64,000 nucleotides of DNA from Chrysophaeum taylorii (lineage: Eukaryota > Sar > Pelagophyceae > Pelagomonadales > Pelagomonadaceae), in the NCBI GenBank assembly GCA_029834535.1, contig JAQMWT010000340.1, positions 62,001 to 126,000 on the forward strand. Reading direction: 5' to 3'. This document shows positions 1-64,000 of this stretch, one piece after another. The number at the start of each line of letters is the position of its first letter. Positions within the stretch are counted from its first letter, which is position 1. The position numbers and the translations under genes were made by a program. The notes beneath the pieces were generated by a model. It ran no database searches. It saw only the letters and a list, made by a program, of their open reading frames with translations, and was not told where the DNA came from.

Positions 1-2
1 GC

Positions 3-185
3 CGACGCCAAACGATCACCAAGAGCCAGGGCCAGACGCCCCGCGAGGTCGGCGTCCTCTTGGCGAAGCCCGTCTTCTGCCACGTCCAGCTCTACGTGGC
101 TCTCTGTCGATCGGCAACCCCGAGGATATCCTCTTCTGAGTCGACGACTCCACCCTACCCCACACGTGCTGCGCAATACCGATAA
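3..185 (+). CDS. C-terminal end of a Pif1-like (Helitron-type) DNA helicase, cut by the window edge
   Basis: The frame opens at the window edge and ends at TAA 183-185. It contains TITKSQGQT followed by VGVLLAKPVFCH and QLYVALCR. This is the signature of the last helicase motifs of Pif1 enzymes, where the family normally reads T-I-x-K-S-Q-G-Q-T, then P-V-F-x-H-x-Q-L-Y-V-A-x-S-R. The canonical S of the final motif is C here. Pif1 proteins are 5'-3' DNA helicases, and this exact wording is commonest in the Helitron Rep/helicase. The repeat-rich DNA immediately downstream fits a mobile-element 3' flank. The N-terminal part lies outside the window, so a cellular PIF1 cannot be excluded. Confidence 0.7.
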   Translation, partial: RRQTITKSQGQTPREVGVLLAKPVFCHVQLYVALCRSATPRISSSESTTPPYPTRAAQYR

Positions 186-212
186 GCCCCCTCCCGGCGT
201 CTACACGCGCAC

Positions 213-553
213 GGTAGGTGAACTTACTGGGACCACGTGAACTTACTGGGGTTTGAGATTGGGACTAGGTGAACTGAGTGACCAGGTGAGCTTACTGAGA
301 CCAGGTGAACTTACTGGGTTTTTTAGAGTAAACTTAAGGATTGGCGGCGCGTGCGGATCACAGCAGCTTGGATTGGCGGGGGTGAGAGCGACGAGCTCAA
401 AGGAGTGGGTGTGAGCACGAGTGGGTTTACGCCGAACTTACTGGGGTTAGAGATTTGGACTAGGTGAACTTACTGACCAGGTGAACTTACTGGGACCAGG
501 TGACCAGGTGAACTTACTGGGGTTAGAGATTGGGAGTAGGTGAACTTACTGGC
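213..553. repeat. Minisatellite of about ten AGGTGAACTTACTGGG-type units
   Basis: A 14-16 bp unit (AGGTGAACTTACTGGG) recurs about ten times in one orientation at irregular spacing, with variants such as GTGAGCTTACTG. Some copies are embedded in a longer unit of about 30 bp that includes TTAGAGATTGGGA. The array directly follows the helicase fragment, so it may be the 3' subterminal region of that element. There is no coding potential. Confidence 0.85.
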
Positions 554-1460
554 CTGCACTTGTTATTATTAAGACCATCGACCGACGCAGCTAAAACGTG
601 GCTAGAGGCGAATGGCGCCAAAGAATCCGTGCCCAAAGCCAAAATCGGAGCGGGAGAAGCGCCGGGGAGGCAAGACGAAGCCTGCGCACAAGTTTAAGCG
701 AAATCGGCGATGGCGGACGCTGAGAAGAAGCGGCTGCAGCCGCGAGGAGCAGAACTTGGTCGGGGCTTACTACCTTGAGTTGCTTGACGACGCACGCACG
801 CACGCACGCACGCACGCGCAGGCACGCACCTGGAGTCGCAGTGCATCATAACGGTAATGCAGCAGCTCGAGGTCCGGCTCGAGGGGCCAGCGGCCTTATG
901 CAGGGCGCCGAGCTGCGCCGTATTCTCTGCGCTGCTCACGGAGATCGAAGAAGAGAATGCGCTCGTGGACTGACTGGTCAGACGAACCACCAGGTATGCG
1001 GTAGGCGACAAAAATATCGGCGGCACCAAAAGGTGCAGCAGCAGATTTTGCTGACGCGGTAGCTCAAGAATCGTAAGAGCGGTCGCAAGCACGTGAACTG
1101 AGTTCTCTGGGTGCCTCCGTACACGTCCTGCAGGACCGGGTTTTTCCCTCCTGCAACGCGCGGCACTCGAATGATGAGCTCAGTAGTTAGTTAGTTAGTT
1201 AGTTAGAGAAGGCCCAGCAGTATATAGATGGAGGCCAAGAAGCTCGTCGCGGTGGTGGTGAGGAGCACGTCGATGGTATTCATCATGGAGTGCTTGAGCG
1301 GAACCTACCATCGGCCCGCCGCATCCCGAAGCCGGCGCCGAGCAACAACGCCGATAGGAGGCCCAAGTTCAGCTCGCCTCGTGGAGAGAGTCGGTCATCA
1401 GTCATTGAGAATGAAAAATATAAACAACCAATCACTTAGGTGGTGATGATGATGATGTTG
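554..1460. other. Gene-free stretch with two microsatellites
   Basis: No recognisable gene. A plus-strand ORF (612-851) starts with a lysine/arginine-rich segment and runs into an (ACGC)n tract at about 786-820 that translates as a Thr-His-Ala-Arg repeat. I do not regard it as a gene. A (TTAG)n tract lies at 1184-1207. It resembles the tails of the LINE-like ends at 10.24 and 63.44 kb, but the sequence beside it does not match them. Confidence 0.6.
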
Positions 1461-2555
1461 CTAGACGTCGCCGGGGTTGGCGAGATGGAAGCGGCTGCTC
1501 CTGGGGGATTGGTGGTTGTTCGCGCGTGCTTGGCGAGACCGGAAGGCGGCCTGCATGCGGACCGCCATGACGTGCTCGAGGAGAAGCGAGGTCAATTCAA
1601 TGTCGTCATTCTGCTTGAAGGTCGCGTGGCAAAGGTTGACGGTCGTCCCGGCGCCGCCGGCGCCGCAGACGGCGGCGCCAATGTTCGCGAGGCGGTTGGT
1701 CCACGCCGGGAGCGCGCCGACGCCGAGCTCTATCGCGAACTCGTTGGAGAAGGAGCAGCAGTTTTTTCTGAGGATGTCGTAGGTGTTCCCCATCCAGTTG
1801 GGGACCATGTCGGCGAGGATGGCCTTGACAGCTTGTCTCGACAAGCTCGAGTTGCCAAGAAAAACAGTTTCGCGATAGGTGTGAAGCGGACACTTGGCGG
1901 GGTTGCAGGCGAAGACGCCCGAGGTGGCCTTGTCGCAGCCGCCGAAGGAGTACTCCTTTCCATAAATCTGGACCGCCGCGTGGAAGATTCCGGCCCCGGC
2001 GAGCTCGGCGGCGCGGTTGAGGCACGCGACTTCGAGCGAGTGTCCGACGTCGTAGACGTGGAGAAAGACGGGCGCGCGCGCGCTCGCGAGGTCGTCGTCG
2101 ATGTCTCGGACGTTGGGTCCGGCCCTCAAGACGCGCATCCAGCTGGGCCGCACGAAGCTCTTTGGGGGCGGGCCCTCGAAAATGGCGCAAAGCTCGACTT
2201 TGCCGTCGTTCGCCGAGCCGTCAGTTGGCACCACATCAAGCCAAAAGTTCGGACTGCCCCGGAGTCGCTCCTTTTCGATGTCGCCCACAACGAAACTCAC
2301 CTCGCCCATCGGATCGTCATCCTTCGTAACATCCCAGTCGAGCAAGACAACGCGAATCCGCGAGGTCGAGGGCGCATCGATGTCGAAGCGATCGGTCCAC
2401 ACGGGGTCCCTCGTCCCGTTGATCGTTGCCGTCCTCCCGATCTCCTCTCCGTCGACCATTATGATCGCGTAAGGATCCGACTTGGCGAGGGGACCATAGA
2501 AATCCATCGCGGCGAGGCCCACGCCGCGGAGGACCCCGAGCCGGAACCGGACCAT
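1461..2555 (-). CDS. C2 domain - PPPDE/DeSI-type cysteine isopeptidase - IQ motif fusion
   Basis: 364 aa, intronless. Residues 1-125 form a C2 domain (calcium/phospholipid binding), with SDPYA after the first strand and acidic loop residues around DWDVTKDDD. Residues 160-310 match the PPPDE/DeSI fold, which removes SUMO or ubiquitin from proteins: VFLHVYDVG, then GIFHAAV with catalytic His192, then YDILRKNCCSFSNEF with catalytic Cys266. Residues 334-344 (MQAAFRSRQAR) fit an IQ calmodulin-binding motif. The order suggests a calcium-recruited deSUMOylase or deubiquitinase at membranes, which is inference. The start is the first ATG, just before the C2 strand. It lies head-to-head with the methyltransferase gene, 26 bp between start codons. 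Confidence 0.88.
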   Translation of the reverse strand: MVRFRLGVLRGVGLAAMDFYGPLAKSDPYAIIMVDGEEIGRTATINGTRDPVWTDRFDIDAPSTSRIRVVLLDWDVTKDDDPMGEVSFVVGDIEKERLRGSPNFWLDVVPTDGSANDGKVELCAIFEGPPPKSFVRPSWMRVLRAGPNVRDIDDDLASARAPVFLHVYDVGHSLEVACLNRAAELAGAGIFHAAVQIYGKEYSFGGCDKATSGVFACNPAKCPLHTYRETVFLGNSSLSRQAVKAILADMVPNWMGNTYDILRKNCCSFSNEFAIELGVGALPAWTNRLANIGAAVCGAGGAGTTVNLCHATFKQNDDIELTSLLLEHVMAVRMQAAFRSRQARANNHQSPRSSRFHLANPGDV

Positions 2556-2581
2556 AGCCCTGATCCCTGAGTTGAAGAACC

Positions 2582-3604
2582 ATGGCCTTTGCGGAGTTTT
2601 TCGTCAGCTACGTCCAGCGGTTTTTTCCGACCGAGGTCCTCCGGTTGCTCGTATGGGCCTACCTGAAATTCTTCGTCGGGTGGCGCCTGCGGGGCCGCGA
2701 CGCCGTCGTCAAGCAAATTCTCGTTGACCGCATCGACCGCCGCGACGAGGACGTGACCATCCTCGCCGACACGACCAACGAGCAGCTCTATGGGAACGAT
2801 GTCGAGTTCTTCGAGAGCCACCTCGGGCCGATGATGAAGTACAGCGCCTGCGAGTGGCCCTCCGAGCGCGCCTCGCTCGCCGAGGCCGAAGAGCACACGA
2901 TCAAGACCTACCAACAGATTCTAGCCCTCGACGCGCTGCCCTACGGCTCGAGAGTCCTCGAAGCCGGCTGCGGCTGGGGCAGCTTGTGTCTTGCTAACGC
3001 GTCCAAGTTCCCCAACCTCAAGTTCGTCGCCTTCTCCAACTCGCCGCAGCAAATCGAGTACGTCAAAAAACGCGCGCCCAAGAACTTGGAGGTTTACGTC
3101 GAGGACTACGCCGATTTCTGCAGCCAACGGACCAAGATCCGCGGCAAGTTCGATGCGGCGGTCGCGATCGAGACCATCGAACATTCCAGAAACGTCGCCA
3201 AGCTCCTCGCGGCCATCGCCGACAGACTCAAGCCCAAGGCGCGCTTCTTCGTCCACAGCCTCGTCCACCAGACCGCGAGCTATTTGGTCGACGACCAGGA
3301 CTGGCTCGGCAGAAACTTTTTTTCGGGGGGATCCATTCTCGGCCTCAACTCGTACCTCCACCTCAAACCGCCGACCCTCGACCTCGTCGACCTCACGCCC
3401 GTCTCCGGCGTCGGCTATTCCAAGACCCTCCTCGCCTGGCTCGACAAGCTCGAACACAACTACGACGACTTCGTCTCGGTCTACGGCATCCCTTTTGTCG
3501 AAAATTTCCGCGCCTTTTACATCGCCTGTGCCGAGAGCTTCGCCGCCAACAACGGCTGCGAATTTATGGTTGGCTACTACGTCTTCACCAAGCTCAACCT
3601 CTAG
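2582..3604 (+). CDS. SAM-dependent methyltransferase of the cyclopropane-fatty-acid-synthase / coclaurine N-methyltransferase-like group
   Basis: 340 aa. The N-terminus has a hydrophobic helix (residues 15-33). The body has the family hallmarks: MMKYSACEW, the SAM-binding motif I VLEAGCGWGSL (GCGWGS at 129-134), an acidic strand (KFVAFSNSP), then FDAAVAIETIEHS as motif III. The C-terminal half has NFFSGGSI and SGVGYSKTLLAWL, seen in plant and protist coclaurine N-methyltransferase-like enzymes. In bacteria, relatives add a methylene group to lipid double bonds; in plants they N-methylate small amines. The substrate cannot be told from sequence. It is complete, with ATG in CCATGG context, and diverges from the C2-DeSI gene. 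Confidence 0.88.
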   Translation: MAFAEFFVSYVQRFFPTEVLRLLVWAYLKFFVGWRLRGRDAVVKQILVDRIDRRDEDVTILADTTNEQLYGNDVEFFESHLGPMMKYSACEWPSERASLAEAEEHTIKTYQQILALDALPYGSRVLEAGCGWGSLCLANASKFPNLKFVAFSNSPQQIEYVKKRAPKNLEVYVEDYADFCSQRTKIRGKFDAAVAIETIEHSRNVAKLLAAIADRLKPKARFFVHSLVHQTASYLVDDQDWLGRNFFSGGSILGLNSYLHLKPPTLDLVDLTPVSGVGYSKTLLAWLDKLEHNYDDFVSVYGIPFVENFRAFYIACAESFAANNGCEFMVGYYVFTKLNL

Positions 3605-4379
3605 TACGAGCATATTCGACCATGAACCACCATAGGCTGCAACAAACAACATAGTGCACGATTTTGTGAGGGTTTGGTGTCGAGTTCGTTGTTCGGCCAT
3701 CCAGCTGAGGAGGGCCAAAGACGTGTCGATCGGCATACCACCGGCCCAAGCTGGATTCGTCGATAGCAACACATCTAGTCTACGAGCAAAAACTACTACT
3801 TTTCTCTCGAGTAGAATGTGCTCAGCGTCGCCACTGGCTTGGGCCAGGATGCCGATCGACGCGCCCTCGACCTCCCTTTGACATCCAATATCAATTATAT
3901 CCCAAAACCCTCCCAAAATTAATTCCTGCACGAGTGGTGTGGGGGGTGAGAGCTGGTGACCACGCAGGGCGTTGGGTGGTAAGGAGTAAAATTATAAAGG
4001 GTTATTAGGGAGTATTATTAAGTGGAAAGGGTGGAGAAAATTGAAGGGTTAGGGATTAAATTCCAGAGGTTAGAGTTTGCGGTGTTGTCTTGATTTTCGC
4101 GTGGCGCTGGTAGCGCCTCGCTGAGGACCGACGAGCGCGACAACATGTCGGCAGCGCATGTACTGGAAGTGCTGCTGGACACTCCTGCAACTGTTGATGG
4201 CCTCCACGGACGAAACGCGCTTCACACCAACCCGGCTCCACTGGTTTTACAACTCAGGTGACAAGCATGACAAGCTTCGTCAAGTAGCGACCAACGTGAC
4301 AGATCCCGACGTTTACGACGAAGAAGACGACGACGGCGACAACGATGTCGACCTCACGATCGATCCGACAATCAAGAGC
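3605..4379. other. Intergenic, no gene seen
   Basis: After the methyltransferase stop the sequence becomes AT-richer, notably at 3930-4080, with no long coding frame. A short plus ORF at 4158-4388 with an acidic tail (DEEDDDGDNDVD) could be the remains of the 5' part of the transposase fragment that follows. It shows no recognisable domain. Confidence 0.5.
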
Positions 4380-5130
4380 CCCCTTTGAAAAGGTCATCCT
4401 ATCTGAGCGCGGCGGCGTCAAGTGGTTCTGGAGTCTGCGGCTCTCTTCGAGACGCTCGAGGTTGGCAAGCAGCACCAAGGCTTCTGGGACTCGGACAAGT
4501 TTCTCCTTCAGGTCGAGAACGTCCTCGATGTCATGGAGATTTGGTACCTTCGTCACCAGTTCCTAATTGAGGTCGAATACCACTCGTTGCGACACGTATC
4601 ACTCGCTCCGTGGCCAGCTCGACAAGTTCGGCGATGTCGTTCCGGGGACCTCAACCAAGGAGATCCTCGGGATTCAATTGCCCGGACTTCAAGAACGAGC
4701 CCAACCTCCTCCAGCAGCTCGTTCTTAACCGTGGCCACATCCTACTCTCGTCGTCGAAATGCCACCCAGAGCTTGCCGGCGATGGCGTTGAGTACGGCTG
4801 GAGCCAGTCAAAGCGGTACTACCGCAAACATAACACCGGAACAGAACGTGAGATGGCGTGCCGACAACGTGAGCGCGTCTTCGACAGCATTGAACCCCAA
4901 AAATAAGCCTTCCGCCTCTCCTCCGGCTCGTGCGGTTCTCTCGCGTCGCCCGCGAGTACAAACTCGTCTACCGCTGCTGCGAGGACGGGGGCACCGCCGA
5001 GTTCGAACAACACGCCAAAATCGAGCGACAAAGAGAGGCTGCGCGTCTGTCTCAAGCGCAAACACTTCTTCCATCGCGCGATCGACGCATCAATTCTATC
5101 CGCGTTTACTCTGGAGGAGGAGGATAACGT
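4380..5130 (+). pseudogene. Decayed DDE transposase
   Basis: Pieces of one protein appear in order in shifting plus-strand frames. The first is PDFKNEPNLLQQLVLNRGH. The second is KCHPELAGDGVEYGWSQSKR (4750-4830), which carries the C-H-P-E-L/I and Y-x-W-x-x-(S/A)-K pattern of a DDE transposase family common in algae, oomycetes and fungi. The third is RLVRFSRVAREYKLVYRC (4940-4985), the arginine-rich helix that follows the catalytic E in that family. Stops and frameshifts between the pieces show it is dead. The family assignment comes from remembered motif layout, not from a search. No terminal inverted repeats were identified. Confidence 0.6.
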
Positions 5131-5517
5131 CGCTGACTAGCTAGATGCATGCATGACTCTGGTGATGACCTCGACACTCGAAAAGCGCGGCGAGAGGACA
5201 GGAACAGTCCCCTCGCGTATCGGAGCCGCTCTGCCGTCCGACTTGAGTCGCTTCCGACCGCTCGCGGCACGTAGGGTACTGTCGAGATTGGACTCGTATA
5301 CATACAGTCGCCAACTTCAAGCATAGTGTATGTAAGTCGTAGGGGCTCGCCCGGAGTCACTTGTACCTCCTTCACAAACAGCCCAAGAGGACCGACCCCT
5401 TCGGAGGCCCGAGCGAAACACTTCCTTCGAACAATAATAATAATAATAATAAATAATTGGGATAGGCGCCGCCTATTATTTTTGTATTATTTGTTTGCCA
5501 CAAACAAAGGGACATAC

Positions 5518-7457
5518 ATGGTCGTGGTGGTGGTGGTGGTGCTGCTGTTGGCGGCGACAACAACAATAATGGGTGGTGGTCAGAGTATGTCGCGGCGGCG
5601 GCGGCGGTGTCGCAGGCCGACGAGGCGCGGCGCCGGCGACATCGTGTTCATCCTGGCGGACGATATCGGGTGGAACAACGTCGGATTCACGGGCCGGTTC
5701 GGGTACTCCTCCCAGGAGGACAAAAAGGAGATGACGCCGACACTCGACAAGCTCGCCGCTGCCGGGGTGGTCCTCGACAGCCATTACGCGTACTCGGTAT
5801 GCACGCCGTCGCGCTCCTCGTTCCTGACGGGAAGGCTCCCCGTGTACGGGACCGTCGAGCTGAAGGATCCTATATGGCCGTCGGCAGGAAGCAAAGTCGG
5901 ACTCGAGACGATCGGGACTCGGCTGCGGCGCGAGGGGTACCGCACCGGGGTTTTCGGGAAGTGGGACATGGGCGGGGCCGCCGCCGGGCACCTCCCCGTG
6001 AATCGGGGATTCGACGCATCGCTCGTCTACTTGTCTCATCGCGTCGACTACTGGACGTCGAGGGATCCGCAGGTGTGCGGCTACGCGGCGCTCGACGCCT
6101 GCGGATGTGCTAGAACATCAACATTTTCGCCAGCGAGTGCGGCGGAAGCGGCAAAACGACCCGTCGAGAAAGCGGGTCTCTTTCCGTGCGACGGCTGCGA
6201 CGGGCTGTACGATTTGTGGAAAAACGAGAGGCCCGCGTTCGAGCACGTCGACGCGGGTCTGTACGCGGAGCAGGTCTATGTCGAGGCTGCGATCGAGTTC
6301 GTCGAAAAAAAGAACGACACAAAACCCTTTTTCGCACTCTTCGCGCCGCACTCGGCTCACTGCCCGCTCCAGCCGCCGGGCTGGGCGGTCGACGCGGTCG
6401 GGCTAGAGGCACCCGAGCTCTCGCACCAAACGGCGATCGCGTACGCGGCTGTCCTCAAGGTGCTGGATCTCGCGATCGCCCGGCTCCTGCGGCACGTCGA
6501 GTGGTGCGAGACGTTGATCGTCTTCACCTCGGACAACGGCGGCGCGATGCTGCCGCCCGCGTCGGGGCTCGACAAGGCGTGCCAGGGTGCTACGAATTAC
6601 CCGTTGCGCGGCGGCAAGTGGGCGCAGTACGAGGGTGGCGTGCGCACGGCGACCTTCGTCTCGGGGGGCCGGGTCCCCGAGCACGCGAGGGGCCGGCGCG
6701 TCGCGAACTATCCCCTGCACGTATCCGACTGGGTCGCGACCCTCGTGTGCGGCGCGGCGCGCTCCCAGAACGGGGGTTCGTACTGCGAGACCGCGTTTTC
6801 CGCCTGGGACCTTATCATTTTCAACCAAAAAAAAACGGCGCCGCGACGCCTGCTCCCGCTCTCGCACCAGACCATTCTTAACGGCTCGACCAAGCTCATC
6901 GTCGGGTACGAAGGGTGCCGCGACGCCGCCGGTCACGCCGCCTGGAGCCCGCCGGGCGCGTGGCCCGACGCTGCCGCATCTCTCCAAGATCGACGCGTCG
7001 ATTCCGAGAGTAGGAGTTCGCTTCTTCTGCTCACGGAAGACCAAGTCGCCGTCTTGGACGACGCCTGCTTGTTCGATCTCGAGATGGACCCGGCCGAGAC
7101 AAGAAACCTGGCGTATTCGCGACCGCGCGAGACGCTCGCGCTCGCCCAAGCGCTGGCGACCCTCCGCACGAATTTCGTACCGACATTCCGGCGAGATCCT
7201 CTCCACAGCCTCGACGTTGCGTGCGAGGCCGTCCACTCCAAGTGGTGCGGATTTTTGGGACCGAGCCTCGGTTTGGTGGGCGGTTTAAACTCGACCAGAG
7301 TCACCGAAGGTCCGCCCGCCCACGACGTCCACCCGACGACCTGCACCTATCGCCGCGACGACGGCTCGCCGGCGACCTTTCGCCGACGCGACGTCTCTCC
7401 TATCGATAGGAGTGGGGCGGTACGCCGGGACGAGAGGCGCCTCTACGACTTTCTCTT

Positions 7458-7489
<32 letters not shown>

Positions 7490-7536
7490 TTACTACGGAC
7501 GACGGCCTCGACGACCGGAGGACCGCAGGTGACTGA
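5518..7536 (+). CDS. Secreted arylsulfatase (type I sulfatase, ARSB/GALNS-like)
   Basis: 672 aa from ATG 5518, chosen because it yields a signal peptide (a run of valines then LLLAATTTIMGG); the frame stays open upstream to 5326 without better support. Sulfatase motifs: FILADDIGWNNVGF with metal-binding Asp pair at about 47-48, CTPSRSSFLTGR with the formylglycine-precursor Cys95, GKWDMG at about 147-152, APHSAHCPL, and FTSDNGG. PLRGGKW followed by EGGVRTATF is also typical. It hydrolyses sulfate esters, probably of polysaccharides, in the secretory route or outside the cell. Odd: the His of the usual G-K-W-H motif is Asp here. The C-terminus ends in a (Thr)n run encoded by (ACT)n. It converges on the reductase gene. 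Confidence 0.9.
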
Positions 7537-7618
7537 CTGACTGACTGACTGCCTTGCCTGCCTGCCTGCCTCGTCGGGAGGCTGGTGGTGATAATTTTAC
7601 GAATGTCGAATCTCCTAG

Positions 7619-8734
7619 TTATTTCGTTGTTGTCGCGCGACGGTGCGCGTCGTCGTTGTTGTTTTTGTTGGCCACGAAGCGCGCCCGCGCCTTGGTCATG
7701 ACCATAAGCATGGAGGCGTTGAAGTTGCCGAAAGTGGCGGCGAGGCGGGCGAGGGGCCCGAGGACCGGGTCTTCGGCGATACAGGTGAAGAGAAAGGCGA
7801 TGAAGGCGTGGGCGGGGTTGGTGTAGGTGAGCTCGAGGTCCCGGAGGGCGGGCGTAGCCAGGGTCCGGAGCGTTCCGTCGACGACGACTTTGGCGGGCGG
7901 CGCGTTGAAGGTGGACCGCTCGGACGCGAAGAGGCCAGTCCCGCTGATGTAGTAAGGAGCGATGCAGAGGACGCGAACGCGCTTGGTGGAGCGCCACTCG
8001 CGGTCGAGGGACCTCGAGAGGTGCGCGACAAAGGCCTTGGTCGCAGCGTAGACGGCGAGGTGGGGCGTCGGCTGCGCGGCGCTGCCCGAGCTCACGTTGA
8101 CGACGACGCCGCCGCCCTGTTCGGCGAGGGCCGGAAGCGCGGCGCGGCACATGTGGGTGGTGGCCGCGCAGTTGACAGCGATCATGCCGTCGATGGCCTC
8201 GGGCGACACCTCGTCGATTCGGAGAGGATCCTCGGTCCCTACGCCGACGTTGTTGACGACCAAGCCGACGCCCGAAAAATGCTTCTCGCAATAAAACTTG
8301 CGGTCTCGAGTCGAAAAGTCGTGGACCACGATCTCGATAGGCTGGCCCGTCGGATACGTCGCCTCGAGAAACGCCTTGAGCGCCCGGAGCTTCTCGGCGT
8401 CGCGGCTCGCGAGCACGAGGCCGACGCCGCGTCTCCGCAGTCCCTCGGCGAACGCCTTGCCGAGGCCGCTCGTGCACCCCGTGACGAGCGCCTTGTTCCG
8501 GCACTCGCGCTCGAGAAATAATGTGCTGTTCTCTCTGGACGCGCGCCGCGTCGCGATGCGAACGCGCCGGAACAGGTACAGCGCCGCCACGGCGCCGATC
8601 GCAGAGAGGGCCGGACTCCGTTCGATGCCGAGCGACCGCAGCACGATGTGCACGCTCCACCCCACACACCCCACCACCGCCGGCAACGCCACCGCGATCT
8701 TCAGGAGGTTGCGGTCTCGCGTCGCGAGGCCCAT
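7619..8734 (-). CDS. Very-long-chain 3-oxoacyl-CoA reductase (17-beta-hydroxysteroid dehydrogenase 12-like SDR)
   Basis: 371 aa short-chain dehydrogenase. An N-terminal hydrophobic helix pair (about 12-55) should anchor it in the ER. The NADP site is VTGCTSGLGKAFA (TGCTSGLG at 85-92), with NNVGVG as the structural motif. The catalytic triad is Ser215/216, Tyr229 and Lys233 in VSSGSAAQPTPHLAVYAATK. Length and layout match KAR/HSD17B12, the second step of the fatty-acid elongation cycle. The C-terminal tail (KNNNDDAHRRATTTK) lacks the usual dilysine retrieval signal. The 3' end is 82 bp from the sulfatase stop, tail to tail. Confidence 0.9.
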   Translation of the reverse strand: MGLATRDRNLLKIAVALPAVVGCVGWSVHIVLRSLGIERSPALSAIGAVAALYLFRRVRIATRRASRENSTLFLERECRNKALVTGCTSGLGKAFAEGLRRRGVGLVLASRDAEKLRALKAFLEATYPTGQPIEIVVHDFSTRDRKFYCEKHFSGVGLVVNNVGVGTEDPLRIDEVSPEAIDGMIAVNCAATTHMCRAALPALAEQGGGVVVNVSSGSAAQPTPHLAVYAATKAFVAHLSRSLDREWRSTKRVRVLCIAPYYISGTGLFASERSTFNAPPAKVVVDGTLRTLATPALRDLELTYTNPAHAFIAFLFTCIAEDPVLGPLARLAATFGNFNASMLMVMTKARARFVANKNNNDDAHRRATTTK

Positions 8735-8809
8735 ATTCTTCCTTCCTTTCGTCCAATCAGCAGCAGCAGCAGCAGCAGAGGGTAACTAACTAATAATAAT
8801 AAGGGATCG

Positions 8810-9060
8810 GTCAAGTTTGGTCAAAACGTTTGGTGAATTTCTTTCATGTTTGCTCGATTTTGATGTATGATTAAGGAAAAACTCACAAGTGTGGTCACTT
8901 TCCATAGAAGTTTTGTCAGTTAAGTTTGGTCACTCCGAAGTTGCATTAAGTTTGATCAATCAACTCTTCAAGTTTGATTAATTTCCTTGTAAGTTTGGTC
9001 AACAAGTTTGATCACTACTCCTCAAACATCCACAGTATTGACCAAACTTCGGCTTTTTAA
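8810..9060. repeat. Left cluster of AAGTTTGGTCA motifs
   Basis: At least six copies of AAGTTTGGTCA or close variants (AAGTTTGATCA, AAGTTTGATTA) lie in plus orientation within 250 bp of AT-rich DNA, and one copy is inverted (TGACCAAACTT) near 9030. No ORF. The layout resembles the subterminal repeat region of a DNA transposon. Confidence 0.7.
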
Positions 9061-10235
9061 ATAAAACTTAAGAAGGCTTTTCAAGGGGGCGCGTGAGCGC
9101 TTTTGGTGCGAAAATGCTTTAAAAACGAGAGCTAGGTGCTGCAGCCACGCAGAATCTACCGTCGCGTTACACGCGCGGCATGGGCACCCTCCCATGACCG
9201 CCTTAGAAGGAGGTCCATCCTAAGACAGCGCGGCGATACGCAAGGAGAGCGGGTAGCGAAGCGCGGCCTCGAGAGCAGATTCCCACGGCTTGGCATATTT
9301 AAGCTGGGCCCATTCTCGTACCTTCCATCGTTCGTAGAAGCCACCCAAACCGCGACTCTCCATGGTGGTGTTGCCGTAGTCGTGCGTCATTCTTCAGCAA
9401 CAAGCGGACATCGGACACCAGACTTACTGCGTGAGACGGATCACCGCATTCTGCATCCCAACATCCGAGAGGGACCGTCTTTGATAATCGACTCGGGGTC
9501 GAGAACGCGAAACTCGACGACCTCGAGAAACTGCGCGAGCAACGCCCCTCGAGAACCCAAAGATTGTAGTCCCACACTTGTGCGGGACCGTACAGGACCA
9601 CGTTCAGGAGTTCCTCACCGTCGCGTACCCGATCCGGAGTTAGCTGTCCAGCTTGATCATGGGACGGCAACGCGAGCACGTGCCGTTACGCCAGCATAAA
9701 CAACTCGCACGACCGTAAGAGAACACCTCCTTATCATCCTCCTCCTCGCGCATCTCGACAACCCCGCCCTGCCGCAAGATCTCCCCGGGAGCTGCTGCCG
9801 CACCGTCGAGCACTGTACGAGAAAGTCGGCAAATACAAGCTGCGGCGCGAAGGGATGTCAAGACGTCGACAGCCTCGTTCCGGAAGATCGCCGACACCAC
9901 CCCTGTAATTCTAACCCAGTCATCAGTACGAGTCTAAAATATGACAAGTTTGATGTGATTGTTCGAAATTTGATCACACCAAATTGAATGCCTCCAAGTT
10001 TGACCATACACGCGCATCAACATGCGAACACTCGCAGAGCAACATATACAAGCAAGGCCTGCGCAAGACAACGCTGATACCACGCTGTTTCGTCGCCCAA
10101 GATTATTCGGATGCGCCTTATTAGTTCGATGTTTATGACAGACTACAGCGAACGATCCCGGTTCGTCATCTCGTGCCTTTAGCGGATGACATTGTTGCAG
10201 ATGTCTATCAAACACATATGCCGAGAAGAGCCGCC
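9061..10235. other. Gene-free interior between motif clusters
   Basis: Several frames show protein-like pieces on both strands, for example minus ELLNVVLYGPAQVWDYNLW near 9560-9620. None continues for more than about 130 codons and no domain is recognised. The GC content of 9.1-9.9 kb is gene-like, so this may be an old, frameshifted element or gene. Three more weak AAGTTTGA motifs occur at 9940-10010. Confidence 0.4.
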
Positions 10236-10665
10236 TGACTGACTAACTAACTAACTAACTTCAGACCTCTCCCGAGCATGGGAGCCAGGCCGGAGCGGCA
10301 GGAGCCGGTACGGAATCACGGAGGAAACTCACGCAGTTGGGGCAGAGGCGAGGGACGAGGACGGACTTGTTGATGGTGGACCGCCACTGCGCGGTCTTGT
10401 GCGAGGTCGTGCAAAAGCGTCGCAGGCCGCGGACGTGCTGGTCCACGAACAATCGACCTGTCCGTCGCGCTCTGCCCAACCGAGCGAACCCCATGATTCC
10501 CAGCGCGGACTTTCCGGGTGCTAACCGGCCAGCGAGCCGCCTGACTTGCCCTCCATAAAGCCCTTGATGAGGACCGACACGGCCTCGCAGAAGTGTGCTT
10601 CGCGCGATAGCTGGATCTTTGTCGGCAAGAAGGTTCCGAGAGCAGGCGTGCCTTTTACAACACAC
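10236..10665 (-). mobile_element. 3' end of a LINE-like element, C-terminal coding part plus (GTTA)n tail
   Basis: On the minus strand an open frame of 134 codons ends in PAWLPCSGEV-stop and is followed at once by a (GTTA)n tract (10238-10260). The last roughly 120 bp recur at 63437-63558 with the same peptide ending (GPAWLPCPGEV), the same stop and the same tail. A protein C-terminus followed by a short tandem tail, truncated on the 5' side, is what non-LTR retrotransposons leave. The upstream part has no domain I can name, so the class is inferred. Confidence 0.5.
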
Positions 10666-11159
10666 GCGACGGTATTGTCTACTTGCACATCACAACGACC
10701 AGCACGCACATAAAAGCTGCATCTTGCATATAGCACTTGAACGACAGCGCTGTCGCGCTGTAGACCATGTTGTACATGCCATCAACTTGCCGCCCGTGTC
10801 GAACATCATCTGCTGCAAGTCGGCCTCGAAAACACACATGCTGAACTTGGCATCTTGGTTAGATCGAGTAAAGTGGAGCCTCGCATTTGCGCGCTCTGAG
10901 CTGCGACAGCGTACTCGGCGATCTCTCATAGTCGTTTACCTTCGTCTGGGCACGCGATTTCTTGTTTTCTTTCTCGGCGTCGTGGTCAACCGACGTCGGC
11001 GTGTTACCACCACGCTCCCGCTCGACCTGAGCGACGAAACCCGCATCGATACCGTGTTCGTTTCGAAGTCGAAGGACGCTCCGGAGTCTCAGTGCGACGC
11101 GCAGAACCGCTGAAAGCTTGATCACGGCGGGCCTTGTTTTGTCAGCGAACAGTATGTTT
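10666..11159. other. Degenerate sequence upstream of the LINE-like end
   Basis: Minus-strand frames continue in pieces (10521-10736 and 10690-10929) that overlap in different phases. This suggests a frameshifted continuation of the same retrotransposon protein. There is no recognisable motif and no complete gene. Confidence 0.35.
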
Positions 11160-11275
11160 GCTCTCTAAGAGTACAAGTTTAGTCAGCCAAGATACGGATT
11201 GACTAAACTTAAGTGACCAAACTTGTTGAGGGTTTACGGTGACCAAACATATATGGTGGTTGGAAACTTGACAAA
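11160..11275. repeat. Right cluster of TGACCAAACTT motifs
   Basis: TGACTAAACTT, TGACCAAACTT and TGACCAAACAT lie in minus orientation relative to the left cluster, with one plus copy (AAGTTTAGTCA). Opposite orientation at the two ends is the expected arrangement for subterminal repeats of a DNA transposon spanning about 8.8-11.3 kb. No clear terminal inverted repeat or target duplication was found. Confidence 0.55.
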
Positions 11276-11312
11276 TTCCTAATAATAACTCTTAACAACA
11301 AACTAACAATAA

Positions 11313-12179
11313 CTAGGCGACGACATGCACGTGAAAGAACTGGCGGGACTTGGCGTCGACATCCATGTTGATGAGGTCGTCGTCGGTGACGTAGGCGAGG
11401 TCGGCGAGGCGCTTGACGCCCATGCGCGCGAGGGACTCCTCGTACCGGGCGAGGTTGCGCTCGGCGAGCCAGAGGGCGAGCGGGCTCTTGGGCGTGCCCC
11501 GGCTCCGCTCCATGACCTCGGAGTAGGTCGTCTCGGAGAGAGGCTCCTCCTCTCTCTCGATTACGACCGGGGGTGGCTCGGAGGCGTCAAAATCGACGGA
11601 CCGTCGCACGTCGGTCGAGGGCGCTTCGTCGCTTTGATGGTAGTCCTCTGCTACCACCGGGAGCGGCAGGAGATTTGCGACCTCTAGGTCTCCGGCCGGC
11701 GTCCTCGGGGCGAGGTCGAGGTCGGTGATCCGCGTCGAGGGTTTCTCTCGCGGCCGACAGCTCTGGGAACGCGAGTGGACGCGGCTTTTTTTCGTGAACT
11801 TGCGTCGAAAGGCGTGCATGATCGACCGGCGCGGTACCGGAGGCTTCACGTCGAGCTGCGGCTCCTCGACCGGCGGCACAAAAATCTCCTCCTCCTCCTC
11901 CTCCTCCTCTACTGCGGGGGGCTCCTCGGGCACGTGAAGCTCGTGGACCGTGTCGCGCTCCTCGTAGCCCTCGTCGTGGTAAGTGTACCACTCGACGGGC
12001 TCAAAGTGCCGCAGCTCTTCGGTGGTGTTATTGTGCACATTCGCCGCCGCCGCCGCCGGAAATTCCAAGGGCACGTCCCGCGTGTCTAGCGAGCACAGGT
12101 GGTCGAACATGCAGCTGCAGCTCGCGGGCGCGGCGTCAGGTTGGCGCACGACAATCGCCCGACTCGCGTTCTCCTCCAT
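11313..12179 (-). CDS. SAM (sterile alpha motif) domain protein
   Basis: 288 aa. The first two thirds are low complexity: a run of glutamates near residue 95, proline-rich stretches, and a basic patch (HAFRRKFTKKSRVHSR). Residues about 225-285 form a SAM domain, with LALWLAERNLARYEESLARM, then GVKRLADLAYVTDDDLINM. SAM domains mediate protein-protein (sometimes RNA) interaction. The rest gives no functional clue, so the role is unknown. The ATG at 12177-12179 is preferred because the frame upstream is only the antisense of the LRR gene. It diverges from the LRR gene with about 66 bp between start codons. Confidence 0.75.
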   Translation of the reverse strand: MEENASRAIVVRQPDAAPASCSCMFDHLCSLDTRDVPLEFPAAAAANVHNNTTEELRHFEPVEWYTYHDEGYEERDTVHELHVPEEPPAVEEEEEEEEIFVPPVEEPQLDVKPPVPRRSIMHAFRRKFTKKSRVHSRSQSCRPREKPSTRITDLDLAPRTPAGDLEVANLLPLPVVAEDYHQSDEAPSTDVRRSVDFDASEPPPVVIEREEEPLSETTYSEVMERSRGTPKSPLALWLAERNLARYEESLARMGVKRLADLAYVTDDDLINMDVDAKSRQFFHVHVVA

Positions 12180-12245
12180 GTCTGCAACGCGACACAAATA
12201 CCACACGATGATACATTGCGGAAATACGGGCTGGATACGTTTCCG

Positions 12246-15200
12246 ATGATCTTTGGTGACACGACAGCCAGATATGTCGACACGGCGCGCCTCACTGGTC
12301 TCCTGTTGCCCCGGCAAGGCGACGAACAACCAATTGTTGTTAGGCGCCGCCGCCGCCGCCGCCACCACCACCACCACCACCAAAAGGACTCGTGGTGCCC
12401 CTTTCTGGCGCCGTCGGCGCGCCGACGGCCCTCTGACGACCACCCATCGTTCGTCGCGGCGCCGCCGCCGCCGCCGCCGCCGCATCAGCAGAGGCCCAGC
12501 AAGCGCGAGGCCCGCATCGCCCGCGCTCGCGAAATCACCGAAATCGTCCGCCGCAAGGAGGCCGAGGAGGCGGCGAGGCAGGCGCGGGCCCGCGCGGCGG
12601 CGGCGGCTTCGCGTTGCGACGCGGACGACGCGGCGTCCTCCTCCTCCGAGTCGACCGCGTCGCTGCGGGAATTGCTGTCGGACAGTAATATGGACGAGTT
12701 CGACGCGCCGACGCGTCCATTGGTCGACCACAGCGCCTCGGCGACATTTTGTTCGCGGATGCGCAACCAGCTCCACAAGAGCGCGCGGCGCGACGAGAAA
12801 GTCGCGCACAAGTCGGCGACTGCGGCCTACGTCGCGAATTGCCTGGAGTGCGCGGTGGTTCCCGAGCCGACCGTGGGCAAGCTCCTGGCGGGCGCCGAGG
12901 TCGACTTGAGGCACATGTCGATGGGCGACGGCGTCGCCCGGACGCTCGCGTCGGCGCTGCCGCTCGTCGATAATCCTCCGCGATGCCTCTCGCTCGCCGA
13001 CAACCGCCTCGGCGACGACGGGATCGCCGCGCTCGCCAGAGGCCTCGCAGGAACGGGAATCAAAACCCTGGACCTGAGTTCGAATGCGATCCAGCGCAAG
13101 GGCGTCCTCGCGCTCGCGGAGGCGCTTTCGCGCCCCGCGGTGCGCGCCGCGCTGACCGACCTCTCGCTCGAGAGGTGCGATATCGGCGGCCAGGGAATCG
13201 CCCAACTCGCCAACGCTCTCGGCGAGTCCTCGGCGTTGCGGCGCCTCAATGTGGCCCGGAACTACGTGGACGAGCCGGCGGCCGAGGCGCTCGCAGAATT
13301 GGTCAAAAATACCAGCGCCCTCGCCGAGCTACGAGCTTCTTGGGTCAACCTTCGGCGCCGCGCCGCGGGCGCCTTGGCCCTCGGCCTCGCCGACTCCAAG
13401 GTCAAGACGGCCGACTTGTCGTGGAACGCCTGGTACGTCGCCGACGACGACGACGCGGCGATCGCTGGGCTCGAAGTGCTGTTCGCGCGCGGCCCGCTCG
13501 CGCACCTCGATCTCTCGCACTCGAGAATAGGCGCCGTCGACGTCTCTCGCCTCGCCAAGGCTCTCGAACCCAACCGCCTCCTCAGAGGCCTCCACATGGA
13601 GGGCAACGCCGGCACCTGCAATGCCTACGGCTTCCTCGAGACGACGACGACGACGACGGTTCGGCCGAACGGTCGTCGTTGTTCGTCGACGAGCAACTGC
13701 TGGATCTGCGAGAAGTGGGTCGAGCACCGCTACCTGTTTTCCGCCGCCGCCGCCGCTGCTGACGTTGTCGTCCTCGAGCACACGACGGTCGCGCTGCGCG
13801 CGTCCTTCGACCACTTCACGCCGTACCCGATGGTCCGGAAGACCGGCCACCCAAACAGCAACCGCAAAAACGACGAAAGATCATCGTCGTCGAGTCTCGT
13901 CTACTTTGAGCTATGGCGCATGGTGCCGCCCGGATCGCACCAACACACGTTCGTCGTCGGCACGTCAGAGACGACGACAACAAATGGGAAAAGACGACGA
14001 CGACAACAACAGCCGAAAAACAAAGGACCGTCGACGGAGGAACGCGAGTGCATCGCCCAAAACGAACCTCGGTCGGCGTTGCGCGGAGACGTCGAGGGCT
14101 ACGCGCGAGTCAAGGCCGCGCTCGAGGCGTCACACCAGGTGCTCGAAGCGAACACGATCGAGGTGGTGCGGCCGCCGCAGAAAACGTCCTCCGAGTCGTC
14201 GTCGTCGTCCGCGCGGTGCTCGCCTCGCGACGTCCAGTCCCGCTCGAAAAGCAAGTGGACCGTCGAGGCGTCCGCTTTCGCTGCGTACCGCGCCGACTCG
14301 CCGCAGGTCGTTGGGCAGGCGTTCGACAACGACTACGCGGCGACCAACTTGGCCAAGGCCCTCGGCGCGGGCGAGGTCGAGGCGCGGGCCGTGCTGCGCG
14401 AGAACTACGGCGTGATCAAAAACGCCTTCCGCCAGTTCTCGCTCTCGTCCGTCGAGGTGTTCGCGATGGGCTGGAACGCCTTCACGGAGTTGGTGCTGAG
14501 TGCCGATCTCACCGAGAAGCAGCGGCTCGCGCGCGCCGACGTGGACATGACCTTCTTCACCTCGAGCCGCGTCGGCCCGCCGTCGCCCCGGAACACCAAA
14601 AAATCCCTCTGCCGCTTCCAATTCCTCGACGCGATCGTGAGGCTCGCGCTGAAGCGATGGCTCGGAACGGCCGACGCGGCGACGCCCGCCGCCGCGATGA
14701 ATAAGCTCGTCGCCGTCCTCGAGGCGATTCCGGGCGTCGAGAGCGCGGCGGACCTGCAGGCTTTCCACGACCGCGTCTGGACCGAGGACACCGACGCCAT
14801 CGTCCGAGACCGCCGCGACCTCCTCGCCGCGACCTACGACCGATTCTCGGGCAAGGAGGACAAGCCAGGCCAGCCCAAGCAGATGTCGCTCGCCGAGTGG
14901 ATGAGCTTCGCGGACTGGAGCGGCCTCAGCGCCGGACCACAGCAACAGACCGGCGGGGACGGGCTGGGCGTTGTCAGCGAGCGCGAGGCCAAGCAGGCCT
15001 TTTGTCGCGCGAGCACGACCGTCGCGGACGAGATGGCCACCGATTCCCACCGGAAGCTCCGGTACGTCGAGTTCGTGGAGGCCATCCTTCGCGTCGTCGA
15101 CGTCATCGCGAGGGCCCACCACTCCGAAGGCAATCTCGACGATCTCGACGACGATCTCGACGCGACAGCCATCACGCCGGCGGAGGTTTTGCGGTCGGTG

Positions 15201-15401
15201 CTCGAGGAGCGCGTCGGCGGGCGCCCCGCGCGCGCCGCGTCGCCGGACGACGACGACGACGCGGCGGCCAAGAAGAGCCGCGACGAGAGCGCGCGTTCCG
15301 GCGGCGAGTCACCCCCAAAGGTCAAGGTGGTCATCGGCGGCGGCCGCCGCCGCCGCCGCCGCCTCCTCAGGAAGGAGGGACGAGTCTCTACCGCGCAGTA
15401 G
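12246..15401 (+). CDS. Leucine-rich-repeat protein with a stramenopile-type C-terminal helical domain
   Basis: About 1051 aa from ATG 12246. The N-terminus is uncertain: ATG 12690 is a later option and the sequence before it is low complexity with Arg, His and Pro runs. Ribonuclease-inhibitor-like LRRs cover about residues 215-470, with repeats such as LSLADNRLGDDGIAALARGL and LDLSSNAIQRKGVLALAEAL. The last third (about 720-980) has two EF-hand-like helical blocks, including RENYGVIKNAFRQFSL and RFQFLDAIVRLALKRWL. This layout recurs in large LRR families of stramenopiles and ciliates. It is probably a scaffold, possibly flagellar, but that is inference. The 3' end is 19 bp from the ViaA-RavA stop. 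Confidence 0.8.
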   Translation: MIFGDTTARYVDTARLTGLLLPRQGDEQPIVVRRRRRRRHHHHHHQKDSWCPFLAPSARRRPSDDHPSFVAAPPPPPPPHQQRPSKREARIARAREITEIVRRKEAEEAARQARARAAAAASRCDADDAASSSSESTASLRELLSDSNMDEFDAPTRPLVDHSASATFCSRMRNQLHKSARRDEKVAHKSATAAYVANCLECAVVPEPTVGKLLAGAEVDLRHMSMGDGVARTLASALPLVDNPPRCLSLADNRLGDDGIAALARGLAGTGIKTLDLSSNAIQRKGVLALAEALSRPAVRAALTDLSLERCDIGGQGIAQLANALGESSALRRLNVARNYVDEPAAEALAELVKNTSALAELRASWVNLRRRAAGALALGLADSKVKTADLSWNAWYVADDDDAAIAGLEVLFARGPLAHLDLSHSRIGAVDVSRLAKALEPNRLLRGLHMEGNAGTCNAYGFLETTTTTTVRPNGRRCSSTSNCWICEKWVEHRYLFSAAAAAADVVVLEHTTVALRASFDHFTPYPMVRKTGHPNSNRKNDERSSSSSLVYFELWRMVPPGSHQHTFVVGTSETTTTNGKRRRRQQQPKNKGPSTEERECIAQNEPRSALRGDVEGYARVKAALEASHQVLEANTIEVVRPPQKTSSESSSSSARCSPRDVQSRSKSKWTVEASAFAAYRADSPQVVGQAFDNDYAATNLAKALGAGEVEARAVLRENYGVIKNAFRQFSLSSVEVFAMGWNAFTELVLSADLTEKQRLARADVDMTFFTSSRVGPPSPRNTKKSLCRFQFLDAIVRLALKRWLGTADAATPAAAMNKLVAVLEAIPGVESAADLQAFHDRVWTEDTDAIVRDRRDLLAATYDRFSGKEDKPGQPKQMSLAEWMSFADWSGLSAGPQQQTGGDGLGVVSEREAKQAFCRASTTVADEMATDSHRKLRYVEFVEAILRVVDVIARAHHSEGNLDDLDDDLDATAITPAEVLRSVLEERVGGRPARAASPDDDDDAAAKKSRDESARSGGESPPKVKVVIGGGRRRRRRLLRKEGRVSTAQ

Positions 15402-15420
15402 GTAGGTTAGGTAGGTAGTA

Positions 15421-18132
15421 TTATTGCGAAGACCGTGACCGGCGGCGGCGGCGCGCGGCCGTCCAGTCGCGGAATTCGGCCGCCGTGAGGCGCGCCTTGG
15501 CCTGCTTCTTCGACCACGAGAGGTCGAAGGGGACATCCTCCTCCTCCACCACGATCATGTCGTCGTCGTCGTCGTCGTCGTCGAATCCACCTTCCCCGAG
15601 GTTGGATAGGAGGTCGGCGGGGAGAGTATCTACTAGGTCGTCGGACACAGAAATTCTTGCCGTTCGGAGATCTATAGCGCACTTGAGGTAGTGGAGGAGG
15701 CGGGCGAGGCGGGCGTCGGCGAGAGGGGCGAGGCGCTGGCGGGCGCGGCGGAGGTCCGATGGGGCGAGGAGGGGGTGGGTCGCGTTCCGGAATTCGGAAA
15801 GGAGGCGGCGCATCTCGACGGCGGCGTCGGCGATCGCGTCTACGAGCGCGTCGATCTCGTCGAGGTTTGCAGCCAAAGCATCTTCGAGGAGGGGGAGAAA
15901 GGCGGGGTCGACGGGCGGGACGACGCGGTCGAAGAGCCAATCGTCGACCTGGGCGTGCGTCGCCGGGTTCGACCACAGCACGAATCTCGTCAGGAGGAGG
16001 TCGAGACCCGAGACCGTTCGCGCGCCGCGCGCCGCGGCCACTCGTCGGAGCATCTCCGCGCATCGCCGGAGCCTCCGGTCGGAGACGTGCTCGGCGTGGG
16101 TATCTCTCAAGTACCGTCTCGCGTCGCAGAGGAATGCCACCGCGAAGGCGGGCAGGTCCGCCCTCGAAAGTTCCGGAACCAGACGCGGCGGATTTTTCGT
16201 CGCCGCCGTTTCTACATCTTCTTCTTCTTCTTCCATCGTCAAGAGGTCGGGGAGCTTGTCGTCCGAGACGGGGGCCACGACGCGCCTGATCAAGAATCGA
16301 TCGTAGAGCGCGGTGTCGTCCTCGTCGGGGAGGGAGTTCGTAGCGGCCACGGCGGTCACGAGCTCGGCTCGTTTGAGTTCGGGTCCGTCCCACCACTTCC
16401 GCTCGTTCAGGAGCGCGAGGAGGGCGGGGAGGACGGTTTTGGCGCGGAATATTTCGTCGAAGAAGACGGCGGTCGCGCGCTGCGCGAAGATTCCGCCTCG
16501 TGCGCGACGGTACTCGTCGCGATCGAGTGCCGCGAGAGAGAGCGGACCGAAGACGTCGTCGGGCGTCGTGAATCGCGTCAGCGCGAGCTCGAAGGAGGGG
16601 CCACCGAGGACCGCGGCCAGGCGCCGGCAGAGCTCGCTCTTGGCGGTCCCGGGCGGTCCGCAGAACAGGACGTGCTCGCGCGATATCGCTCCTAGCACGA
16701 CGAGGCGCGCCTCGATTTCTCTGTCGACGAGACCTCGGCCGGCGAACTCGACCACGGCATCGAGGGAAAAATTCGACGATTCCGGCAAAGGCGGAAGCCG
16801 GTCCTCGGCCGCCCCCAATGCCGCGTCGAGGGGATCGTCGGGTTCCACCACCGCCGCCGCCCGCAGCAGGAGCGAGAGGTCGTCTCGTCGCGCGAGAAAC
16901 GTGCGAACCGGACCGTCGCAGAGACGCGCGAACGGCGTTCCCGGACGCGCGTTCTTGTAGGGGTCCGCGGGGGGCCGCGCGCGGCCCGCGAGGAGGCCCG
17001 TCACCCGGAGCCCGCGGTCCTCCCGCTCTTCCGACAGCGCTTCCATCGTCCCCTCGTCGACCGGCGCGACCTCGCCGTCGCTCACGATCACGACGTCGGC
17101 GTCGCGCCAACCCTCGCGGAGGTGTGCTATGGCTCGCCGGAGCGGTGCGGCGATGTCGGTGCCGCCCCCAAACGAGTGCTCGAGAAATCGCCCCAGCCGC
17201 GCCAGCGACGCCGCGTCAGAGACGCGGCAGTCCACCTCGGCCAGGTCGTGCGTCCCCGAGAACGCCATCACCTTGACCGGCCGACGCTGCCGGAGCGCGG
17301 CGCGCGTCGCCGCCAGCACGCAGGCCTTGCTGAGGGCCTCGCGGCTCCCCGCCATGCTGTGGGAGGTGTCGAGACACACGAGGATCGGACCCCCCGGCGT
17401 TCCTCGCCCTGCTTGGTCCGTTCCGCGGCTTTTCGTCGCCGGGTCGAGCCCCGTCAACAGCTTTCCGGCGACTTTGGCGCGCCACAATCCCTCCTTGCGC
17501 CGCCGCAGCGCCCTGTCCACCACCGCCGCCCGCACGGGGTCTCCCGACAACGCGTACCCATCAAAAACCTCGACAATACTATCGGACGAGAATCGCGCGC
17601 GAATCGAACTTACGTCTTCTTCTTCTTCTTCTTTTCTCGCGCGCCCGAGCGCATCGAAAACTTCGCGCAACTCGGCCAGATCAGACTCGAGCCTCCGGCT
17701 CAGCGCCTCGAGCTGCGATATGCCCGTGGGCCGCCACTTCCCCGACACCACGGCGGCCTCGCTCGCGAGCGCGTCGACGACCGACGACCCGAGCGCCCCC
17801 TCGACGACGCCGAGCGCCCGCGCCGTCTCCTCGGCGGCGGCGGCGCCGTCGTCAGACGACTCGCCGGCGGCCGCCACTAGTTTCAGCGCGCCGGGAACGA
17901 GCTTCGGGTACCGCTTCGTCAGCCGCGCGAGCCCCGCGAACCGGAGGGGCTCGTCCACCAGACAGCAGCTCGACTCGGGCACCAGCCCGTCGCCGAGGCA
18001 AACCCGCCAATCCTCGAGGGCGAGAGCGCGCGACCGAATCTGTCCGGGAGGGCACTTCTCGAGCGCCTTCCACACGCTCGGGTGCACCGACAACGCCGCG
18101 GCGGGACACAACCACCAAAACATCACCATCAT
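15421..18132 (-). CDS. ViaA-RavA fusion: VWA domain followed by MoxR-type AAA+ ATPase
   Basis: 903 aa from ATG 18132, chosen because it begins with a signal-like segment (MMVMFWWLCPAAALSV) and avoids the neighbouring gene; a longer frame reaches 18402. Residues about 248-390 are a VWA domain with intact MIDAS: DTSHS, T of GGGTD, and D of VSDGE. Residues about 470-680 are a RavA-like MoxR AAA+ core: Walker A GPPGTAKSE at 492-500, TRFTTPDDVFGPLS, Walker B AVFFDEIF at about 555, and LLNERKWWDG. In bacteria RavA and ViaA are separate partner proteins that act as a chaperone on metal and respiratory enzymes. Here both are on one chain with ViaA first. Organelle targeting is possible but unproven. 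An acidic Asp run lies near the C-terminus. Confidence 0.88.
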   Translation of the reverse strand: MMVMFWWLCPAAALSVHPSVWKALEKCPPGQIRSRALALEDWRVCLGDGLVPESSCCLVDEPLRFAGLARLTKRYPKLVPGALKLVAAAGESSDDGAAAAEETARALGVVEGALGSSVVDALASEAAVVSGKWRPTGISQLEALSRRLESDLAELREVFDALGRARKEEEEEDVSSIRARFSSDSIVEVFDGYALSGDPVRAAVVDRALRRRKEGLWRAKVAGKLLTGLDPATKSRGTDQAGRGTPGGPILVCLDTSHSMAGSREALSKACVLAATRAALRQRRPVKVMAFSGTHDLAEVDCRVSDAASLARLGRFLEHSFGGGTDIAAPLRRAIAHLREGWRDADVVIVSDGEVAPVDEGTMEALSEEREDRGLRVTGLLAGRARPPADPYKNARPGTPFARLCDGPVRTFLARRDDLSLLLRAAAVVEPDDPLDAALGAAEDRLPPLPESSNFSLDAVVEFAGRGLVDREIEARLVVLGAISREHVLFCGPPGTAKSELCRRLAAVLGGPSFELALTRFTTPDDVFGPLSLAALDRDEYRRARGGIFAQRATAVFFDEIFRAKTVLPALLALLNERKWWDGPELKRAELVTAVAATNSLPDEDDTALYDRFLIRRVVAPVSDDKLPDLLTMEEEEEDVETAATKNPPRLVPELSRADLPAFAVAFLCDARRYLRDTHAEHVSDRRLRRCAEMLRRVAAARGARTVSGLDLLLTRFVLWSNPATHAQVDDWLFDRVVPPVDPAFLPLLEDALAANLDEIDALVDAIADAAVEMRRLLSEFRNATHPLLAPSDLRRARQRLAPLADARLARLLHYLKCAIDLRTARISVSDDLVDTLPADLLSNLGEGGFDDDDDDDDMIVVEEEDVPFDLSWSKKQAKARLTAAEFRDWTAARRRRRSRSSQ

Positions 18133-18394
18133 CTTTCGTCCGCTATGCCTGACGTGGCGGCTATACCTTTTTTGTGAACTAAAACTAACTAACGAAAGGT
18201 TGGTCGGCGGAGAGTGACCATCAAGCTTGTCGTCCGTCGCCATGCGACGAGGAGACCGCGATGTGAACGAACTCGTCGATAACCTTCCGTCTTCGCCCCC
18301 CGGCCATACCACTGCGAACGTTCCGGCTGCCAACCGGCCCGCCCGGGAGGCGAAGAGGTGCCAACCTACGCCGGGAGGGCGGCTACCTTGACCC

Positions 18395-19411
18395 TCACAC
18401 AAACAATAGGTTGTGTGCCGTGTCCTGCCACTCGCCCTTGAAGTTGACGGAGATGGAGACGCGGTAGGAATCGAGGGGATCCTCGGCGGGGAGGACAGAA
18501 TGGACGAGCCAGCCGGGGAAGAGGACCAGGAGGTCGTCGGCTGGGGGGAGCTCGACGGTGGCGTGGAAGGGGGGAAAGGGGAGACCTGCCGTGTCGCGGT
18601 GGCCGGGGGAGGTGCCCCGGGGGTCGAAGAGCGCGAGCGCGCCCGATTTTGCGGGGACGTGGACGTAATAGACCCCGCCGACGAGGGAATCCTGGGTATT
18701 GTGGGGCTCGTGGCTGCTCGCCTGGGCGTGGACGGAGGCCCAGAGTACGCAGTCGGCGCGCAATGCCTTGGTCGGGTCCGGCGCGTCGTGACGACGCAGA
18801 AGATCCTCCGCGGCAGCCCGCGCCCTCCTGTGGATCTTGGCCCAGAGCGGACACGCTCTTAGAATTTCCAGATAGTCCCCAGCGTGGTGGAGCGCGGCCA
18901 TTTGCGCCCGGAAAAACGCGTGGTTACGCTCGGTCGGATCAACGCCGGGTATCTTTAGGTAGGCGGCGACGCTCGCGTCGTAGAGACATCGCCTCTCCGC
19001 GTCGGTCGCGCCGATCTTCCAGCGCCCTACGACCGTCGCGAACGGGACGACGACGTCGTCCGGGCGACGGACCGGTTTTTCCGCGGCCTCGAATGGCGGG
19101 CGCCACGCTGCCGTCGACGACACCTCGGGCGTGATCTCCGCCGCGAGCTGCGGGTATCCGGCCCTCACGTAGTTCTCGACGAGCGCGTCGCGGATGAAGG
19201 TGTCGCGGGGGTTGAGCTCGTGAGCGGCGAGCAAATTCAACCAACCCTTGTCGCCGTCGCCCGAGGCGCCCTCGTAAGTCGATGCGACATCGAGGTACGC
19301 CTCCGACGCCCGCTCTCGCTCCCGCGTCGGACCGACGACAGCGCGCGGAAACTCCCAACTACACTCCTCAGCCCCAGCTGCTGCAACAACCAGAAGAAGA
19401 AGAAGAAACAT
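18395..19411 (-). CDS. Putative secreted 2-oxoglutarate/Fe(II) oxygenase (phage-type 2OG-Fe(II)_Oxy_5 family)
   Basis: 338 aa with a strong signal peptide (MFLLLLLVVAAAGAEE). The N-terminal half is helical and possibly TPR-like. The C-terminal 120 residues read VLWASVHAQASSH, then SLVGGVYYVHVPAKSGAL, FDPRG, and LLVLFPGWLVHSVLP, ending in YRVSISVNF. This matches the double-stranded beta-helix family first seen in phage and marine microbes, with likely iron ligands His234 or His237, Asp263 and His304, and Arg317 for 2-oxoglutarate. The likely reaction is hydroxylation of a protein or small molecule in the secretory path or plastid; the substrate is unknown. It is tandem with DRC1 (46 bp) and with the fusion ATPase. 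Confidence 0.72.
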   Translation of the reverse strand: MFLLLLLVVAAAGAEECSWEFPRAVVGPTRERERASEAYLDVASTYEGASGDGDKGWLNLLAAHELNPRDTFIRDALVENYVRAGYPQLAAEITPEVSSTAAWRPPFEAAEKPVRRPDDVVVPFATVVGRWKIGATDAERRCLYDASVAAYLKIPGVDPTERNHAFFRAQMAALHHAGDYLEILRACPLWAKIHRRARAAAEDLLRRHDAPDPTKALRADCVLWASVHAQASSHEPHNTQDSLVGGVYYVHVPAKSGALALFDPRGTSPGHRDTAGLPFPPFHATVELPPADDLLVLFPGWLVHSVLPAEDPLDSYRVSISVNFKGEWQDTAHNLLFV

Positions 19412-19457
19412 CCACGTTTTTGGGTATTATTGCACGACCTGAACACCATATACCCTA

Positions 19458-21602
19458 TTAGCTACTACTACTCGCAGGGAGTCGGATCATCTTGGCCGGA
19501 GGGACGATGAGGTCGTCGTTCACCTTCGCACTGAGGTACTGGCCGAGGAGGGCCTTGAGCTGGGCGTTCTGGTCCTGGAGGTGCTTGACTTTGTCGATCT
19601 CGGCGGCGCGGTGCGTAAGGATGTCGTTGTATTTGCCGACCGTCGTCTCGAGCTGCTCCCACACCTGAAACGTCTTGTCGCCGACGACGTCGGCGAGGCG
19701 GTGCCAAAACTCCCGCTCCTCGGCGCGTCGCGTCTCGTCGGCGACGGTCCCGAGGCGAGTCGGGTCGCTTACACTTGCGGAGGCGCGGGTCCCCTTAGCG
19801 CGCTTCGACTCCTCCACGAACTCGCGGATCGCCTTGATGACGTCGTCCGGGCTGATGAGGTTCTGGAGCTGCTTGAGCGCGCCGTCCTCGCCGTCGTCCT
19901 CCTTCAGATCGTCGTCGTCCTCCTTCAGATCGTCGTCGTCCAGATCGTCCAGATCGTCGGCGCGCTTTTTGGGGGGCTCGACGAAGAACTTGGCAACGAG
20001 AGCAGCGACGTCGGAATCGTCGCGGGCTCCGAGGGCGCGCAGCATCGACTCGGCGCGCGCGAGCTCGGCCTCCTCGGGCCCCAGACTCTCGATCGCCTCG
20101 CGCACCTTTGGTTCCACCAAAAAACCAGCCTCCGACGATAGCAACTCGAGCATCGCCTTGAGTTTGAAGCTCGGAATCGTCGTCTCGCGCTTCGGGCGTT
20201 CGTCGTCGTCGTCGTCGTCCCGAGGTTGTTGCGTCTCCGAGTCATCGCCAGGGAGCTTGCCGACGACCTTTGTGCTCGCAGAGCGCGTGTCCGTTTCCTC
20301 CGGTTCTTTGTTGTCGTTCGCGACGGGGACGAGATCGGTGGTCGTCCGGAGCAACGCGCGCACGTCGGGCGGCCTCCAGTCCCAGCCGAGCTGTTGCTGG
20401 TGGATTATTCGATCGGCCTTGAGGACCTTGGCGACGAGGTCGTTGACCTCCTCCTCGTGCATCGCCCAGACTTGGTCGAACCGCTCGTTGTCGGCGACCT
20501 GAAAGTGCCGAAACTTGGCCTGAAGGTCGCGATATTGCTTGGTGATTCGCCGGTACTCCTCGGTCAGCTCGTCGTTTTTCTTGCGATCTCGCGCGTCAGT
20601 CTCGTGGTACTTGGCGACGACGGCCCCCAGCGCGTCCTTCAGCTTTGTTTGCTTGCGCTTGAGCTGCGCGAGCGTCGTGGAGTTTTCGTTGTCGCGCTCC
20701 GTCAGGACTCGGTAATTGTACTCGAGCTTCTCCGTGTTAAGTTGGTACGTCGCGCGCATTTCCTCGAGCTGCTGCTCGAGCGTCTGGATGTCGGTCTCCA
20801 GCTTGATCTTGAGCTTGTTGTACTCCTCGGCGTCCCGCACCAACAAATCCTCGATCTCCTGCTGGTATTGCTCCTCGCGCTCGCGCTTGCGATCCATGTA
20901 CAGCAACTCCATCTCGCGACGCTTTTCGAACAGCGCGTCAATCTCTGCGCGATTCGCCGACAATATTTCGTCGCGTTCGCTCAGAAACGCGTCCTCGATC
21001 GCATCCAACTCAACCTCGTACTCCTCCCGGAGCTCCCGAAACTCCTGGCGCATGCGCTGCAGCAACTCCTCGATGTCCGACGCCTGCTGCTTGAGCGCCT
21101 TGACGTACTCCTCGTCCTTCGCCTTGAGCTGCAGCTGGAACTCGCGAATGATGCCGTCCTTCGACGCGATGATCTCGGCGCACGCGGACTTTTGGGCCTC
21201 GATCTCCTCGTGCAGCTCCTGGGGCATCGTTTGGTCCAGCAGTTCGCTCCATCGCAGCTCGACGGCCGCGTTTTGCTTGCCGCTCGCGACGGCCTCCTCC
21301 TGCAGCCGCTGCAGCCGCTCGTGCCGGTGCGTTTCCTCGGCCACGCGTCGCAGCGACTCCCTTCGATCGCACGCGACCCTCACGTTCGTCACGTTCTCGA
21401 TCCCCCCGTACTTTTTCTTGTCGAGGTGCGCGCGGCTGTTGGCGACCTGTTGCTGGCCCCTGGATCGGCTCGACTCCTCTTGAGACTCCATCTTCTTCCC
21501 GAGCTCCCGGTCCTCCGACGCATTTCGGGCCTCCACGCGCCGCTGCCGCACCTTGATCCGCTCCTCCTTGCTCGCCAAGTTCGTGTTGAACTCGTTCTCC
21601 AT
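19458..21602 (-). CDS. DRC1: Dynein regulatory complex protein 1 (nexin-DRC subunit)
   Basis: 714 aa, mostly coiled coil. The central stretch QYRDLQAKFRHFQVADNERF, then VWAMHEEEVNDLVAKVLKADRIIHQQQLGW, is diagnostic of DRC1 (CCDC164). The C-terminal block FWHRLADVV, W-x-x-L, and LKALLGQYLSAKVNDDLIVPP matches the NYD-SP28-associated domain. DRC1 is the base subunit of the nexin link between outer doublet microtubules and sets dynein motility. Its presence means the organism builds a motile 9+2 flagellum at some stage. A lower-conservation acidic region lies at about 430-590. It diverges from the STPGR gene with 131 bp between start codons. Confidence 0.92.
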   Translation of the reverse strand: MENEFNTNLASKEERIKVRQRRVEARNASEDRELGKKMESQEESSRSRGQQQVANSRAHLDKKKYGGIENVTNVRVACDRRESLRRVAEETHRHERLQRLQEEAVASGKQNAAVELRWSELLDQTMPQELHEEIEAQKSACAEIIASKDGIIREFQLQLKAKDEEYVKALKQQASDIEELLQRMRQEFRELREEYEVELDAIEDAFLSERDEILSANRAEIDALFEKRREMELLYMDRKREREEQYQQEIEDLLVRDAEEYNKLKIKLETDIQTLEQQLEEMRATYQLNTEKLEYNYRVLTERDNENSTTLAQLKRKQTKLKDALGAVVAKYHETDARDRKKNDELTEEYRRITKQYRDLQAKFRHFQVADNERFDQVWAMHEEEVNDLVAKVLKADRIIHQQQLGWDWRPPDVRALLRTTTDLVPVANDNKEPEETDTRSASTKVVGKLPGDDSETQQPRDDDDDDERPKRETTIPSFKLKAMLELLSSEAGFLVEPKVREAIESLGPEEAELARAESMLRALGARDDSDVAALVAKFFVEPPKKRADDLDDLDDDDLKEDDDDLKEDDGEDGALKQLQNLISPDDVIKAIREFVEESKRAKGTRASASVSDPTRLGTVADETRRAEEREFWHRLADVVGDKTFQVWEQLETTVGKYNDILTHRAAEIDKVKHLQDQNAQLKALLGQYLSAKVNDDLIVPPAKMIRLPASSSS

Positions 21603-21733
21603 AGTTTTTGCGGTATTATCGAGATCTATACCAATCGCGAAACCGCCGATGCCGCCGCTTCTCTACGAAATCTTCCTTCTTGTCTACGAGGATATTTAAT
21701 CATAAGATACTTTTTTATCTTCTTATTATTATT

Positions 21734-22345
21734 ATGGCTGCGCACCAAGGCGTGGGATCGTTGTATCGGACCTTGTGTGCCGCGGCCGACTACGACCGGC
21801 CGCGCGACCTGACCAAGGAGCGCCTCGTCATCCTCGAACGCTTGGGGTACATCCACCGCAAGAAAAGAGTCGAACTCAACAGAAACCACGGCCTCCTCGC
21901 TCGGAAGCGTGCCCCCCCCCCGCGACGGGACACCCTGCGGGAGTCGCGCGAGTGGCGCGACCAACGCCGACGCGTCGCCCTCGCGATGGAAATGGGCAAA
22001 ACGGTCGAGAAGATTGCACGACTACAGAAACGCGGCGAGTCGGTGCCAACGCAGATTTGGACGGAACTCGATCGCGTAAGCCGCGCCCCGCACCACCAGC
22101 CTCCCGGCCCTCCGCCGGGTCCGGGGGCATACCTTCCGCTCGCAACAACCAACGCCGCGCCCGCAATCACCATGGCACCACAGCTCGATCGCGCACGCGG
22201 CTTCGCCAGCGTCGCACTCCTCGACAACCCAGGCCCCGGGGTATTCTATAACCCGAGGAGAGACCTCAACCACGACGCGCCCGCCTTTTCCTTCGGGAGG
22301 GCCCCTAGACGCGCACAGTCCAAGAATTCGTCGTCGTCATTATGA
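21734..22345 (+). CDS. STPGR/SHIPPO-repeat-like flagellar protein
   Basis: 203 aa from ATG 21734. The N-terminal half is basic and helical (ERLGYIHRKKRVELNRNHG). The C-terminal half is rich in proline-glycine turns: PPGPGAYLPL and LDNPGPGVFYNP, each followed by a short segment ending in a beta-like piece (APAFSFGRAPR). This is the P-G-P-G-x-Y pattern of sperm-tail PG-rich (STPGR) repeats in microtubule inner proteins. Only about two repeats are clear. The head-to-head position with DRC1 supports a flagellar role. The start was chosen because the upstream frame is AT-rich intergenic DNA. Confidence 0.65.
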   Translation: MAAHQGVGSLYRTLCAAADYDRPRDLTKERLVILERLGYIHRKKRVELNRNHGLLARKRAPPPRRDTLRESREWRDQRRRVALAMEMGKTVEKIARLQKRGESVPTQIWTELDRVSRAPHHQPPGPPPGPGAYLPLATTNAAPAITMAPQLDRARGFASVALLDNPGPGVFYNPRRDLNHDAPAFSFGRAPRRAQSKNSSSSL

Positions 22346-24869
22346 TCATTGCACTTTTGTTGGATATAGAAATTCTACGATATCAAATCGGAAGCTCGAC
22401 CTTGGCAGTCCTCCTCATCTAGCTCTTCTTTCTTCTTCTTCTTCTTCTTCTTGGATGGGGAGAGTATGTAGTCTTCGAGGGTTGGACCCAATTGTTTATT
22501 TGCTGCGCAAAGATCACTCGCTCGAAGCCAGTTTAAGCGCCCGTGAGCTCCCCCGTTAAGTTGATGAATTTTGTTATTGCAGGATCTCCGAGGCGCGATT
22601 GAGCACGGGGATATATGATGCGTCGCGTCCATAAAACTTTAGACGCAGTCCATACTCGGCAATAAAAAAGAAATAGAGGACACCAGTCTCGAAACTGGGG
22701 CCACTATTTCAAGTCATCGAAAAAACTTGGGCGCGATTACCTCACGTGGGATGTGCTCAATCTTGTTCCCAAACACTTCATTTTCGTATGCCATCAATTT
22801 GCTTGCTTGCTTGCTTGCTTTCCACTTAGAATTGGCCGTGCGAAAGACGACTGTGGGCAGGCTGGCATCATAAACGGGCGGCACGAGTTCACTGGCGCCA
22901 AGGATCGGACAATACGGAAGAAAATCGTGGCGGACGTCGACGTTATAATGCGAATCGTCTCCAATGCCGGACCTCCTCGAGGATGGCCAGCATTGAGGAT
23001 GGCATGAACATATGTACTGCGATTCATAAGGTTTGCTTTGAGAGATGATGAGCATGTCAGTAGGGGACGTGTCCTGCCGGACATCTTCTTCTTCCGTGTC
23101 TCGCCCACCTCGAGAGTGCGGAAGCAGCAGTAGACGTGCGTCGTGGTAGGTAAAGAACATCCGAGACTGGGAGAGGCTGTCGATGGCCGAATCGGGGAGT
23201 TTGTCGGTTACGTTTGTTTTTTTTTGGGGGGGGGGGTCTTTGTTCTCGAAGCAGCACTTGTGTGTGCAACGACGCGCCCTGATTAGTAAGAAGAACTGAT
23301 TCCATGTTGGGTAAGAAGTAAGTGGTAAGCAGAATACAACGCTGCGAAACACCATCGTCTTTTATTATTTGTTCGTGCCGCAAAAGCGGCGATTGTCCAG
23401 TCCTGTTGATGATCTTGCGGATGATGTCCTGGGAAAGTGCCGCGCTTGTTCGAAGAGGCGCAATCAATGCCGACTTGCCTTTTTCTGGCGTAAGAGGACG
23501 GTCTCGTTTTCCTCGCGTAGCTCCACCACATGGATACTTGTAAAGTGCGATTGATGGGCTTGATCTTGATTGTGCTTGAATCGAGCGTGGCGAAAGTGCG
23601 TCCGAAACACCCCGATTTTCTGCGGCAAGATTGTGGGTCAGTCTTGAGACGAGCTTATTCGGATCGGACGCAGCAGCCGGGTCTCGGAGTATGTCCCAGT
23701 GCTCTGGTGATACCTCCGCTCATTCTCGAGAGGCAGCCGAGTGCATCGTTTGAAAAAAAACAACCGGTCTCACTCCCTCCCTCCCTCCCTCCCTGGAGAT
23801 GGCGACGGTGGAGCCTAAGTTCGCGGCGTACGTAGCTTCTCGGCATTTGGACTCCGCGGGAGTGGATCTAACCTGAATTTCAGGAACATTACAGCCCTTG
23901 CCATACAGACGAGGGTCCCTGACCCCGTCGACGGATGCCTCGAGCGGGACGGCCACTACCATTAGAAATCCTCAAAAAATAAAATAAACAAAGAATAGGG
24001 GGGGGGGGGTTCGTGCCACCCGATGCTCTTAATAAATACTCGCCGAGTATGATGTTCTTTGTGTTTGTTGTAGAGTTTTCTCGGTGACCACACAGTGTCG
24101 ACCGCGAATTTGCCAATTTTCACAGCGCGCCATAGTCTAGTAAGGTCCTATAAAAAAAAAGCGACGATGTGCTGTCTGACAACGTGTCGTGGTTCGAAAA
24201 AGTATGTTGGGGGCCAATAAACTGTGGACCGAGCGTGGCGCTGCCACGCGCGGGCGGCGGACAGTTCGCCTTGTTGTAAGACAACGTCGCTTCCGTCTTC
24301 GCCAATAATTCAACATTTTCAGTGGTGATGCGATCGCCACGCTCCACGTCATTGCCTCAGACTTGAACGTCGACGATTGATGTTACTCCAATCGACGGCC
24401 TGGATCAATGGCGACGGGGTCGCTCCCTTCGACTATCGGCGACTCCATCTCGATCGCCGTCTTGGAATTCACCTGGGACATTAATGGTTATGACCTACGA
24501 ACCGCCCGACTACTCGGACGGGGTTGTTGTCTCCTCGCGTCGTCGTCGGTGACAATGAAATTAATGCCCCGGCTATTTGCTACGGGGCGAACACATCACG
24601 GTTTGCGAATCGGCCAGGACTCGGTCGCCGATGCGAGACATGCGCACTGCAGATGGTCAAATTCCACTGGTGATGCACGCCGCGACCACGAAGAGTGGTG
24701 TCCAACGCCACCCGCTACTTAACGATACGAGCACTAGTACAGCCTGTAGGCTCCAAATTGGTGCGAGCATACGAAGAGCAGCTTCTCGGGCGAGCGTCGT
24801 GTTCCAAGACGCCTGTTGTTCCCAGGTGTGCGTCTTGTCCAAAGACACCTGTGTTGTGAGATGGGCGAT
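22346..24869. other. Lower-GC region without a recognised gene
   Basis: GC and codon texture differ from the neighbours. There are short simple repeats, (CTT)n at 22430-22452, (GCTT)n at 22800-22822 and (CCCT)n at 23776-23796, plus many short frames on both strands. Minus-strand pieces at 23057-23531 and 22714-23355 overlap in different phases and could be one decayed protein. Nothing is recognised. Confidence 0.4.
22714..23355 (-). CDS. Unrecognised 213-codon open frame
   Basis: Longest open frame in this low-GC stretch. The C-terminal part (DVRHDFLPYCPILGASELV, then YDASLPTVVFRTANSKWK) looks like real protein rather than random translation. The start is uncertain, a G-run slip site lies inside at 23226-23237, and the upstream pieces lie in another frame. 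No domain is recognised. It may be a fragment of a mobile element. Confidence 0.2.
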   Translation of the reverse strand: MVFRSVVFCLPLTSYPTWNQFFLLIRARRCTHKCCFENKDPPPQKKTNVTDKLPDSAIDSLSQSRMFFTYHDARLLLLPHSRGGRDTEEEDVRQDTSPTDMLIISQSKPYESQYICSCHPQCWPSSRRSGIGDDSHYNVDVRHDFLPYCPILGASELVPPVYDASLPTVVFRTANSKWKASKQASKLMAYENEVFGNKIEHIPREVIAPKFFR

Positions 24870-26312
24870 TTCGACCTCTCGCCGACGCTGAGTCCTACTT
24901 CGCCGAGTTCAAACGCCGCCTCGATTTACCCGACGCGCGAGAAACGATTCCGCACGACGAGCTGTTTGAAGAGGTCTTCGACCTGTGCTTCTATATGCAT
25001 CCTGGTTCGCTCAGCCCCGAAGCGCACGCGGCCTTTTTCAACGCCCTCGACCGGGACAAGAACGGGCGCATATCTTTCGTCGCGTCGCGGGTGTTCCGCC
25101 GGCGGCGGCTGGCGTCCTGCAAGTCCATGGCCGACTACCTCGCGTCGCTGCCATCTTCCGGAGCGTTGACTAGCTCGACGATCGGCACCGACGCGCTTCA
25201 GGACGGAGACTACGGGACGGGCATAAATAATCAACCCCCCAGCGAATAAGCCTGCCATTACGAAGCTGTTCATCGAGCCTAACGTTCCGGACTCGCCACC
25301 GCCTACTCACCAATACAAGCGTGCCTTGCAACACACGTTCGAGGGGCATTCGGAATGGGTATTCTCGATTGCCTTCTCGCCCGCGGGCGACCTCCTCGCG
25401 ACGGGCTCCGGCGACAAGACGGCCAAGCTTTGGGATGTGCAATCGCGGAGACTCGTCCACACGTTCGAGGGAAATTCGGACTCGGCACGCTCGGTCACCT
25501 TCTCGCCCGCTGGCGACCTTTTCGCGACGGGCTCCGACGACAAAGCGGCCACGCTCTGGAGGCTTGACGTGATCCCAGCATTCTTTCGAGTGTTTTTCGA
25601 GGCCGAGCGCGAGTTGTGGAGCAGCGAGAAGGCGCTCGAATAATGCCTCGCTCCCGAGGTTGCCGACACGACTGAGCTGGCGCTCTTCTACTCGGCGGCG
25701 AGCGCCGCTCAGAAGCACGGCGACATAATGCTCTACGAGAAACCGAAGTTCATCCGCGAGGCTATCGGCAAGGCCGCGAGCGGCTTCCGCTTCGACTGCG
25801 AGGCGCGCGTCGCGACCGCCCTCAAGCTCGCGATTGAAAAGGCAAGGGCCGACGAGGTCATCACCCACGACGAGGCGCTCCGTCTGGACCGGCTATTGGA
25901 CCGGGAAGACACGCTGAGCGACGAACGCTTTGTCACTCTGGTTGCTCGGGTGTCGAGCCTCGAACTGCGCGTCGAGAGGCTCGCCAAACACACGAGCAGC
26001 AGCAGTCTGGCGAAGTAGCGCCCGCCTTCGCGGAGTATCTCGACGAGCGCATCTATCTCGACCGTCCAAGATCTGGCTGGTACGGCGCTAGAGTACGCGC
26101 AGCGCGTCGACGAAGAGCTGTTGTAGTTTAAAAAGCACTATCGCACGCACCTCAGCGCAAGGCAGCTGTCAGCATGCTGTCGGCCGTCGTGGGCGCATTC
26201 ACGATGGGCGCGGGTCCAGCGTCGTCGGCGCCATCGACGACTTGTTCTACGGCGTGGTCGACTTCTCCGACACGCGCCACGTCGTTACGATGATGAAAAA
26301 GCGGCGAGCGCA
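24870..26312 (+). pseudogene. Decayed gene with EF-hand-like, WD40 and helical segments
   Basis: Protein-like sequence runs through this stretch but is broken by stops (TAA 25641-25643, TAG 26016-26018 and others) and frame changes. Recognisable parts in order: an EF-hand-like loop DRDKNGRISF (about 25050-25080); two WD40 repeats with FEGHSEWVFSIAFSPAGDLL and GSGDKTAKLWDVQSR, then a second copy (25320-25580); a helical segment with coiled-coil (25730-26015); and GAFTMGAG and DDLFYGVVDFSDTRHVV near 26190-26290. The large stretch at 25326-27066 is largely one reading frame, so it may have been one gene with the ORF at 26313. Short introns cannot be ruled out for some breaks. Confidence 0.55.
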
Positions 26313-27330
26313 ATGCCTGACAATGCGGTTCTCAAAGACCTCGTCGCCGAGGAGAACTTCGAGGCGCGAGTTGATGCGCCGTTACACAACGCGGCCAAAG
26401 AGCACAAGATCGACCTCAACCATCTCCAAGCGGCGGCCGTCGTCAAGATGCACCTCGTCTGTAACGATGACCAGCCTCGTGTCGAGGACCATGTCGTTTC
26501 TGGTCATGAGTTCGCCGATGTCGATTTCAATAAGGAGAGGTTGGCCGAGATGACACCAGAGGGCGTAACGACTGCAGACGATGACGCTCGTGCTCGTAGT
26601 GAGACAAAAGTGTGTGTTGCACCCTACAGAAAAGCCCTGCTCATTCTACGCGAATTGGTTCCAATCGATTGTGCCGAGATATCTCAGGTGGCGCACGTGG
26701 CATTTGTTTGCTCCAAAAATGACGAGGAATTGCCGCCTCAAATACCTTCTGAAATACGCCTGTACAGCCAGTCAAACAATTCCGTTGTATATGACGCATC
26801 CGTCGAGCAGCTTTCCTCCGCGTGTGAAGACAAGGAACTCGCAATCGTCGTCGGCGGCTTCGATGATTGGATTCCAACAATTCGTCGTGTATACTTCCGC
26901 GATGGCTATGATCACTCTTCCGCAACAATTGTGCGGCACATCCTTCGCGCTTCCAATCCCATGCTGAAATGTATCATTTTGAATTTCGATTTTAGCAGCG
27001 ACACGTTGGATGAGTTGAATTTAGACGATAAAATCTGCCCCTATCATTTCGTGGAGTGGCGGTTCTGACGATATCACTAAATTCACTACGCTCACGGAGG
27101 CATTTGTGGACTCGTATCACGAGGATGCAAATGTCAAACTGGCGTATATGGATGCAGTATGCTCCATGCCGTGGGATATAAGTGCGAGCGAATTTCCAGC
27201 GAACCTCATACCGGAGCAACCTTGTGTCCTTGATGACTTGAAAGCGATGACGCCACGCAAACTGGCCATTCCGTTTTGGCCCGACAATAAAGTAGCGTTT
27301 CTCAATTTACTCGGAGATATCTATCCTGCG
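26313..27330 (+). pseudogene. Left part of a host gene interrupted by the copia element
   Basis: An open frame of 251 codons (26313-27068) is followed after a frame change by open sequence from about 27064 that runs into the left LTR at 27331. The product (for example LQAAAVVKMHLVCNDDQP and AIVVGGFDDWIPTIRRVYF) has no domain I recognise. Codon usage is less GC-rich than in the flanking genes. The frame entering the LTR matches the frame leaving the right LTR at 39091. The TGA at 27066-27068 with the phase change is either a frameshift or an unrecognised short intron. Confidence 0.55.
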
Positions 27331-27648
27331 TGCAGAGAATTCTGCTAGGCAGTGGTTGGATCACTGAAAGACCTTCCCGTCTCACCGCGCGAGTCTGGCA
27401 AGGATAAGTAGGTTTCAGGGAACTAAAATATAGGGTCCCCCTAGCCTCGGCACACGACAGACGATACATAGCAACACATCAGTGTAACATGTAATTACTA
27501 CGTACCTACGGGACGCGCTAGACCATGATGATGAGCTTGAGCTCAAATCAGAGGACTAATTGATTGTGTAAAGGGAAGAAAAAGGGTAAGGAAGAGATCG
27601 CGTTCTCGACGGACGGATTAAGAGTAGGAGTTAGCAGATTTCTCTGCA
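27331..27648 (-). repeat. 3' LTR of the copia element
   Basis: 318 bp. Begins TGCAGAGAATTCTGCT and ends AGCAGATTTCTCTGCA, so the termini form a near-perfect 16-bp inverted repeat. It aligns over its whole length to 38767-39090. Confidence 0.95.
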
Positions 27649-27655
27649 CCCCCTC
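27649..27655 (-). promoter_or_regulatory. Polypurine tract beside the 3' LTR
   Basis: Reading the minus strand, GAGGGGG directly precedes the LTR start TGCAGAG. This is the expected position of the plus-strand priming site. Confidence 0.6.
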
Positions 27656-27783
27656 GAGATGTCTTGTGGCAGAGCAACATGACATCTCTTGAGAAATGCG
27701 ATGGAGGGCGAGATCAGGATAAACAAGAAGTGCACTTCAGAGGCCACATAAAGTGGCACTGTAGGTTCATCAGCAGACAGGTG

Positions 27784-28461
27784 TCACGGCTTGGACTTGG
27801 TGATAACACTCTGAATACTTTTAGCAAGGGAAACTTTGAAAGAGGGAAGTGAACGTGAGTGTGAGGCAGAAGTTAATGATAACGGTGAGGAGATTGCTTG
27901 TTCCTCTTGGACCTCACATATGGCGGGAACGTCATCATCTTCAGGTTCAGAAGGAGGATTGATGCTCTTTGCGGAGCAATGTTGAGGTATGATTCGATGG
28001 GTAAGTGAGAGTAGTTTATGTAAGATTTGTGGGATGAGACTGCTCAATTGTAGTTCATCGAGGTTATCCTCGATGAACTGCGGGATTGTGAAAGGATCTT
28101 GGAGTGACTCAGTTTGTTGCAAGGCTGGATAATGAGTCGTGCGGATTAACTCATTTCGGAGTTGAATGGGAGTATCATCGGGCATGCCAAAGATCAAGTC
28201 GTGTTGGTCATTCAGAGCGAGAGTGAGTCTGTTGAGTAACTCACACACCTTGAGTAGGGTTACCAGCAAACCATTAGTATTAGTAGTGGCTGGAAATAGC
28301 CGATTTTCCATGTCACGGAGGTTTGTGACAGCAGTGTTTAAGTCAGACCGTAACGCAGCATTTTCGGTAGTTTGGGCGTGGAGGCGTTGATCCAATTGTC
28401 CATATGACGTTTGGAGAGCCACAGCCTGTTGAGCAAGTTGAGTTACTTGGGAAGATAATGC
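27784..28461 (-). CDS. ORF3b: coiled-coil C-terminal part of the extra 3' ORF
   Basis: Begins right after TAG 28462-28464 in the same frame as ORF3a and runs about 225 codons to the stop at 27784. The first 60 residues are a coiled coil (for example LSSQVTQLAQQAVALQTSYG and NAALRSDLNTAVTNLRDMEN). The rest is acidic and then Ser/Lys-rich at the end (SHSRSLPSFKVSLAKSIQS). No transmembrane segment is seen. Sirevirus env-like ORFs also end in coiled coils, but there is no sequence-level identity I can claim. Expression would need readthrough of the TAG or its absence in active copies. Confidence 0.55.
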   Translation of the reverse strand, partial: ALSSQVTQLAQQAVALQTSYGQLDQRLHAQTTENAALRSDLNTAVTNLRDMENRLFPATTNTNGLLVTLLKVCELLNRLTLALNDQHDLIFGMPDDTPIQLRNELIRTTHYPALQQTESLQDPFTIPQFIEDNLDELQLSSLIPQILHKLLSLTHRIIPQHCSAKSINPPSEPEDDDVPAICEVQEEQAISSPLSLTSASHSRSLPSFKVSLAKSIQSVITKSKP

Positions 28462-29813
28462 CTAAAGGTCTGGGAAAGTGGTAGTAGTAGCTGGTGCTGG
28501 TGCCGGGGCAGTAGATGGCATTGGCGAGTAGTTTAATGTCGTTTCGGTCGCAGCGGTAAGTTCGTTATAGAGATCAGGGTAACGTGATGATAAGAGCTTA
28601 GCAAAATCTTTACGATCGTCATCGTGGAAAGTAGTAGGTGATGATATTTCATCAAAGATAGACGGCGGTCGTTCATCATCAGTTAGAGTGTTGTACTCGG
28701 CAATGTGATGTACGAGGGAGCGGCAGAGAGTGTGAACCAAGGGCTGATGAGCACTTGCCATAATAATCGACTGCTTCTTTGCATGTGTGCGAACAATTGT
28801 CACAATAAGCGACAAGTGTTCCAGATGAAGCCGAGAAATAAACTTGAGGTTGAAGGGGTAGGCCACCATTTGTTGAGAATCTGCTGGGAGCGTGGAAGGC
28901 ATAATTATATCAGCGGGTAGAGAATGTTCCTTGACTAGTTCTTGCAGCAGTGCGTGCAGATCCAGTGGGAGAAAGTAAACGCGGATGATGGTGGCACGGA
29001 GGTGACCAGCGGGTGATGACTCAAAAGGGAAAATGACCAGACGTGCGTTCCACGCGAAGAAAAGAAACGAGAAGATATTGTGGTCGGTATTTCTACATGC
29101 ACAACACATACCCATAGTAGGAACAGAAACGGGTATGAAGGCGTTCCTAATGTGTGATTCGCTGGCGAGATGTTCTAAGACAGCGGCAGGTAGCTCATCT
29201 ATCTTCCGTTTGTAATTGGAGACACAGATTTGGAGCGGCTTGCCATCCTTGTCAAAAGACAGTGGAATGTGGATTGCTGAGTCTCCTTCTTGGGACCTCG
29301 ATAACAGTGTGTAGCATGTATTGCAGGTGCAGAGGGAAGAGGGAAGACGACTGGTGTCCTGACTGAACACGAAGACCTGGTAGTCCAAGTGATCACGAGA
29401 CGCGTAGATAGAATCGAGTGCTTTGGGTAGCTCGGTATGTAGAAATGACGATAGTAAACTGGTGAAAGAAGGTTTGAATTTTGATCTGACAGGATCGATA
29501 ATCCTTGTTCCTGCTGAGAGACATTAAAAATTACAGAGTCGGCAAATAATGCTGGAGAGTTGGAGTCAGGGCGGATCACAGCGGCAGAAGACGAGAGCAA
29601 ACGGGTAATGTCATCGCGAGTCGGCTTCCTGCGGTTCGGAGGAGTGTTGGTAGAAGACTCAGCGGGCCTAAGTGTGCGAGACAGTTCGCGACGGGCGGGC
29701 GTGACTCCACGTGGGTGGCTGCTGCGCCAGTGATGCATTGGCGACGCATAAAAAAAAAGGGTAGTGGCAAAAGATGAGGGATAGTTTGATGACATTGCGG
29801 TCGGAGCTAGAGA
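28462..29813 (-). CDS. ORF3a: extra ORF downstream of RNase H, function unknown, one frameshift
   Basis: Follows pol after a single in-frame TAA (29814-29816). The frame carries a candidate processing site at 29781-29801, then about 110 codons, then shifts phase near 29400-29480 into a 308-codon frame ending at TAG 28462-28464. It contains cysteine pairs (CTCNTC, later CCACRNTDH) that could bind zinc. Hydrophobic stretches around FSFLFFAWNARLVIFPF (about 29050) could be membrane-active. A second processing-like site lies at 28528-28548. The position matches the env-like ORF of Sireviruses, which also lies behind a lone stop codon. The function is not known. Confidence 0.5.
28528..28548 (-). 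other. Candidate polyprotein processing site 5 (TETTLNY)
   Basis: Encodes ATETTLNY followed by SPMPS, between the main part of ORF3a and the coiled-coil part. Nucleotides resemble sites 1-4. Confidence 0.5.
29781..29801 (-). other. Candidate polyprotein processing site 4 (TAMSSNY)
   Basis: Encodes APTAMSSNY followed by PSS, at the junction of RNase H and ORF3, just after the lone pol stop codon. This is the most divergent of the five copies. Confidence 0.5.
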
Positions 29814-31669
29814 TTAGGTATCTTCTTGGTCTGAGTCAGTAGCATGGTGCATACCTAGAAGAGAACGAGACGTGGCAAAGTCGGCTGCAGGAGGCTTTGT
29901 AAAGCCATCAGCTACATTTAACTTGCCAGGGACATGGTGAACACGAATCTTCTGTAGTGCGACATATTCGCGAATTTTGAACCATCGAGTAGAAAGGGCT
30001 TTGCTGCGAGAAGAGCCGTCAGGATTGTTGGAAGATTCACAGCTGCAGCATTATCAGACAAAAGAGGTAGGCTTCTGATGAAGCGCATATCCTCGGCAAT
30101 AGGACTGTCATCAGCGTCAAAATAGGATGGAGGGTCAGTTTGCGTATTCATGTAGAATGTCGGATTAACAACAAACGAAAGCTCAAGAAGTAACTTACGA
30201 AGCCAGACTGCTTCGTCAGCGCAGATGCTGAGAGCAATAAGCTCAGCTTCGTGGGTAAAACACGAAACGATGGGTTGGTGTTTGCTTTTCCATGCGATGA
30301 GACAGTCGAACAAGTAGAAGACAAAACCCGTAGTGGACTTACTGTCTCCCTGTTCCAGTGAAGGAGCATTGTCAGCATCCACCATAGCGACTAGATGGTC
30401 GAACTTGCCAGTAGCAATGTCTTTGTCCCGGTAGTCGACTATTGTTGACAGGTCAACTCTGTTGGAGGAAATGGCGCGGAGATGATTTTCAATAGCGTCC
30501 CCTTTAGGGTGAAACCAGAGACGAAGAGCTCGATTGGCAGGTTTGCTGAGGTACCTTAGGAGGTGACAGAGCATTTGGACATGCACATAGGTGGGAGAGT
30601 GCATACCTCGGGAACAGCGTCCTAGAGCTTGGGAGAAATCGGGGCGACAAGCAACTTGCATGAAGACCAATTTGCCAAGTAGAGTAGCGAAGTGATCGTG
30701 GATATAAATTTCCACGTCGGTAGAAGGAGAGCCCTCTGTATAAGTGAAAGTGGACGAAATGGGATACTTCAGTGGTGTGAGGTTTTTAAATATAGGATGA
30801 TCGTTGAATAGTGCTTCTAGTTTGGCTTGGACATCTAACGATATGGATCCATCCGGCGTTCGGCAGACACGCATTCCCAGAAGAGTATGGACTGGCTCAA
30901 ATTGTTCCACAGAAAAGCGCTCATGTAACGCGGCTTGTAACTCTGAGCGGAGAGTGTCGTCGTTTGACACTATAACAATATCGTCCACTGATAAACTGCA
31001 GATGACGAAGCGAGCGTGCGTAGACGTACGAACATATAAACAAGTATCCGCATGGAGTCGCTTGTATCCAAGACTCCGAAAGAAGCTGTCAATCTCTTTG
31101 TTCCAGAGAGAAGGAGATTGTCTGAGTCCATAGAGAGACTTCAGCAGCTTGGGTAAACGGCGGCCACGGTATTTGTCGTCTTGTGGGTCGAGTAGTTTGA
31201 TACCATCCGGGAGTTGGACGTAGACGTGTGCGTCAATGTCGGACTGGACGAACGCGTTGGGCCCGTCACTGTGGTAGACCGGTAGGTTCTTGTAAGCCGC
31301 AATAGCTAAGATGACACGTATAGCAGTCATAGTTGCCATAGGGCTAAACGTCCCAAAGAAATCGGCGCCAAGTGAGGCTAGAAATCCACGCAAGACTAAT
31401 CTAGCCTTGTGCTTGATGTAATCGCCAGACGCATTCGTCTTGATCTTGAGGACTAGCCGGCTGTCAATTGGACGAGTCGAAGCACCAGGTAGAGATAGTT
31501 TGAAGCATCCGAAGCGCACTATATCATGTAGTTCCTTTGCGATTGCCTTGACATAGGCTTGTCTGTCTTCAGGAGAAAGGCCTTGAAGACACTTGAGTTT
31601 GTACTCGTCAATGGATACGTCGGCCTCTTGGACCTTGTATTCGTCCGGACCTACGGTGGCTGGAGGGCC
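29814..31669 (-). CDS. Copia pol: reverse transcriptase and RNase H
   Basis: Part of a 1027-codon frame (33001-29918). Copia RT signatures: RLVLKIKTNASGDYIKHKAR, ATMTAIRVILAIAA, then SDGPNAFVQSDIDAHVYVQL, LLKSLYGLRQSPSLW, and the catalytic box LSVDDIVIVS (codons about 30980-30991). The box reads SVDD where copia normally has YVDD. RNase H follows with VDADNAP, CFTHEAEL and EAVWLRKLL. The end of RNase H continues in another phase from about 29980 (KIRVHHVPGKLNVADGFTKP) to TAA 29814-29816, so one frameshift separates it from the main frame. RT copies the element RNA; RNase H removes the template. Confidence 0.92.
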
Positions 31670-31690
31670 ATAGTTTAACGACTTTTCGGT
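31670..31690 (-). other. Candidate polyprotein processing site 3 (TEKSLNY)
   Basis: Encodes STEKSLNY followed by GPPATVG, between the integrase tail and the start of RT. The core 17 nucleotides are identical to site 2. Confidence 0.6.
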
Positions 31691-33838
31691 CGAAGCAGTG
31701 TAAAGGACTTCGGGATATGCGTGAGTGGCGCAAGTGGAAGGGGTAGAGTTGTCAGGTTCCAAGGCAACCACAAGGAGTGGTTCCTCATGAAGTACCTGGG
31801 TGATGTACTCGGTAGAGCATAGGAGGTATTCCTCCAGGTCAGATAGTTCAGCGGATGTAGCGCCAAACTCAGATGGCGAGTGATCGATGAGACTGGTGGG
31901 TGCCAGGTAACAGTAGGCGTATTGCAATGGAGAGACACCAAACGCTGAAGCATGTTCCATGAACATAGCGACAAGTGAAGACGGGAGGTGACCACATGGA
32001 GTGTCATCAGTGATGAGGTGTGTAGCTACTGGAATGATGGATGCGCACTTGGTTTGCGAGAAAACACCATCCAGTATGGGATAGCGAGACAGAAGGTCGG
32101 TACGCAATGGAAGGAGGTCTTTGACCAGCAGAGCTTGTTCCCCCTCTGGGCAGATAGCCGTCCAGTGGATGCCACCAGAGGTGTTGAGGGAGGAGAGGGT
32201 GGGTGATTTGAAATCGAGATAGCGATGTTGAAGGTCCCAGCGGAAGTCAGCGAGTTCCCCACCAGCGGCTTTGTAGGCACCAACCGTAGAAGCTTGGAGC
32301 CGAGCATTGACAGAAGGCCTGGAGGAGGCTTTGCGCCGGTTGGGGCGCTTCGTCCCCATGACAAGTTGAAGGTTGTCTTGAGAGAACAAGTCCTTGTAAG
32401 AAGGAAGAATTGGTGGTGGCGAAATGGTATCGTCGTCAGCAGGAGTCTTGTCGTCGGCAGGAGATGAAGCTGCTGCTGTAGGCGGAGGGGTATGGGACGG
32501 AGTCGGCGACGGAGCAGGAGCGGGAGGGTGCCCCCTCCGAGTATGAATCCCCCTCTGAAACGCATCATTGGGGTCTTCATCTCGATGAAGGTTAATGTCG
32601 AAGGACACTGGCGTAGCATCAGGTGGAGGAGCATGTTCAGGATCCAGGGTGGAGCGGCGAATCATGTATGAGAAGGTCAATTTGGAGATGACGCGAAACT
32701 GGCCATTTTCAGGATTAAGGACAACATCAGCTTGATGGTCAACATGAGGAGAGACAAGTGGATTTTGAGAGTTGGCGCAGCGCAGGTCGAGATAGCGTCG
32801 CCGAGAGGGCTCATCCTCGTGGTGTTCATGAGGCTCAAGGAGAAGGAAGCACTCGCTGCCAAAGATCTTGATGAGATCATGTTGGGGTGTTGCTAGTTGA
32901 TTATACAGAAACTGCTGAGGGCTGATGATGGCATGGTGAATGCGTTCGAGTGAGGCATTTGGGAGGATGTTGTATGATTGAATGGTGTGGATCACAGCCA
33001 CGGGAAGTGGATTGCAGGTTCCACGATCTTGGCGCCACGGTAATGAGCATTGAGAAGGTTACGGAGGCGAGTTGAGAAGGAAGAAGCAATGAAGCCTATG
33101 CTTTGTTCGACTTCATGGTTATGATGGTGAAGGTAAGGCGGGAAAGCGACAAGGCTGATATCATGCTCGACCCTGTAGGGAGTGGTGATGTATTTGCTGA
33201 AGTACGGCCGGAACGCGTCTTAGTATACTGTGCGTAAATGCACATTGAGTTGGGTCTTGCAGAACGGATGCAGGTAATCGAGTGCCTGCGTGAATTCGGT
33301 CGCGTTGGTGGTGCGAGTGAAGTAGGCTAGTAGGAACTTCGATAGTAGTTCTTTGAAGACAATAATGTGGGTGAAGCCGCCCCATTCAGACGGTATGGTT
33401 ACGTAGCCACCGTCGCAAGCCCAGACTTCACCGGGCCGGAGGGTCTGTTCAACATTGGGCTTGGTCTCGTTATTTTGGTCGTGACGGTGGCGTTTGTTGT
33501 GGCAAAAGCAGTCTATGCACATATCCCTGTATGGCATATCAGATGCTGAGAAGCCAGGGCGAGCAAGGACGTCTGGGGCTCTAGCAGCAACGTTGTCAGG
33601 GCAATGGTGTACGTTGTGGAAGCGGATGGCGCGTTCTTCGGCATTTTGGTACGACGGTGCCATGGGAGAGCGATTTGCGAGGAATTGCCTTGACCGGAAT
33701 GTGTTTCTTCCGACGGACATTGAATTTGAGTTCGGTGGATGCATCTAGCGATGGGGCATCAGGATCATCGCTGGTGTCCGCGTCATCGGCAGCGGGGGTT
33801 GTAGAGAGGGCTTCTTCCGGTGTTATTCCTGAGGAGCG
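31691..33838 (-). CDS. Copia pol: integrase
   Basis: N-terminal HHCC zinc region (IRFHNVHHCP, later MCIDCFCHNKR) near 33600-33480. The catalytic core follows: first Asp in VWACDGGYVTI (about 33400), second Asp just after TAA 33220-33222 (HLRTVY-stop-DAF), and Glu in HHNHEVEQSIGF. The core continues to a phase change at about 33005-33030, then the C-terminal part, with the copia-specific HDLIKIFGSECFLL, lies in the long frame starting at 33001. A proline-rich linker (about 32560-32430) and a further 200 residues of unknown role precede site 3. The nonsense codon and frameshift disable this copy as it stands. Confidence 0.85.
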
Positions 33839-33859
33839 GTAGTTTAACGACTTTTCGGT
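33839..33859 (-). other. Candidate polyprotein processing site 2 (TEKSLNY)
   Basis: Encodes SWTEKSLNY followed by RSSG, between the methyltransferase-like domain and the integrase. The core is nucleotide-identical to site 3. Confidence 0.6.
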
Positions 33860-34059
33860 CCAGCTGCGGTTGGAAATGCGGCTCATGAATGCATCCGCCT
33901 GAAAGATAGTATCTGAGCTGTGACTGGAAAGAAGCAGTTCACAAGTGAGGAAGGTAGATACATAGGTCTTCTTCAAGGTATCACTGTCATGTTGAAAGGA
34001 GGGGTCCAACATAAGTGACTTCATATCGACGGCCACGCGATAGATGTGTGTGAAAAGGG

Positions 34060-35700
34060 CGTGATAATTGCCCGCGGGTAGGGCATTGCTGAGTAGGTCG
34101 CAGCATAAGTCTTTCTTCAGTGAGAGTAAGAAGGACGTCTGGGAGCGGGTATGATTGTTGGCTTTGACAAGTTCGGATCGAGTAGGGTAGCGAAGTTTGC
34201 CATTGCGAGGGTCCAACAAGATTATATTCACATATCCCCGGATAGTTGGCAATGGAGCTAACATAGAGTGAATTTTGGATCCAACCTTGCGGTCGCTGCC
34301 ACGTAAGTAGCCGATATGCCGGCTATGAGAAAGATGGTAATCTTCCAAGGAAAAATATCTGTCCTTGAAAGTGAATTGATCGGAGGATTGGTTGTATGAG
34401 AGACAGCAGGGCTTAACAAGAGAGCACTGTTGGAGTAAGTTGCGGATGGCAGGAACAGTGCTGTGGGCTGTGTTGACAGGGGGGTAGGCTTGCACTAGCC
34501 ATAAATATCCCTGAAACGAATCGAGATGGAGCGTCTTATCGGAGGGGTTATCGCTACCGGTTAGGGTGTGTAAGTAGATCCATATGCGTCGATAGAAGCC
34601 TGATATTTACTCGCGTAAGGATGTGGATATTGAAGGTAGATGAGGATGTTGTGAGAAATAACCTAGGTGCGGGTTTGTTAGTTTCGCGCAACATAGTAAG
34701 ACACAGGTGTGGGAGTGTTAGGCGAAATTCAGGCGAATAAATTATAAGGGGGGACGAATGATTTGAGGCGGATAGGATTTGAAGATCCAGGTAGTGGTTG
34801 GTTAGAGGATCTCTTGAAACCACGGTGGAGATAGGAGCACTCCGAGTGCGTTTCGTGAGTATGTTGTTCGAAAGCTTGCTGTGAATGGAGCCTGAGAAAG
34901 AGTAGGTTGAGGGTCTCAAGCTCATAGAAGCTTAACCGAACGGAACCAGTGCGAGAGTACAAAGGAAACGTCTTGGGAGATTGAACCAGTGGTGGATCTG
35001 GGTAAGTGCGAACCCAGTCTTGAGATAGAGTCTTAGACAGCCAGAGGGTTTTAGGCACCGAGTTAATATCATCTGCTATGTCCAAGAAGCGCTTCGGGTG
35101 CTGGTTCGGCCAGGACAGGATGTCCATGGGTCCAGTGTTGTACCTGCGAGCAATGCAGATCCATCGTTCTCGAGATTGTTAATCGCCACATAGATAAGTA
35201 GGGAAGCGGTCGAATACATCAGCGGTGTAGTCCAGTGTGGCGTGAATGAGGTTAGCCACGGAAATGTGATCCCTGTGGATACACTTGTGAGGGGGTGTCA
35301 TCTCCGCAAGTAGGACTAGGGGTTTCAGTAGCTTGATGACAGAAAGCATATTCTCAAAGAGGGAGTCGTCGAGCAAACTGACCAAGTCGGCTGTTTTGGT
35401 GCTCTTGAGAAGATTTCGGTTGGTGCAAGGAGGAGTGGTTTCTATCACATCACAGTAAAAATCCCGTCTTTCATCTTCTGTTATAGAAAGGAGATGATTG
35501 AGGAAAGAAGGTAGAGATTCGAAAATACTAATCTTTGGAAAGTGTTTGCATAACATGCGTATAGGAGTTTCATCGGACTTAACGACAATCTTAACGTCGA
35601 TGTTTAAGCCCAAGTCATGTGAGGCTTGTGACAGAAACGCAGGTGTAGTCAATCCGGAGCATAGCAAGATGACTGTTGGTTTGCGAGAACCATTGTTGGT
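34060..35700 (-). CDS. C5-cytosine DNA methyltransferase-like domain inside the copia element
   Basis: Spread over several frames, the hallmark motifs occur in canonical order. Motif I: LLCSGLTTPAF (about 35640-35670). Motif IV: DVIETTPPCTNRN, whose catalytic Cys codon is 35425-35427. Motif VI: LLKPLVLLAEM (Glu codon about 35302-35304). Motif VIII: QSRERWICIA (35149-35178), directly after TAA 35179-35181. Motif IX-like: RYPTRSELV (about 34170-34192). Motif X: LSNALPAGNYHALF (about 34050-34090). The stretch between VIII and IX would be target recognition. The family transfers a methyl group from SAM to cytosine C5. The copy has a nonsense codon and phase changes, so activity in this copy is doubtful. 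Its position between protease and integrase suggests release by the element protease. Confidence 0.75.
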
Positions 35701-36795
35701 AGTTGATAAGAATGCTGGGCGAGTGCGCAGTCAAGTGAGAGACGGATTATTGCTCCCAACATATTCGTTCTGCTTCCGAAGGTTGAGAAGCAGAGTGCGC
35801 AGCCACGGCCGAGTTTTGAGCTTGGTGACCAGGTAATTGTAATAGTGACAAAGGTTTTCATTGTACCTCTTCAGCGGGAAGGATAGTGAACGTAGCTCAA
35901 GGTTCCTATCGCGTGCAAGAGTGTAAGGTAGACACGGTAGTGCCGGGAGGTCGTGGTCGACGTAGTGAATAGGCACATTCACGTCTTTATCAAGTAAGCT
36001 AGTGAGATGCGACATATTTGGCTGTTCACTGTCGTTGAGGGTGACAGTTAGCTGTGCCTTGTTCCACTCGGGGGCACTTAGGATAAATAGGTGTCGACCC
36101 TGCACTGGCTTGAGGAATAAGGCGTAGTCAAGCTTGACGTAGCCGATACCTGGGTGAGCAGGTAGGGGAGATACGATATTTTTCGTGATCATAATATGCG
36201 ACACCTGCTGTTGTCCAGTGGCAGTTTGGAGAACTGGGGCACACTTATGTCGATGGGGACAACATGATTCGGCAGGACGAAATCAAATGTGGTCATTAAA
36301 GAGATGGATGCGCAGCTGTCCAGGTATAGGAATTGGAAATGAAGGGGGAGATTATGGTCGCTCCAATATTTGGTGAGAAACGCGTTTTCGCGAGGCACAC
36401 TTGTGACACTGGTAGAGGGAATGCTGGCTGCGAACAAGCTGGTTTGTGTAAGTAGCTTTGAGGTGACCACAACTTGTGAAAAAGTAATAGGGACGACGGA
36501 CGCAGTAGGTTCACCGTCGTCCCTTGCCGATACCGTTGTTAAGATCGAATGGTGAGAGATCTTGTGGGTTACTCGATGATGTAGTATCGGCCGCTGCTTG
36601 ATCGGAGCTCCTACGGCACATAGCCGCAGTGACATGTGACGAGAGCTTAGTCAGCCTCTCAGGTGACAATTTTGCTATAGCGTCCGCAGTAAAATTGACT
36701 GATTCCGCGGAAACAGTGGCGGGTGATGAACTGTTGCCACTTGCGTTAGATGGAGTGGAGGAGTTGGGTGCAGACACAGTAGGTTGGTCTGCCCC
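35701..36795 (-). CDS. Copia protease region
   Basis: Starts in the -1 frame relative to gag, just after site 1, with a Ser/Thr/Asn-rich leader (36777-36520), then changes phase. The aspartic-protease active site is LYLDSCASISLM (about 36305-36340), in the place of the usual L-D-S-G-A-S; the Gly is Cys here. A further piece at 36204-35731 (GIGYVKLDYALFL and others) probably holds the rest of the fold plus an unassigned segment. The enzyme would be a homodimeric retroviral-type protease that cuts Gag-Pol. Phase changes at about 36520 and 36200 break this copy. Confidence 0.7.
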
Positions 36796-36816
36796 ATAGT
36801 TTAACGACGTTGCGGT
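36796..36816 (-). other. Candidate polyprotein processing site 1 (TATSLNY)
   Basis: Encodes LLSTATSLNY followed by GADQP, directly after the gag frame ends, in the -1 frame that leads into protease. Confidence 0.6.
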
Positions 36817-36851
36817 CGAAAGCAGATGTATGTCAACGTCCCGAACGATAT

Positions 36852-38183
36852 CTACTCGGCATAGGAAAGTTGATCATATAAGCGGAGCAAATCTGTATTA
36901 TCGTCTGGGTTAGACGTAGTGGCAAAAATATCAGCAGATTGCAAAAACGTTTCAAATAGCTTTGTAATCTTATCTTGCAGCTGAGACGTAGTGGCACTTT
37001 GGTCAGTATATTTGGAGAGTTCACGAAATTGATCTTTGAGTGCATGCATGGCATGCTTTGTGCGATCTAACAATTTCATATCCGATCGAGAAGGTCTGTC
37101 GAAGGTGCGTGCATACGCAGGTCGATCGTTAGATTGACCCGGACTGCGAGCTCTGGTGACATAGGAGTCACCTGACCGGTAGTAGCTAAGATCATTATGA
37201 GAGAAGGGCAGGCTAGCGTCTTTTGAGTTACGTAGGCGTCGTGCGTTAAACGCTTTCGAGTTACGTAGGCGTCGTGCGTTAAACGCGGGTTTCGACTGTT
37301 GTCCATTGGCTGAATTGGTAAGTGACGCAAATACATGTGCTGTGTGCGCCAGTTCAGTGTCCGTAGAGTCCAACAGCCTGGTTAGCAGTAATTTGGGTTT
37401 TTGATGTGTGGACAATCCTTCAACGTAAGGGATCCAAGAGACTGGCGGTTCAAGACGTCTTTTATCGCTTGTAGTATTGGACACTGAGTTGTAGAGGTCC
37501 AACGCGAACTCAAGAATGGCTGAAGAGTCAGAAGGATGGCATACCCTGTTAGCTTCAGGTTGTGCTCTGGTAGAAGAGCGTGTCTCGTAGATGAGGCACC
37601 AGTCGACCCATCCTCTATCGTAGCGATTGTTGCTGGTGTTATCGGCGAAATGGCGGTGAATTTCTTCATAAATTTTACTGCAGAGCGTGGATTCATCAAA
37701 TTGTAGGTCAGTTTCTTCCTGATTAAGTTGGAAAGAGAGATGTCTGAAGGACTGCACGCATTCAATGAAGACATGTACATACCAGTTGGGGTTATACACA
37801 GCAGCGTTAAATTGCTGTTTCAGACACGACACGTCGTTACTAGAGTCTGTTTCGTAGAGGTTAAAGGCAATGAGCATGACAGCTCGGGTTTAATTAGGGT
37901 GGTAATGCCGATTGTATACCTCAGTAATGGCTGGCCAGGCCGTAAGAGCGGGCTTACCCACCACACTTTCGTGGTTAAAGAAAGTATATAAAAAGGTGGC
38001 ATAGGTAGATTGATATAAAACGCAGTAATTGCCTAATATGTCTCACTTGGAGCGAGACCTACCGACTTTGTGGAGTTGAAACCGGTTCCCATCATTGAGA
38101 TACTCAACAACAGGGGCTTCTAATTTCAAAACATCCGCACCAGTGACTGCCTTGGGTGCGGCTCTTGCTGCTCGTTCCGCCAT
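36852..38183 (-). CDS. Copia gag
   Basis: ATG 38181-38183 opens a frame (MAERAARAAPKAVTG) of 443 codons to TAG 36852. It is interrupted by in-frame TGA and TAA before codon 103; the last 341 codons are open. The protein is Ser/Arg/Asn-rich with a likely nucleic-acid-binding basic region (ARSPGQSNDRP and TFDRPSRSDMK). No CCHC zinc knuckle was seen. A 33-bp tandem duplication at about 37224-37289 repeats an 11-residue unit (AFNARRLRNSK twice). Gag forms the virus-like particle. The pol frame lies in -1 relative to gag with about 20 nt overlap, and no canonical slippery heptamer was found. Confidence 0.75.
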
Positions 38184-38750
38184 GAAGACGGTGACTTGAA
38201 CCTATAGTTCAGTCAGAGAGCAGTTGACACAATTAGACATTCTAAGGGGGTCTGTCTAGCGGTGTCTATGTACACTCATCAGGTAAACAATGGAAGCGCC
38301 TATATGGCAACTGTACAAACTGTGGTTCCTGCCAGTGTGAAAGGGTATGCACTGAACAGGCAGTTGTGTAAGGTGGTGCTCGGAGAGCGGTAGGTTTGTA
38401 CTATCGTGGAGTGTCCTAGCGGACATACCCAAAAAATTCCAAGCGCGCGTGCAATTAATACAAGACTAGTACAGACTACACACACACCGACACTGTCCCA
38501 CCCACATCCTTCATGCTCCCCACACACACCCCCCCTCTTAGCAGTCGACATTTAAAGACACTGTCACGACAATACGATACTATAAACAAGCACACAGGGG
38601 TACGCAGTCTTTAACATGTGCGGTGTAGCTATGTACAACCCGTGTTAAAGCGCATACAAACAATTGTGTTCCATGGCGAGGCTAGACCGGCGCGGTAACG
38701 GTCCAAAACCCAATAAGTATGTGCATGCAACACGTGATCACTCAGGACCC
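38184..38750 (-). other. Copia 5' leader
   Basis: Untranslated stretch between PBS and gag ATG. It includes a block (38497-38555) that recurs at 53.83 kb. A low-complexity GT/G-run lies at about 38515-38536. Confidence 0.6.
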
Positions 38751-38766
38751 CGCTGGGCCCATAACC
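38751..38766 (-). promoter_or_regulatory. Primer-binding site complementary to the anticodon arm of initiator tRNA-Met
   Basis: Immediately inside the 5' LTR the minus strand reads GGTTATGGGCCCAGC. Its complement, GCTGGGCCCATAACC, is the anticodon stem-loop of eukaryotic initiator tRNA-Met. Drosophila copia is known to prime from a 5' half of the same tRNA rather than from its 3' CCA end. The exact abutment to the LTR supports the call. Confidence 0.8.
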
Positions 38767-39090
38767 TGCAGAGAATTCCGCTAGGCAGTGGTTAGATCAC
38801 TGAGAGACCATCCCGTCTCACCGCGTGAGTCTGGCAAGGATAAGTAGGTTTCAGGGAACTAAAATGTAGGGTCCCCCTAGCCTCGGCACACGACAGACGA
38901 TACATAGCAACACATCAGTGTAACATGTAATTACTACGCACCTGCGGGGCGCGCTAGACCATGATGATGAGCTTGAGCACAAATCATCAGAGGACTAATT
39001 GATTGTGTAAAAGGGGAGGAGAAGGGTAAGGAAGAGATCGCGTTCTCAACGGACGGAATAAGGTAGGAGGAGTTAGCAGATTTCTCTGCA
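38767..39090 (-). repeat. 5' LTR of the copia element
   Basis: 324 bp, starting TGCAGAGAATTCCGCT and ending AGCAGATTTCTCTGCA. It differs from the other LTR at about 15 substitutions and a few indels of 1-3 bp. By homology it carries the promoter, but no TATA box was confidently placed. Confidence 0.95.
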
Positions 39091-39452
39091 CTGAGGATCA
39101 ACTGGCTTATGAGGTTAATCTGACTTTTTCATGTGATGATCCCCATAAGTTTAGAGATGTGATTACTGGACTCGCGGATATTTCTTTTGTTTTCAGTGGT
39201 CTCGAATTGGGTTCAATAGTTCCAGTTGGAAGAGCTGTTCACGAAACGCTGATGCCCGTACTAAACGACGACGAGCTTTTAGCGAAGTTGTGTATCCTCC
39301 GTTATAATGTGGGGATTGACGTTCTACGCCTTCTTGTTGATCCAGCGATCATCAAACAAGCGCAGGTCCCTGGCGAGAAATGGCAGGAGATTGAGGCGTT
39401 GTTTGCGATTGACGACGCGCTTTGGTTTTATTTTTCTTCAAACAAGTTATGA
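39091..39452 (+). pseudogene. Right part of the host gene interrupted by the copia element
   Basis: From the LTR border the frame is open to TGA 39450-39452 (residues such as SFVFSGLELGSIVPVGRAV and DPAIIKQAQVPGEKWQEIEA). With one copy of the 5-bp target site kept, this frame joins in phase to the frame that enters the left LTR. The protein is not recognised. Composition matches 26.3-27.3 kb. Confidence 0.55.
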
Positions 39453-40125
39453 ATTCCAAAGACCACTCTTTCCGTCACATGATGAAAGCAGCACGAAACG
39501 CAAAGAATTTTTTTCCCCCAAACAGGCGCCGTCTCACGTTTCGCAACGAGACAACGCTCTCTTTAATGTTAGTGATTAGTCCCGCATCAAGACACTCGAG
39601 AAGTACTGGAACTGGCGCGATGGGTGATGCGAAGTTGCCGGGGAGGGAGCACCTCTGCTAGCCTCGAGCTCTTCGCGGGCATAGTCGTTAAAAGAATAGG
39701 ACAAGAGGAGGCGAGGCTGCAGGAAAATCGCAGTGGCTTAGCCATACGCGCGACTCCGAGCCGTAAAACTTGTCGGGATATTGTACGCGCCCTGTCCTCA
39801 AGACGACGATGATGACGACAACGAACCGCCCCCCGCGAACATGGCGAGGTCAACGGGCCAGACTCCGTCGACGAGCCCGCCCTCGATGAGGAGGAGGATA
39901 AGAGCCCAGCTCCAGAGGAGAAACTCCGCGACTACCTCATGGGCCTCGGAGACGCCACATTCTACCATGAGGCGCCACATTCCTTGCGACCCATTCAGCG
40001 TCGCCAAAGACCCCCCTCGAAACCCAATTTCCCTGCCAAACTGTAGCCTACATTGTAGAGCCACTCAGGTGCTGCGGTGCCCGTCGTTCTAGGGGGGAGC
40101 GATCCCTCCGCGCTATAGGGGAGGC
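39453..40125. other. No supported gene
   Basis: Short frames on both strands. A plus-strand acidic piece near 39850-40045 (DEEEDKSPAPEEKLRDYLMG) looks protein-like but is isolated and followed by stops. Confidence 0.4.
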
Positions 40126-41046
40126 CTAGGGCAGGGGATACCGACCCCCCAACCCTAAGCTTTCGTGCTGAGGGGGCGTTCTTTTCGTGTTCTCGCGCGC
40201 CCCCCCCCCCCCGGGATGCGGCTGTCGCCAAGCCCGGCGATCTCCTAGGAATTTATTCGGTAATAGAGTCCATGCCGCTGTTGTTGGCGAGCTGCAGTTC
40301 AGACAGGGGTATGAAACGATGGGTTCCGGCAGTCCGCTCGAGCTTCTGGGCATGGCGCTGGGTTTCGATTGCGAGATGGGCGATCTCGTCTTTGGCTCCT
40401 GGGTGTCTCGGCGCGGAAGACGAGCTTGTACTCGCGGGCCGTCGCATGAGACGTACACCTTGTTCCTCGAGAAGCGCTTCGACTTCCGCTTTCTCTGGAC
40501 GCGATGCAAGCACTTGGCGAGATCCTCGGCGCGCTTTGAGTCGATGAACTCATCCTTGCGCTTCTTGTTCTGGAGAGGCCAGCCCAGAGAGCTGTCTCCG
40601 ACGGCACGACGAGCGCCCCGTTTAGGTCCCACAGAGGGGGGCGCGCCCTTGGGCTGCTTCAGCGGCGGCGACGACGCGGCCGCCAACATCGGCGGCGTCT
40701 TGGCCGTCTCCTCCGCGGCGACCGGCGCGCCCGCGCAGGCTTGTTGCGCTCGTACGGCCGCGGCTCGTGCTCCCATCCGAAAGTCGTCCCTCGCTGCAGC
40801 GGCCTCCTCTGATGTGTCGTACAGCGTCGAGTTCCAAACCACCTTCGCCATCCCTTCCCCCACCCCCCTCTCGTACTTGTCAATGATGACGAAGAACTTG
40901 CTCGCGCGGCCTGAGCGCTGATCATCGCTGTACCGCCCGATCCCTGGGAGCGGCCGCCCGTCTCCGTCTCCGTCTCCGTCTCCGGGGGGCTTATACAAAC
41001 CGTGCAGGAGCGTGCGCGCGAAAGTGTATTCTCCTCCCGAAGCCAT
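40126..41046 (-). CDS. Hypothetical basic protein, probably broken in its second half
   Basis: ATG 41044-41046 opens a frame (MASGGEYTFARTLLHGLYKP) of about 306 codons. The first half includes RASKFFVIIDKYERG and VVWNSTLYDTSEEAAAARDDF, then a lysine/arginine-rich segment (NKKRKDEFIDSKRAEDLAKC). From about 40500 the more protein-like reading is another phase (AEVEALLEEQGVRL, then KDEIAHLAIETQRHAQKLER) ending near 40253, so either a frameshift or an unseen short intron lies there. A GAC/GTC-type triplet run encodes Gly-Asp repeats. It faces away from the ZRANB3-like gene. No family is recognised with confidence. Confidence 0.35.
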   Translation of the reverse strand: MASGGEYTFARTLLHGLYKPPGDGDGDGDGRPLPGIGRYSDDQRSGRASKFFVIIDKYERGVGEGMAKVVWNSTLYDTSEEAAAARDDFRMGARAAAVRAQQACAGAPVAAEETAKTPPMLAAASSPPLKQPKGAPPSVGPKRGARRAVGDSSLGWPLQNKKRKDEFIDSKRAEDLAKCLHRVQRKRKSKRFSRNKVYVSCDGPRVQARLPRRDTQEPKTRSPISQSKPSAMPRSSSGLPEPIVSYPCLNCSSPTTAAWTLLPNKFLGDRRAWRQPHPGGGGARENTKRTPPQHESLGLGGRYPLP

Positions 41047-41485
41047 CGTGCAACAGCGACGCAAGTATCGCGATCAACTTGATTGTTCAAATCGATGACA
41101 CCACCTTCGTCGAGCTGTGGCAGACGCATATTGAACTTCCCGTTTCTGCTATCCGTTTAGTTTCGAACATACTGCAAAACTGAGCTGGCGACGACGGTTT
41201 CGCCAACAAATTGGCTTAGGCGCTCTCCTCTTCAGTACAATGAATGAACCCTCGGTCGGGGGCTCCCGACAGGAGTCCCGAGCCTCAGCAAGCAGCTTGG
41301 ACTATTTTTAAAAATGTCGAAACCAGATTTCATGGAATACTACGCTCCCCCCGTGTGGCTCTCCGAGCTCCGGTCTCGACGCCTCGTTCGAGGCTGGGCG
41401 TGGGGCTGCGGGCGGGGGGGGCGGTAAATTTGGTTGTGGGGTTAGTTATCCTCGAAATAGGCTATGTAGAAGTAGTAGGATAACA
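41047..41485. other. Intergenic between divergent genes
   Basis: No gene. GC-rich patch around 41330-41430. The 5' flank of the ZRANB3-like gene is AT-richer just before ATG 41486. Confidence 0.5.
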
Positions 41486-44400
41486 ATGGTTTTTAAATCG
41501 CCGTTGGAAAAAAAAAAAAGTTATTGGGCCGGGCAACATCCGCCCGCGGATGTTATGAGCCTCGGCATCGAGTTTGAGGAAGGGATGGTACCGCGGGGGG
41601 TGGGGGGGATCGCCCTGCGCGGGGGCGGCGTCCAAGTGGAGATGACGTCGATCTCGTCACTCGGGGAGGCGGGGGCGAGGGTGTGCGTGGTGGGGGTCGT
41701 CGTGGCGGCGGGTGAGTTGATCGAGGGGAGTGAGGAGTGGAGGGCGCGGGTGCGGGTGACGTTGAGGTCGGGGCCCGGGCGGCAGGAAATCTGCAGCGCG
41801 ACGCTGTATGGGGACCTCGCGTGGGCGTGCCGCGGGTGCCGGACGGCCGCGACGCTACTCGTGTCGGAGGCGCGCGTCGAGGGCGAGAAGGAGATCGCGT
41901 CCGGCGGTCGAGGCGTCGCGGCGTTCGTCGAGGACGAGGTGCTGGTGCGTGTCGAGGCCGCCTGGCTGCGGCGGTCGAACCCCGAGTGGACGTGCGAGAA
42001 GGCGCACCGCGTCGCGGCGAACAAGCTCGGAGCCTTCCGCAAGAAGGCGGGTTTGACGACGGGAACGGCCGCGCGGCTCGCGATGCGCGGAGAGCGGTGC
42101 TGGCGGTGCGGCGACGCCTACGAAATCGATCGGTGTGCCTCGTGGCCCGTGTGCGCCGGTCGCCGCGGCAAGGCGGGCGATTCCCGCGCCGTCGCGATCG
42201 AGCTCCTGCCGGGCCTCGAAACGTTCCGGGTACGACCGTTGCCGCGGCCGCGGTGCGAACCAGACGCGACAATCTCGGAGGAGGAGGTGCACCCCATCTG
42301 CGCTTTAGAGAGTGTGGCGACGCGGCTCCGGCGGCGCGCGGAGCTAGGCGAAATCAGGGGCCTCCGCGAGCCGCCGCGCGCGGCGCTCGAGGCGGCGAAA
42401 AAGTTTATTGACGACGACCCCGAACCGCTTTTGGCCAAGGTTCCGCCCAAACTCCGGGAGACCCTGCTGCCCTTTCAGGTCGAGGGAGTGCGGTTCGCTT
42501 TCCGCAAGAAGCGCGCTCTCCTCGCGGACGAGATGGGCTTGGGAAAGACGCTCCAGGCGATCGCGTTCGCGTCCGCGCTCGACGCCCCTCTCCTCGTGTT
42601 GTGTCCCGCGGGCCTCCGCGCGTACTGGGCCGACCAGCTCGAGACCTGGATCCCGGACCTCGACCCGAGCGAGCTCTGCGTCGTCCGGGGCCAGAACGAC
42701 ATGCCGGCTCCGCCCCCGGCATCCCCGCCGCGCGCGCTCGTCATCAGCTTCAGGATGCTCGAAAGGCTGCCCGAGCTAAGCCAGACGTTTACGTGGCCGA
42801 CGGTCGTCGTCGACGAGGCTCACGTCCTCGCGACCCCGGCCTCGAACTTCGCGCGCCAGGACCCCGCCGTCACGCGCGTCGCCTGCGACCTGATCCGCCG
42901 CGCGACCAACGCCCTCCTCGTCACCGGGACGCCGTCGCTCGGTCGCCCGATCGCGATGTTTTCGGCGATCGACGCGCTCGCCGCCGGCTGCCGAACGCGC
43001 AAGCACTGGCTCCAGAGCCTCCGCGCCCGCGACCGCAAGCACAACTTTGCGCGCGCCTGGGCCGGGGCGCGCCGCCAGCGCGCCGCGCACCGCGGCCGCG
43101 TCGCCTACGACGCCCTCGCCTTCCACGGCGAGCTCCACGCGATCCTCGAAAAATTGTTCATGGCGCGCCGTCTCAAAAGCGAGGTCCTCGCGCAGCTCCC
43201 GCCCCTCACCCGCTGCGTCGCGCGCGTCGAACACAGCGCAGCCGCGACCTCCTTCCAGACTTCTGGCCTCGCCAAGCTCGACGCGGCGGCCAAGTGGATC
43301 GTCGAGCGCCTCGTCGCGACTCGCGGCAAACTCGTCGTCTTCGCGCATCACGTCGCCGTCCTCGACGGCCTCCACGCCGCCCTCGAGGCCGCGCGCCGCG
43401 ACCCCCCCCTCGCCCGCGACGACCACCACGACGACGACGACGACGACGAGAATCGGGGGGGCGGGACGTGGTTTGGTCGGCTCGAGCGCATCGACGGCTC
43501 GACCGCGCCGGGCTCGCGCGTCAGAATCACGAGAGATTTCTTCCGCGACGCCTCGTTGCGCGCGGTGCTCGTTTCCGTGACGGCCGGGGGCGTCGGCATC
43601 GACCTCTCGGCGGCGAGCGAGGCTATCTTCGTGGAGAGCGTCGGCCTCGGCGCCGCGTGGCTCCGCCAGGCCGAGGACCGCCTCCACCGCCGCGGCCAGA
43701 CCAACCCCGTCCGCGTCGTCTACCTCCTCGGCCCGGTCGGCTCCTGGGACAACCGCCTCTGGCCCCTCCTCGACGCCGACCTCCGCTCGGCCTCGGCGGT
43801 CTTCAACGGCGAGAACAACGCCGAGGCCTTCGCCGTCGACACCGTCGGCGCGCTCCCCGTCGGCGGCGGCGGCGGCGGATCCTCGACGCCGCCGCCGCCG
43901 CCGCCGCCGTCGTCGTCGAGACCCGAGGCTGGGCCGACGACCGACGCGGACGAGACCCTGGGGTTCCAGGTGTCGGCGCACACGGGCCGCGTCCACCTGT
44001 GGGCGGCGGGGACGCGGCTGCGGGAGAACTTTGACCTCGGCGCGCTCGAACGCGTCGAGCGCCTGCCGCCCGCCTTGCGCGACGACCCGAGACGACTCGC
44101 CGCCGCGCGTCGGTTCGCGCGCGAGTGGGAAGCCCTCGCGCCGCGGCAGCGCGACGTCCTCGCGAACGCGACGGTCGCGCCCCCGCTCGTGGCGGCCGTT
44201 TCGCGGCTCGACGTCGAGCGCGCGAGAGAGTCGCGGCGGCGCCACCTCTGCTCGCGAGAGCTGGCGACGCGCGCCGAGTACCACGAGGCGGGGGAACTCC
44301 AGGTCGTCGCGATCGAGGCGCGCGAAAGGAGGGGGAACCTGCCGCCGATCGTGCGGACGGTGTGCCGCGCCGACGGGTCGGCGAAGTGTCTCGTCTGCGA

Positions 44401-45154
44401 CGCGTTCTACGCGTGTTCGGCCGAGTCGCTCGCGCCCGACGCCCCGCCCCTCAAAAACGTCGCGTCCCTGTTTTGCGGGCCCCGATGTCGCGCCCGCTAC
44501 AAGGCGACCTCCTCGGCGACGGGCCTCAGGCAGCTCGTCTTCGCGCGCGACGCGGGCGCGTGCGCCAACTGCGGCGCCGACGGCCATCGTCTGGTCGAGG
44601 AGCTGACGGCGCTCAAGGCCGCCGACTGGGGCAGGCGCTACGCCCGGGGCCTCGAGTTGAACGAAAAATGGGCCAGGTACCCGGAGCACTTCAAAAAGCT
44701 CATAGAGACGCCGCGCGACGGCCTCGCCTGGGAGGCCGACCACGTGCGGCGCGTCGCCGACGGCGGCGGCGAGGCCGCCGTCGAGGCGGTCCAGACCCTC
44801 TGCGTGCCCTGCCACCGCGACAAGACCCGCCTCGAGAACTCCTCATCCAGCAGGAGGAGGAGGAGGACGAGGAGGAGGAGGAGGAGGAGCAAAACAACAC
44901 TGCACGCTTCTCCTTCTTCTTTGAAAGAAAACATCGCGTCGTCATTGTCGTCCGGCGATGATCATCAGGAGACCAAGAAGAAGGCCAAAAAGGCGCTGCC
45001 ACTGCAGCAGCAGCAGCAGCAGCAGCAGCAGACGGGTGGTCCCCTTCAGGACACGGTCGTCAACACGAACAGCAGCGAGAAGGAATTTCGCGTCGCCGTG
45101 TCGTCGGACGACGACGAGGCGCTCTTCTCTGACGAGGAGGTGTGGGTTAAATAA
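41486..45154 (+). CDS. ZRANB3: ZRANB3-like SNF2 annealing helicase with C-terminal HNH endonuclease
   Basis: 1222 aa, intronless. Residues 1-300 are specific to this protein and include a zinc-ribbon-like CWRCGDAYE. The SNF2 core spans about 325-770: LLPFQVEGVRFAF, Walker A ADEMGLGKTLQ at about 347, VVDEAH at about 440, LLVTGTP, VSVTAGGVGIDL, and RQAEDRLHRRGQ at about 730. Residues 970-1120 contain FCGPRCRARY, VFARDAGACANCGADGH, WEADHVRRVADGGGE and QTLCVPCHRDKT, an HNH nuclease laid out as in animal ZRANB3. That enzyme remodels stalled forks and cuts branched DNA at PCNA-bearing forks. The tail has polyQ and acidic runs. A PIP box or APIM was not found by eye. Confidence 0.9.
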   Translation: MVFKSPLEKKKSYWAGQHPPADVMSLGIEFEEGMVPRGVGGIALRGGGVQVEMTSISSLGEAGARVCVVGVVVAAGELIEGSEEWRARVRVTLRSGPGRQEICSATLYGDLAWACRGCRTAATLLVSEARVEGEKEIASGGRGVAAFVEDEVLVRVEAAWLRRSNPEWTCEKAHRVAANKLGAFRKKAGLTTGTAARLAMRGERCWRCGDAYEIDRCASWPVCAGRRGKAGDSRAVAIELLPGLETFRVRPLPRPRCEPDATISEEEVHPICALESVATRLRRRAELGEIRGLREPPRAALEAAKKFIDDDPEPLLAKVPPKLRETLLPFQVEGVRFAFRKKRALLADEMGLGKTLQAIAFASALDAPLLVLCPAGLRAYWADQLETWIPDLDPSELCVVRGQNDMPAPPPASPPRALVISFRMLERLPELSQTFTWPTVVVDEAHVLATPASNFARQDPAVTRVACDLIRRATNALLVTGTPSLGRPIAMFSAIDALAAGCRTRKHWLQSLRARDRKHNFARAWAGARRQRAAHRGRVAYDALAFHGELHAILEKLFMARRLKSEVLAQLPPLTRCVARVEHSAAATSFQTSGLAKLDAAAKWIVERLVATRGKLVVFAHHVAVLDGLHAALEAARRDPPLARDDHHDDDDDDENRGGGTWFGRLERIDGSTAPGSRVRITRDFFRDASLRAVLVSVTAGGVGIDLSAASEAIFVESVGLGAAWLRQAEDRLHRRGQTNPVRVVYLLGPVGSWDNRLWPLLDADLRSASAVFNGENNAEAFAVDTVGALPVGGGGGGSSTPPPPPPPSSSRPEAGPTTDADETLGFQVSAHTGRVHLWAAGTRLRENFDLGALERVERLPPALRDDPRRLAAARRFAREWEALAPRQRDVLANATVAPPLVAAVSRLDVERARESRRRHLCSRELATRAEYHEAGELQVVAIEARERRGNLPPIVRTVCRADGSAKCLVCDAFYACSAESLAPDAPPLKNVASLFCGPRCRARYKATSSATGLRQLVFARDAGACANCGADGHRLVEELTALKAADWGRRYARGLELNEKWARYPEHFKKLIETPRDGLAWEADHVRRVADGGGEAAVEAVQTLCVPCHRDKTRLENSSSSRRRRRTRRRRRRSKTTLHASPSSLKENIASSLSSGDDHQETKKKAKKALPLQQQQQQQQQTGGPLQDTVVNTNSSEKEFRVAVSSDDDEALFSDEEVWVK

Positions 45155-45460
45155 AAATAAAAGGCAAGAAGAAGAATAAAAGAATTCAGGTCTCCCGGAG
45201 TCAAGGTGCAGTGGAGCCGTTTTTTTGAGTTCAGGACCGGGCTGTGACGTCGCGTGACCTCATTCGGAAAAGGAGTGAGGTGCAGGAGTTCAAGGTGTGC
45301 AAGTTGCAGGCGGGGGGGCTCCCTCTCTCTCCTGTCTTGTGACTTAATAATATACGATGGTGGTGGTCGTCGTCGTCGTCGTCGAGTTTTAGTTGGTGGT
45401 GGGCGCGGCTGCTAAAGAGATGACGGGTCATCATCATCGTCGTCGTCGTTGTTGTGTTTG
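45155..45460. other. Intergenic, no gene seen
   Basis: 306 bp between tandem genes, with (GTC)n around 45367-45385 and 45430-45450. No ORF or recognised site. Confidence 0.5.
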
Positions 45461-48400
45461 ATGGAACAGGATTCCCCCCCGCGCACCGTGAACCCCGTGC
45501 TCGCGATGCAGGGGATCGTAAACTTCGCGCGGTCGATCTCGAGCCTTCCGGGAGAGGTGCTTAGTCTGCTCGAACGGGCCGACGAGGTGCTGCGCGGAAC
45601 GTCGGACGCGGGTGGGGCCGCGCGGACGCGGGCCGACGCGTTCGCGCTCGCCGAGTGTTCGGTGCGGTGCGCGTTCGCCGAGGTAGAGGCGCGGTGCCGC
45701 GAGGCCCACCAAGCCGAGGCGCTGGTGGCCGAGGAGGAGGCGGCCACCGAGGACCAGCAGAACCAGCCCCGGATGAGCTGGTTGCGGTCGATGGTCGCGC
45801 GGACCATGTCGTCGGGGCCGGCGGTGCCGCAGGTCGTGGTCGACAAGCCGAGGCTAGACAGACTGTCGTCGTTGCTCCAGACTTTGCTGTCGCGGTGGCC
45901 TCGCGACCTGCGGCGGTTCTCGGCGGCCGACAGGGCGAGCGCGCTCGCGCGCGTCTCGAGCACCGACGACGCCGCGGGCCTCGCGAACGACCACTGCGCT
46001 TTGTTCGTGGGGGCGTGCGCGGCCGCCGTCTTGGACACGGCCCTCGTGCTGGGAGCGGCGCTGGGCGGGCCGGCGGACGCGCAGGCCAACAAGAAGCGCA
46101 AGCGGTGGCGCGGCACGAAAGGGAGCAGCGACGAAAGCGAAGGGAACGACGAGGCTGCTGCCGCCGCCGCTGCCGTGATGCAGGAGGAGGAGGAGGAGGA
46201 GGAGGAGCCCGTGGATTCCAGTCGGTTTCGGAAGCTCCGGATCAGCACGAAAACGGAGGACGTCGAGGAGCGCGACGCCGAGCGCGCGTTGACGGCCGCG
46301 CGGGCCGAGTTGGCGACGGCGAACGCGATCGTGCGGGACGACCCGTGTCGCGCGTCGCGCGTGTACCGCGGCGCCGTCGCGCGACTCGAGATTCTCAGGT
46401 GCTCGACGGCGGCTCCCTCGAGCAACGGGCGAGCGGTCGCGGGCGCGCTCCGGCGCGCGTCGACGCGAGCTCGGAGCTACGGTCACGTGCTCGAGAACGC
46501 TACCGTGGAGCGCGCCGAGGCGTCGGCGTGGCGCCGGCCGCCGCGCAGGACGACGTTCGAGGGTCTGTTGGTGGCAAAAAAAGACTCGGGAGCGACGCAG
46601 GAGCTGTTCGGAGAGGAGGAGGAGGAAGACGACGACTACTTCTTCGAGCAGCCGAGCTGGTCGCCCGCGTGCGGGCGACCGCGCGGCGAGGATTGCTGTT
46701 CGGTCGCGCCCTGCACGCACGGCGGGCTCTCCTCCCCCGGCGACGAAGATCCTCTCGTCCTCGTCTTGGACACGAGATCCCTGGCCGCGCCCGCGGCCCT
46801 CGAGGATCTCTACGACCTCGAGGAGCAACCGCTGGGCCGAGGATCGTACGGCGTGGTTCGCGCGGCCACCCGCCGGGCCGACGGCGCGCGGTTCGCGTGC
46901 AAGACGGTCGCCATTTCGCCCGACCTCGGCGACGCGGCGATGGACCGGCTCCACAGCGAGATCGCCGCGATGCGCAAGCTCGATCATCCCAACATCTGCC
47001 GGCTCCACGACGTTTTTTACGCGCGAAAGAAGGCCCATCTCGTGATGGACCTCTGCACGGGGGGCGAGCTCTGGCACTACGTCCTGCAGCGCGGTCGGCA
47101 CGACGGCCTCGACGAGGCGACGGCCGCGCGCTTTTCGAGGGAAATGCTCTCGGCGGTCAGATACATGCACGACTCGGGCGTCTGCCACCGCGACCTCAAG
47201 CCGCAGAACTGGCTCTTCGCGACGCCCGACCCCTCGGCGCCCCTCAAGCTCATCGACTTTGGCCTCGCCAAGCACTTTTGCGAGAGGCGCGTCGCGCCCG
47301 CGCGCGTATCGTCGTCGTCGTCGTCGTCGTCGTCGCGAATCCTCGACGACGAGACGCCGCCGCCCTCGGGCTGCTGCTTTGTTGGAGAGGGCGTCTTCCC
47401 GCCGCGCAATAGTCGGAGGAGATACTACGAGTTTGGCGCGCCCCTGGCCCCCGAAGAAGACGGAACCGCGCTCGACTTCGACGAGGACGGCGGCCTTCCG
47501 CTTTCCACCAAGGAGCCGATCGCCTGCCTGCCCGACGAAGACGAGGACGACGAGGAGGACGAGCGCCGCGTCAACGAGGAGGTCGCCGTCGCGGCCGCCG
47601 AGCGTCACCGCAAGCTGTCGCGCGCCTACCTCTCGGACTGCGTGGGCTCCTTTTACTTCGTGGCGCCGGAAGTGCTGCGCGGCGCGCACGACGCGAGGTG
47701 CGATCTCTGGTCTTTGGGCGTCATCGTCTACATGCTTCTCTGCGGGGCCCCCCCCTTTGGCGGCCGCACGGATCGCGAAATCCTCGCGCGCGTCGCGCGC
47801 GCCAAGCTCGCCTTTCCCTCGCGACACTTTGGACACACGAGCCCCGACGCGCGCCTTTTCGTCGCGCGCCTTCTCGACCGCGACGTCGACCGACGCCTCA
47901 CGGCCGACCGCGCCCTCCGCGAAGCCTGGATCGTCCTCCATTCGCAACCCCTCGCCGATCCCGCCGCCGCGCGACGACAAAGAAGCCCCGCAATCCTTTC
48001 GGCGGCGCGGAATTTCGCCGCCCTCGACGGCCTCGCCAAGCTCGGCGTGTCGGTCGTGGCCGCGCGCCTTCCGCACGACCAAACCCTCGACGCCTTCCGA
48101 AGGGACTTCGCGCTCTTCGACGAAGACGGCGACGGTCTTCTCTCGCTCGCCGAGTTCTTTTCGGCCCTCGGGGGCCGCACGACCAAAGAGAACGACGTTC
48201 GAGACGACGACGACGTCGCCATCGAGGAGGCCGCCGCGCTCTTCGACGCGGCCGACGTCAAGGGCGACGGCCGGGCCATCGCCTTTCGGGAATTTGTGGC
48301 GGCGAACCTCTGCGGAAGGCTACCCCTCACCGACCAGAGGCTCCGCGACGCCTTCGACGCCATCGATTTTCAGGCGGCGGGGTATCTCACGCCCGCCTCT

Positions 48401-48727
48401 TTGCGGAACTTTGTTGGTCTCGACAGGTGCGTCGGCCGCGACGACGACGACCCCTCGGCAGCCCTCGAAGCCCGCAACGACGACGACGACCCCAGGCTCC
48501 ATTGGCCCGACTTCCTCAGACTCTTTCCCCCCCACTACCGCCGCCACCACATCGGCGACCCCCCCTCTCCCGATCCCGACGACGACGATCCTGACGACGA
48601 CGACGACGACGACCCTGACGACGACGACGACGACGACGGTCCTGACGACGACGACGACGACGACGGTCCTGACGACGACGGCGACATCGTCCTCGACGAT
48701 GCGCCGCCGATCCTGATGGATGATTGA
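45461..48727 (+). CDS. Calcium-regulated CDPK-like protein kinase with long N-terminal region and activation-loop insert
   Basis: 1088 aa from ATG 45461. Residues 1-400 are helical and acidic with no named domain. Kinase motifs from about 455: LGRGSYGVVRAATR, FACKT, HRDLKPQNWLF, IDFGLAKHF, then FVAPEV, CDLWSLGVIVYML and GAPPFGG. Between DFG and APE lies an insert of about 110-120 residues with Ser and acidic runs, far longer than a usual activation loop. After the kinase come EF-hands: one canonical loop (DEDGDGLLSLAE, about 48117-48155) and two degenerate ones. The C-terminus is a minisatellite-encoded poly-Asp tail (48575-48690). Kinase plus EF-hands indicates calcium-dependent Ser/Thr phosphorylation. 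Confidence 0.85.
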   Translation: MEQDSPPRTVNPVLAMQGIVNFARSISSLPGEVLSLLERADEVLRGTSDAGGAARTRADAFALAECSVRCAFAEVEARCREAHQAEALVAEEEAATEDQQNQPRMSWLRSMVARTMSSGPAVPQVVVDKPRLDRLSSLLQTLLSRWPRDLRRFSAADRASALARVSSTDDAAGLANDHCALFVGACAAAVLDTALVLGAALGGPADAQANKKRKRWRGTKGSSDESEGNDEAAAAAAAVMQEEEEEEEEPVDSSRFRKLRISTKTEDVEERDAERALTAARAELATANAIVRDDPCRASRVYRGAVARLEILRCSTAAPSSNGRAVAGALRRASTRARSYGHVLENATVERAEASAWRRPPRRTTFEGLLVAKKDSGATQELFGEEEEEDDDYFFEQPSWSPACGRPRGEDCCSVAPCTHGGLSSPGDEDPLVLVLDTRSLAAPAALEDLYDLEEQPLGRGSYGVVRAATRRADGARFACKTVAISPDLGDAAMDRLHSEIAAMRKLDHPNICRLHDVFYARKKAHLVMDLCTGGELWHYVLQRGRHDGLDEATAARFSREMLSAVRYMHDSGVCHRDLKPQNWLFATPDPSAPLKLIDFGLAKHFCERRVAPARVSSSSSSSSSRILDDETPPPSGCCFVGEGVFPPRNSRRRYYEFGAPLAPEEDGTALDFDEDGGLPLSTKEPIACLPDEDEDDEEDERRVNEEVAVAAAERHRKLSRAYLSDCVGSFYFVAPEVLRGAHDARCDLWSLGVIVYMLLCGAPPFGGRTDREILARVARAKLAFPSRHFGHTSPDARLFVARLLDRDVDRRLTADRALREAWIVLHSQPLADPAAARRQRSPAILSAARNFAALDGLAKLGVSVVAARLPHDQTLDAFRRDFALFDEDGDGLLSLAEFFSALGGRTTKENDVRDDDDVAIEEAAALFDAADVKGDGRAIAFREFVAANLCGRLPLTDQRLRDAFDAIDFQAAGYLTPASLRNFVGLDRCVGRDDDDPSAALEARNDDDDPRLHWPDFLRLFPPHYRRHHIGDPPSPDPDDDDPDDDDDDDPDDDDDDDGPDDDDDDDGPDDDGDIVLDDAPPILMDD

Positions 48728-48878
48728 AAACAACAACAACAACAACAACCAGAAATCTAGATTTCTTCTTTTTTTCCCATTTTTTCTTTCTTTCTTTCTT
48801 TCTTTTCTAGAAGAAGAAGAATAATAATATTTCTTTTCCTTACTCTCGTCCTAATAACCACCCTCTCTTGACCGATCG

Positions 48879-50051
48879 ATGATGGGAATTCGGGCACGAC
48901 GCCCCCACGCCCGGGTGTCGCCGACCGGGGTCGCCGCCGCGCGGGGCGGCGTCTCCTTGAAGCAATGTTGGTGCTCGCTGCGGTGGGCCGCCCCGACCGC
49001 AGTCGCGTGCTTTGTAGTGGCCTACCTCTCAACCCGCAGCTTGGACGGCTCGATGTCGACGACCCACATGAGCTTCCGACAACGCGCGGGGGACGCCTAC
49101 TGGGTGGCGGTCGGGATGGCGCAGCAGTGGAAAAGTCCCTCCAGTAGTGTTGGGAGTAGTAAGGTCAACGTGTCGGCGGCGCGCGCGTGCGTCCCGCAGA
49201 GCCCGCGCCTCTTGCTCCACCTCAAGGTGCCCAAGGCGGCGAGTACGACAATTTTTGATCTCCTCTACGACCTCGGACCCGAAAACGGCTTCGCCATCAA
49301 CTCGCGGCCATTGTATGTCGACGACAGACGCTCGGGTCGCTCGGCGAACGAGTACGCGACTTACCTCGCCACGCTCCCCAAGCGGACGGCGAGGACCGCG
49401 CATTGCCCGTACCTCGACTTCGCGGCCTATGGCCTCCCGAGACCGGCCTACGTCGCGCTCGTGCGAGATCCCATCGCCCGCCTCGTCTCGCACTACAACT
49501 ACATTCACTGGGGACCTCGGAGCGCGTGGGCTCGATTTTGGAAAGGCCAAGACCCGACCGCCCCCGCCTTCGACGTCTGCGTTTCCGCCAGGATTAAAAA
49601 ACCAACATCCCGAGCGCGAGCCGAGCGCGGCGACTGTTTGTATTGGGCAAACGCCCAGCTTTCCTACTTTTGCGGTCTATCCCACCGCGCCTGCCGCATG
49701 CTCGACATAACCTACGCCGGAACTGGCGAGAAGGCCCTCGACCTCGCCTCGGCGCACCTCGACCGCGACTTCGTCGCCGTCGGCCTCGTCGAGGACATGC
49801 CAAACTCCCTCCGACTCTTCGAGCGCGTCCTCCCGACCTTTTTCAAAGGTGCCCTCCGAAAGGCGGCGGGCCTCGTCTCGCGCGCGGCAAAGACGACGAC
49901 GACGACCACCACGATTCCTTCCACAAAAATAAACAACAACACCGACGAGTACCTCCGCACCACCGTGCTGCGTTGGGAATACGTCCTCTACGACACGATC
50001 GCGAAGACCTTTCGCCGCCACCTCGACGCCTGCGGCCCCGCACATCGATGA
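48879..50051 (+). CDS. Golgi type II uronosyl 2-O-sulfotransferase-like enzyme (HS2ST/UST family)
   Basis: 390 aa. A signal anchor lies at about 35-51 (APTAVACFVVAYL), as in Golgi sulfotransferases. The 5'-phosphosulfate loop is LHLKVPKAASTTIFDLL (116-124 core). AHCPYLDFAAYG aligns to the HS2ST segment with the catalytic His (His175 here). The 3'-phosphate loop is LVRDPIARLVSHYNYIHWG (about 194-212). Further matches are YFCGLSHRACR and DFVAVGLVEDMPNSLRLFERVLPTFF. Enzymes of this family move sulfate from PAPS to the 2-OH of uronic acids in glycosaminoglycans; an algal acceptor would be a sulfated wall or mucilage polysaccharide, which is inference. An ACG/ACC-encoded Thr run lies near 49890. 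Confidence 0.87.
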   Translation: MMGIRARRPHARVSPTGVAAARGGVSLKQCWCSLRWAAPTAVACFVVAYLSTRSLDGSMSTTHMSFRQRAGDAYWVAVGMAQQWKSPSSSVGSSKVNVSAARACVPQSPRLLLHLKVPKAASTTIFDLLYDLGPENGFAINSRPLYVDDRRSGRSANEYATYLATLPKRTARTAHCPYLDFAAYGLPRPAYVALVRDPIARLVSHYNYIHWGPRSAWARFWKGQDPTAPAFDVCVSARIKKPTSRARAERGDCLYWANAQLSYFCGLSHRACRMLDITYAGTGEKALDLASAHLDRDFVAVGLVEDMPNSLRLFERVLPTFFKGALRKAAGLVSRAAKTTTTTTTIPSTKINNNTDEYLRTTVLRWEYVLYDTIAKTFRRHLDACGPAHR

Positions 50052-50452
50052 TAGAACATCGGATCGGATCGGATCGGATCGGATCGGATCGTCTCGTCCA
50101 TCCGCCGGTGTTGTTGGTGTATGTTGCCTCCGGGGGAATCTCTAGAGAGAGGCTCTCGAATTTTTTTTTCGTTCCAGCGGATTCTTCCGTTGAGGCTACC
50201 GTATTCTACTCGTAATAAACAAGCGAGAACCATCTCGAGGACCCAGGACCACCCATCCCTCCGCGGAAAAAAAATGCGCAAGCTGACGATCCCCCAACGG
50301 CTCGCTTTTTGAAGGTTCCCCCCCCCTTTTTTTAAAATAAGTAACTTCAACTTTCTTTCCATCTTCAATTTCTGACCTGGCTGGGAGAAAGCGAGGAAGT
50401 GAGTCACACCACGGGCCGTGAGCTGGAAACAACACGAAGTAACGAAGCGAGA
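50052..50452. other. Intergenic with a (GGATC)n pentanucleotide tract
   Basis: About seven ATCGG/GGATC units at 50056-50092. A poly-T run and AT-rich flank precede the next ATG. No gene. Confidence 0.6.
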
Positions 50453-51145
50453 ATGAACGAGTGTGTAATGGCCCAGCTCAAGGACGAAGTCCTCGTGGCA
50501 TCGAGCATCGATACGCAGGAGGACATCAACGTAGTGTCGAGCTCCGACTCGGAAACGAGGTCCTGCCGCTCGCATTCGTCGTCGACCTCGAGCGACGACG
50601 ACGACAACATCTCGAGCGTGCGCGCCCTCGCACGCCGCTACGAAGGAACGCACAAGACCCCCGTCGTTAGCCTTCACAGCTTCCACGTCCAGCAGCGGCT
50701 CGCCGCGCGGGAGCACCGTCTTCGCCGCGAGGCCGACGCCGCGCGCGTGCGCGAGCACTCGGCCGACCGAGCAGCCGCCGACGAGCACGACGCCGCCTAC
50801 GCCGAAGCCCTCAAGCGCCGTGGCCGATACCTCGCCAAGGACGCGGCCTGGGCCTCGAAGTACCGGCGCAAGAACGGATCTCTCTCGGTCGACCCAAAGA
50901 AAGGAATTATCTCCGTCCACCCTAAGAAACGCCTACAGATTCGCTCGGCGCCGACTAACAACACAAAGCCCGCCCTCTCCTGGCTCGTACTTTACCTCGT
51001 CGCCATCGCTATCGTCGCGCTCTCCAAACTCTCCGCGCCCCAACCATCCAAGGCCCTCGTCCCCATCACCAAGACGAAATTCTATGTCGACGAGCCCGAG
51101 GTATCCGACAACGACTTTCGCGTGCTCCCCTGGCCCTGCGGCTGA
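50453..51145 (+). CDS. Unrecognised protein with one C-terminal transmembrane segment
   Basis: 230 aa from ATG 50453; the frame is open upstream to 50399 without an ATG. The N-terminal part is Ser/Asp-rich (SSSDSETRSCRSHSSSTSSD), then a helical Ala/Arg/Glu region with likely coiled coil (VQQRLAAREHRLRREADAAR). A single hydrophobic helix follows (SWLVLYLVAIAIVALSKL, about 180-197) with about 33 residues after it. Charge and TM position fit a membrane-anchored protein with a long cytosolic domain. No family is recognised, but GC and codon texture match neighbouring real genes. Confidence 0.6.
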   Translation: MNECVMAQLKDEVLVASSIDTQEDINVVSSSDSETRSCRSHSSSTSSDDDDNISSVRALARRYEGTHKTPVVSLHSFHVQQRLAAREHRLRREADAARVREHSADRAAADEHDAAYAEALKRRGRYLAKDAAWASKYRRKNGSLSVDPKKGIISVHPKKRLQIRSAPTNNTKPALSWLVLYLVAIAIVALSKLSAPQPSKALVPITKTKFYVDEPEVSDNDFRVLPWPCG

Positions 51146-54100
51146 ACCCCTCGCGATGCGCGCCTTTGCTTTGGATCCCCTACGCCTGCGAACCAACGAA
51201 CGAACAAACTCTCGTTGACTTTTGTATGTTTAAGGGGCACGTTTTCTTACTTTCATCGGCCCTCTCCAGAAAGTGGTCGTTCCATGGGAATTGAGACCCA
51301 AACCGGCGTCCCTTCTTGGGGGGTCCAGAAAGTTGAACGAGGGGGTTCTAATTATGACTAAACTTTGGGGCTAATTTTCTTTATGACGTGGCAGAGCATT
51401 CTTCCTGTTTCGATCGTTCGGAAAACTTTTTTTTTGATTGTAATTTTGACTAATTATTAAAAGTTCCTACTTCTTCTTACAATAATTATTATTACGTAGC
51501 GGATTTTACGTAGCGGATTTCTTTTCCGCTATTCGTAGTAGTCAAAAGGAAGGAATTCTAGAAGCCGACCGAAGGGGTTGACGCCGCTTACCACCACCAC
51601 CCGTTGTACCTTTCTGCAGAGGCTGGGATCAGTCCGTCCCCTCGACAACTCTCAAACGAGATGCCCCAAAAACACAGTAATGATGTCCCCGAACGAACTA
51701 TATAACGCATACTGCACGCTGCCGTCAACTCTGGTGCGCTATCAGGCTCGTGTCCTCCGAATCAACAACGCCCATTCGCAGCAGCCGCGGTTCAATTGCA
51801 AACGCGGGTTTTCAGTCAGTCACCTGCGGCCTCTGATTTCGCACCACACATCCCATGTTATTTTTTTGCATTATACGGCGCGAATCTAAAGGCGCACGCG
51901 CGAACTGGACGCTGCAAACAGTGTGTGCCCTTATTAATCATCAAGCCGCTGGCTGGCTACCCACGACGGGCAGTAGAGTAGCAGCAGCAGCAGCAAGATC
52001 AACGCCACCGGTTTCGGCTCTTCTGCAGCTCTATCTGCTGTCAAAGCAAGAACTCGGCATGCTGAGCGTCGTAGTCCTGCGAGGCGAGAGCGTATAGCAA
52101 GTCCCGATAGTCATAATTATCTGCGTTCGCCGGACGGTCACATCCCCAGTGGTGGTATCCGGTATAATTCTGGTGCTCCTTGCGACCGCAATATTGACTC
52201 CGCGGTTTGCAATTTGCTCTAACCGGGCGGAGCGGTCGTGCGTTTTCTCCTCGGAAAGTGATGGACGTCCCGGTTTCCAGAGTGACGCCAACGCGGCGAG
52301 TGGAGCATGTTCTCAAGATAGGGGCAGCACCGACATCCTTTCGTACACGCGCGGTGATTGTGATCAATCAACGGAAGGGAGCCTATTAAACGACTGCTTC
52401 CACAAAGCACAGGCGGGAAAGTGCATTCTCATCGTCGTCTTTGCATGCACGATAATTACGGACGCGGCGAATTTCTGCCGCCGCGATTATTATGGTGTCG
52501 TGACCGTCATCATGTTCGAGATTCCCCCGATCAAAACACGACTGTCATCACCACGGATACGCACGTTGTCGAATAGGATAGCTGGGTCCACCACCCAACA
52601 CGGGCTCTTCTATTTGTTGTGTGCCAAGTTGATGAACCCATCGGAGAGACCAAAGTGAGAGAAAGATAACGTTTTTAACTCTAGGCCAGCCCAGTGCATT
52701 GGGCGTTCGTGGGCTAATCCCAACGCCGTGGCGCGTAGAGAAAGATAAAGCTGCGTTATCCGGACGACGACGACGACGATACTGTCGGAAACACAATCCC
52801 GCTCACTGGAAAGACAACGAAAAAGAAATATGGTGAACGAAGCAAGCTGCGTTTTCCTTTTTTGTCGCTGCTGCGATAATGGGTTTTGTTTACCACCGAA
52901 AATCATCTCGGTGATATTTTCACTCTTTGAAATCCACTTCCATTGGGCACTGAACGAAGATGAAATTGCTTGTTTTTCCTGTGGCGGACGACATGTCCTC
53001 TTTTTCTCGGGGGCGACTCGTCTTCATATATATCGAGTGAGAAGTGGAGTTGTTCGTCCGGAACACCACCGCACGACAGACACAATGCGACTTTGCAGAC
53101 CTGGTAGAAGCGGCATTGTACGTTGAAACTTGCTGCCTTCTTTTTTTGTCTGGGGACTGTCAAAATGGTCGTTATCAATGGATAATGACAAAACGCTACG
53201 ACCATGTGAATGGTGGCGTTCATCGTACGTCGTCGGTTCCTATTAGACAACTTCGCTTGCGGCGGGGCGTCGGTCTTGCGTCGTCGTGGTGCGTAGTGAC
53301 ATGACTTGTGTTCGGCTCGGTAATCCCAGCACCACGATTGAAGAGCGCGGTGTCTGGATACTTGCTGTTATCGGTGCGACGCGAGTCGGAGCTGGCGGCA
53401 TCATACGAGAACCGCGACGCGCGCGGCGAGGCGCAGCACGTGCCGCGTGCGTCCAAGGCGAAACATCCAAAGCCGAGCCTAGGGGGCCTTTGCCCCACCC
53501 TCCCTCTACGAGACCCACCCCCGACGCGAAGTGCGCACTACCTCACTACCAGAGTAATAAAAGGCCAACCCAGTGCACGGGACGTGCGCAGGATCAGAAT
53601 CACAGGGCATCCAGACGAGATGGAGCGTCGGGGGGAATTTGACGCTCGTCGCCGTGCGGCGCGGAGACGCGATTTGACTGGGATCCTAATCATCGTCGTG
53701 GATTCTTATCCCTCCCGAGGAGTCATGCCCCGTACCAATGCGAACGTTCCGGTAGGTGGTCGACGAGAACCTCGGCGGTCTCGAGAAAAAGTAGAAGGAT
53801 ACATTTCTCTTACCCTAGTATGTTTTTAAATGTCGACTGCTAAGAGGGGGGTGTGTGTGGGGAGCATGAAGGATGTGGGTGGGTTTGTGGGGTATGAGGG
53901 ATGTGCCTGACGGGCGGAGATAAGCACGCGGGACCTAGTCGGGGTCATCGCCGAGGCGTGGGGCAGGCGAAGAGAGGACGGGCCCCGCCCGTAGGTCGTA
54001 CGCATGCTGCCGCCGGACGTATGTGCGACGAAGGGTGACGTCCTGCTGGGATCGGGCGGCCTGGGCGGGGTTCCTCGAGGCGGCGACATGGGTGAGGGCG

Positions 54101-54586
54101 GTGAGGGCACAGCGAGCCCGGCCTAATGCGTTGGCGATCCCCCACTCACGGTAGATGCGGCGCCTAGTACGTTTTAGTCTTATAATACAATAATTATTCC
54201 TAATAAGCAAGCAAAACTCTATTATTTATTCCACCACCGAGTTGTTTTTGCGTTCCTTTTACAGGACATAAGAATAACCAACCTGCTGCCGGTGTAGTAC
54301 CTGCTACCCTCTTGCAGGGGAAAGAAAATCAATCACGCGCGCTCTGTCTCGTTGTTAGAGAGGGGAATTAGACTCTCTCGTCGAAGATACAAACTCGAAG
54401 ACACGATTTCGCTCTTATTATTATTCGCGCCATCGACCACCGAGCTGGTGGTCTAGCCCGCGCCTTTGTCGTTCACCCAGCCTCAACATCCTCTGTTTGG
54501 TTTGAAAACTGGTCGGGAGGGAGGGAGGGAAGAAAGAAGAAGGTTACTTTTTTAACCAGAGCGTCGAAGTAAGGAGAGTATGATTC
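51146..54586. other. Gene-poor stretch with repeats
   Basis: No supported gene in 3.4 kb. A tandem pair of TACGTAGCGGATTT-like units lies at 51493-51521. Frames with protein-like pieces occur on both strands, for example minus ILFDNVRIRGDD near 52540-52600 and minus NADNYDYRDLLYALASQDYD near 52060-52120, but each is short and bounded by stops. They may be one decayed minus-strand gene. A (CAGCAG)n patch lies at 51978-51993. Confidence 0.45.
53826..53884 (+). repeat. Fragment matching the copia 5' leader
   Basis: About 58 bp starting TTTAAATGTCGACTGCTAAG match the minus strand of 38497-38555 with a one-base difference in G-run length. Sequence on both sides is unrelated, so it is a short element fragment or a shared sub-repeat. 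Confidence 0.8.
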
Positions 54587-55173
54587 TCAGAAGCCGAGGA
54601 TGCCGACGCGTTTTTGAGTTGCGTTCCCGATTTTTTTGATCTTGGGCTTGGGCGGGAGTTGCGCAGAGGTGCAGTCCTGGCAGACGTACTGGAGCGTGCC
54701 GTCGTTGAGGTGGCGCTTGTGGACGCACTTGCCCTTGCAGGCGCTCCCAAAGCAGCGGCCGCAGCCGCGACAGTGGTGGCGGCGGACGGAAAGCGAGAAG
54801 ATGTGTCCGCAGCCCGAACAGGCGGGCGTGTCGTCTCGCCAGACGCGACGCGCGACGGGCTCTATCCGTTTCGCGTTCTCGTTGCGCTGGCGCTCGACGG
54901 CGAGGTCGTGTTGCGCGCGCGCGAAGTCACACTCGCGGCAGACGCCCTCCTCGGCCTCCGCTCCGGCGTGCGGCGTGCCTGGGTTATTGTTAAGTATGGA
55001 GACCCCGCGCCAAGTACGCTACATGCGCGGCACTGTCTGCCGTTGCAGTCGCGGCACCGGAGCGGGGGCGCGTCCTTGCGGCACAACCGACACACCTCGG
55101 TCCGGGGCTCGTCGTCGCTCGGGCCCTCGTGGTGGTCGCGGAGCTGCTGAGAGAGGTGGAGGAAGTGGGACAT
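54587..55173 (-). CDS. FYVE-type zinc-finger protein, two exons
   Basis: Exon 1 is 55023-55173 and exon 2 is 54587-54978, giving 180 aa. Exon 1 has a small Cys-pair ribbon (VCRLCRKDAPPLRCRDCNG). Exon 2 has VCRECDFARAQHD, then WRDDTPACSGCGHIF, then SVRRHHCRGCGRCF and further Cys pairs (CKGKC, VCQDC), the R-R-H-H-C-R-x-C-G core of FYVE domains that bind PI3P on endosomes. The WxxD motif is WRDD, as in FYVE. Joining the exons restores a Cys codon across the splice (T/GC) and one frame from ATG to TGA. The unspliced frame would truncate before the finger. Its partner genes nearby (PX-VPS9) also act in endosomal trafficking. Confidence 0.8.
54979..55022 (-). other. 44-nt GT-AG spliceosomal intron
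   Basis: The minus strand starts GTAGCGTACT and ends AATAACCCAG, with a CTTAAC branch-point-like motif about 14 nt before the acceptor. Phase 1. The nearby GTACTTGG donor would give a wrong frame. Confidence 0.75.
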
Positions 55174-55287
55174 CTCTTGGGAGGTTTTGCCACAAAAACT
55201 ACTTTCCTCCTTAAATCATTATCGTAAAAAAAAAGAAATGTTTCAAAAAAGAAGAAAGACCACACAATGATGCTTGTATTATTTATT

Positions 55288-58200
55288 TTAAAGGCGGCGG
55301 GGGCGCTTGGTGGCGAGGATAGCGACGAGAGCGACCGCCGAGATGGCGGCCGCACCCCCGAGGAGACGCCACCTGTTGGTAGTAGTAGGAGGAGGAGGAG
55401 GAGTACCACCACCACCACCACCACCATCCAAGGCTCGGAAGGCCATGTTCACGTCGCGGTACTTGGCGACGGGGACCGTCGAGTCGAGGTCGCGGGCAAT
55501 GGTGTCGAGCTTGGCGGGCGCGCAGGAAATGACGGTGATCGAATCTTTGTCGCGGAAGAGGGGCGTGATGTAGGTTCGGAGGGCGTCGATGGCCTGGTTT
55601 TTGTCGACTTTGGAGACGGCGTCGAGGAAGTCTCTGTCGCGGTCGGGAGAGAGACCGAGAAGGCCGCGGCGCCACGAGGCCGCGAGGGCCTGGCTTCGCG
55701 TCTTCTCGGTCTCGATGAGGCCCGAGGCGAGCGAGCCGCGGGCGTTTTCGAAGTCGAGGTCGCGAATCTTTGCGGCGCCGCCGGAATCGTAGGAGAGAAC
55801 GATGTCGCGCGCGGCAACCATCGCCTTGACCGGGTCGACGGAGCGATAGAGGGTGAAGTGCACGAGGCCGTTCGAGGCGTCCGCGCGGAGACCAGCGCCG
55901 TAGGCAAGGCCCGCGCCGCGGATGCGCGTCCAGAAGTCTCCCTCGAGCGCGGTGAGGTACTCGATGCAGACGGCGAGGGCGGCGAGATCGGGGTCCTGCA
56001 GGTAAGGTCCTCGGGCGCAGCGCGCGACGTAGGAAGAGCCACCCTCGAGGGAGGCGACGCCGACAAGCGCGATTTTGCCGGCAAATGCCTGGAAAAGAGG
56101 GCGCTTGGCAACGACGGGGTTTCTTCCGTTAAAAAAATCGAGCGCGTCGTCCGCGGAATCGCCGGACGTTCGACACGAGAGCGGGGCTTCGTCCGAAAGG
56201 AAGAGGTCGGCGCGCGTTTGCTCGAGGTCGCGGAGGAGGCGGGAACGCGCCCCCGCGAGGACCCCCAAGGGCGAGAGAGCCCACTTGGCCGCATCGAGGA
56301 AGCGCTTCTGCCGCCCCGACACCAACAATCCCTGGTTTGTCGAGGGGTCGAAGACGAGCGCGCGGAGCACGTTGCGGGCCACGCTGTTGCCGTCGCGGAG
56401 CTCGGACTGAAGCTCGAGCGACAGCTTGGAGACCGCCGCTTTGACGCGCTCGGGATCTTGGAGGACCGCTTGATGAATGGCACGGGTCGCAACTTTCAGC
56501 CCCGTCGCGAAGCCCCCCTTGTCCTTGGCGACCTTGGAACCGACGAAGAAGAGCTCCGAAGTACCTCCGCCGGCTAGCCCGACGCCCGCGCCGTAAGACA
56601 CCGTGTCGCGCCGCAGCTCCTCGACCGCCACGTCGTAGGGTACGATGGTGCCGTCCTTTTGCTTGATCGGGGCCTTCATGATGGCCTCCGCCAGGAGCGG
56701 GAGGTAGGCGCGTCGCGTCCCGCCGACGCGCTCGCAATCCGCGCACACGTCGACGCGACAAAAGCGGGTACCGTCAACCACGTCGCGCCGCCAGTTTTTC
56801 CCGAAAACGGTGTGCTCGACCCGAAACATCTTGTCCTTGGCTTCCTGGATGTCGGGCGGACTCACGGCCCCAACCAACACCTCGTGCGGGATGGGCGTTT
56901 CGTTCGCGTCGATCGCGTCTCGCAAATAGGTAGCCAACGATTCGAGATCGAGATTTTTTTTGTGTTCTTCGACGCGTCGCAGCTCGTCGTCGCGCTGTTC
57001 GGCGGCTTTTTTGATCGAGGGTTTGGCCACCACCACGACCCTGGGCGCGGTTTTGAGCTTCCGGAGCGACGCGTCCCACTCCTGCTGCCCGACGCGCGAC
57101 ACGGCGTCCAACAGCCTCAACGCGTCCGTCTCGGCCAAGCCTCGGGGTTCGCCCGGGTTTTCGTCGTAGAGAAAGTGTTTCACCAACGGCGACACCATCG
57201 CGGTCGCGGGGTCGTCTTCGAAGAGCGCCAAGGTCCTCCGCATAGCGCGATCCACGACGTCCCGCATGCGGTCGATATCGACGCGCTCGGGGAACGCGAC
57301 GTCGAGCTCGGCCGCGATCTCGTTCAAACGACGCGAGGGCACGTCGTCGAACCACAACTGCCGGTACCCCACGCGAAACCGGTCCGCGGCCGGAAACACC
57401 CCCGAGCAGTCGTGCTCGAAGGCCTTGGCCAGCGGGGACGCGGCCCCGTCGGTCAAATAGTTCCACAGCATGCCCGTCTTGGCGTCCTCGAAAAACGACT
57501 CGTACCTCTCGCCCCGCCACGCCACTACCACCATGCCGGTCGACTCGTCGCCCGAAGGAAACTCCACCGTGATCGGGGAGGAAGGCAGCTCCACCTCCCC
57601 AACAGGAGACCCCCACGGTCGCGGCAATGGAGTTCCATTTTCCTCTTCTTTCTTTGCCGCCGAAACGAGCGCGTCGTGCGCGGCCTCTAGAAGCTCCGCT
57701 TGGTCGACGCTTCCGGTAACGATCAGACACAGGTTTTCCGTCCGGTAATAGTCGGCGTGGTACCGCCGGACCTGGGCGTTGGTCAAGTCCCGCAAATTCG
57801 CACACAAACCCCCCGTCTCGGACGAGTACCCCGACCCCGGGTACAGCGCGCCCAAGCACGCGCGCTCCGCCAAGCTCTCGGCAGCAGTCTCGCGGCCCTG
57901 CATCTCGCAGTACACCACGCCCTTGTCTTCCCCCGACCCCGTCACGTGGTGCACCTCCGTCACAAAACCCGCATCTGTCAAGGTCGGCCGCAGGATGTGG
58001 TCCAAATAAATCGGCAACAGTTCCAAGAGACCCTTCGAACCGGCCGTCGTCGCCGTGTACGCGGTGTGATCCACGTCCGTCCACGCGTTCGTCCCGCGCG
58101 CGAGGCACCGGTTCGCCACCTTGTCCAGCACGCCCTTGTACGGGTACGCCGACGACCCCAAAAACACAAGGTGCTCCAGCGTATGCGGCAACCCGTCGTC

Positions 58201-58389
58201 ACAGCGGGCGTACTCGTTCGTCACCGCTTCCGTCGCGATCACCGCGTACAAATTCACCATCGGACCCGCGGTGCTGATCACCCGCAGCCGCGCCTTGCTC
58301 GGACCGTGCATCCACATCCGAATCTCCGCGCCGCTCTCCAGAGCAATCCGACCCTCCTCCTTCCACTGACTCCCGAACAGCATCTCCAT
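55288..58389 (-). CDS. M16 family zinc metallopeptidase, Cym1/PreP-like, with C-terminal membrane anchor
   Basis: 1033 aa from ATG 58387-58389; a longer frame to 58488 begins in AT-rich leader. The inverted zinc motif H-x-x-E-H is HTLEH at residues 69-73, with the distal Glu in VVYCEMQGRE (about 160-167). YPYKGVLDKVANRCLARGTN then WTDVDHTAY is typical of the presequence-protease-like eukaryotic M16 branch (the C. elegans C05D11.1 type). Four M16 half-domains fit the length. The C-terminus ends in WRLLGGAAAISAVALVAIL then KRPRRL, a tail anchor, which is unusual in a family that is mostly soluble. It would degrade short peptides facing the cytosol if tail-anchored in an organelle membrane. Confidence 0.88.
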   Translation of the reverse strand: MEMLFGSQWKEEGRIALESGAEIRMWMHGPSKARLRVISTAGPMVNLYAVIATEAVTNEYARCDDGLPHTLEHLVFLGSSAYPYKGVLDKVANRCLARGTNAWTDVDHTAYTATTAGSKGLLELLPIYLDHILRPTLTDAGFVTEVHHVTGSGEDKGVVYCEMQGRETAAESLAERACLGALYPGSGYSSETGGLCANLRDLTNAQVRRYHADYYRTENLCLIVTGSVDQAELLEAAHDALVSAAKKEEENGTPLPRPWGSPVGEVELPSSPITVEFPSGDESTGMVVVAWRGERYESFFEDAKTGMLWNYLTDGAASPLAKAFEHDCSGVFPAADRFRVGYRQLWFDDVPSRRLNEIAAELDVAFPERVDIDRMRDVVDRAMRRTLALFEDDPATAMVSPLVKHFLYDENPGEPRGLAETDALRLLDAVSRVGQQEWDASLRKLKTAPRVVVVAKPSIKKAAEQRDDELRRVEEHKKNLDLESLATYLRDAIDANETPIPHEVLVGAVSPPDIQEAKDKMFRVEHTVFGKNWRRDVVDGTRFCRVDVCADCERVGGTRRAYLPLLAEAIMKAPIKQKDGTIVPYDVAVEELRRDTVSYGAGVGLAGGGTSELFFVGSKVAKDKGGFATGLKVATRAIHQAVLQDPERVKAAVSKLSLELQSELRDGNSVARNVLRALVFDPSTNQGLLVSGRQKRFLDAAKWALSPLGVLAGARSRLLRDLEQTRADLFLSDEAPLSCRTSGDSADDALDFFNGRNPVVAKRPLFQAFAGKIALVGVASLEGGSSYVARCARGPYLQDPDLAALAVCIEYLTALEGDFWTRIRGAGLAYGAGLRADASNGLVHFTLYRSVDPVKAMVAARDIVLSYDSGGAAKIRDLDFENARGSLASGLIETEKTRSQALAASWRRGLLGLSPDRDRDFLDAVSKVDKNQAIDALRTYITPLFRDKDSITVISCAPAKLDTIARDLDSTVPVAKYRDVNMAFRALDGGGGGGGTPPPPPTTTNRWRLLGGAAAISAVALVAILATKRPRRL

Positions 58390-58721
58390 GTTCGTCCTTG
58401 CTCGCTCTTTTTTCAACAAAAAAAAGGGAAAACTGTTTGTCCGTGTCTTTGAAAGGGGGGTGTTTAGTTTAGTCTGTCCCAGCAGCAATGAGGGTTTCGG
58501 AGATAAGGGAGAGGAGGCGCTGATGCCACAACCCCCCTACTTGTACAAAAACAAGCACAAAAGAAAACTAAACTAGGCGTCCCCCCGAAAAAAATTAATT
58601 ACCCTACCAAAGAAAAAGATTGAAGGAGGTTTTTTTTCCCCTCATAGTCGAGTCGAGTCGAGTCGAGTCGCCGCCCACAATAAGCTCTAGTTAGTTTATT
58701 GACAATCCTAAACCCCGATCG
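58390..58721. promoter_or_regulatory. Shared intergenic region between divergent M16 and PDZ-PX-VPS9 genes
   Basis: 331 bp, AT-rich for this genome, with a (GTCGA)n tract at 58650-58671. A bidirectional promoter is the natural reading, but no specific element was recognised. Confidence 0.4.
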
Positions 58722-60653
58722 ATGTACACGTCGGTCCGATGGCAGCAAGTTCGAGAGGAGGGGCTGCGGGGGAACCCCGTGCTGCTTCCGCGGGAGTTTT
58801 TGGTGGTGCCCGAGGCGTTGCGTCGGCGGGAGACGGTGCGCGCCGTGCCGGTGGTGGAGCCCGCCGGCGTAGTGATGATGTCTGAGGAGTTTAAGGAGGA
58901 AGCGGTGGAGCTGCTGCCCGTGCCGGCGCAGGTCCAGGAGAGCGATGAGGAGGAGGAGAGGCCCGGGAGTCTGCCGATATCGTCGGACGACAAGGTGCTT
59001 GCCGTGCACGAGGGGTCGCTTTACAGAGCGAGATTGCGCGGATCGTCCAAGGGTCTCGGCGTGACGGTAAAATCGACGTCGGACGGACGAATCGTGGTGC
59101 ACGCGCTGCCGCGACCGAACGAAAAGCAGCGCGGGCAGGCCGAGGCGGCAGGCGTGAAGGTCGGGGACGAGCTCCTGGGGATGGGCGAGGATTTTTTCGA
59201 GAAGAGCATGACGCTCGCCGAGCTGGTGGCGAGGATCAAGGCTCGGCCCGAGGTGCTGCTGATCCTCAAGCGCGGCCAGCTCAAGAGTGGCGAGACGAGG
59301 ATGGCGTCGCTGCTGCGAGACCAGTCCGTGATCGACGACGTGCAAGCGTCCGTGTTGTCCTCGATGATGGCGCACCTCGAAGATCGCCTCGAAGCTTGGG
59401 ACTCGCGAGCCGACCTCCTCGCGGGTTCGTTCTCTAAAACGACGCCGCGACGCCGGTTCAAGGACGATTTTTCCGACCTCGACACGAGCTCGGTGCAGCA
59501 GCATGTCCGACCGGCGTTGTGCGTGCGGATTCTCGGGACAGACTATCTCGAAGATCACACCGTGTACATTATTTGGGTGTTGGACGTGCTCGCGGGCGCC
59601 GAGTGGCGCGTGCAGCGCCGCTTCCGCGAATTCTTCGAGCTCCACGAGCAGCTCGTCGGCATGCGCCCGTCGATGGAGAAGCTCGACTTCCCGATGCGAC
59701 GACCCTCGATCTACGAGACGGTCCATAGTGTCAACGACAGGCGCGTCCGCCTCGAGCGCCACCTTCGACGCGTCTCCGGCATGCTCTTTTCGGCTCGCCT
59801 CCACAACAAATCCCCCGACGTCGCGCTCGCCCTCGAGACCTTCCTCGACGTCCCGAAGCGCCGCGCCTCCCTCGAACTCCTCGAGCGTAACCCTGACCTC
59901 ATGCTACGACAGGCCGTCCAGGTCGCCGTATTCCAGCTCCTCGCTCTCCCCGTTTTCGAGAAAATCGTCTCGGACGTCGTCAACAGCCTCCTCCACGCCG
60001 ACCTCGAGAGCGGCGCCGACCTTCTCTCGAAAATGAAGGCCTACATCGACCACCTCCAGCACTATATCCTCGACGGGGCCTCGGATTTTCTTCGAGCCGT
60101 CGCTCTCCGACGACAACCTAGGATTCCCGAGGACGACCTCGCTTCCCTCATGTCTGCCGCCGTCAGACGCCAAATCGAGACCGACGTCTTCGTACCCCTC
60201 ATGGACAAGCTCCACGCCCTCCTCGAACGGGACGTCCACCACCTCGACGCGACCCTCCAGTACAAGTGTCGCGCCGCCCGCTCCAGGCCTCAGAGCTTCT
60301 TCGGGATCCCCCTCCACCAGATATCCCCTTCCTCCTGGGAATCCGCGATCTACCAGCTCGCAAACATCGCATCCTACACCCTCCCCTGCGACAAACTCGA
60401 CGCCCTCTTGGCCGCGGCGAAGGAGATACCCAACCTCTACATCGCCGAACACCCGGGCACCAACGCCCACCTCGGCGCCGACGACTTCCTCCCCATCTTC
60501 ATCTACGTCCTCATTAACGCAAATATTCCGCTCCTCTACCTCAAAATTATCCTCTGCGCGCTCTGCGACCCCGACAAAAAACTTTCAGAGACGGGATACT
60601 ACCTCGCCACTTTCGAAGCCGCTGTCCAACACATCTCCGAACTCGAGCTTTAG
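58722..60653 (+). CDS. PDZ-PX-VPS9 protein, putative Rab5-type guanine-nucleotide exchange factor
   Basis: 643 aa. PDZ at about 100-185 (LGVTVKSTSDGRIVVHALP, then AEAAGVKVGDELLGM). PX at about 265-375 (LEDHTVYIIWVLDV, WRVQRRFREFFELHEQL), lipid-binding. The C-terminal half (about 390-640) is helical and ends in a VPS9 domain, with LDALLAAAKEIPNLYIAE, then GADDFLPIFIYVLINANIP and ATFEAAVQHI. VPS9 domains exchange GDP for GTP on Rab5-family proteins, so the protein should activate endosomal Rabs at phosphoinositide membranes. The start (MYTSVRWQQVREEG) is the only ATG near the 5' end. It ends 5 bp before a (ATC)n tract. Confidence 0.87.
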   Translation: MYTSVRWQQVREEGLRGNPVLLPREFLVVPEALRRRETVRAVPVVEPAGVVMMSEEFKEEAVELLPVPAQVQESDEEEERPGSLPISSDDKVLAVHEGSLYRARLRGSSKGLGVTVKSTSDGRIVVHALPRPNEKQRGQAEAAGVKVGDELLGMGEDFFEKSMTLAELVARIKARPEVLLILKRGQLKSGETRMASLLRDQSVIDDVQASVLSSMMAHLEDRLEAWDSRADLLAGSFSKTTPRRRFKDDFSDLDTSSVQQHVRPALCVRILGTDYLEDHTVYIIWVLDVLAGAEWRVQRRFREFFELHEQLVGMRPSMEKLDFPMRRPSIYETVHSVNDRRVRLERHLRRVSGMLFSARLHNKSPDVALALETFLDVPKRRASLELLERNPDLMLRQAVQVAVFQLLALPVFEKIVSDVVNSLLHADLESGADLLSKMKAYIDHLQHYILDGASDFLRAVALRRQPRIPEDDLASLMSAAVRRQIETDVFVPLMDKLHALLERDVHHLDATLQYKCRAARSRPQSFFGIPLHQISPSSWESAIYQLANIASYTLPCDKLDALLAAAKEIPNLYIAEHPGTNAHLGADDFLPIFIYVLINANIPLLYLKIILCALCDPDKKLSETGYYLATFEAAVQHISELEL

Positions 60654-60657
60654 GATC

Positions 60658-60659
60658 AC

Positions 60660-60706
<47 letters not shown>
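60658..60706. repeat. (ATC)n microsatellite
   Basis: About 16 ATC units directly after the VPS9 gene stop codon. Confidence 0.95.
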
Positions 60707-60806
60707 CTTGGGAGTCTCTATCTACTACGGACGCCACCATTCTTTACAATACTTTGGAGGGGACCACTCACAACTGAGTGAGTGAGCGAGTGAGTCAGTC
60801 AGTCAG

Positions 60807-61019
60807 TCACCGGGGCGCGACCTGGCGCGCAATTTCCACCATCTCTTCCAGGCTCCGCCGTTTCACAGCGATGGCTTCCTCGACGCGTCGTCGTCGTGCG
60901 CGCACCGCTTCGACCTCGCCCGCGGCGGCGACTGTCTTTTCTTTCACCGCGCGCTGTTCGCGCCGGGCCTCCTCGATGGCTCTGATGCCCTTTCTCGAAG
61001 ACAACGACGGTTTGGACAT
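60807..61019 (-). CDS. Small coiled-coil protein
   Basis: 70 aa, MSKPSLSSRKGIRAIEEARR then an Arg/Glu-rich heptad stretch (GEVEAVRARRRRVEEAIAVK). Predicted to be one helix. It converges on the VPS9 gene. There is no family match. The length and clean ATG-to-stop frame in coding-like GC make it plausible, but it could be chance. Confidence 0.4.
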   Translation of the reverse strand: MSKPSLSSRKGIRAIEEARREQRAVKEKTVAAAGEVEAVRARRRRVEEAIAVKRRSLEEMVEIARQVAPR

Positions 61020-62397
61020 TTTTGACTTTCTTTCTCACTAGGTCGAGGGTAAGCAAAGACTTCAGGGGTCGAAAGAATCAACGAATGTAATAAGTGTCGT
61101 TTTCTGCGACGTCTATTAGATGCACCTCCGAAAAACCAGCTGGTACATGTCGAAACCGTTTCTTTTTTTGTTTTAATTTCCGCCCGAGGTTTTGTTTTCT
61201 TCGCCCGAGGTTTTGTTTTCTTCGCCCGAGGTTTTGTTTTCTTCGCCCTCGTGCAGCCGGCATTCCGACATCCACACTTAATAATAATCCACCCCTTGCT
61301 CCAGCGGCGACTCTTCTTCTCCTGGCTAAAAACACCATCCAGAGCTTCCGACACAACACACCTTGTGTTGTTGGGGGGTCCCTATCGTCGAGCCATAGTG
61401 GAAACTCACCCAGCTCGGAGAAACTAGATGCGTCGGGCCGTAGAGGAGGTGTCCTTGGTCGTGACCTCGCGCGAAGCTTGTGGTGTCGGGTATGCGCCTG
61501 GCAATAAATAATAAGGGAGCTTTCAACAATGAGCAAGAATGGACGATCGTAGAGGAGGAGAAAAATTAAAAAAGAAAAGACCACACACAGCTGTGGAGCA
61601 GGAAAAAAGGAGCAAAAGGACAAGGGGTAGGAGAAGAAGAAAGAAAGACAGGGGCAATGCAAACGTATGCAGGAAATGGGCATACGAGGAGGGTGCCACA
61701 ACGAGTGTTTGGGCGAGAGAGAGGATGGAACTCAATTCTTTCAGAGGCCCCAGGGCCGCCATAGGCGCCGTCATCACCACCCGTGAAGTATGGGGCAAAC
61801 CAAGTCCGCCGTTTGTATTCAGGCGGGAGAGTGATACTGCGCCACGCAGGTTTTGAAAGCTTCTTGTGGAAAGAGGAGGAAAAAACATCCCAATAATAAT
61901 GCACTGAAATGGAGGCAATCCAAAGCCGCCGCCGCCGCCGCTTGAACGAAGGCGAGTGAGTGATCTCGCTCAGCGCATGTTTTTTTTTTCGTAAGCATAT
62001 CAAGAAGAAGTGAAAAGCGAAAACCTTTAAAGTCTAAGTACAACCAACATGGAAGACGTATTAGGCGAAGAAGCCGCAAAACGGTTCGATACGACTGGCA
62101 CGACGACGAGCCCAGCGGCACACGAAGTACGATGTCACTTATTGGACTCAACAACCGCGAAGTCCCGCGGGTTCTAAATGATTCATAAGCTCTCCTTTCT
62201 TTTCCAGGACAGATTTGGCTGCATCTAATGTACAGGTGCTCGGCGGGAGTCTCTCAGAGGAAACCCATCATGGTACAGTCGGCGGATGCTGACGGTTTGG
62301 CGAGCATCTGGCAGCGAAGTGGTGGGGATTCTTTGTTTGTTGGAAAATGATTTTGCACTCCAACGAATTCATAAAAATTATGAGCTAGAATATTCAC
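61020..62397. other. Gene-free stretch
   Basis: Mixed composition. A plus ORF at 61539-61856 (105 codons) starts Lys/Arg-rich and ends with KWAYEEGATTSVWARERMEL; I do not recognise it. A (GCC)n run lies near 61927-61941. Nothing else is supported. Confidence 0.4.
61178..61250. repeat. 21-bp tandem repeat, about 3.5 copies
   Basis: CGCCCGAGGTTTTGTTTTCTT repeats in tandem with near identity. The minus-strand translation is a Lys-Gln-Asn-Leu-Gly-Arg-Arg unit, but there is no convincing gene. Confidence 0.85.
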
Positions 62398-63330
62398 ATG
62401 GCTGGCTTAAAGTTGGCAAAACGCAGCACTGAGGAAGTCGCACTCGAAGAGTCGGCGTGCGCTGCTGATGTGGCATTCCCGTTTCTAGATCGTCGTGCTG
62501 CGAATGAGGCGACGCCCCGTCTCGTCCGGCATTTTTTTGCCAGATATGGGGTATGGAAGCCTACACGGTCGGTGACCGCCAAGCACGGAAAGAGTCGAAA
62601 TCCGAGATACTGTTTGTCGCCAAGTCAGGCATTCTCTACAATGACCCGACAACCTACGATGGTGCAGGCCTCTCCGATAGACGTAAGCGATGGCCGTCAT
62701 ATCCCCGCGGTGGCGAAGTTCAAATACCTGGGCTCTATCCTCTCTCGAAACTGCAGCGACACTAAAGACGTTGACTCTCGTCTAAAGAAGGCGGCAGCGG
62801 CTTTCGGTGCCTCTACATGTTTCGGTCTATCCTCGCCATCCTCCTTTACGGTGCGGGAATCATGGTGCCTCCTAACCGAGATTGTCTACAATCGTCTATG
62901 ATGCTTTCACGCACAATGCGCGCGCGCGATGTGCCGCGTTGCGCGTCGCCAGACTAATCAGATCTTCAACCCTCCCCCGGCGCCTTGGGATGGAGACTAT
63001 CGACATCTCGCGCCGACAAAATTCGCTGGGCAGCAACCACGTTGCCCGCATGCCTTGGCATCGCCTCCCTCGGAAAATGCACACCTGCCTCCAAACGTCC
63101 CCGCGGGTCCCCACAGTTCACGTACGGACGTGGTCTCAACAAAGCACTCCGCCAGTTCAATACTCTCCCCACGACCTGGTACTCCCTCGCTCAGAACCGT
63201 GACAACTGGCGACACCATTCTGCTTTAGACACAATGGCTTCCCTTGCGAGACCAGGGGCAAAAAAATGCACCAAACCTAGGCTGGCATTTCGTTTGTCTT
63301 TACCCACACCCTCTCACGTTTAAGCTAGTA
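62398..63330 (+). pseudogene. Decayed LINE reverse-transcriptase C-terminus
   Basis: Three segments in order and in changing frames match the tail of non-LTR reverse transcriptases. First, KSEILFVAKSG (about 62595-62630), the K-T/S-E-x-M/I-x-F-V box. Second, AKFKYLGSILSRN then DVDSRLKKAAAAFG (62705-62805), the F-x-Y-L-G-S box. Third, the post-RT region: IRWAATTLPACLG, KRPRGSPQFTYGRGLNKAL, and WYSLAQNRDNWRHH (63010-63220). The R-P-x-G-x-P-x-x-T-Y-G-R-x-L and W-x-x-x-A-Q-N-R-x-x-W-R strings are characteristic. Frame changes between boxes show decay. The 5' end is not visible here. Confidence 0.75.
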
Positions 63331-63436
63331 TTAAACCTGCGATCCTCCTCCATTCTGGCTCTTTGACCTAGCAAAGAAATAGTGATTCTATTTCTGCCCG
63401 TTTTGCGATCCTTAAGTCTGGATCTTCGACGATTCT

Positions 63437-63558
63437 AACTAACTAACTAACTTCGGACCTCTCCCGGGCATGGGAGCCAGGCTGGGCCGGTAGTAGCCGG
63501 TCCAGGATCACAGAGCAAAAAATCACACAGTTGGGGTAGAAGCTTGGGATGAGGGTGC
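63437..63558 (-). mobile_element. Second copy of the LINE-like 3' end
   Basis: Matches 10238-10366: minus-strand peptide ending GPAWLPCPGEV-stop, then (GTTA)n at 63437-63452. Similarity stops near 63558, so this copy is 5'-truncated to about 120 bp. Confidence 0.65.
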
Positions 63559-64000
63559 ATTCTCCCGGGAAATAATTAATTTATTAATCATATTGCGTCT
63601 CAAAACAATAATCTTCTACTCTGTCCGTCTGCCTCGGAGGCGGCCATCTCGCTTCCCTACTAGTGAGCTTTCCTAAAGTTTTACTCTATTTCTAATTTCC
63701 CGCGACACGCTGGTCCAACCTCACTACTACACTAGCACTCCAGAGGAGCCCGACACGAATTGGGTAGATTTCGAGTGAAGCAGTTGGACTACATAGCAGC
63801 AGTTAAAGCTGCAAGTGGGGGCGGTGTCCAACTAGCGTAGCCAAACTCTTCTTCGCCGCCGCGTGCGTGGCCGAATGGTGCTGGATCAGGAAAGGCGGTG
63901 ATTCTGATGAACTCGATCCGTTTTCATGCACCAGCGCGAGCCGCCAAAGTCGAAAACAGAAGAGTCGTCAGCAAAGCCAGCCCGTGTCTTCGCCTTTGCG
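63559..64000. other. No gene seen to the window end
   Basis: A short inverted repeat (AGTTGGAC at 63782-63789 and GTCCAACT at 63827-63834) encloses about 37 bp. No ORF with recognisable content. Confidence 0.4.

Follow-up and report, generated by a model that had tools for sequence, protein, structure and literature searches.

A C5-cytosine-methyltransferase-type domain between protease and integrase in three Ty1/copia families of Chrysophaeum taylorii

Results

A decayed Ty1/copia element

The window that we analysed, a stretch of 64,000 nucleotides from Chrysophaeum taylorii, contains an LTR retrotransposon on the minus strand (39090-27331; 11,760 bp) in which all structural parts are present and the sequence is decayed. 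Its two LTRs, which both start with TGCAGAGAA and end with TTCTCTGCA, are 93.2% identical over 325 aligned columns, and just four of the five bases of the target-site duplication agree (CTGCG/CTGAG). The parts are listed below, where family A is the family of the window's element and families B and C are two related ones.

38767..39090, minus: 5' LTR (TGCAGAGAA...TTCTCTGCA), pairing with the LTR at 27331
38753..38766, minus: primer-binding-site-like GGTTATGGGCCCAG, by position, adjoining the 5' LTR
36843..38275, minus: gag region, broken frame (tblastn against the 960-aa ORF of the relative L039)
36303..36320, minus: protease active-site-like motif DSCASI, by motif and position, without a profile match
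35731..35733, minus: in-frame TGA, then CTG, with protease upstream and methyltransferase downstream; same TGA in A and C copies
35179..35730, minus: N-terminal half of the methyltransferase, by motifs: I, II (Glu to Lys), IV (PPC) and VI, ending in TAA at 35181-35179
34199..35178, minus: motif VIII (QSRERWICIA, 35178-35149) and target-recognition-like insert of ~300 residues, broken frame, by motifs
34070..34198, minus: candidate for motif IX (RYPTRSELVKANNHT), then motif X (LSNALP); both have counterparts in families B and C
33220..33744, minus: integrase core, from a Pfam rve match at 33438-33280 (E 5.9e-4, under the curated cut-off)
30827..31480, minus: copia reverse transcriptase (Pfam RVT_2, E 1.4e-40), SVDD at 30991-30968
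27784..29523, minus: third ORF, 3' of RNase H, broken frame (32% identity over 373 aa to an ORF of L049)
27649..27655, minus: polypurine tract GAGGGGG, by sequence, adjoining the 3' LTR
27331..27648, minus: 3' LTR, by LTR comparison

The reverse transcriptase coordinates were derived from residues 527-744 of the ORF at 33058-29918. The element has the LTRs, the primer-binding-site-like stretch and polypurine tract at the LTR borders, and the integrase before an RVT_2-type reverse transcriptase that characterize Ty1/copia, and it is because of this last order that we assign the carrier to that superfamily. Its integrase region (33651-32998) is 77% identical over 218 aa to that of the relative L040, which has both rve (E 0.0076, below the curated cut-off) and RVT_2 (E 7.7e-42) matches in a single ORF. 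We take GGTTATGGGCCCAG at 38753-38766 to be complementary to the anticodon arm of initiator-Met tRNA and, from its motif, DSCASI to be a protease active-site-like sequence. The third ORF (29523-27784, minus), which follows RNase H and precedes the 3' LTR, looks coiled-coil-like by eye; its 353-aa portion at 29523-28462 matched no Pfam family. Just outside the element lies a direct repeat of ~102 bp with 82% identity (25332-25559, plus), and the element adjoins a host ORF of 1280 aa (41312-45154, plus; GC 0.70) with SNF2 helicase and HNH-like matches, the latter below the cut-off, which is presumably ZRANB3-like.

Methyltransferase motifs in the window copy

The original prediction had placed a C5-methyltransferase-type domain between the protease and the integrase of a Ty1/copia element, and this is where it lies, with DSCASI (36320-36303) on one side and the rve match (33438-33280) on the other. 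It had also listed six motifs in order. Motifs I (LLCSGLTTPAF, 35667-35635), IV (TPPCTNRN, 35436-35413), VI (LLAEMTPP, 35313-35290), VIII (QSRERWICIA, 35178-35149) and X (LSNALPAG, 34093-34070), all on the minus strand, are where it put them; as a correction, motif IX is assigned behind the insert that keeps it ~300 residues from motif VIII. The best candidate is KLRYPTRSELVKANNHT (34198-34148, minus), chosen for its place before motif X and for its counterparts in families B and C; in known C5 enzymes motif IX sits shortly before motif X. The motif names, which run I-II-IV-VI-VIII-insert-IX-X in all three families, are our own assignment. The further claim that the domain is built into the polyprotein stands as regards its position, with the correction that in families A and C it is the first domain after a conserved UGA and not simply part of one open frame.

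The window copy is a fossil and dead. Its motif II has Lys for Glu, the sole Lys among 45 copies of families A and C, a TAA (35181-35179) immediately precedes motif VIII, and the frame is broken at several further places. Its pieces match no C5-methyltransferase family in Pfam at E≤1, including PF00145, the profile that had been proposed as a check, and neither piece matches a methyltransferase among the PHROGs. Since the window pieces alone match no C5 profile, the case rests on their relatives, that is, on conservation across 45 copies, low dN/dS, and profile and structural matches.

Three families in the host genome

Three related families carry the domain, which thus extends beyond the window element. 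The host assembly (70.8 Mb, 697 contigs) has 84 matches to light-harvesting proteins, which mark it as that of an alga. In it, a search with the window's 183-residue piece gave at least 150 scored matches for family A (869 first-look candidates). Family C, which shares ~52% identity with the window across 281 residues, has at least 131 scored matches, and family B at least 151 matching rows, some of which are pieces of one copy. These copy counts are rough because they are lower bounds and because some contig pairs resemble duplicate haplotypes: matches recur at near-identical coordinates in the pairs C25/C521 and C10/C297, and the assembly may hold duplicate haplotypes that slightly inflate the counts. 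In families B and C the domain likewise sits between protease and integrase. PF00145 matched 57 places in the genome, the best two of which are host genes, and the six multicopy places inspected all belong to family B.

At least 66 of the best 150 RVT_2 matches have a listed methyltransferase 2.5-6.5 kb upstream, in a pairing that 10 of the 151 family B rows entered. The remaining 84 are not evidence of absence: contig C344 is among them, yet L049 there has motifs VIII-X. This locus (C344:73500-80500) is a truncated family C copy with a third-ORF-like frame just upstream, an arrangement that suggests nested or recombined tandem elements.

Profile and structural matches of the relatives

Support from a C5-methyltransferase profile, lacking for the window pieces, came from family B, where 10 of 12 rows match PF00145 at E≤10 and copies pass the curated cut-off (L046: 34.2 bits against 22). 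Only two of 36 family A rows matched PF00145 (best E 0.072), and the cut-off was reached neither by the window nor by families A and C, which also gave no C5-methyltransferase match in NCBIfam. In single scans of 12 A and C pieces against the PHROGs, one (L043) fell below E 0.001, five lay at 0.0038-0.057, one at 0.39 and five, including the two window pieces, had no match, so that six of 12 were at E≤0.1. The match to a PHROG methyltransferase profile reached E 2.1e-6 in a close relative of the window copy. Sequence profile searches of the PDB returned nothing relevant with family A and a weak match to 8yf3 only with family B (E 0.11 and 0.3). A reversed family B profile still scored 25.9 against family A, over 31 columns. 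At E≤0.001, polyprotein-length queries found no match in the protein database for either family A (residues 1-620; 5970 candidates) or family B (residues 190-860; 6863 candidates), and a single-protein search of viral contigs, sensitive to close relatives only, found no relative of A or B.

Structure prediction had been named as a check with the original prediction. The model for family A is of poor quality (mean pLDDT 36.6, with 141 of 600 residues reaching at least 50); in Foldseek, human and insect DNMT2 fill the first four rows (E 1.3e-8 to 4.7e-8). The family B model (mean pLDDT 27.9) was set aside. VIA-align ranked DNMT1 first, with ties, and placed DNMT1, DNMT2, DNMT3 and bacterial enzymes close together. 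On the predicted model, the domain is of the C5-methyltransferase fold.

The motif order is the same in families A, B and C, and the motifs themselves differ. Canonical C5-methyltransferases have a second Gly in motif I and ENV in motif VI. Family B has LPCQ in motif IV, ENVPP in motif VI and a partial motif VIII (ISKTR); families A and C lack the usual second Gly and have AEM or MEM, not ENV, in motif VI. The failure of the window pieces to match a Pfam C5-methyltransferase (E≤1) or a PHROG methyltransferase is what one would expect if the motifs were a chance match in a decayed element that never held such an enzyme. We regard this as extremely improbable, given that the relatives' profile matches, residue conservation, structural matches and dN/dS all oppose it, and that the PHROG scans and VIA-align jointly speak strongly against it; it was dropped on the relatives' evidence. 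The domain is very probably a captured C5-methyltransferase.

Conservation and purifying selection

Across 45 distinct copies of families A and C the expected catalytic residues are kept: all 45 have the motif IV Cys, and the motif II Glu, the motif VI Glu (one Asp) and the motif VIII Arg186 are each found in 44. Motif X is covered by 37 copies, with Asn in 33 and a gap in four, hence 33 of 33 where there are letters. Neither of the outcomes named as refuting the original prediction was seen, given the family B copies above the PF00145 cut-off, the PHROG match of a close relative and the residues kept in A and C. A stop falls within residues 1-200 in eight of the 45 copies, and stops inside the 183-residue piece are sporadic, with at least one in 25 of the 150 listed rows.

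We calculated dN/dS for seven loci (those fetched to 10 kb plus the window, with family B loci removed), dropping pairs with saturated or tiny dS. The median was 0.11 both for motifs I-VIII (11 of 21 pairs) and for motifs IX-X (18 of 21), against 0.12 for reverse transcriptase (9 of 21) and 0.20 for integrase (11 of 21); the insert gave 0.23 (8 of 10 pairs, five of the seven loci), and motifs I-VIII in all 33 family A copies 0.08 (332 of 528 pairs). Motifs IX-X give the less biased estimate, because the copies were picked by likeness to window residues 1-183, which lowers dN/dS there and not over IX-X. Judged from these ratios, the domain is under purifying selection. The departures of motifs I and VI from the canonical forms and the poor profile scores of family A would suit a captured domain that is now non-catalytic, serving as a nucleic-acid-binding or structural part of Pol. 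The near-invariance of the catalytic Cys (45/45), Glu (44/45) and Arg (44/45), and a higher dN/dS in the insert (0.23) than in the catalytic half (0.11), argue for an active enzyme, and we consider a non-catalytic domain very unlikely.

A conserved UGA before the domain

An in-frame TGA is the codon directly before the domain in 29 of 30 family A copies, the exception (L015) having a different sequence immediately upstream of the domain, and stands at the corresponding place in 12 of 12 family C copies, though the proteins of these two families are different over roughly half of their residues. That the UGA is a private lesion of the window copy was dropped on account of this conservation. A genome-wide pattern with the stop codon written as NNN found 60 sites, and fixing TGA returned the same 60; the codon that follows, in which the pattern did not fix the wobble base, is CTA in 59 and CTG in one.

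UGA-CUA is a type II readthrough context of alphaviruses (PMC3542737, in its available text) and is also described as the human high-readthrough consensus (PMC4359377, likewise). For most type II sites a 3' RNA stem-loop ~8 nt beyond the stop has been proposed. The type II context (UGA-CUA/CGG) occurs in 23 of the 29 UGA-bearing A copies; departures are UGA-CUG in the window, UGA-AU(G/A) in four of the 29 A copies and UGA-CGC in all 12 C copies. The stem-loop ~8 nt past the stop was not found, with no RNA structure 3' of the UGA beyond that of shuffles in five sequences (z -0.16 to 0.49; one started just past the stop). We consider UGA readthrough in families A and C likely and, because of the missing structure and these departures in context, stop short of calling it proven.

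Family B is organized differently: in four of six readable copies gag ends in UGAUG and protease-methyltransferase-Pol continues in the -1 frame, which would fit stop-start reinitiation or frameshifting. The overlap is seen in L045, L046, L047 and L006, and L007 and L008 are without it. If the UGA of families A and C likewise truly ended Gag-PR, the methyltransferase and Pol would have to be made by reinitiation, from an internal promoter or from a spliced or edited RNA. The stop-start-like junction of family B points that way, as do the four A copies with UGA-AU(G/A), the absence of 3' RNA structure in five sequences, and the UGA junction of Tca2, which alone gave no directed readthrough in yeast according to the available text (PMC2194720). 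Reinitiation would not, however, need the frame that A and C hold across the UGA, nor does a true end account for CTA as the next codon at 59 of 60 sites despite a free wobble base. We therefore favour readthrough and think a true end unlikely.

Discussion

Capture of DNMTs by retrotransposons has been published for LINE, DIRS and Gypsy elements (de Mendoza et al., 2018; PMC5890265, in the available text). The divergent motif I that the original prediction held to be distinctive is confirmed in families A and C, which lack its usual second Gly; captured methyltransferases as such were already known from these three carriers (PMC5890265, same text). The closest likeness is to KnitGypsy-Dnmt3 of Klebsormidium nitens, also an algal LTR retrotransposon with a C5 DNMT in its Pol region under purifying selection, which is Gypsy rather than copia and belongs to the Dnmt3 clade, and for which the available text mentions no stop before the DNMT (PMC5890265). 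SymbioDIRS-Dnmt3 and SymbioLINE-Dnmt of Symbiodinium reach hundreds of DNMT copies per genome, with the DNMT conserved like the reverse transcriptase; unlike the element described here, which is copia by its RVT_2 and domain order, their carriers are DIRS, with a tyrosine recombinase, and LINE, and the Copia elements of Symbiodinium are reported to be without DNMT (PMC5890265, as far as its available text goes). One sentence in a later paper names LTR Copia along with DIRS among the retrotransposons with DNMT3 (PMC12344493; Mol Biol Evol 2025). It agrees with our finding in naming LTR Copia as a carrier, but it cites the 2018 work, which in its available text reported Gypsy, the hosts it names are streptophytes and dinoflagellates, and the text available gives no element, domain order or readthrough. 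Our literature search, whose coverage excludes most subscription papers and all preprints, found no copia element in which the domains follow this order or a UGA precedes the enzyme. Three divergent families of the Ty1/copia superfamily have kept a cytosine methyltransferase domain, a further argument that retrotransposons capture such enzymes repeatedly and benefit from them.

Tca2 of Candida albicans is a copia element. It too has an in-frame UGA, located between gag and pol, and the available text makes no mention of a methyltransferase (PMC2194720); here the UGA comes after the protease motif, so the protease would be made without readthrough. The type II sites of alphaviruses and tobraviruses share UGA-CUA or UGA-CGG before a replicase part, and differ in that no 3' RNA structure was found in the five algal sequences (PMC3542737, in its available text). 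The UGA offers a concrete, testable rule for the amount and destination of the enzyme, and it makes approachable the question of what a retrotransposon gains from DNA methylation, since one can measure how often readthrough occurs, what the particles contain and whether unintegrated cDNA is methylated.

We infer every functional step of the following model from sequence. The domain order in families A and C is Gag-PR, UGA, MTase-INT-RT-RH, to which the window element adds the third ORF after RH. Ribosomes would mostly stop at the UGA and yield Gag-PR in quantity, and low-rate readthrough would yield Gag-PR-MTase-Pol; as this product includes the methyltransferase along with Pol, the enzyme would be packaged with reverse transcriptase and integrase in the virus-like particle. 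There it could methylate new cDNA, either ahead of integration or as it takes place. Such a mark might disguise the cDNA as host DNA or protect it against nucleases or editing; it might also silence new copies and so lessen the harm to the host. For packaging and cDNA methylation we follow what de Mendoza et al. proposed in the case of SymbioDIRS (PMC5890265, in the available text). The explanation as a whole, in which Ty1/copia elements keep an enzyme domain of the C5-cytosine-methyltransferase fold that is expressed by UGA readthrough, packaged in particles and directed at cDNA, seems to us probable. It is possible, though we say so only tentatively, that much of the alga's copia population has depended since before the A/B/C split on a self-encoded C5-methyltransferase, its dose set in A and C by UGA readthrough, which particles deliver to methylate the element's own cDNA before the host marks it.

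As for the substrate, an enzyme of this fold might methylate RNA in the manner of DNMT2, with the genomic RNA in the particle or the tRNA primer as its target. The DNMT2 entries in the top four rows from Foldseek (E 1.3e-8 to 4.7e-8) would agree with this, as would the primer-site-like stretch adjoining the 5' LTR and the expected packaging of the domain beside RNA. DNMT2 has a smaller insert between motifs VIII and IX than the ~300 residues found here, however, and the top of the VIA-align ranking is DNMT1, with ties. For SymbioLINE, de Mendoza et al. (2018; PMC5890265, in its available text) mention the possibility of RNA methylation, whereas the SymbioDIRS domains methylated CG de novo in yeast; KnitGypsy and SymbioLINE gave inconclusive results. 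On balance an RNA substrate appears rather improbable and DNA reasonably probable; that cDNA is the main target we rate at a little under an even chance.

CpG observed/expected ratios are lower in the elements (0.81-1.04; eight loci and the window element) than elsewhere (1.34-1.46; the remainder of the window, a single host ORF inside it and two host gene loci). This deficit is no more than compatible with methylation of the elements, because base composition differs too (GC 0.44-0.54 against 0.61-0.70). The host's own enzymes are a DNMT2-like protein and a DNMT with an SNF2 domain. Aligning family A or B to the single host DNMT2 protein with hhalign gave nothing meaningful, a weak test because even family B fails it. 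The second enzyme, at L002 plus L063 (C621), is an open frame of 2086 aa that matches both PF00145 and SNF2; it is DNMT5-like, which suggests that the host maintains 5mC itself.
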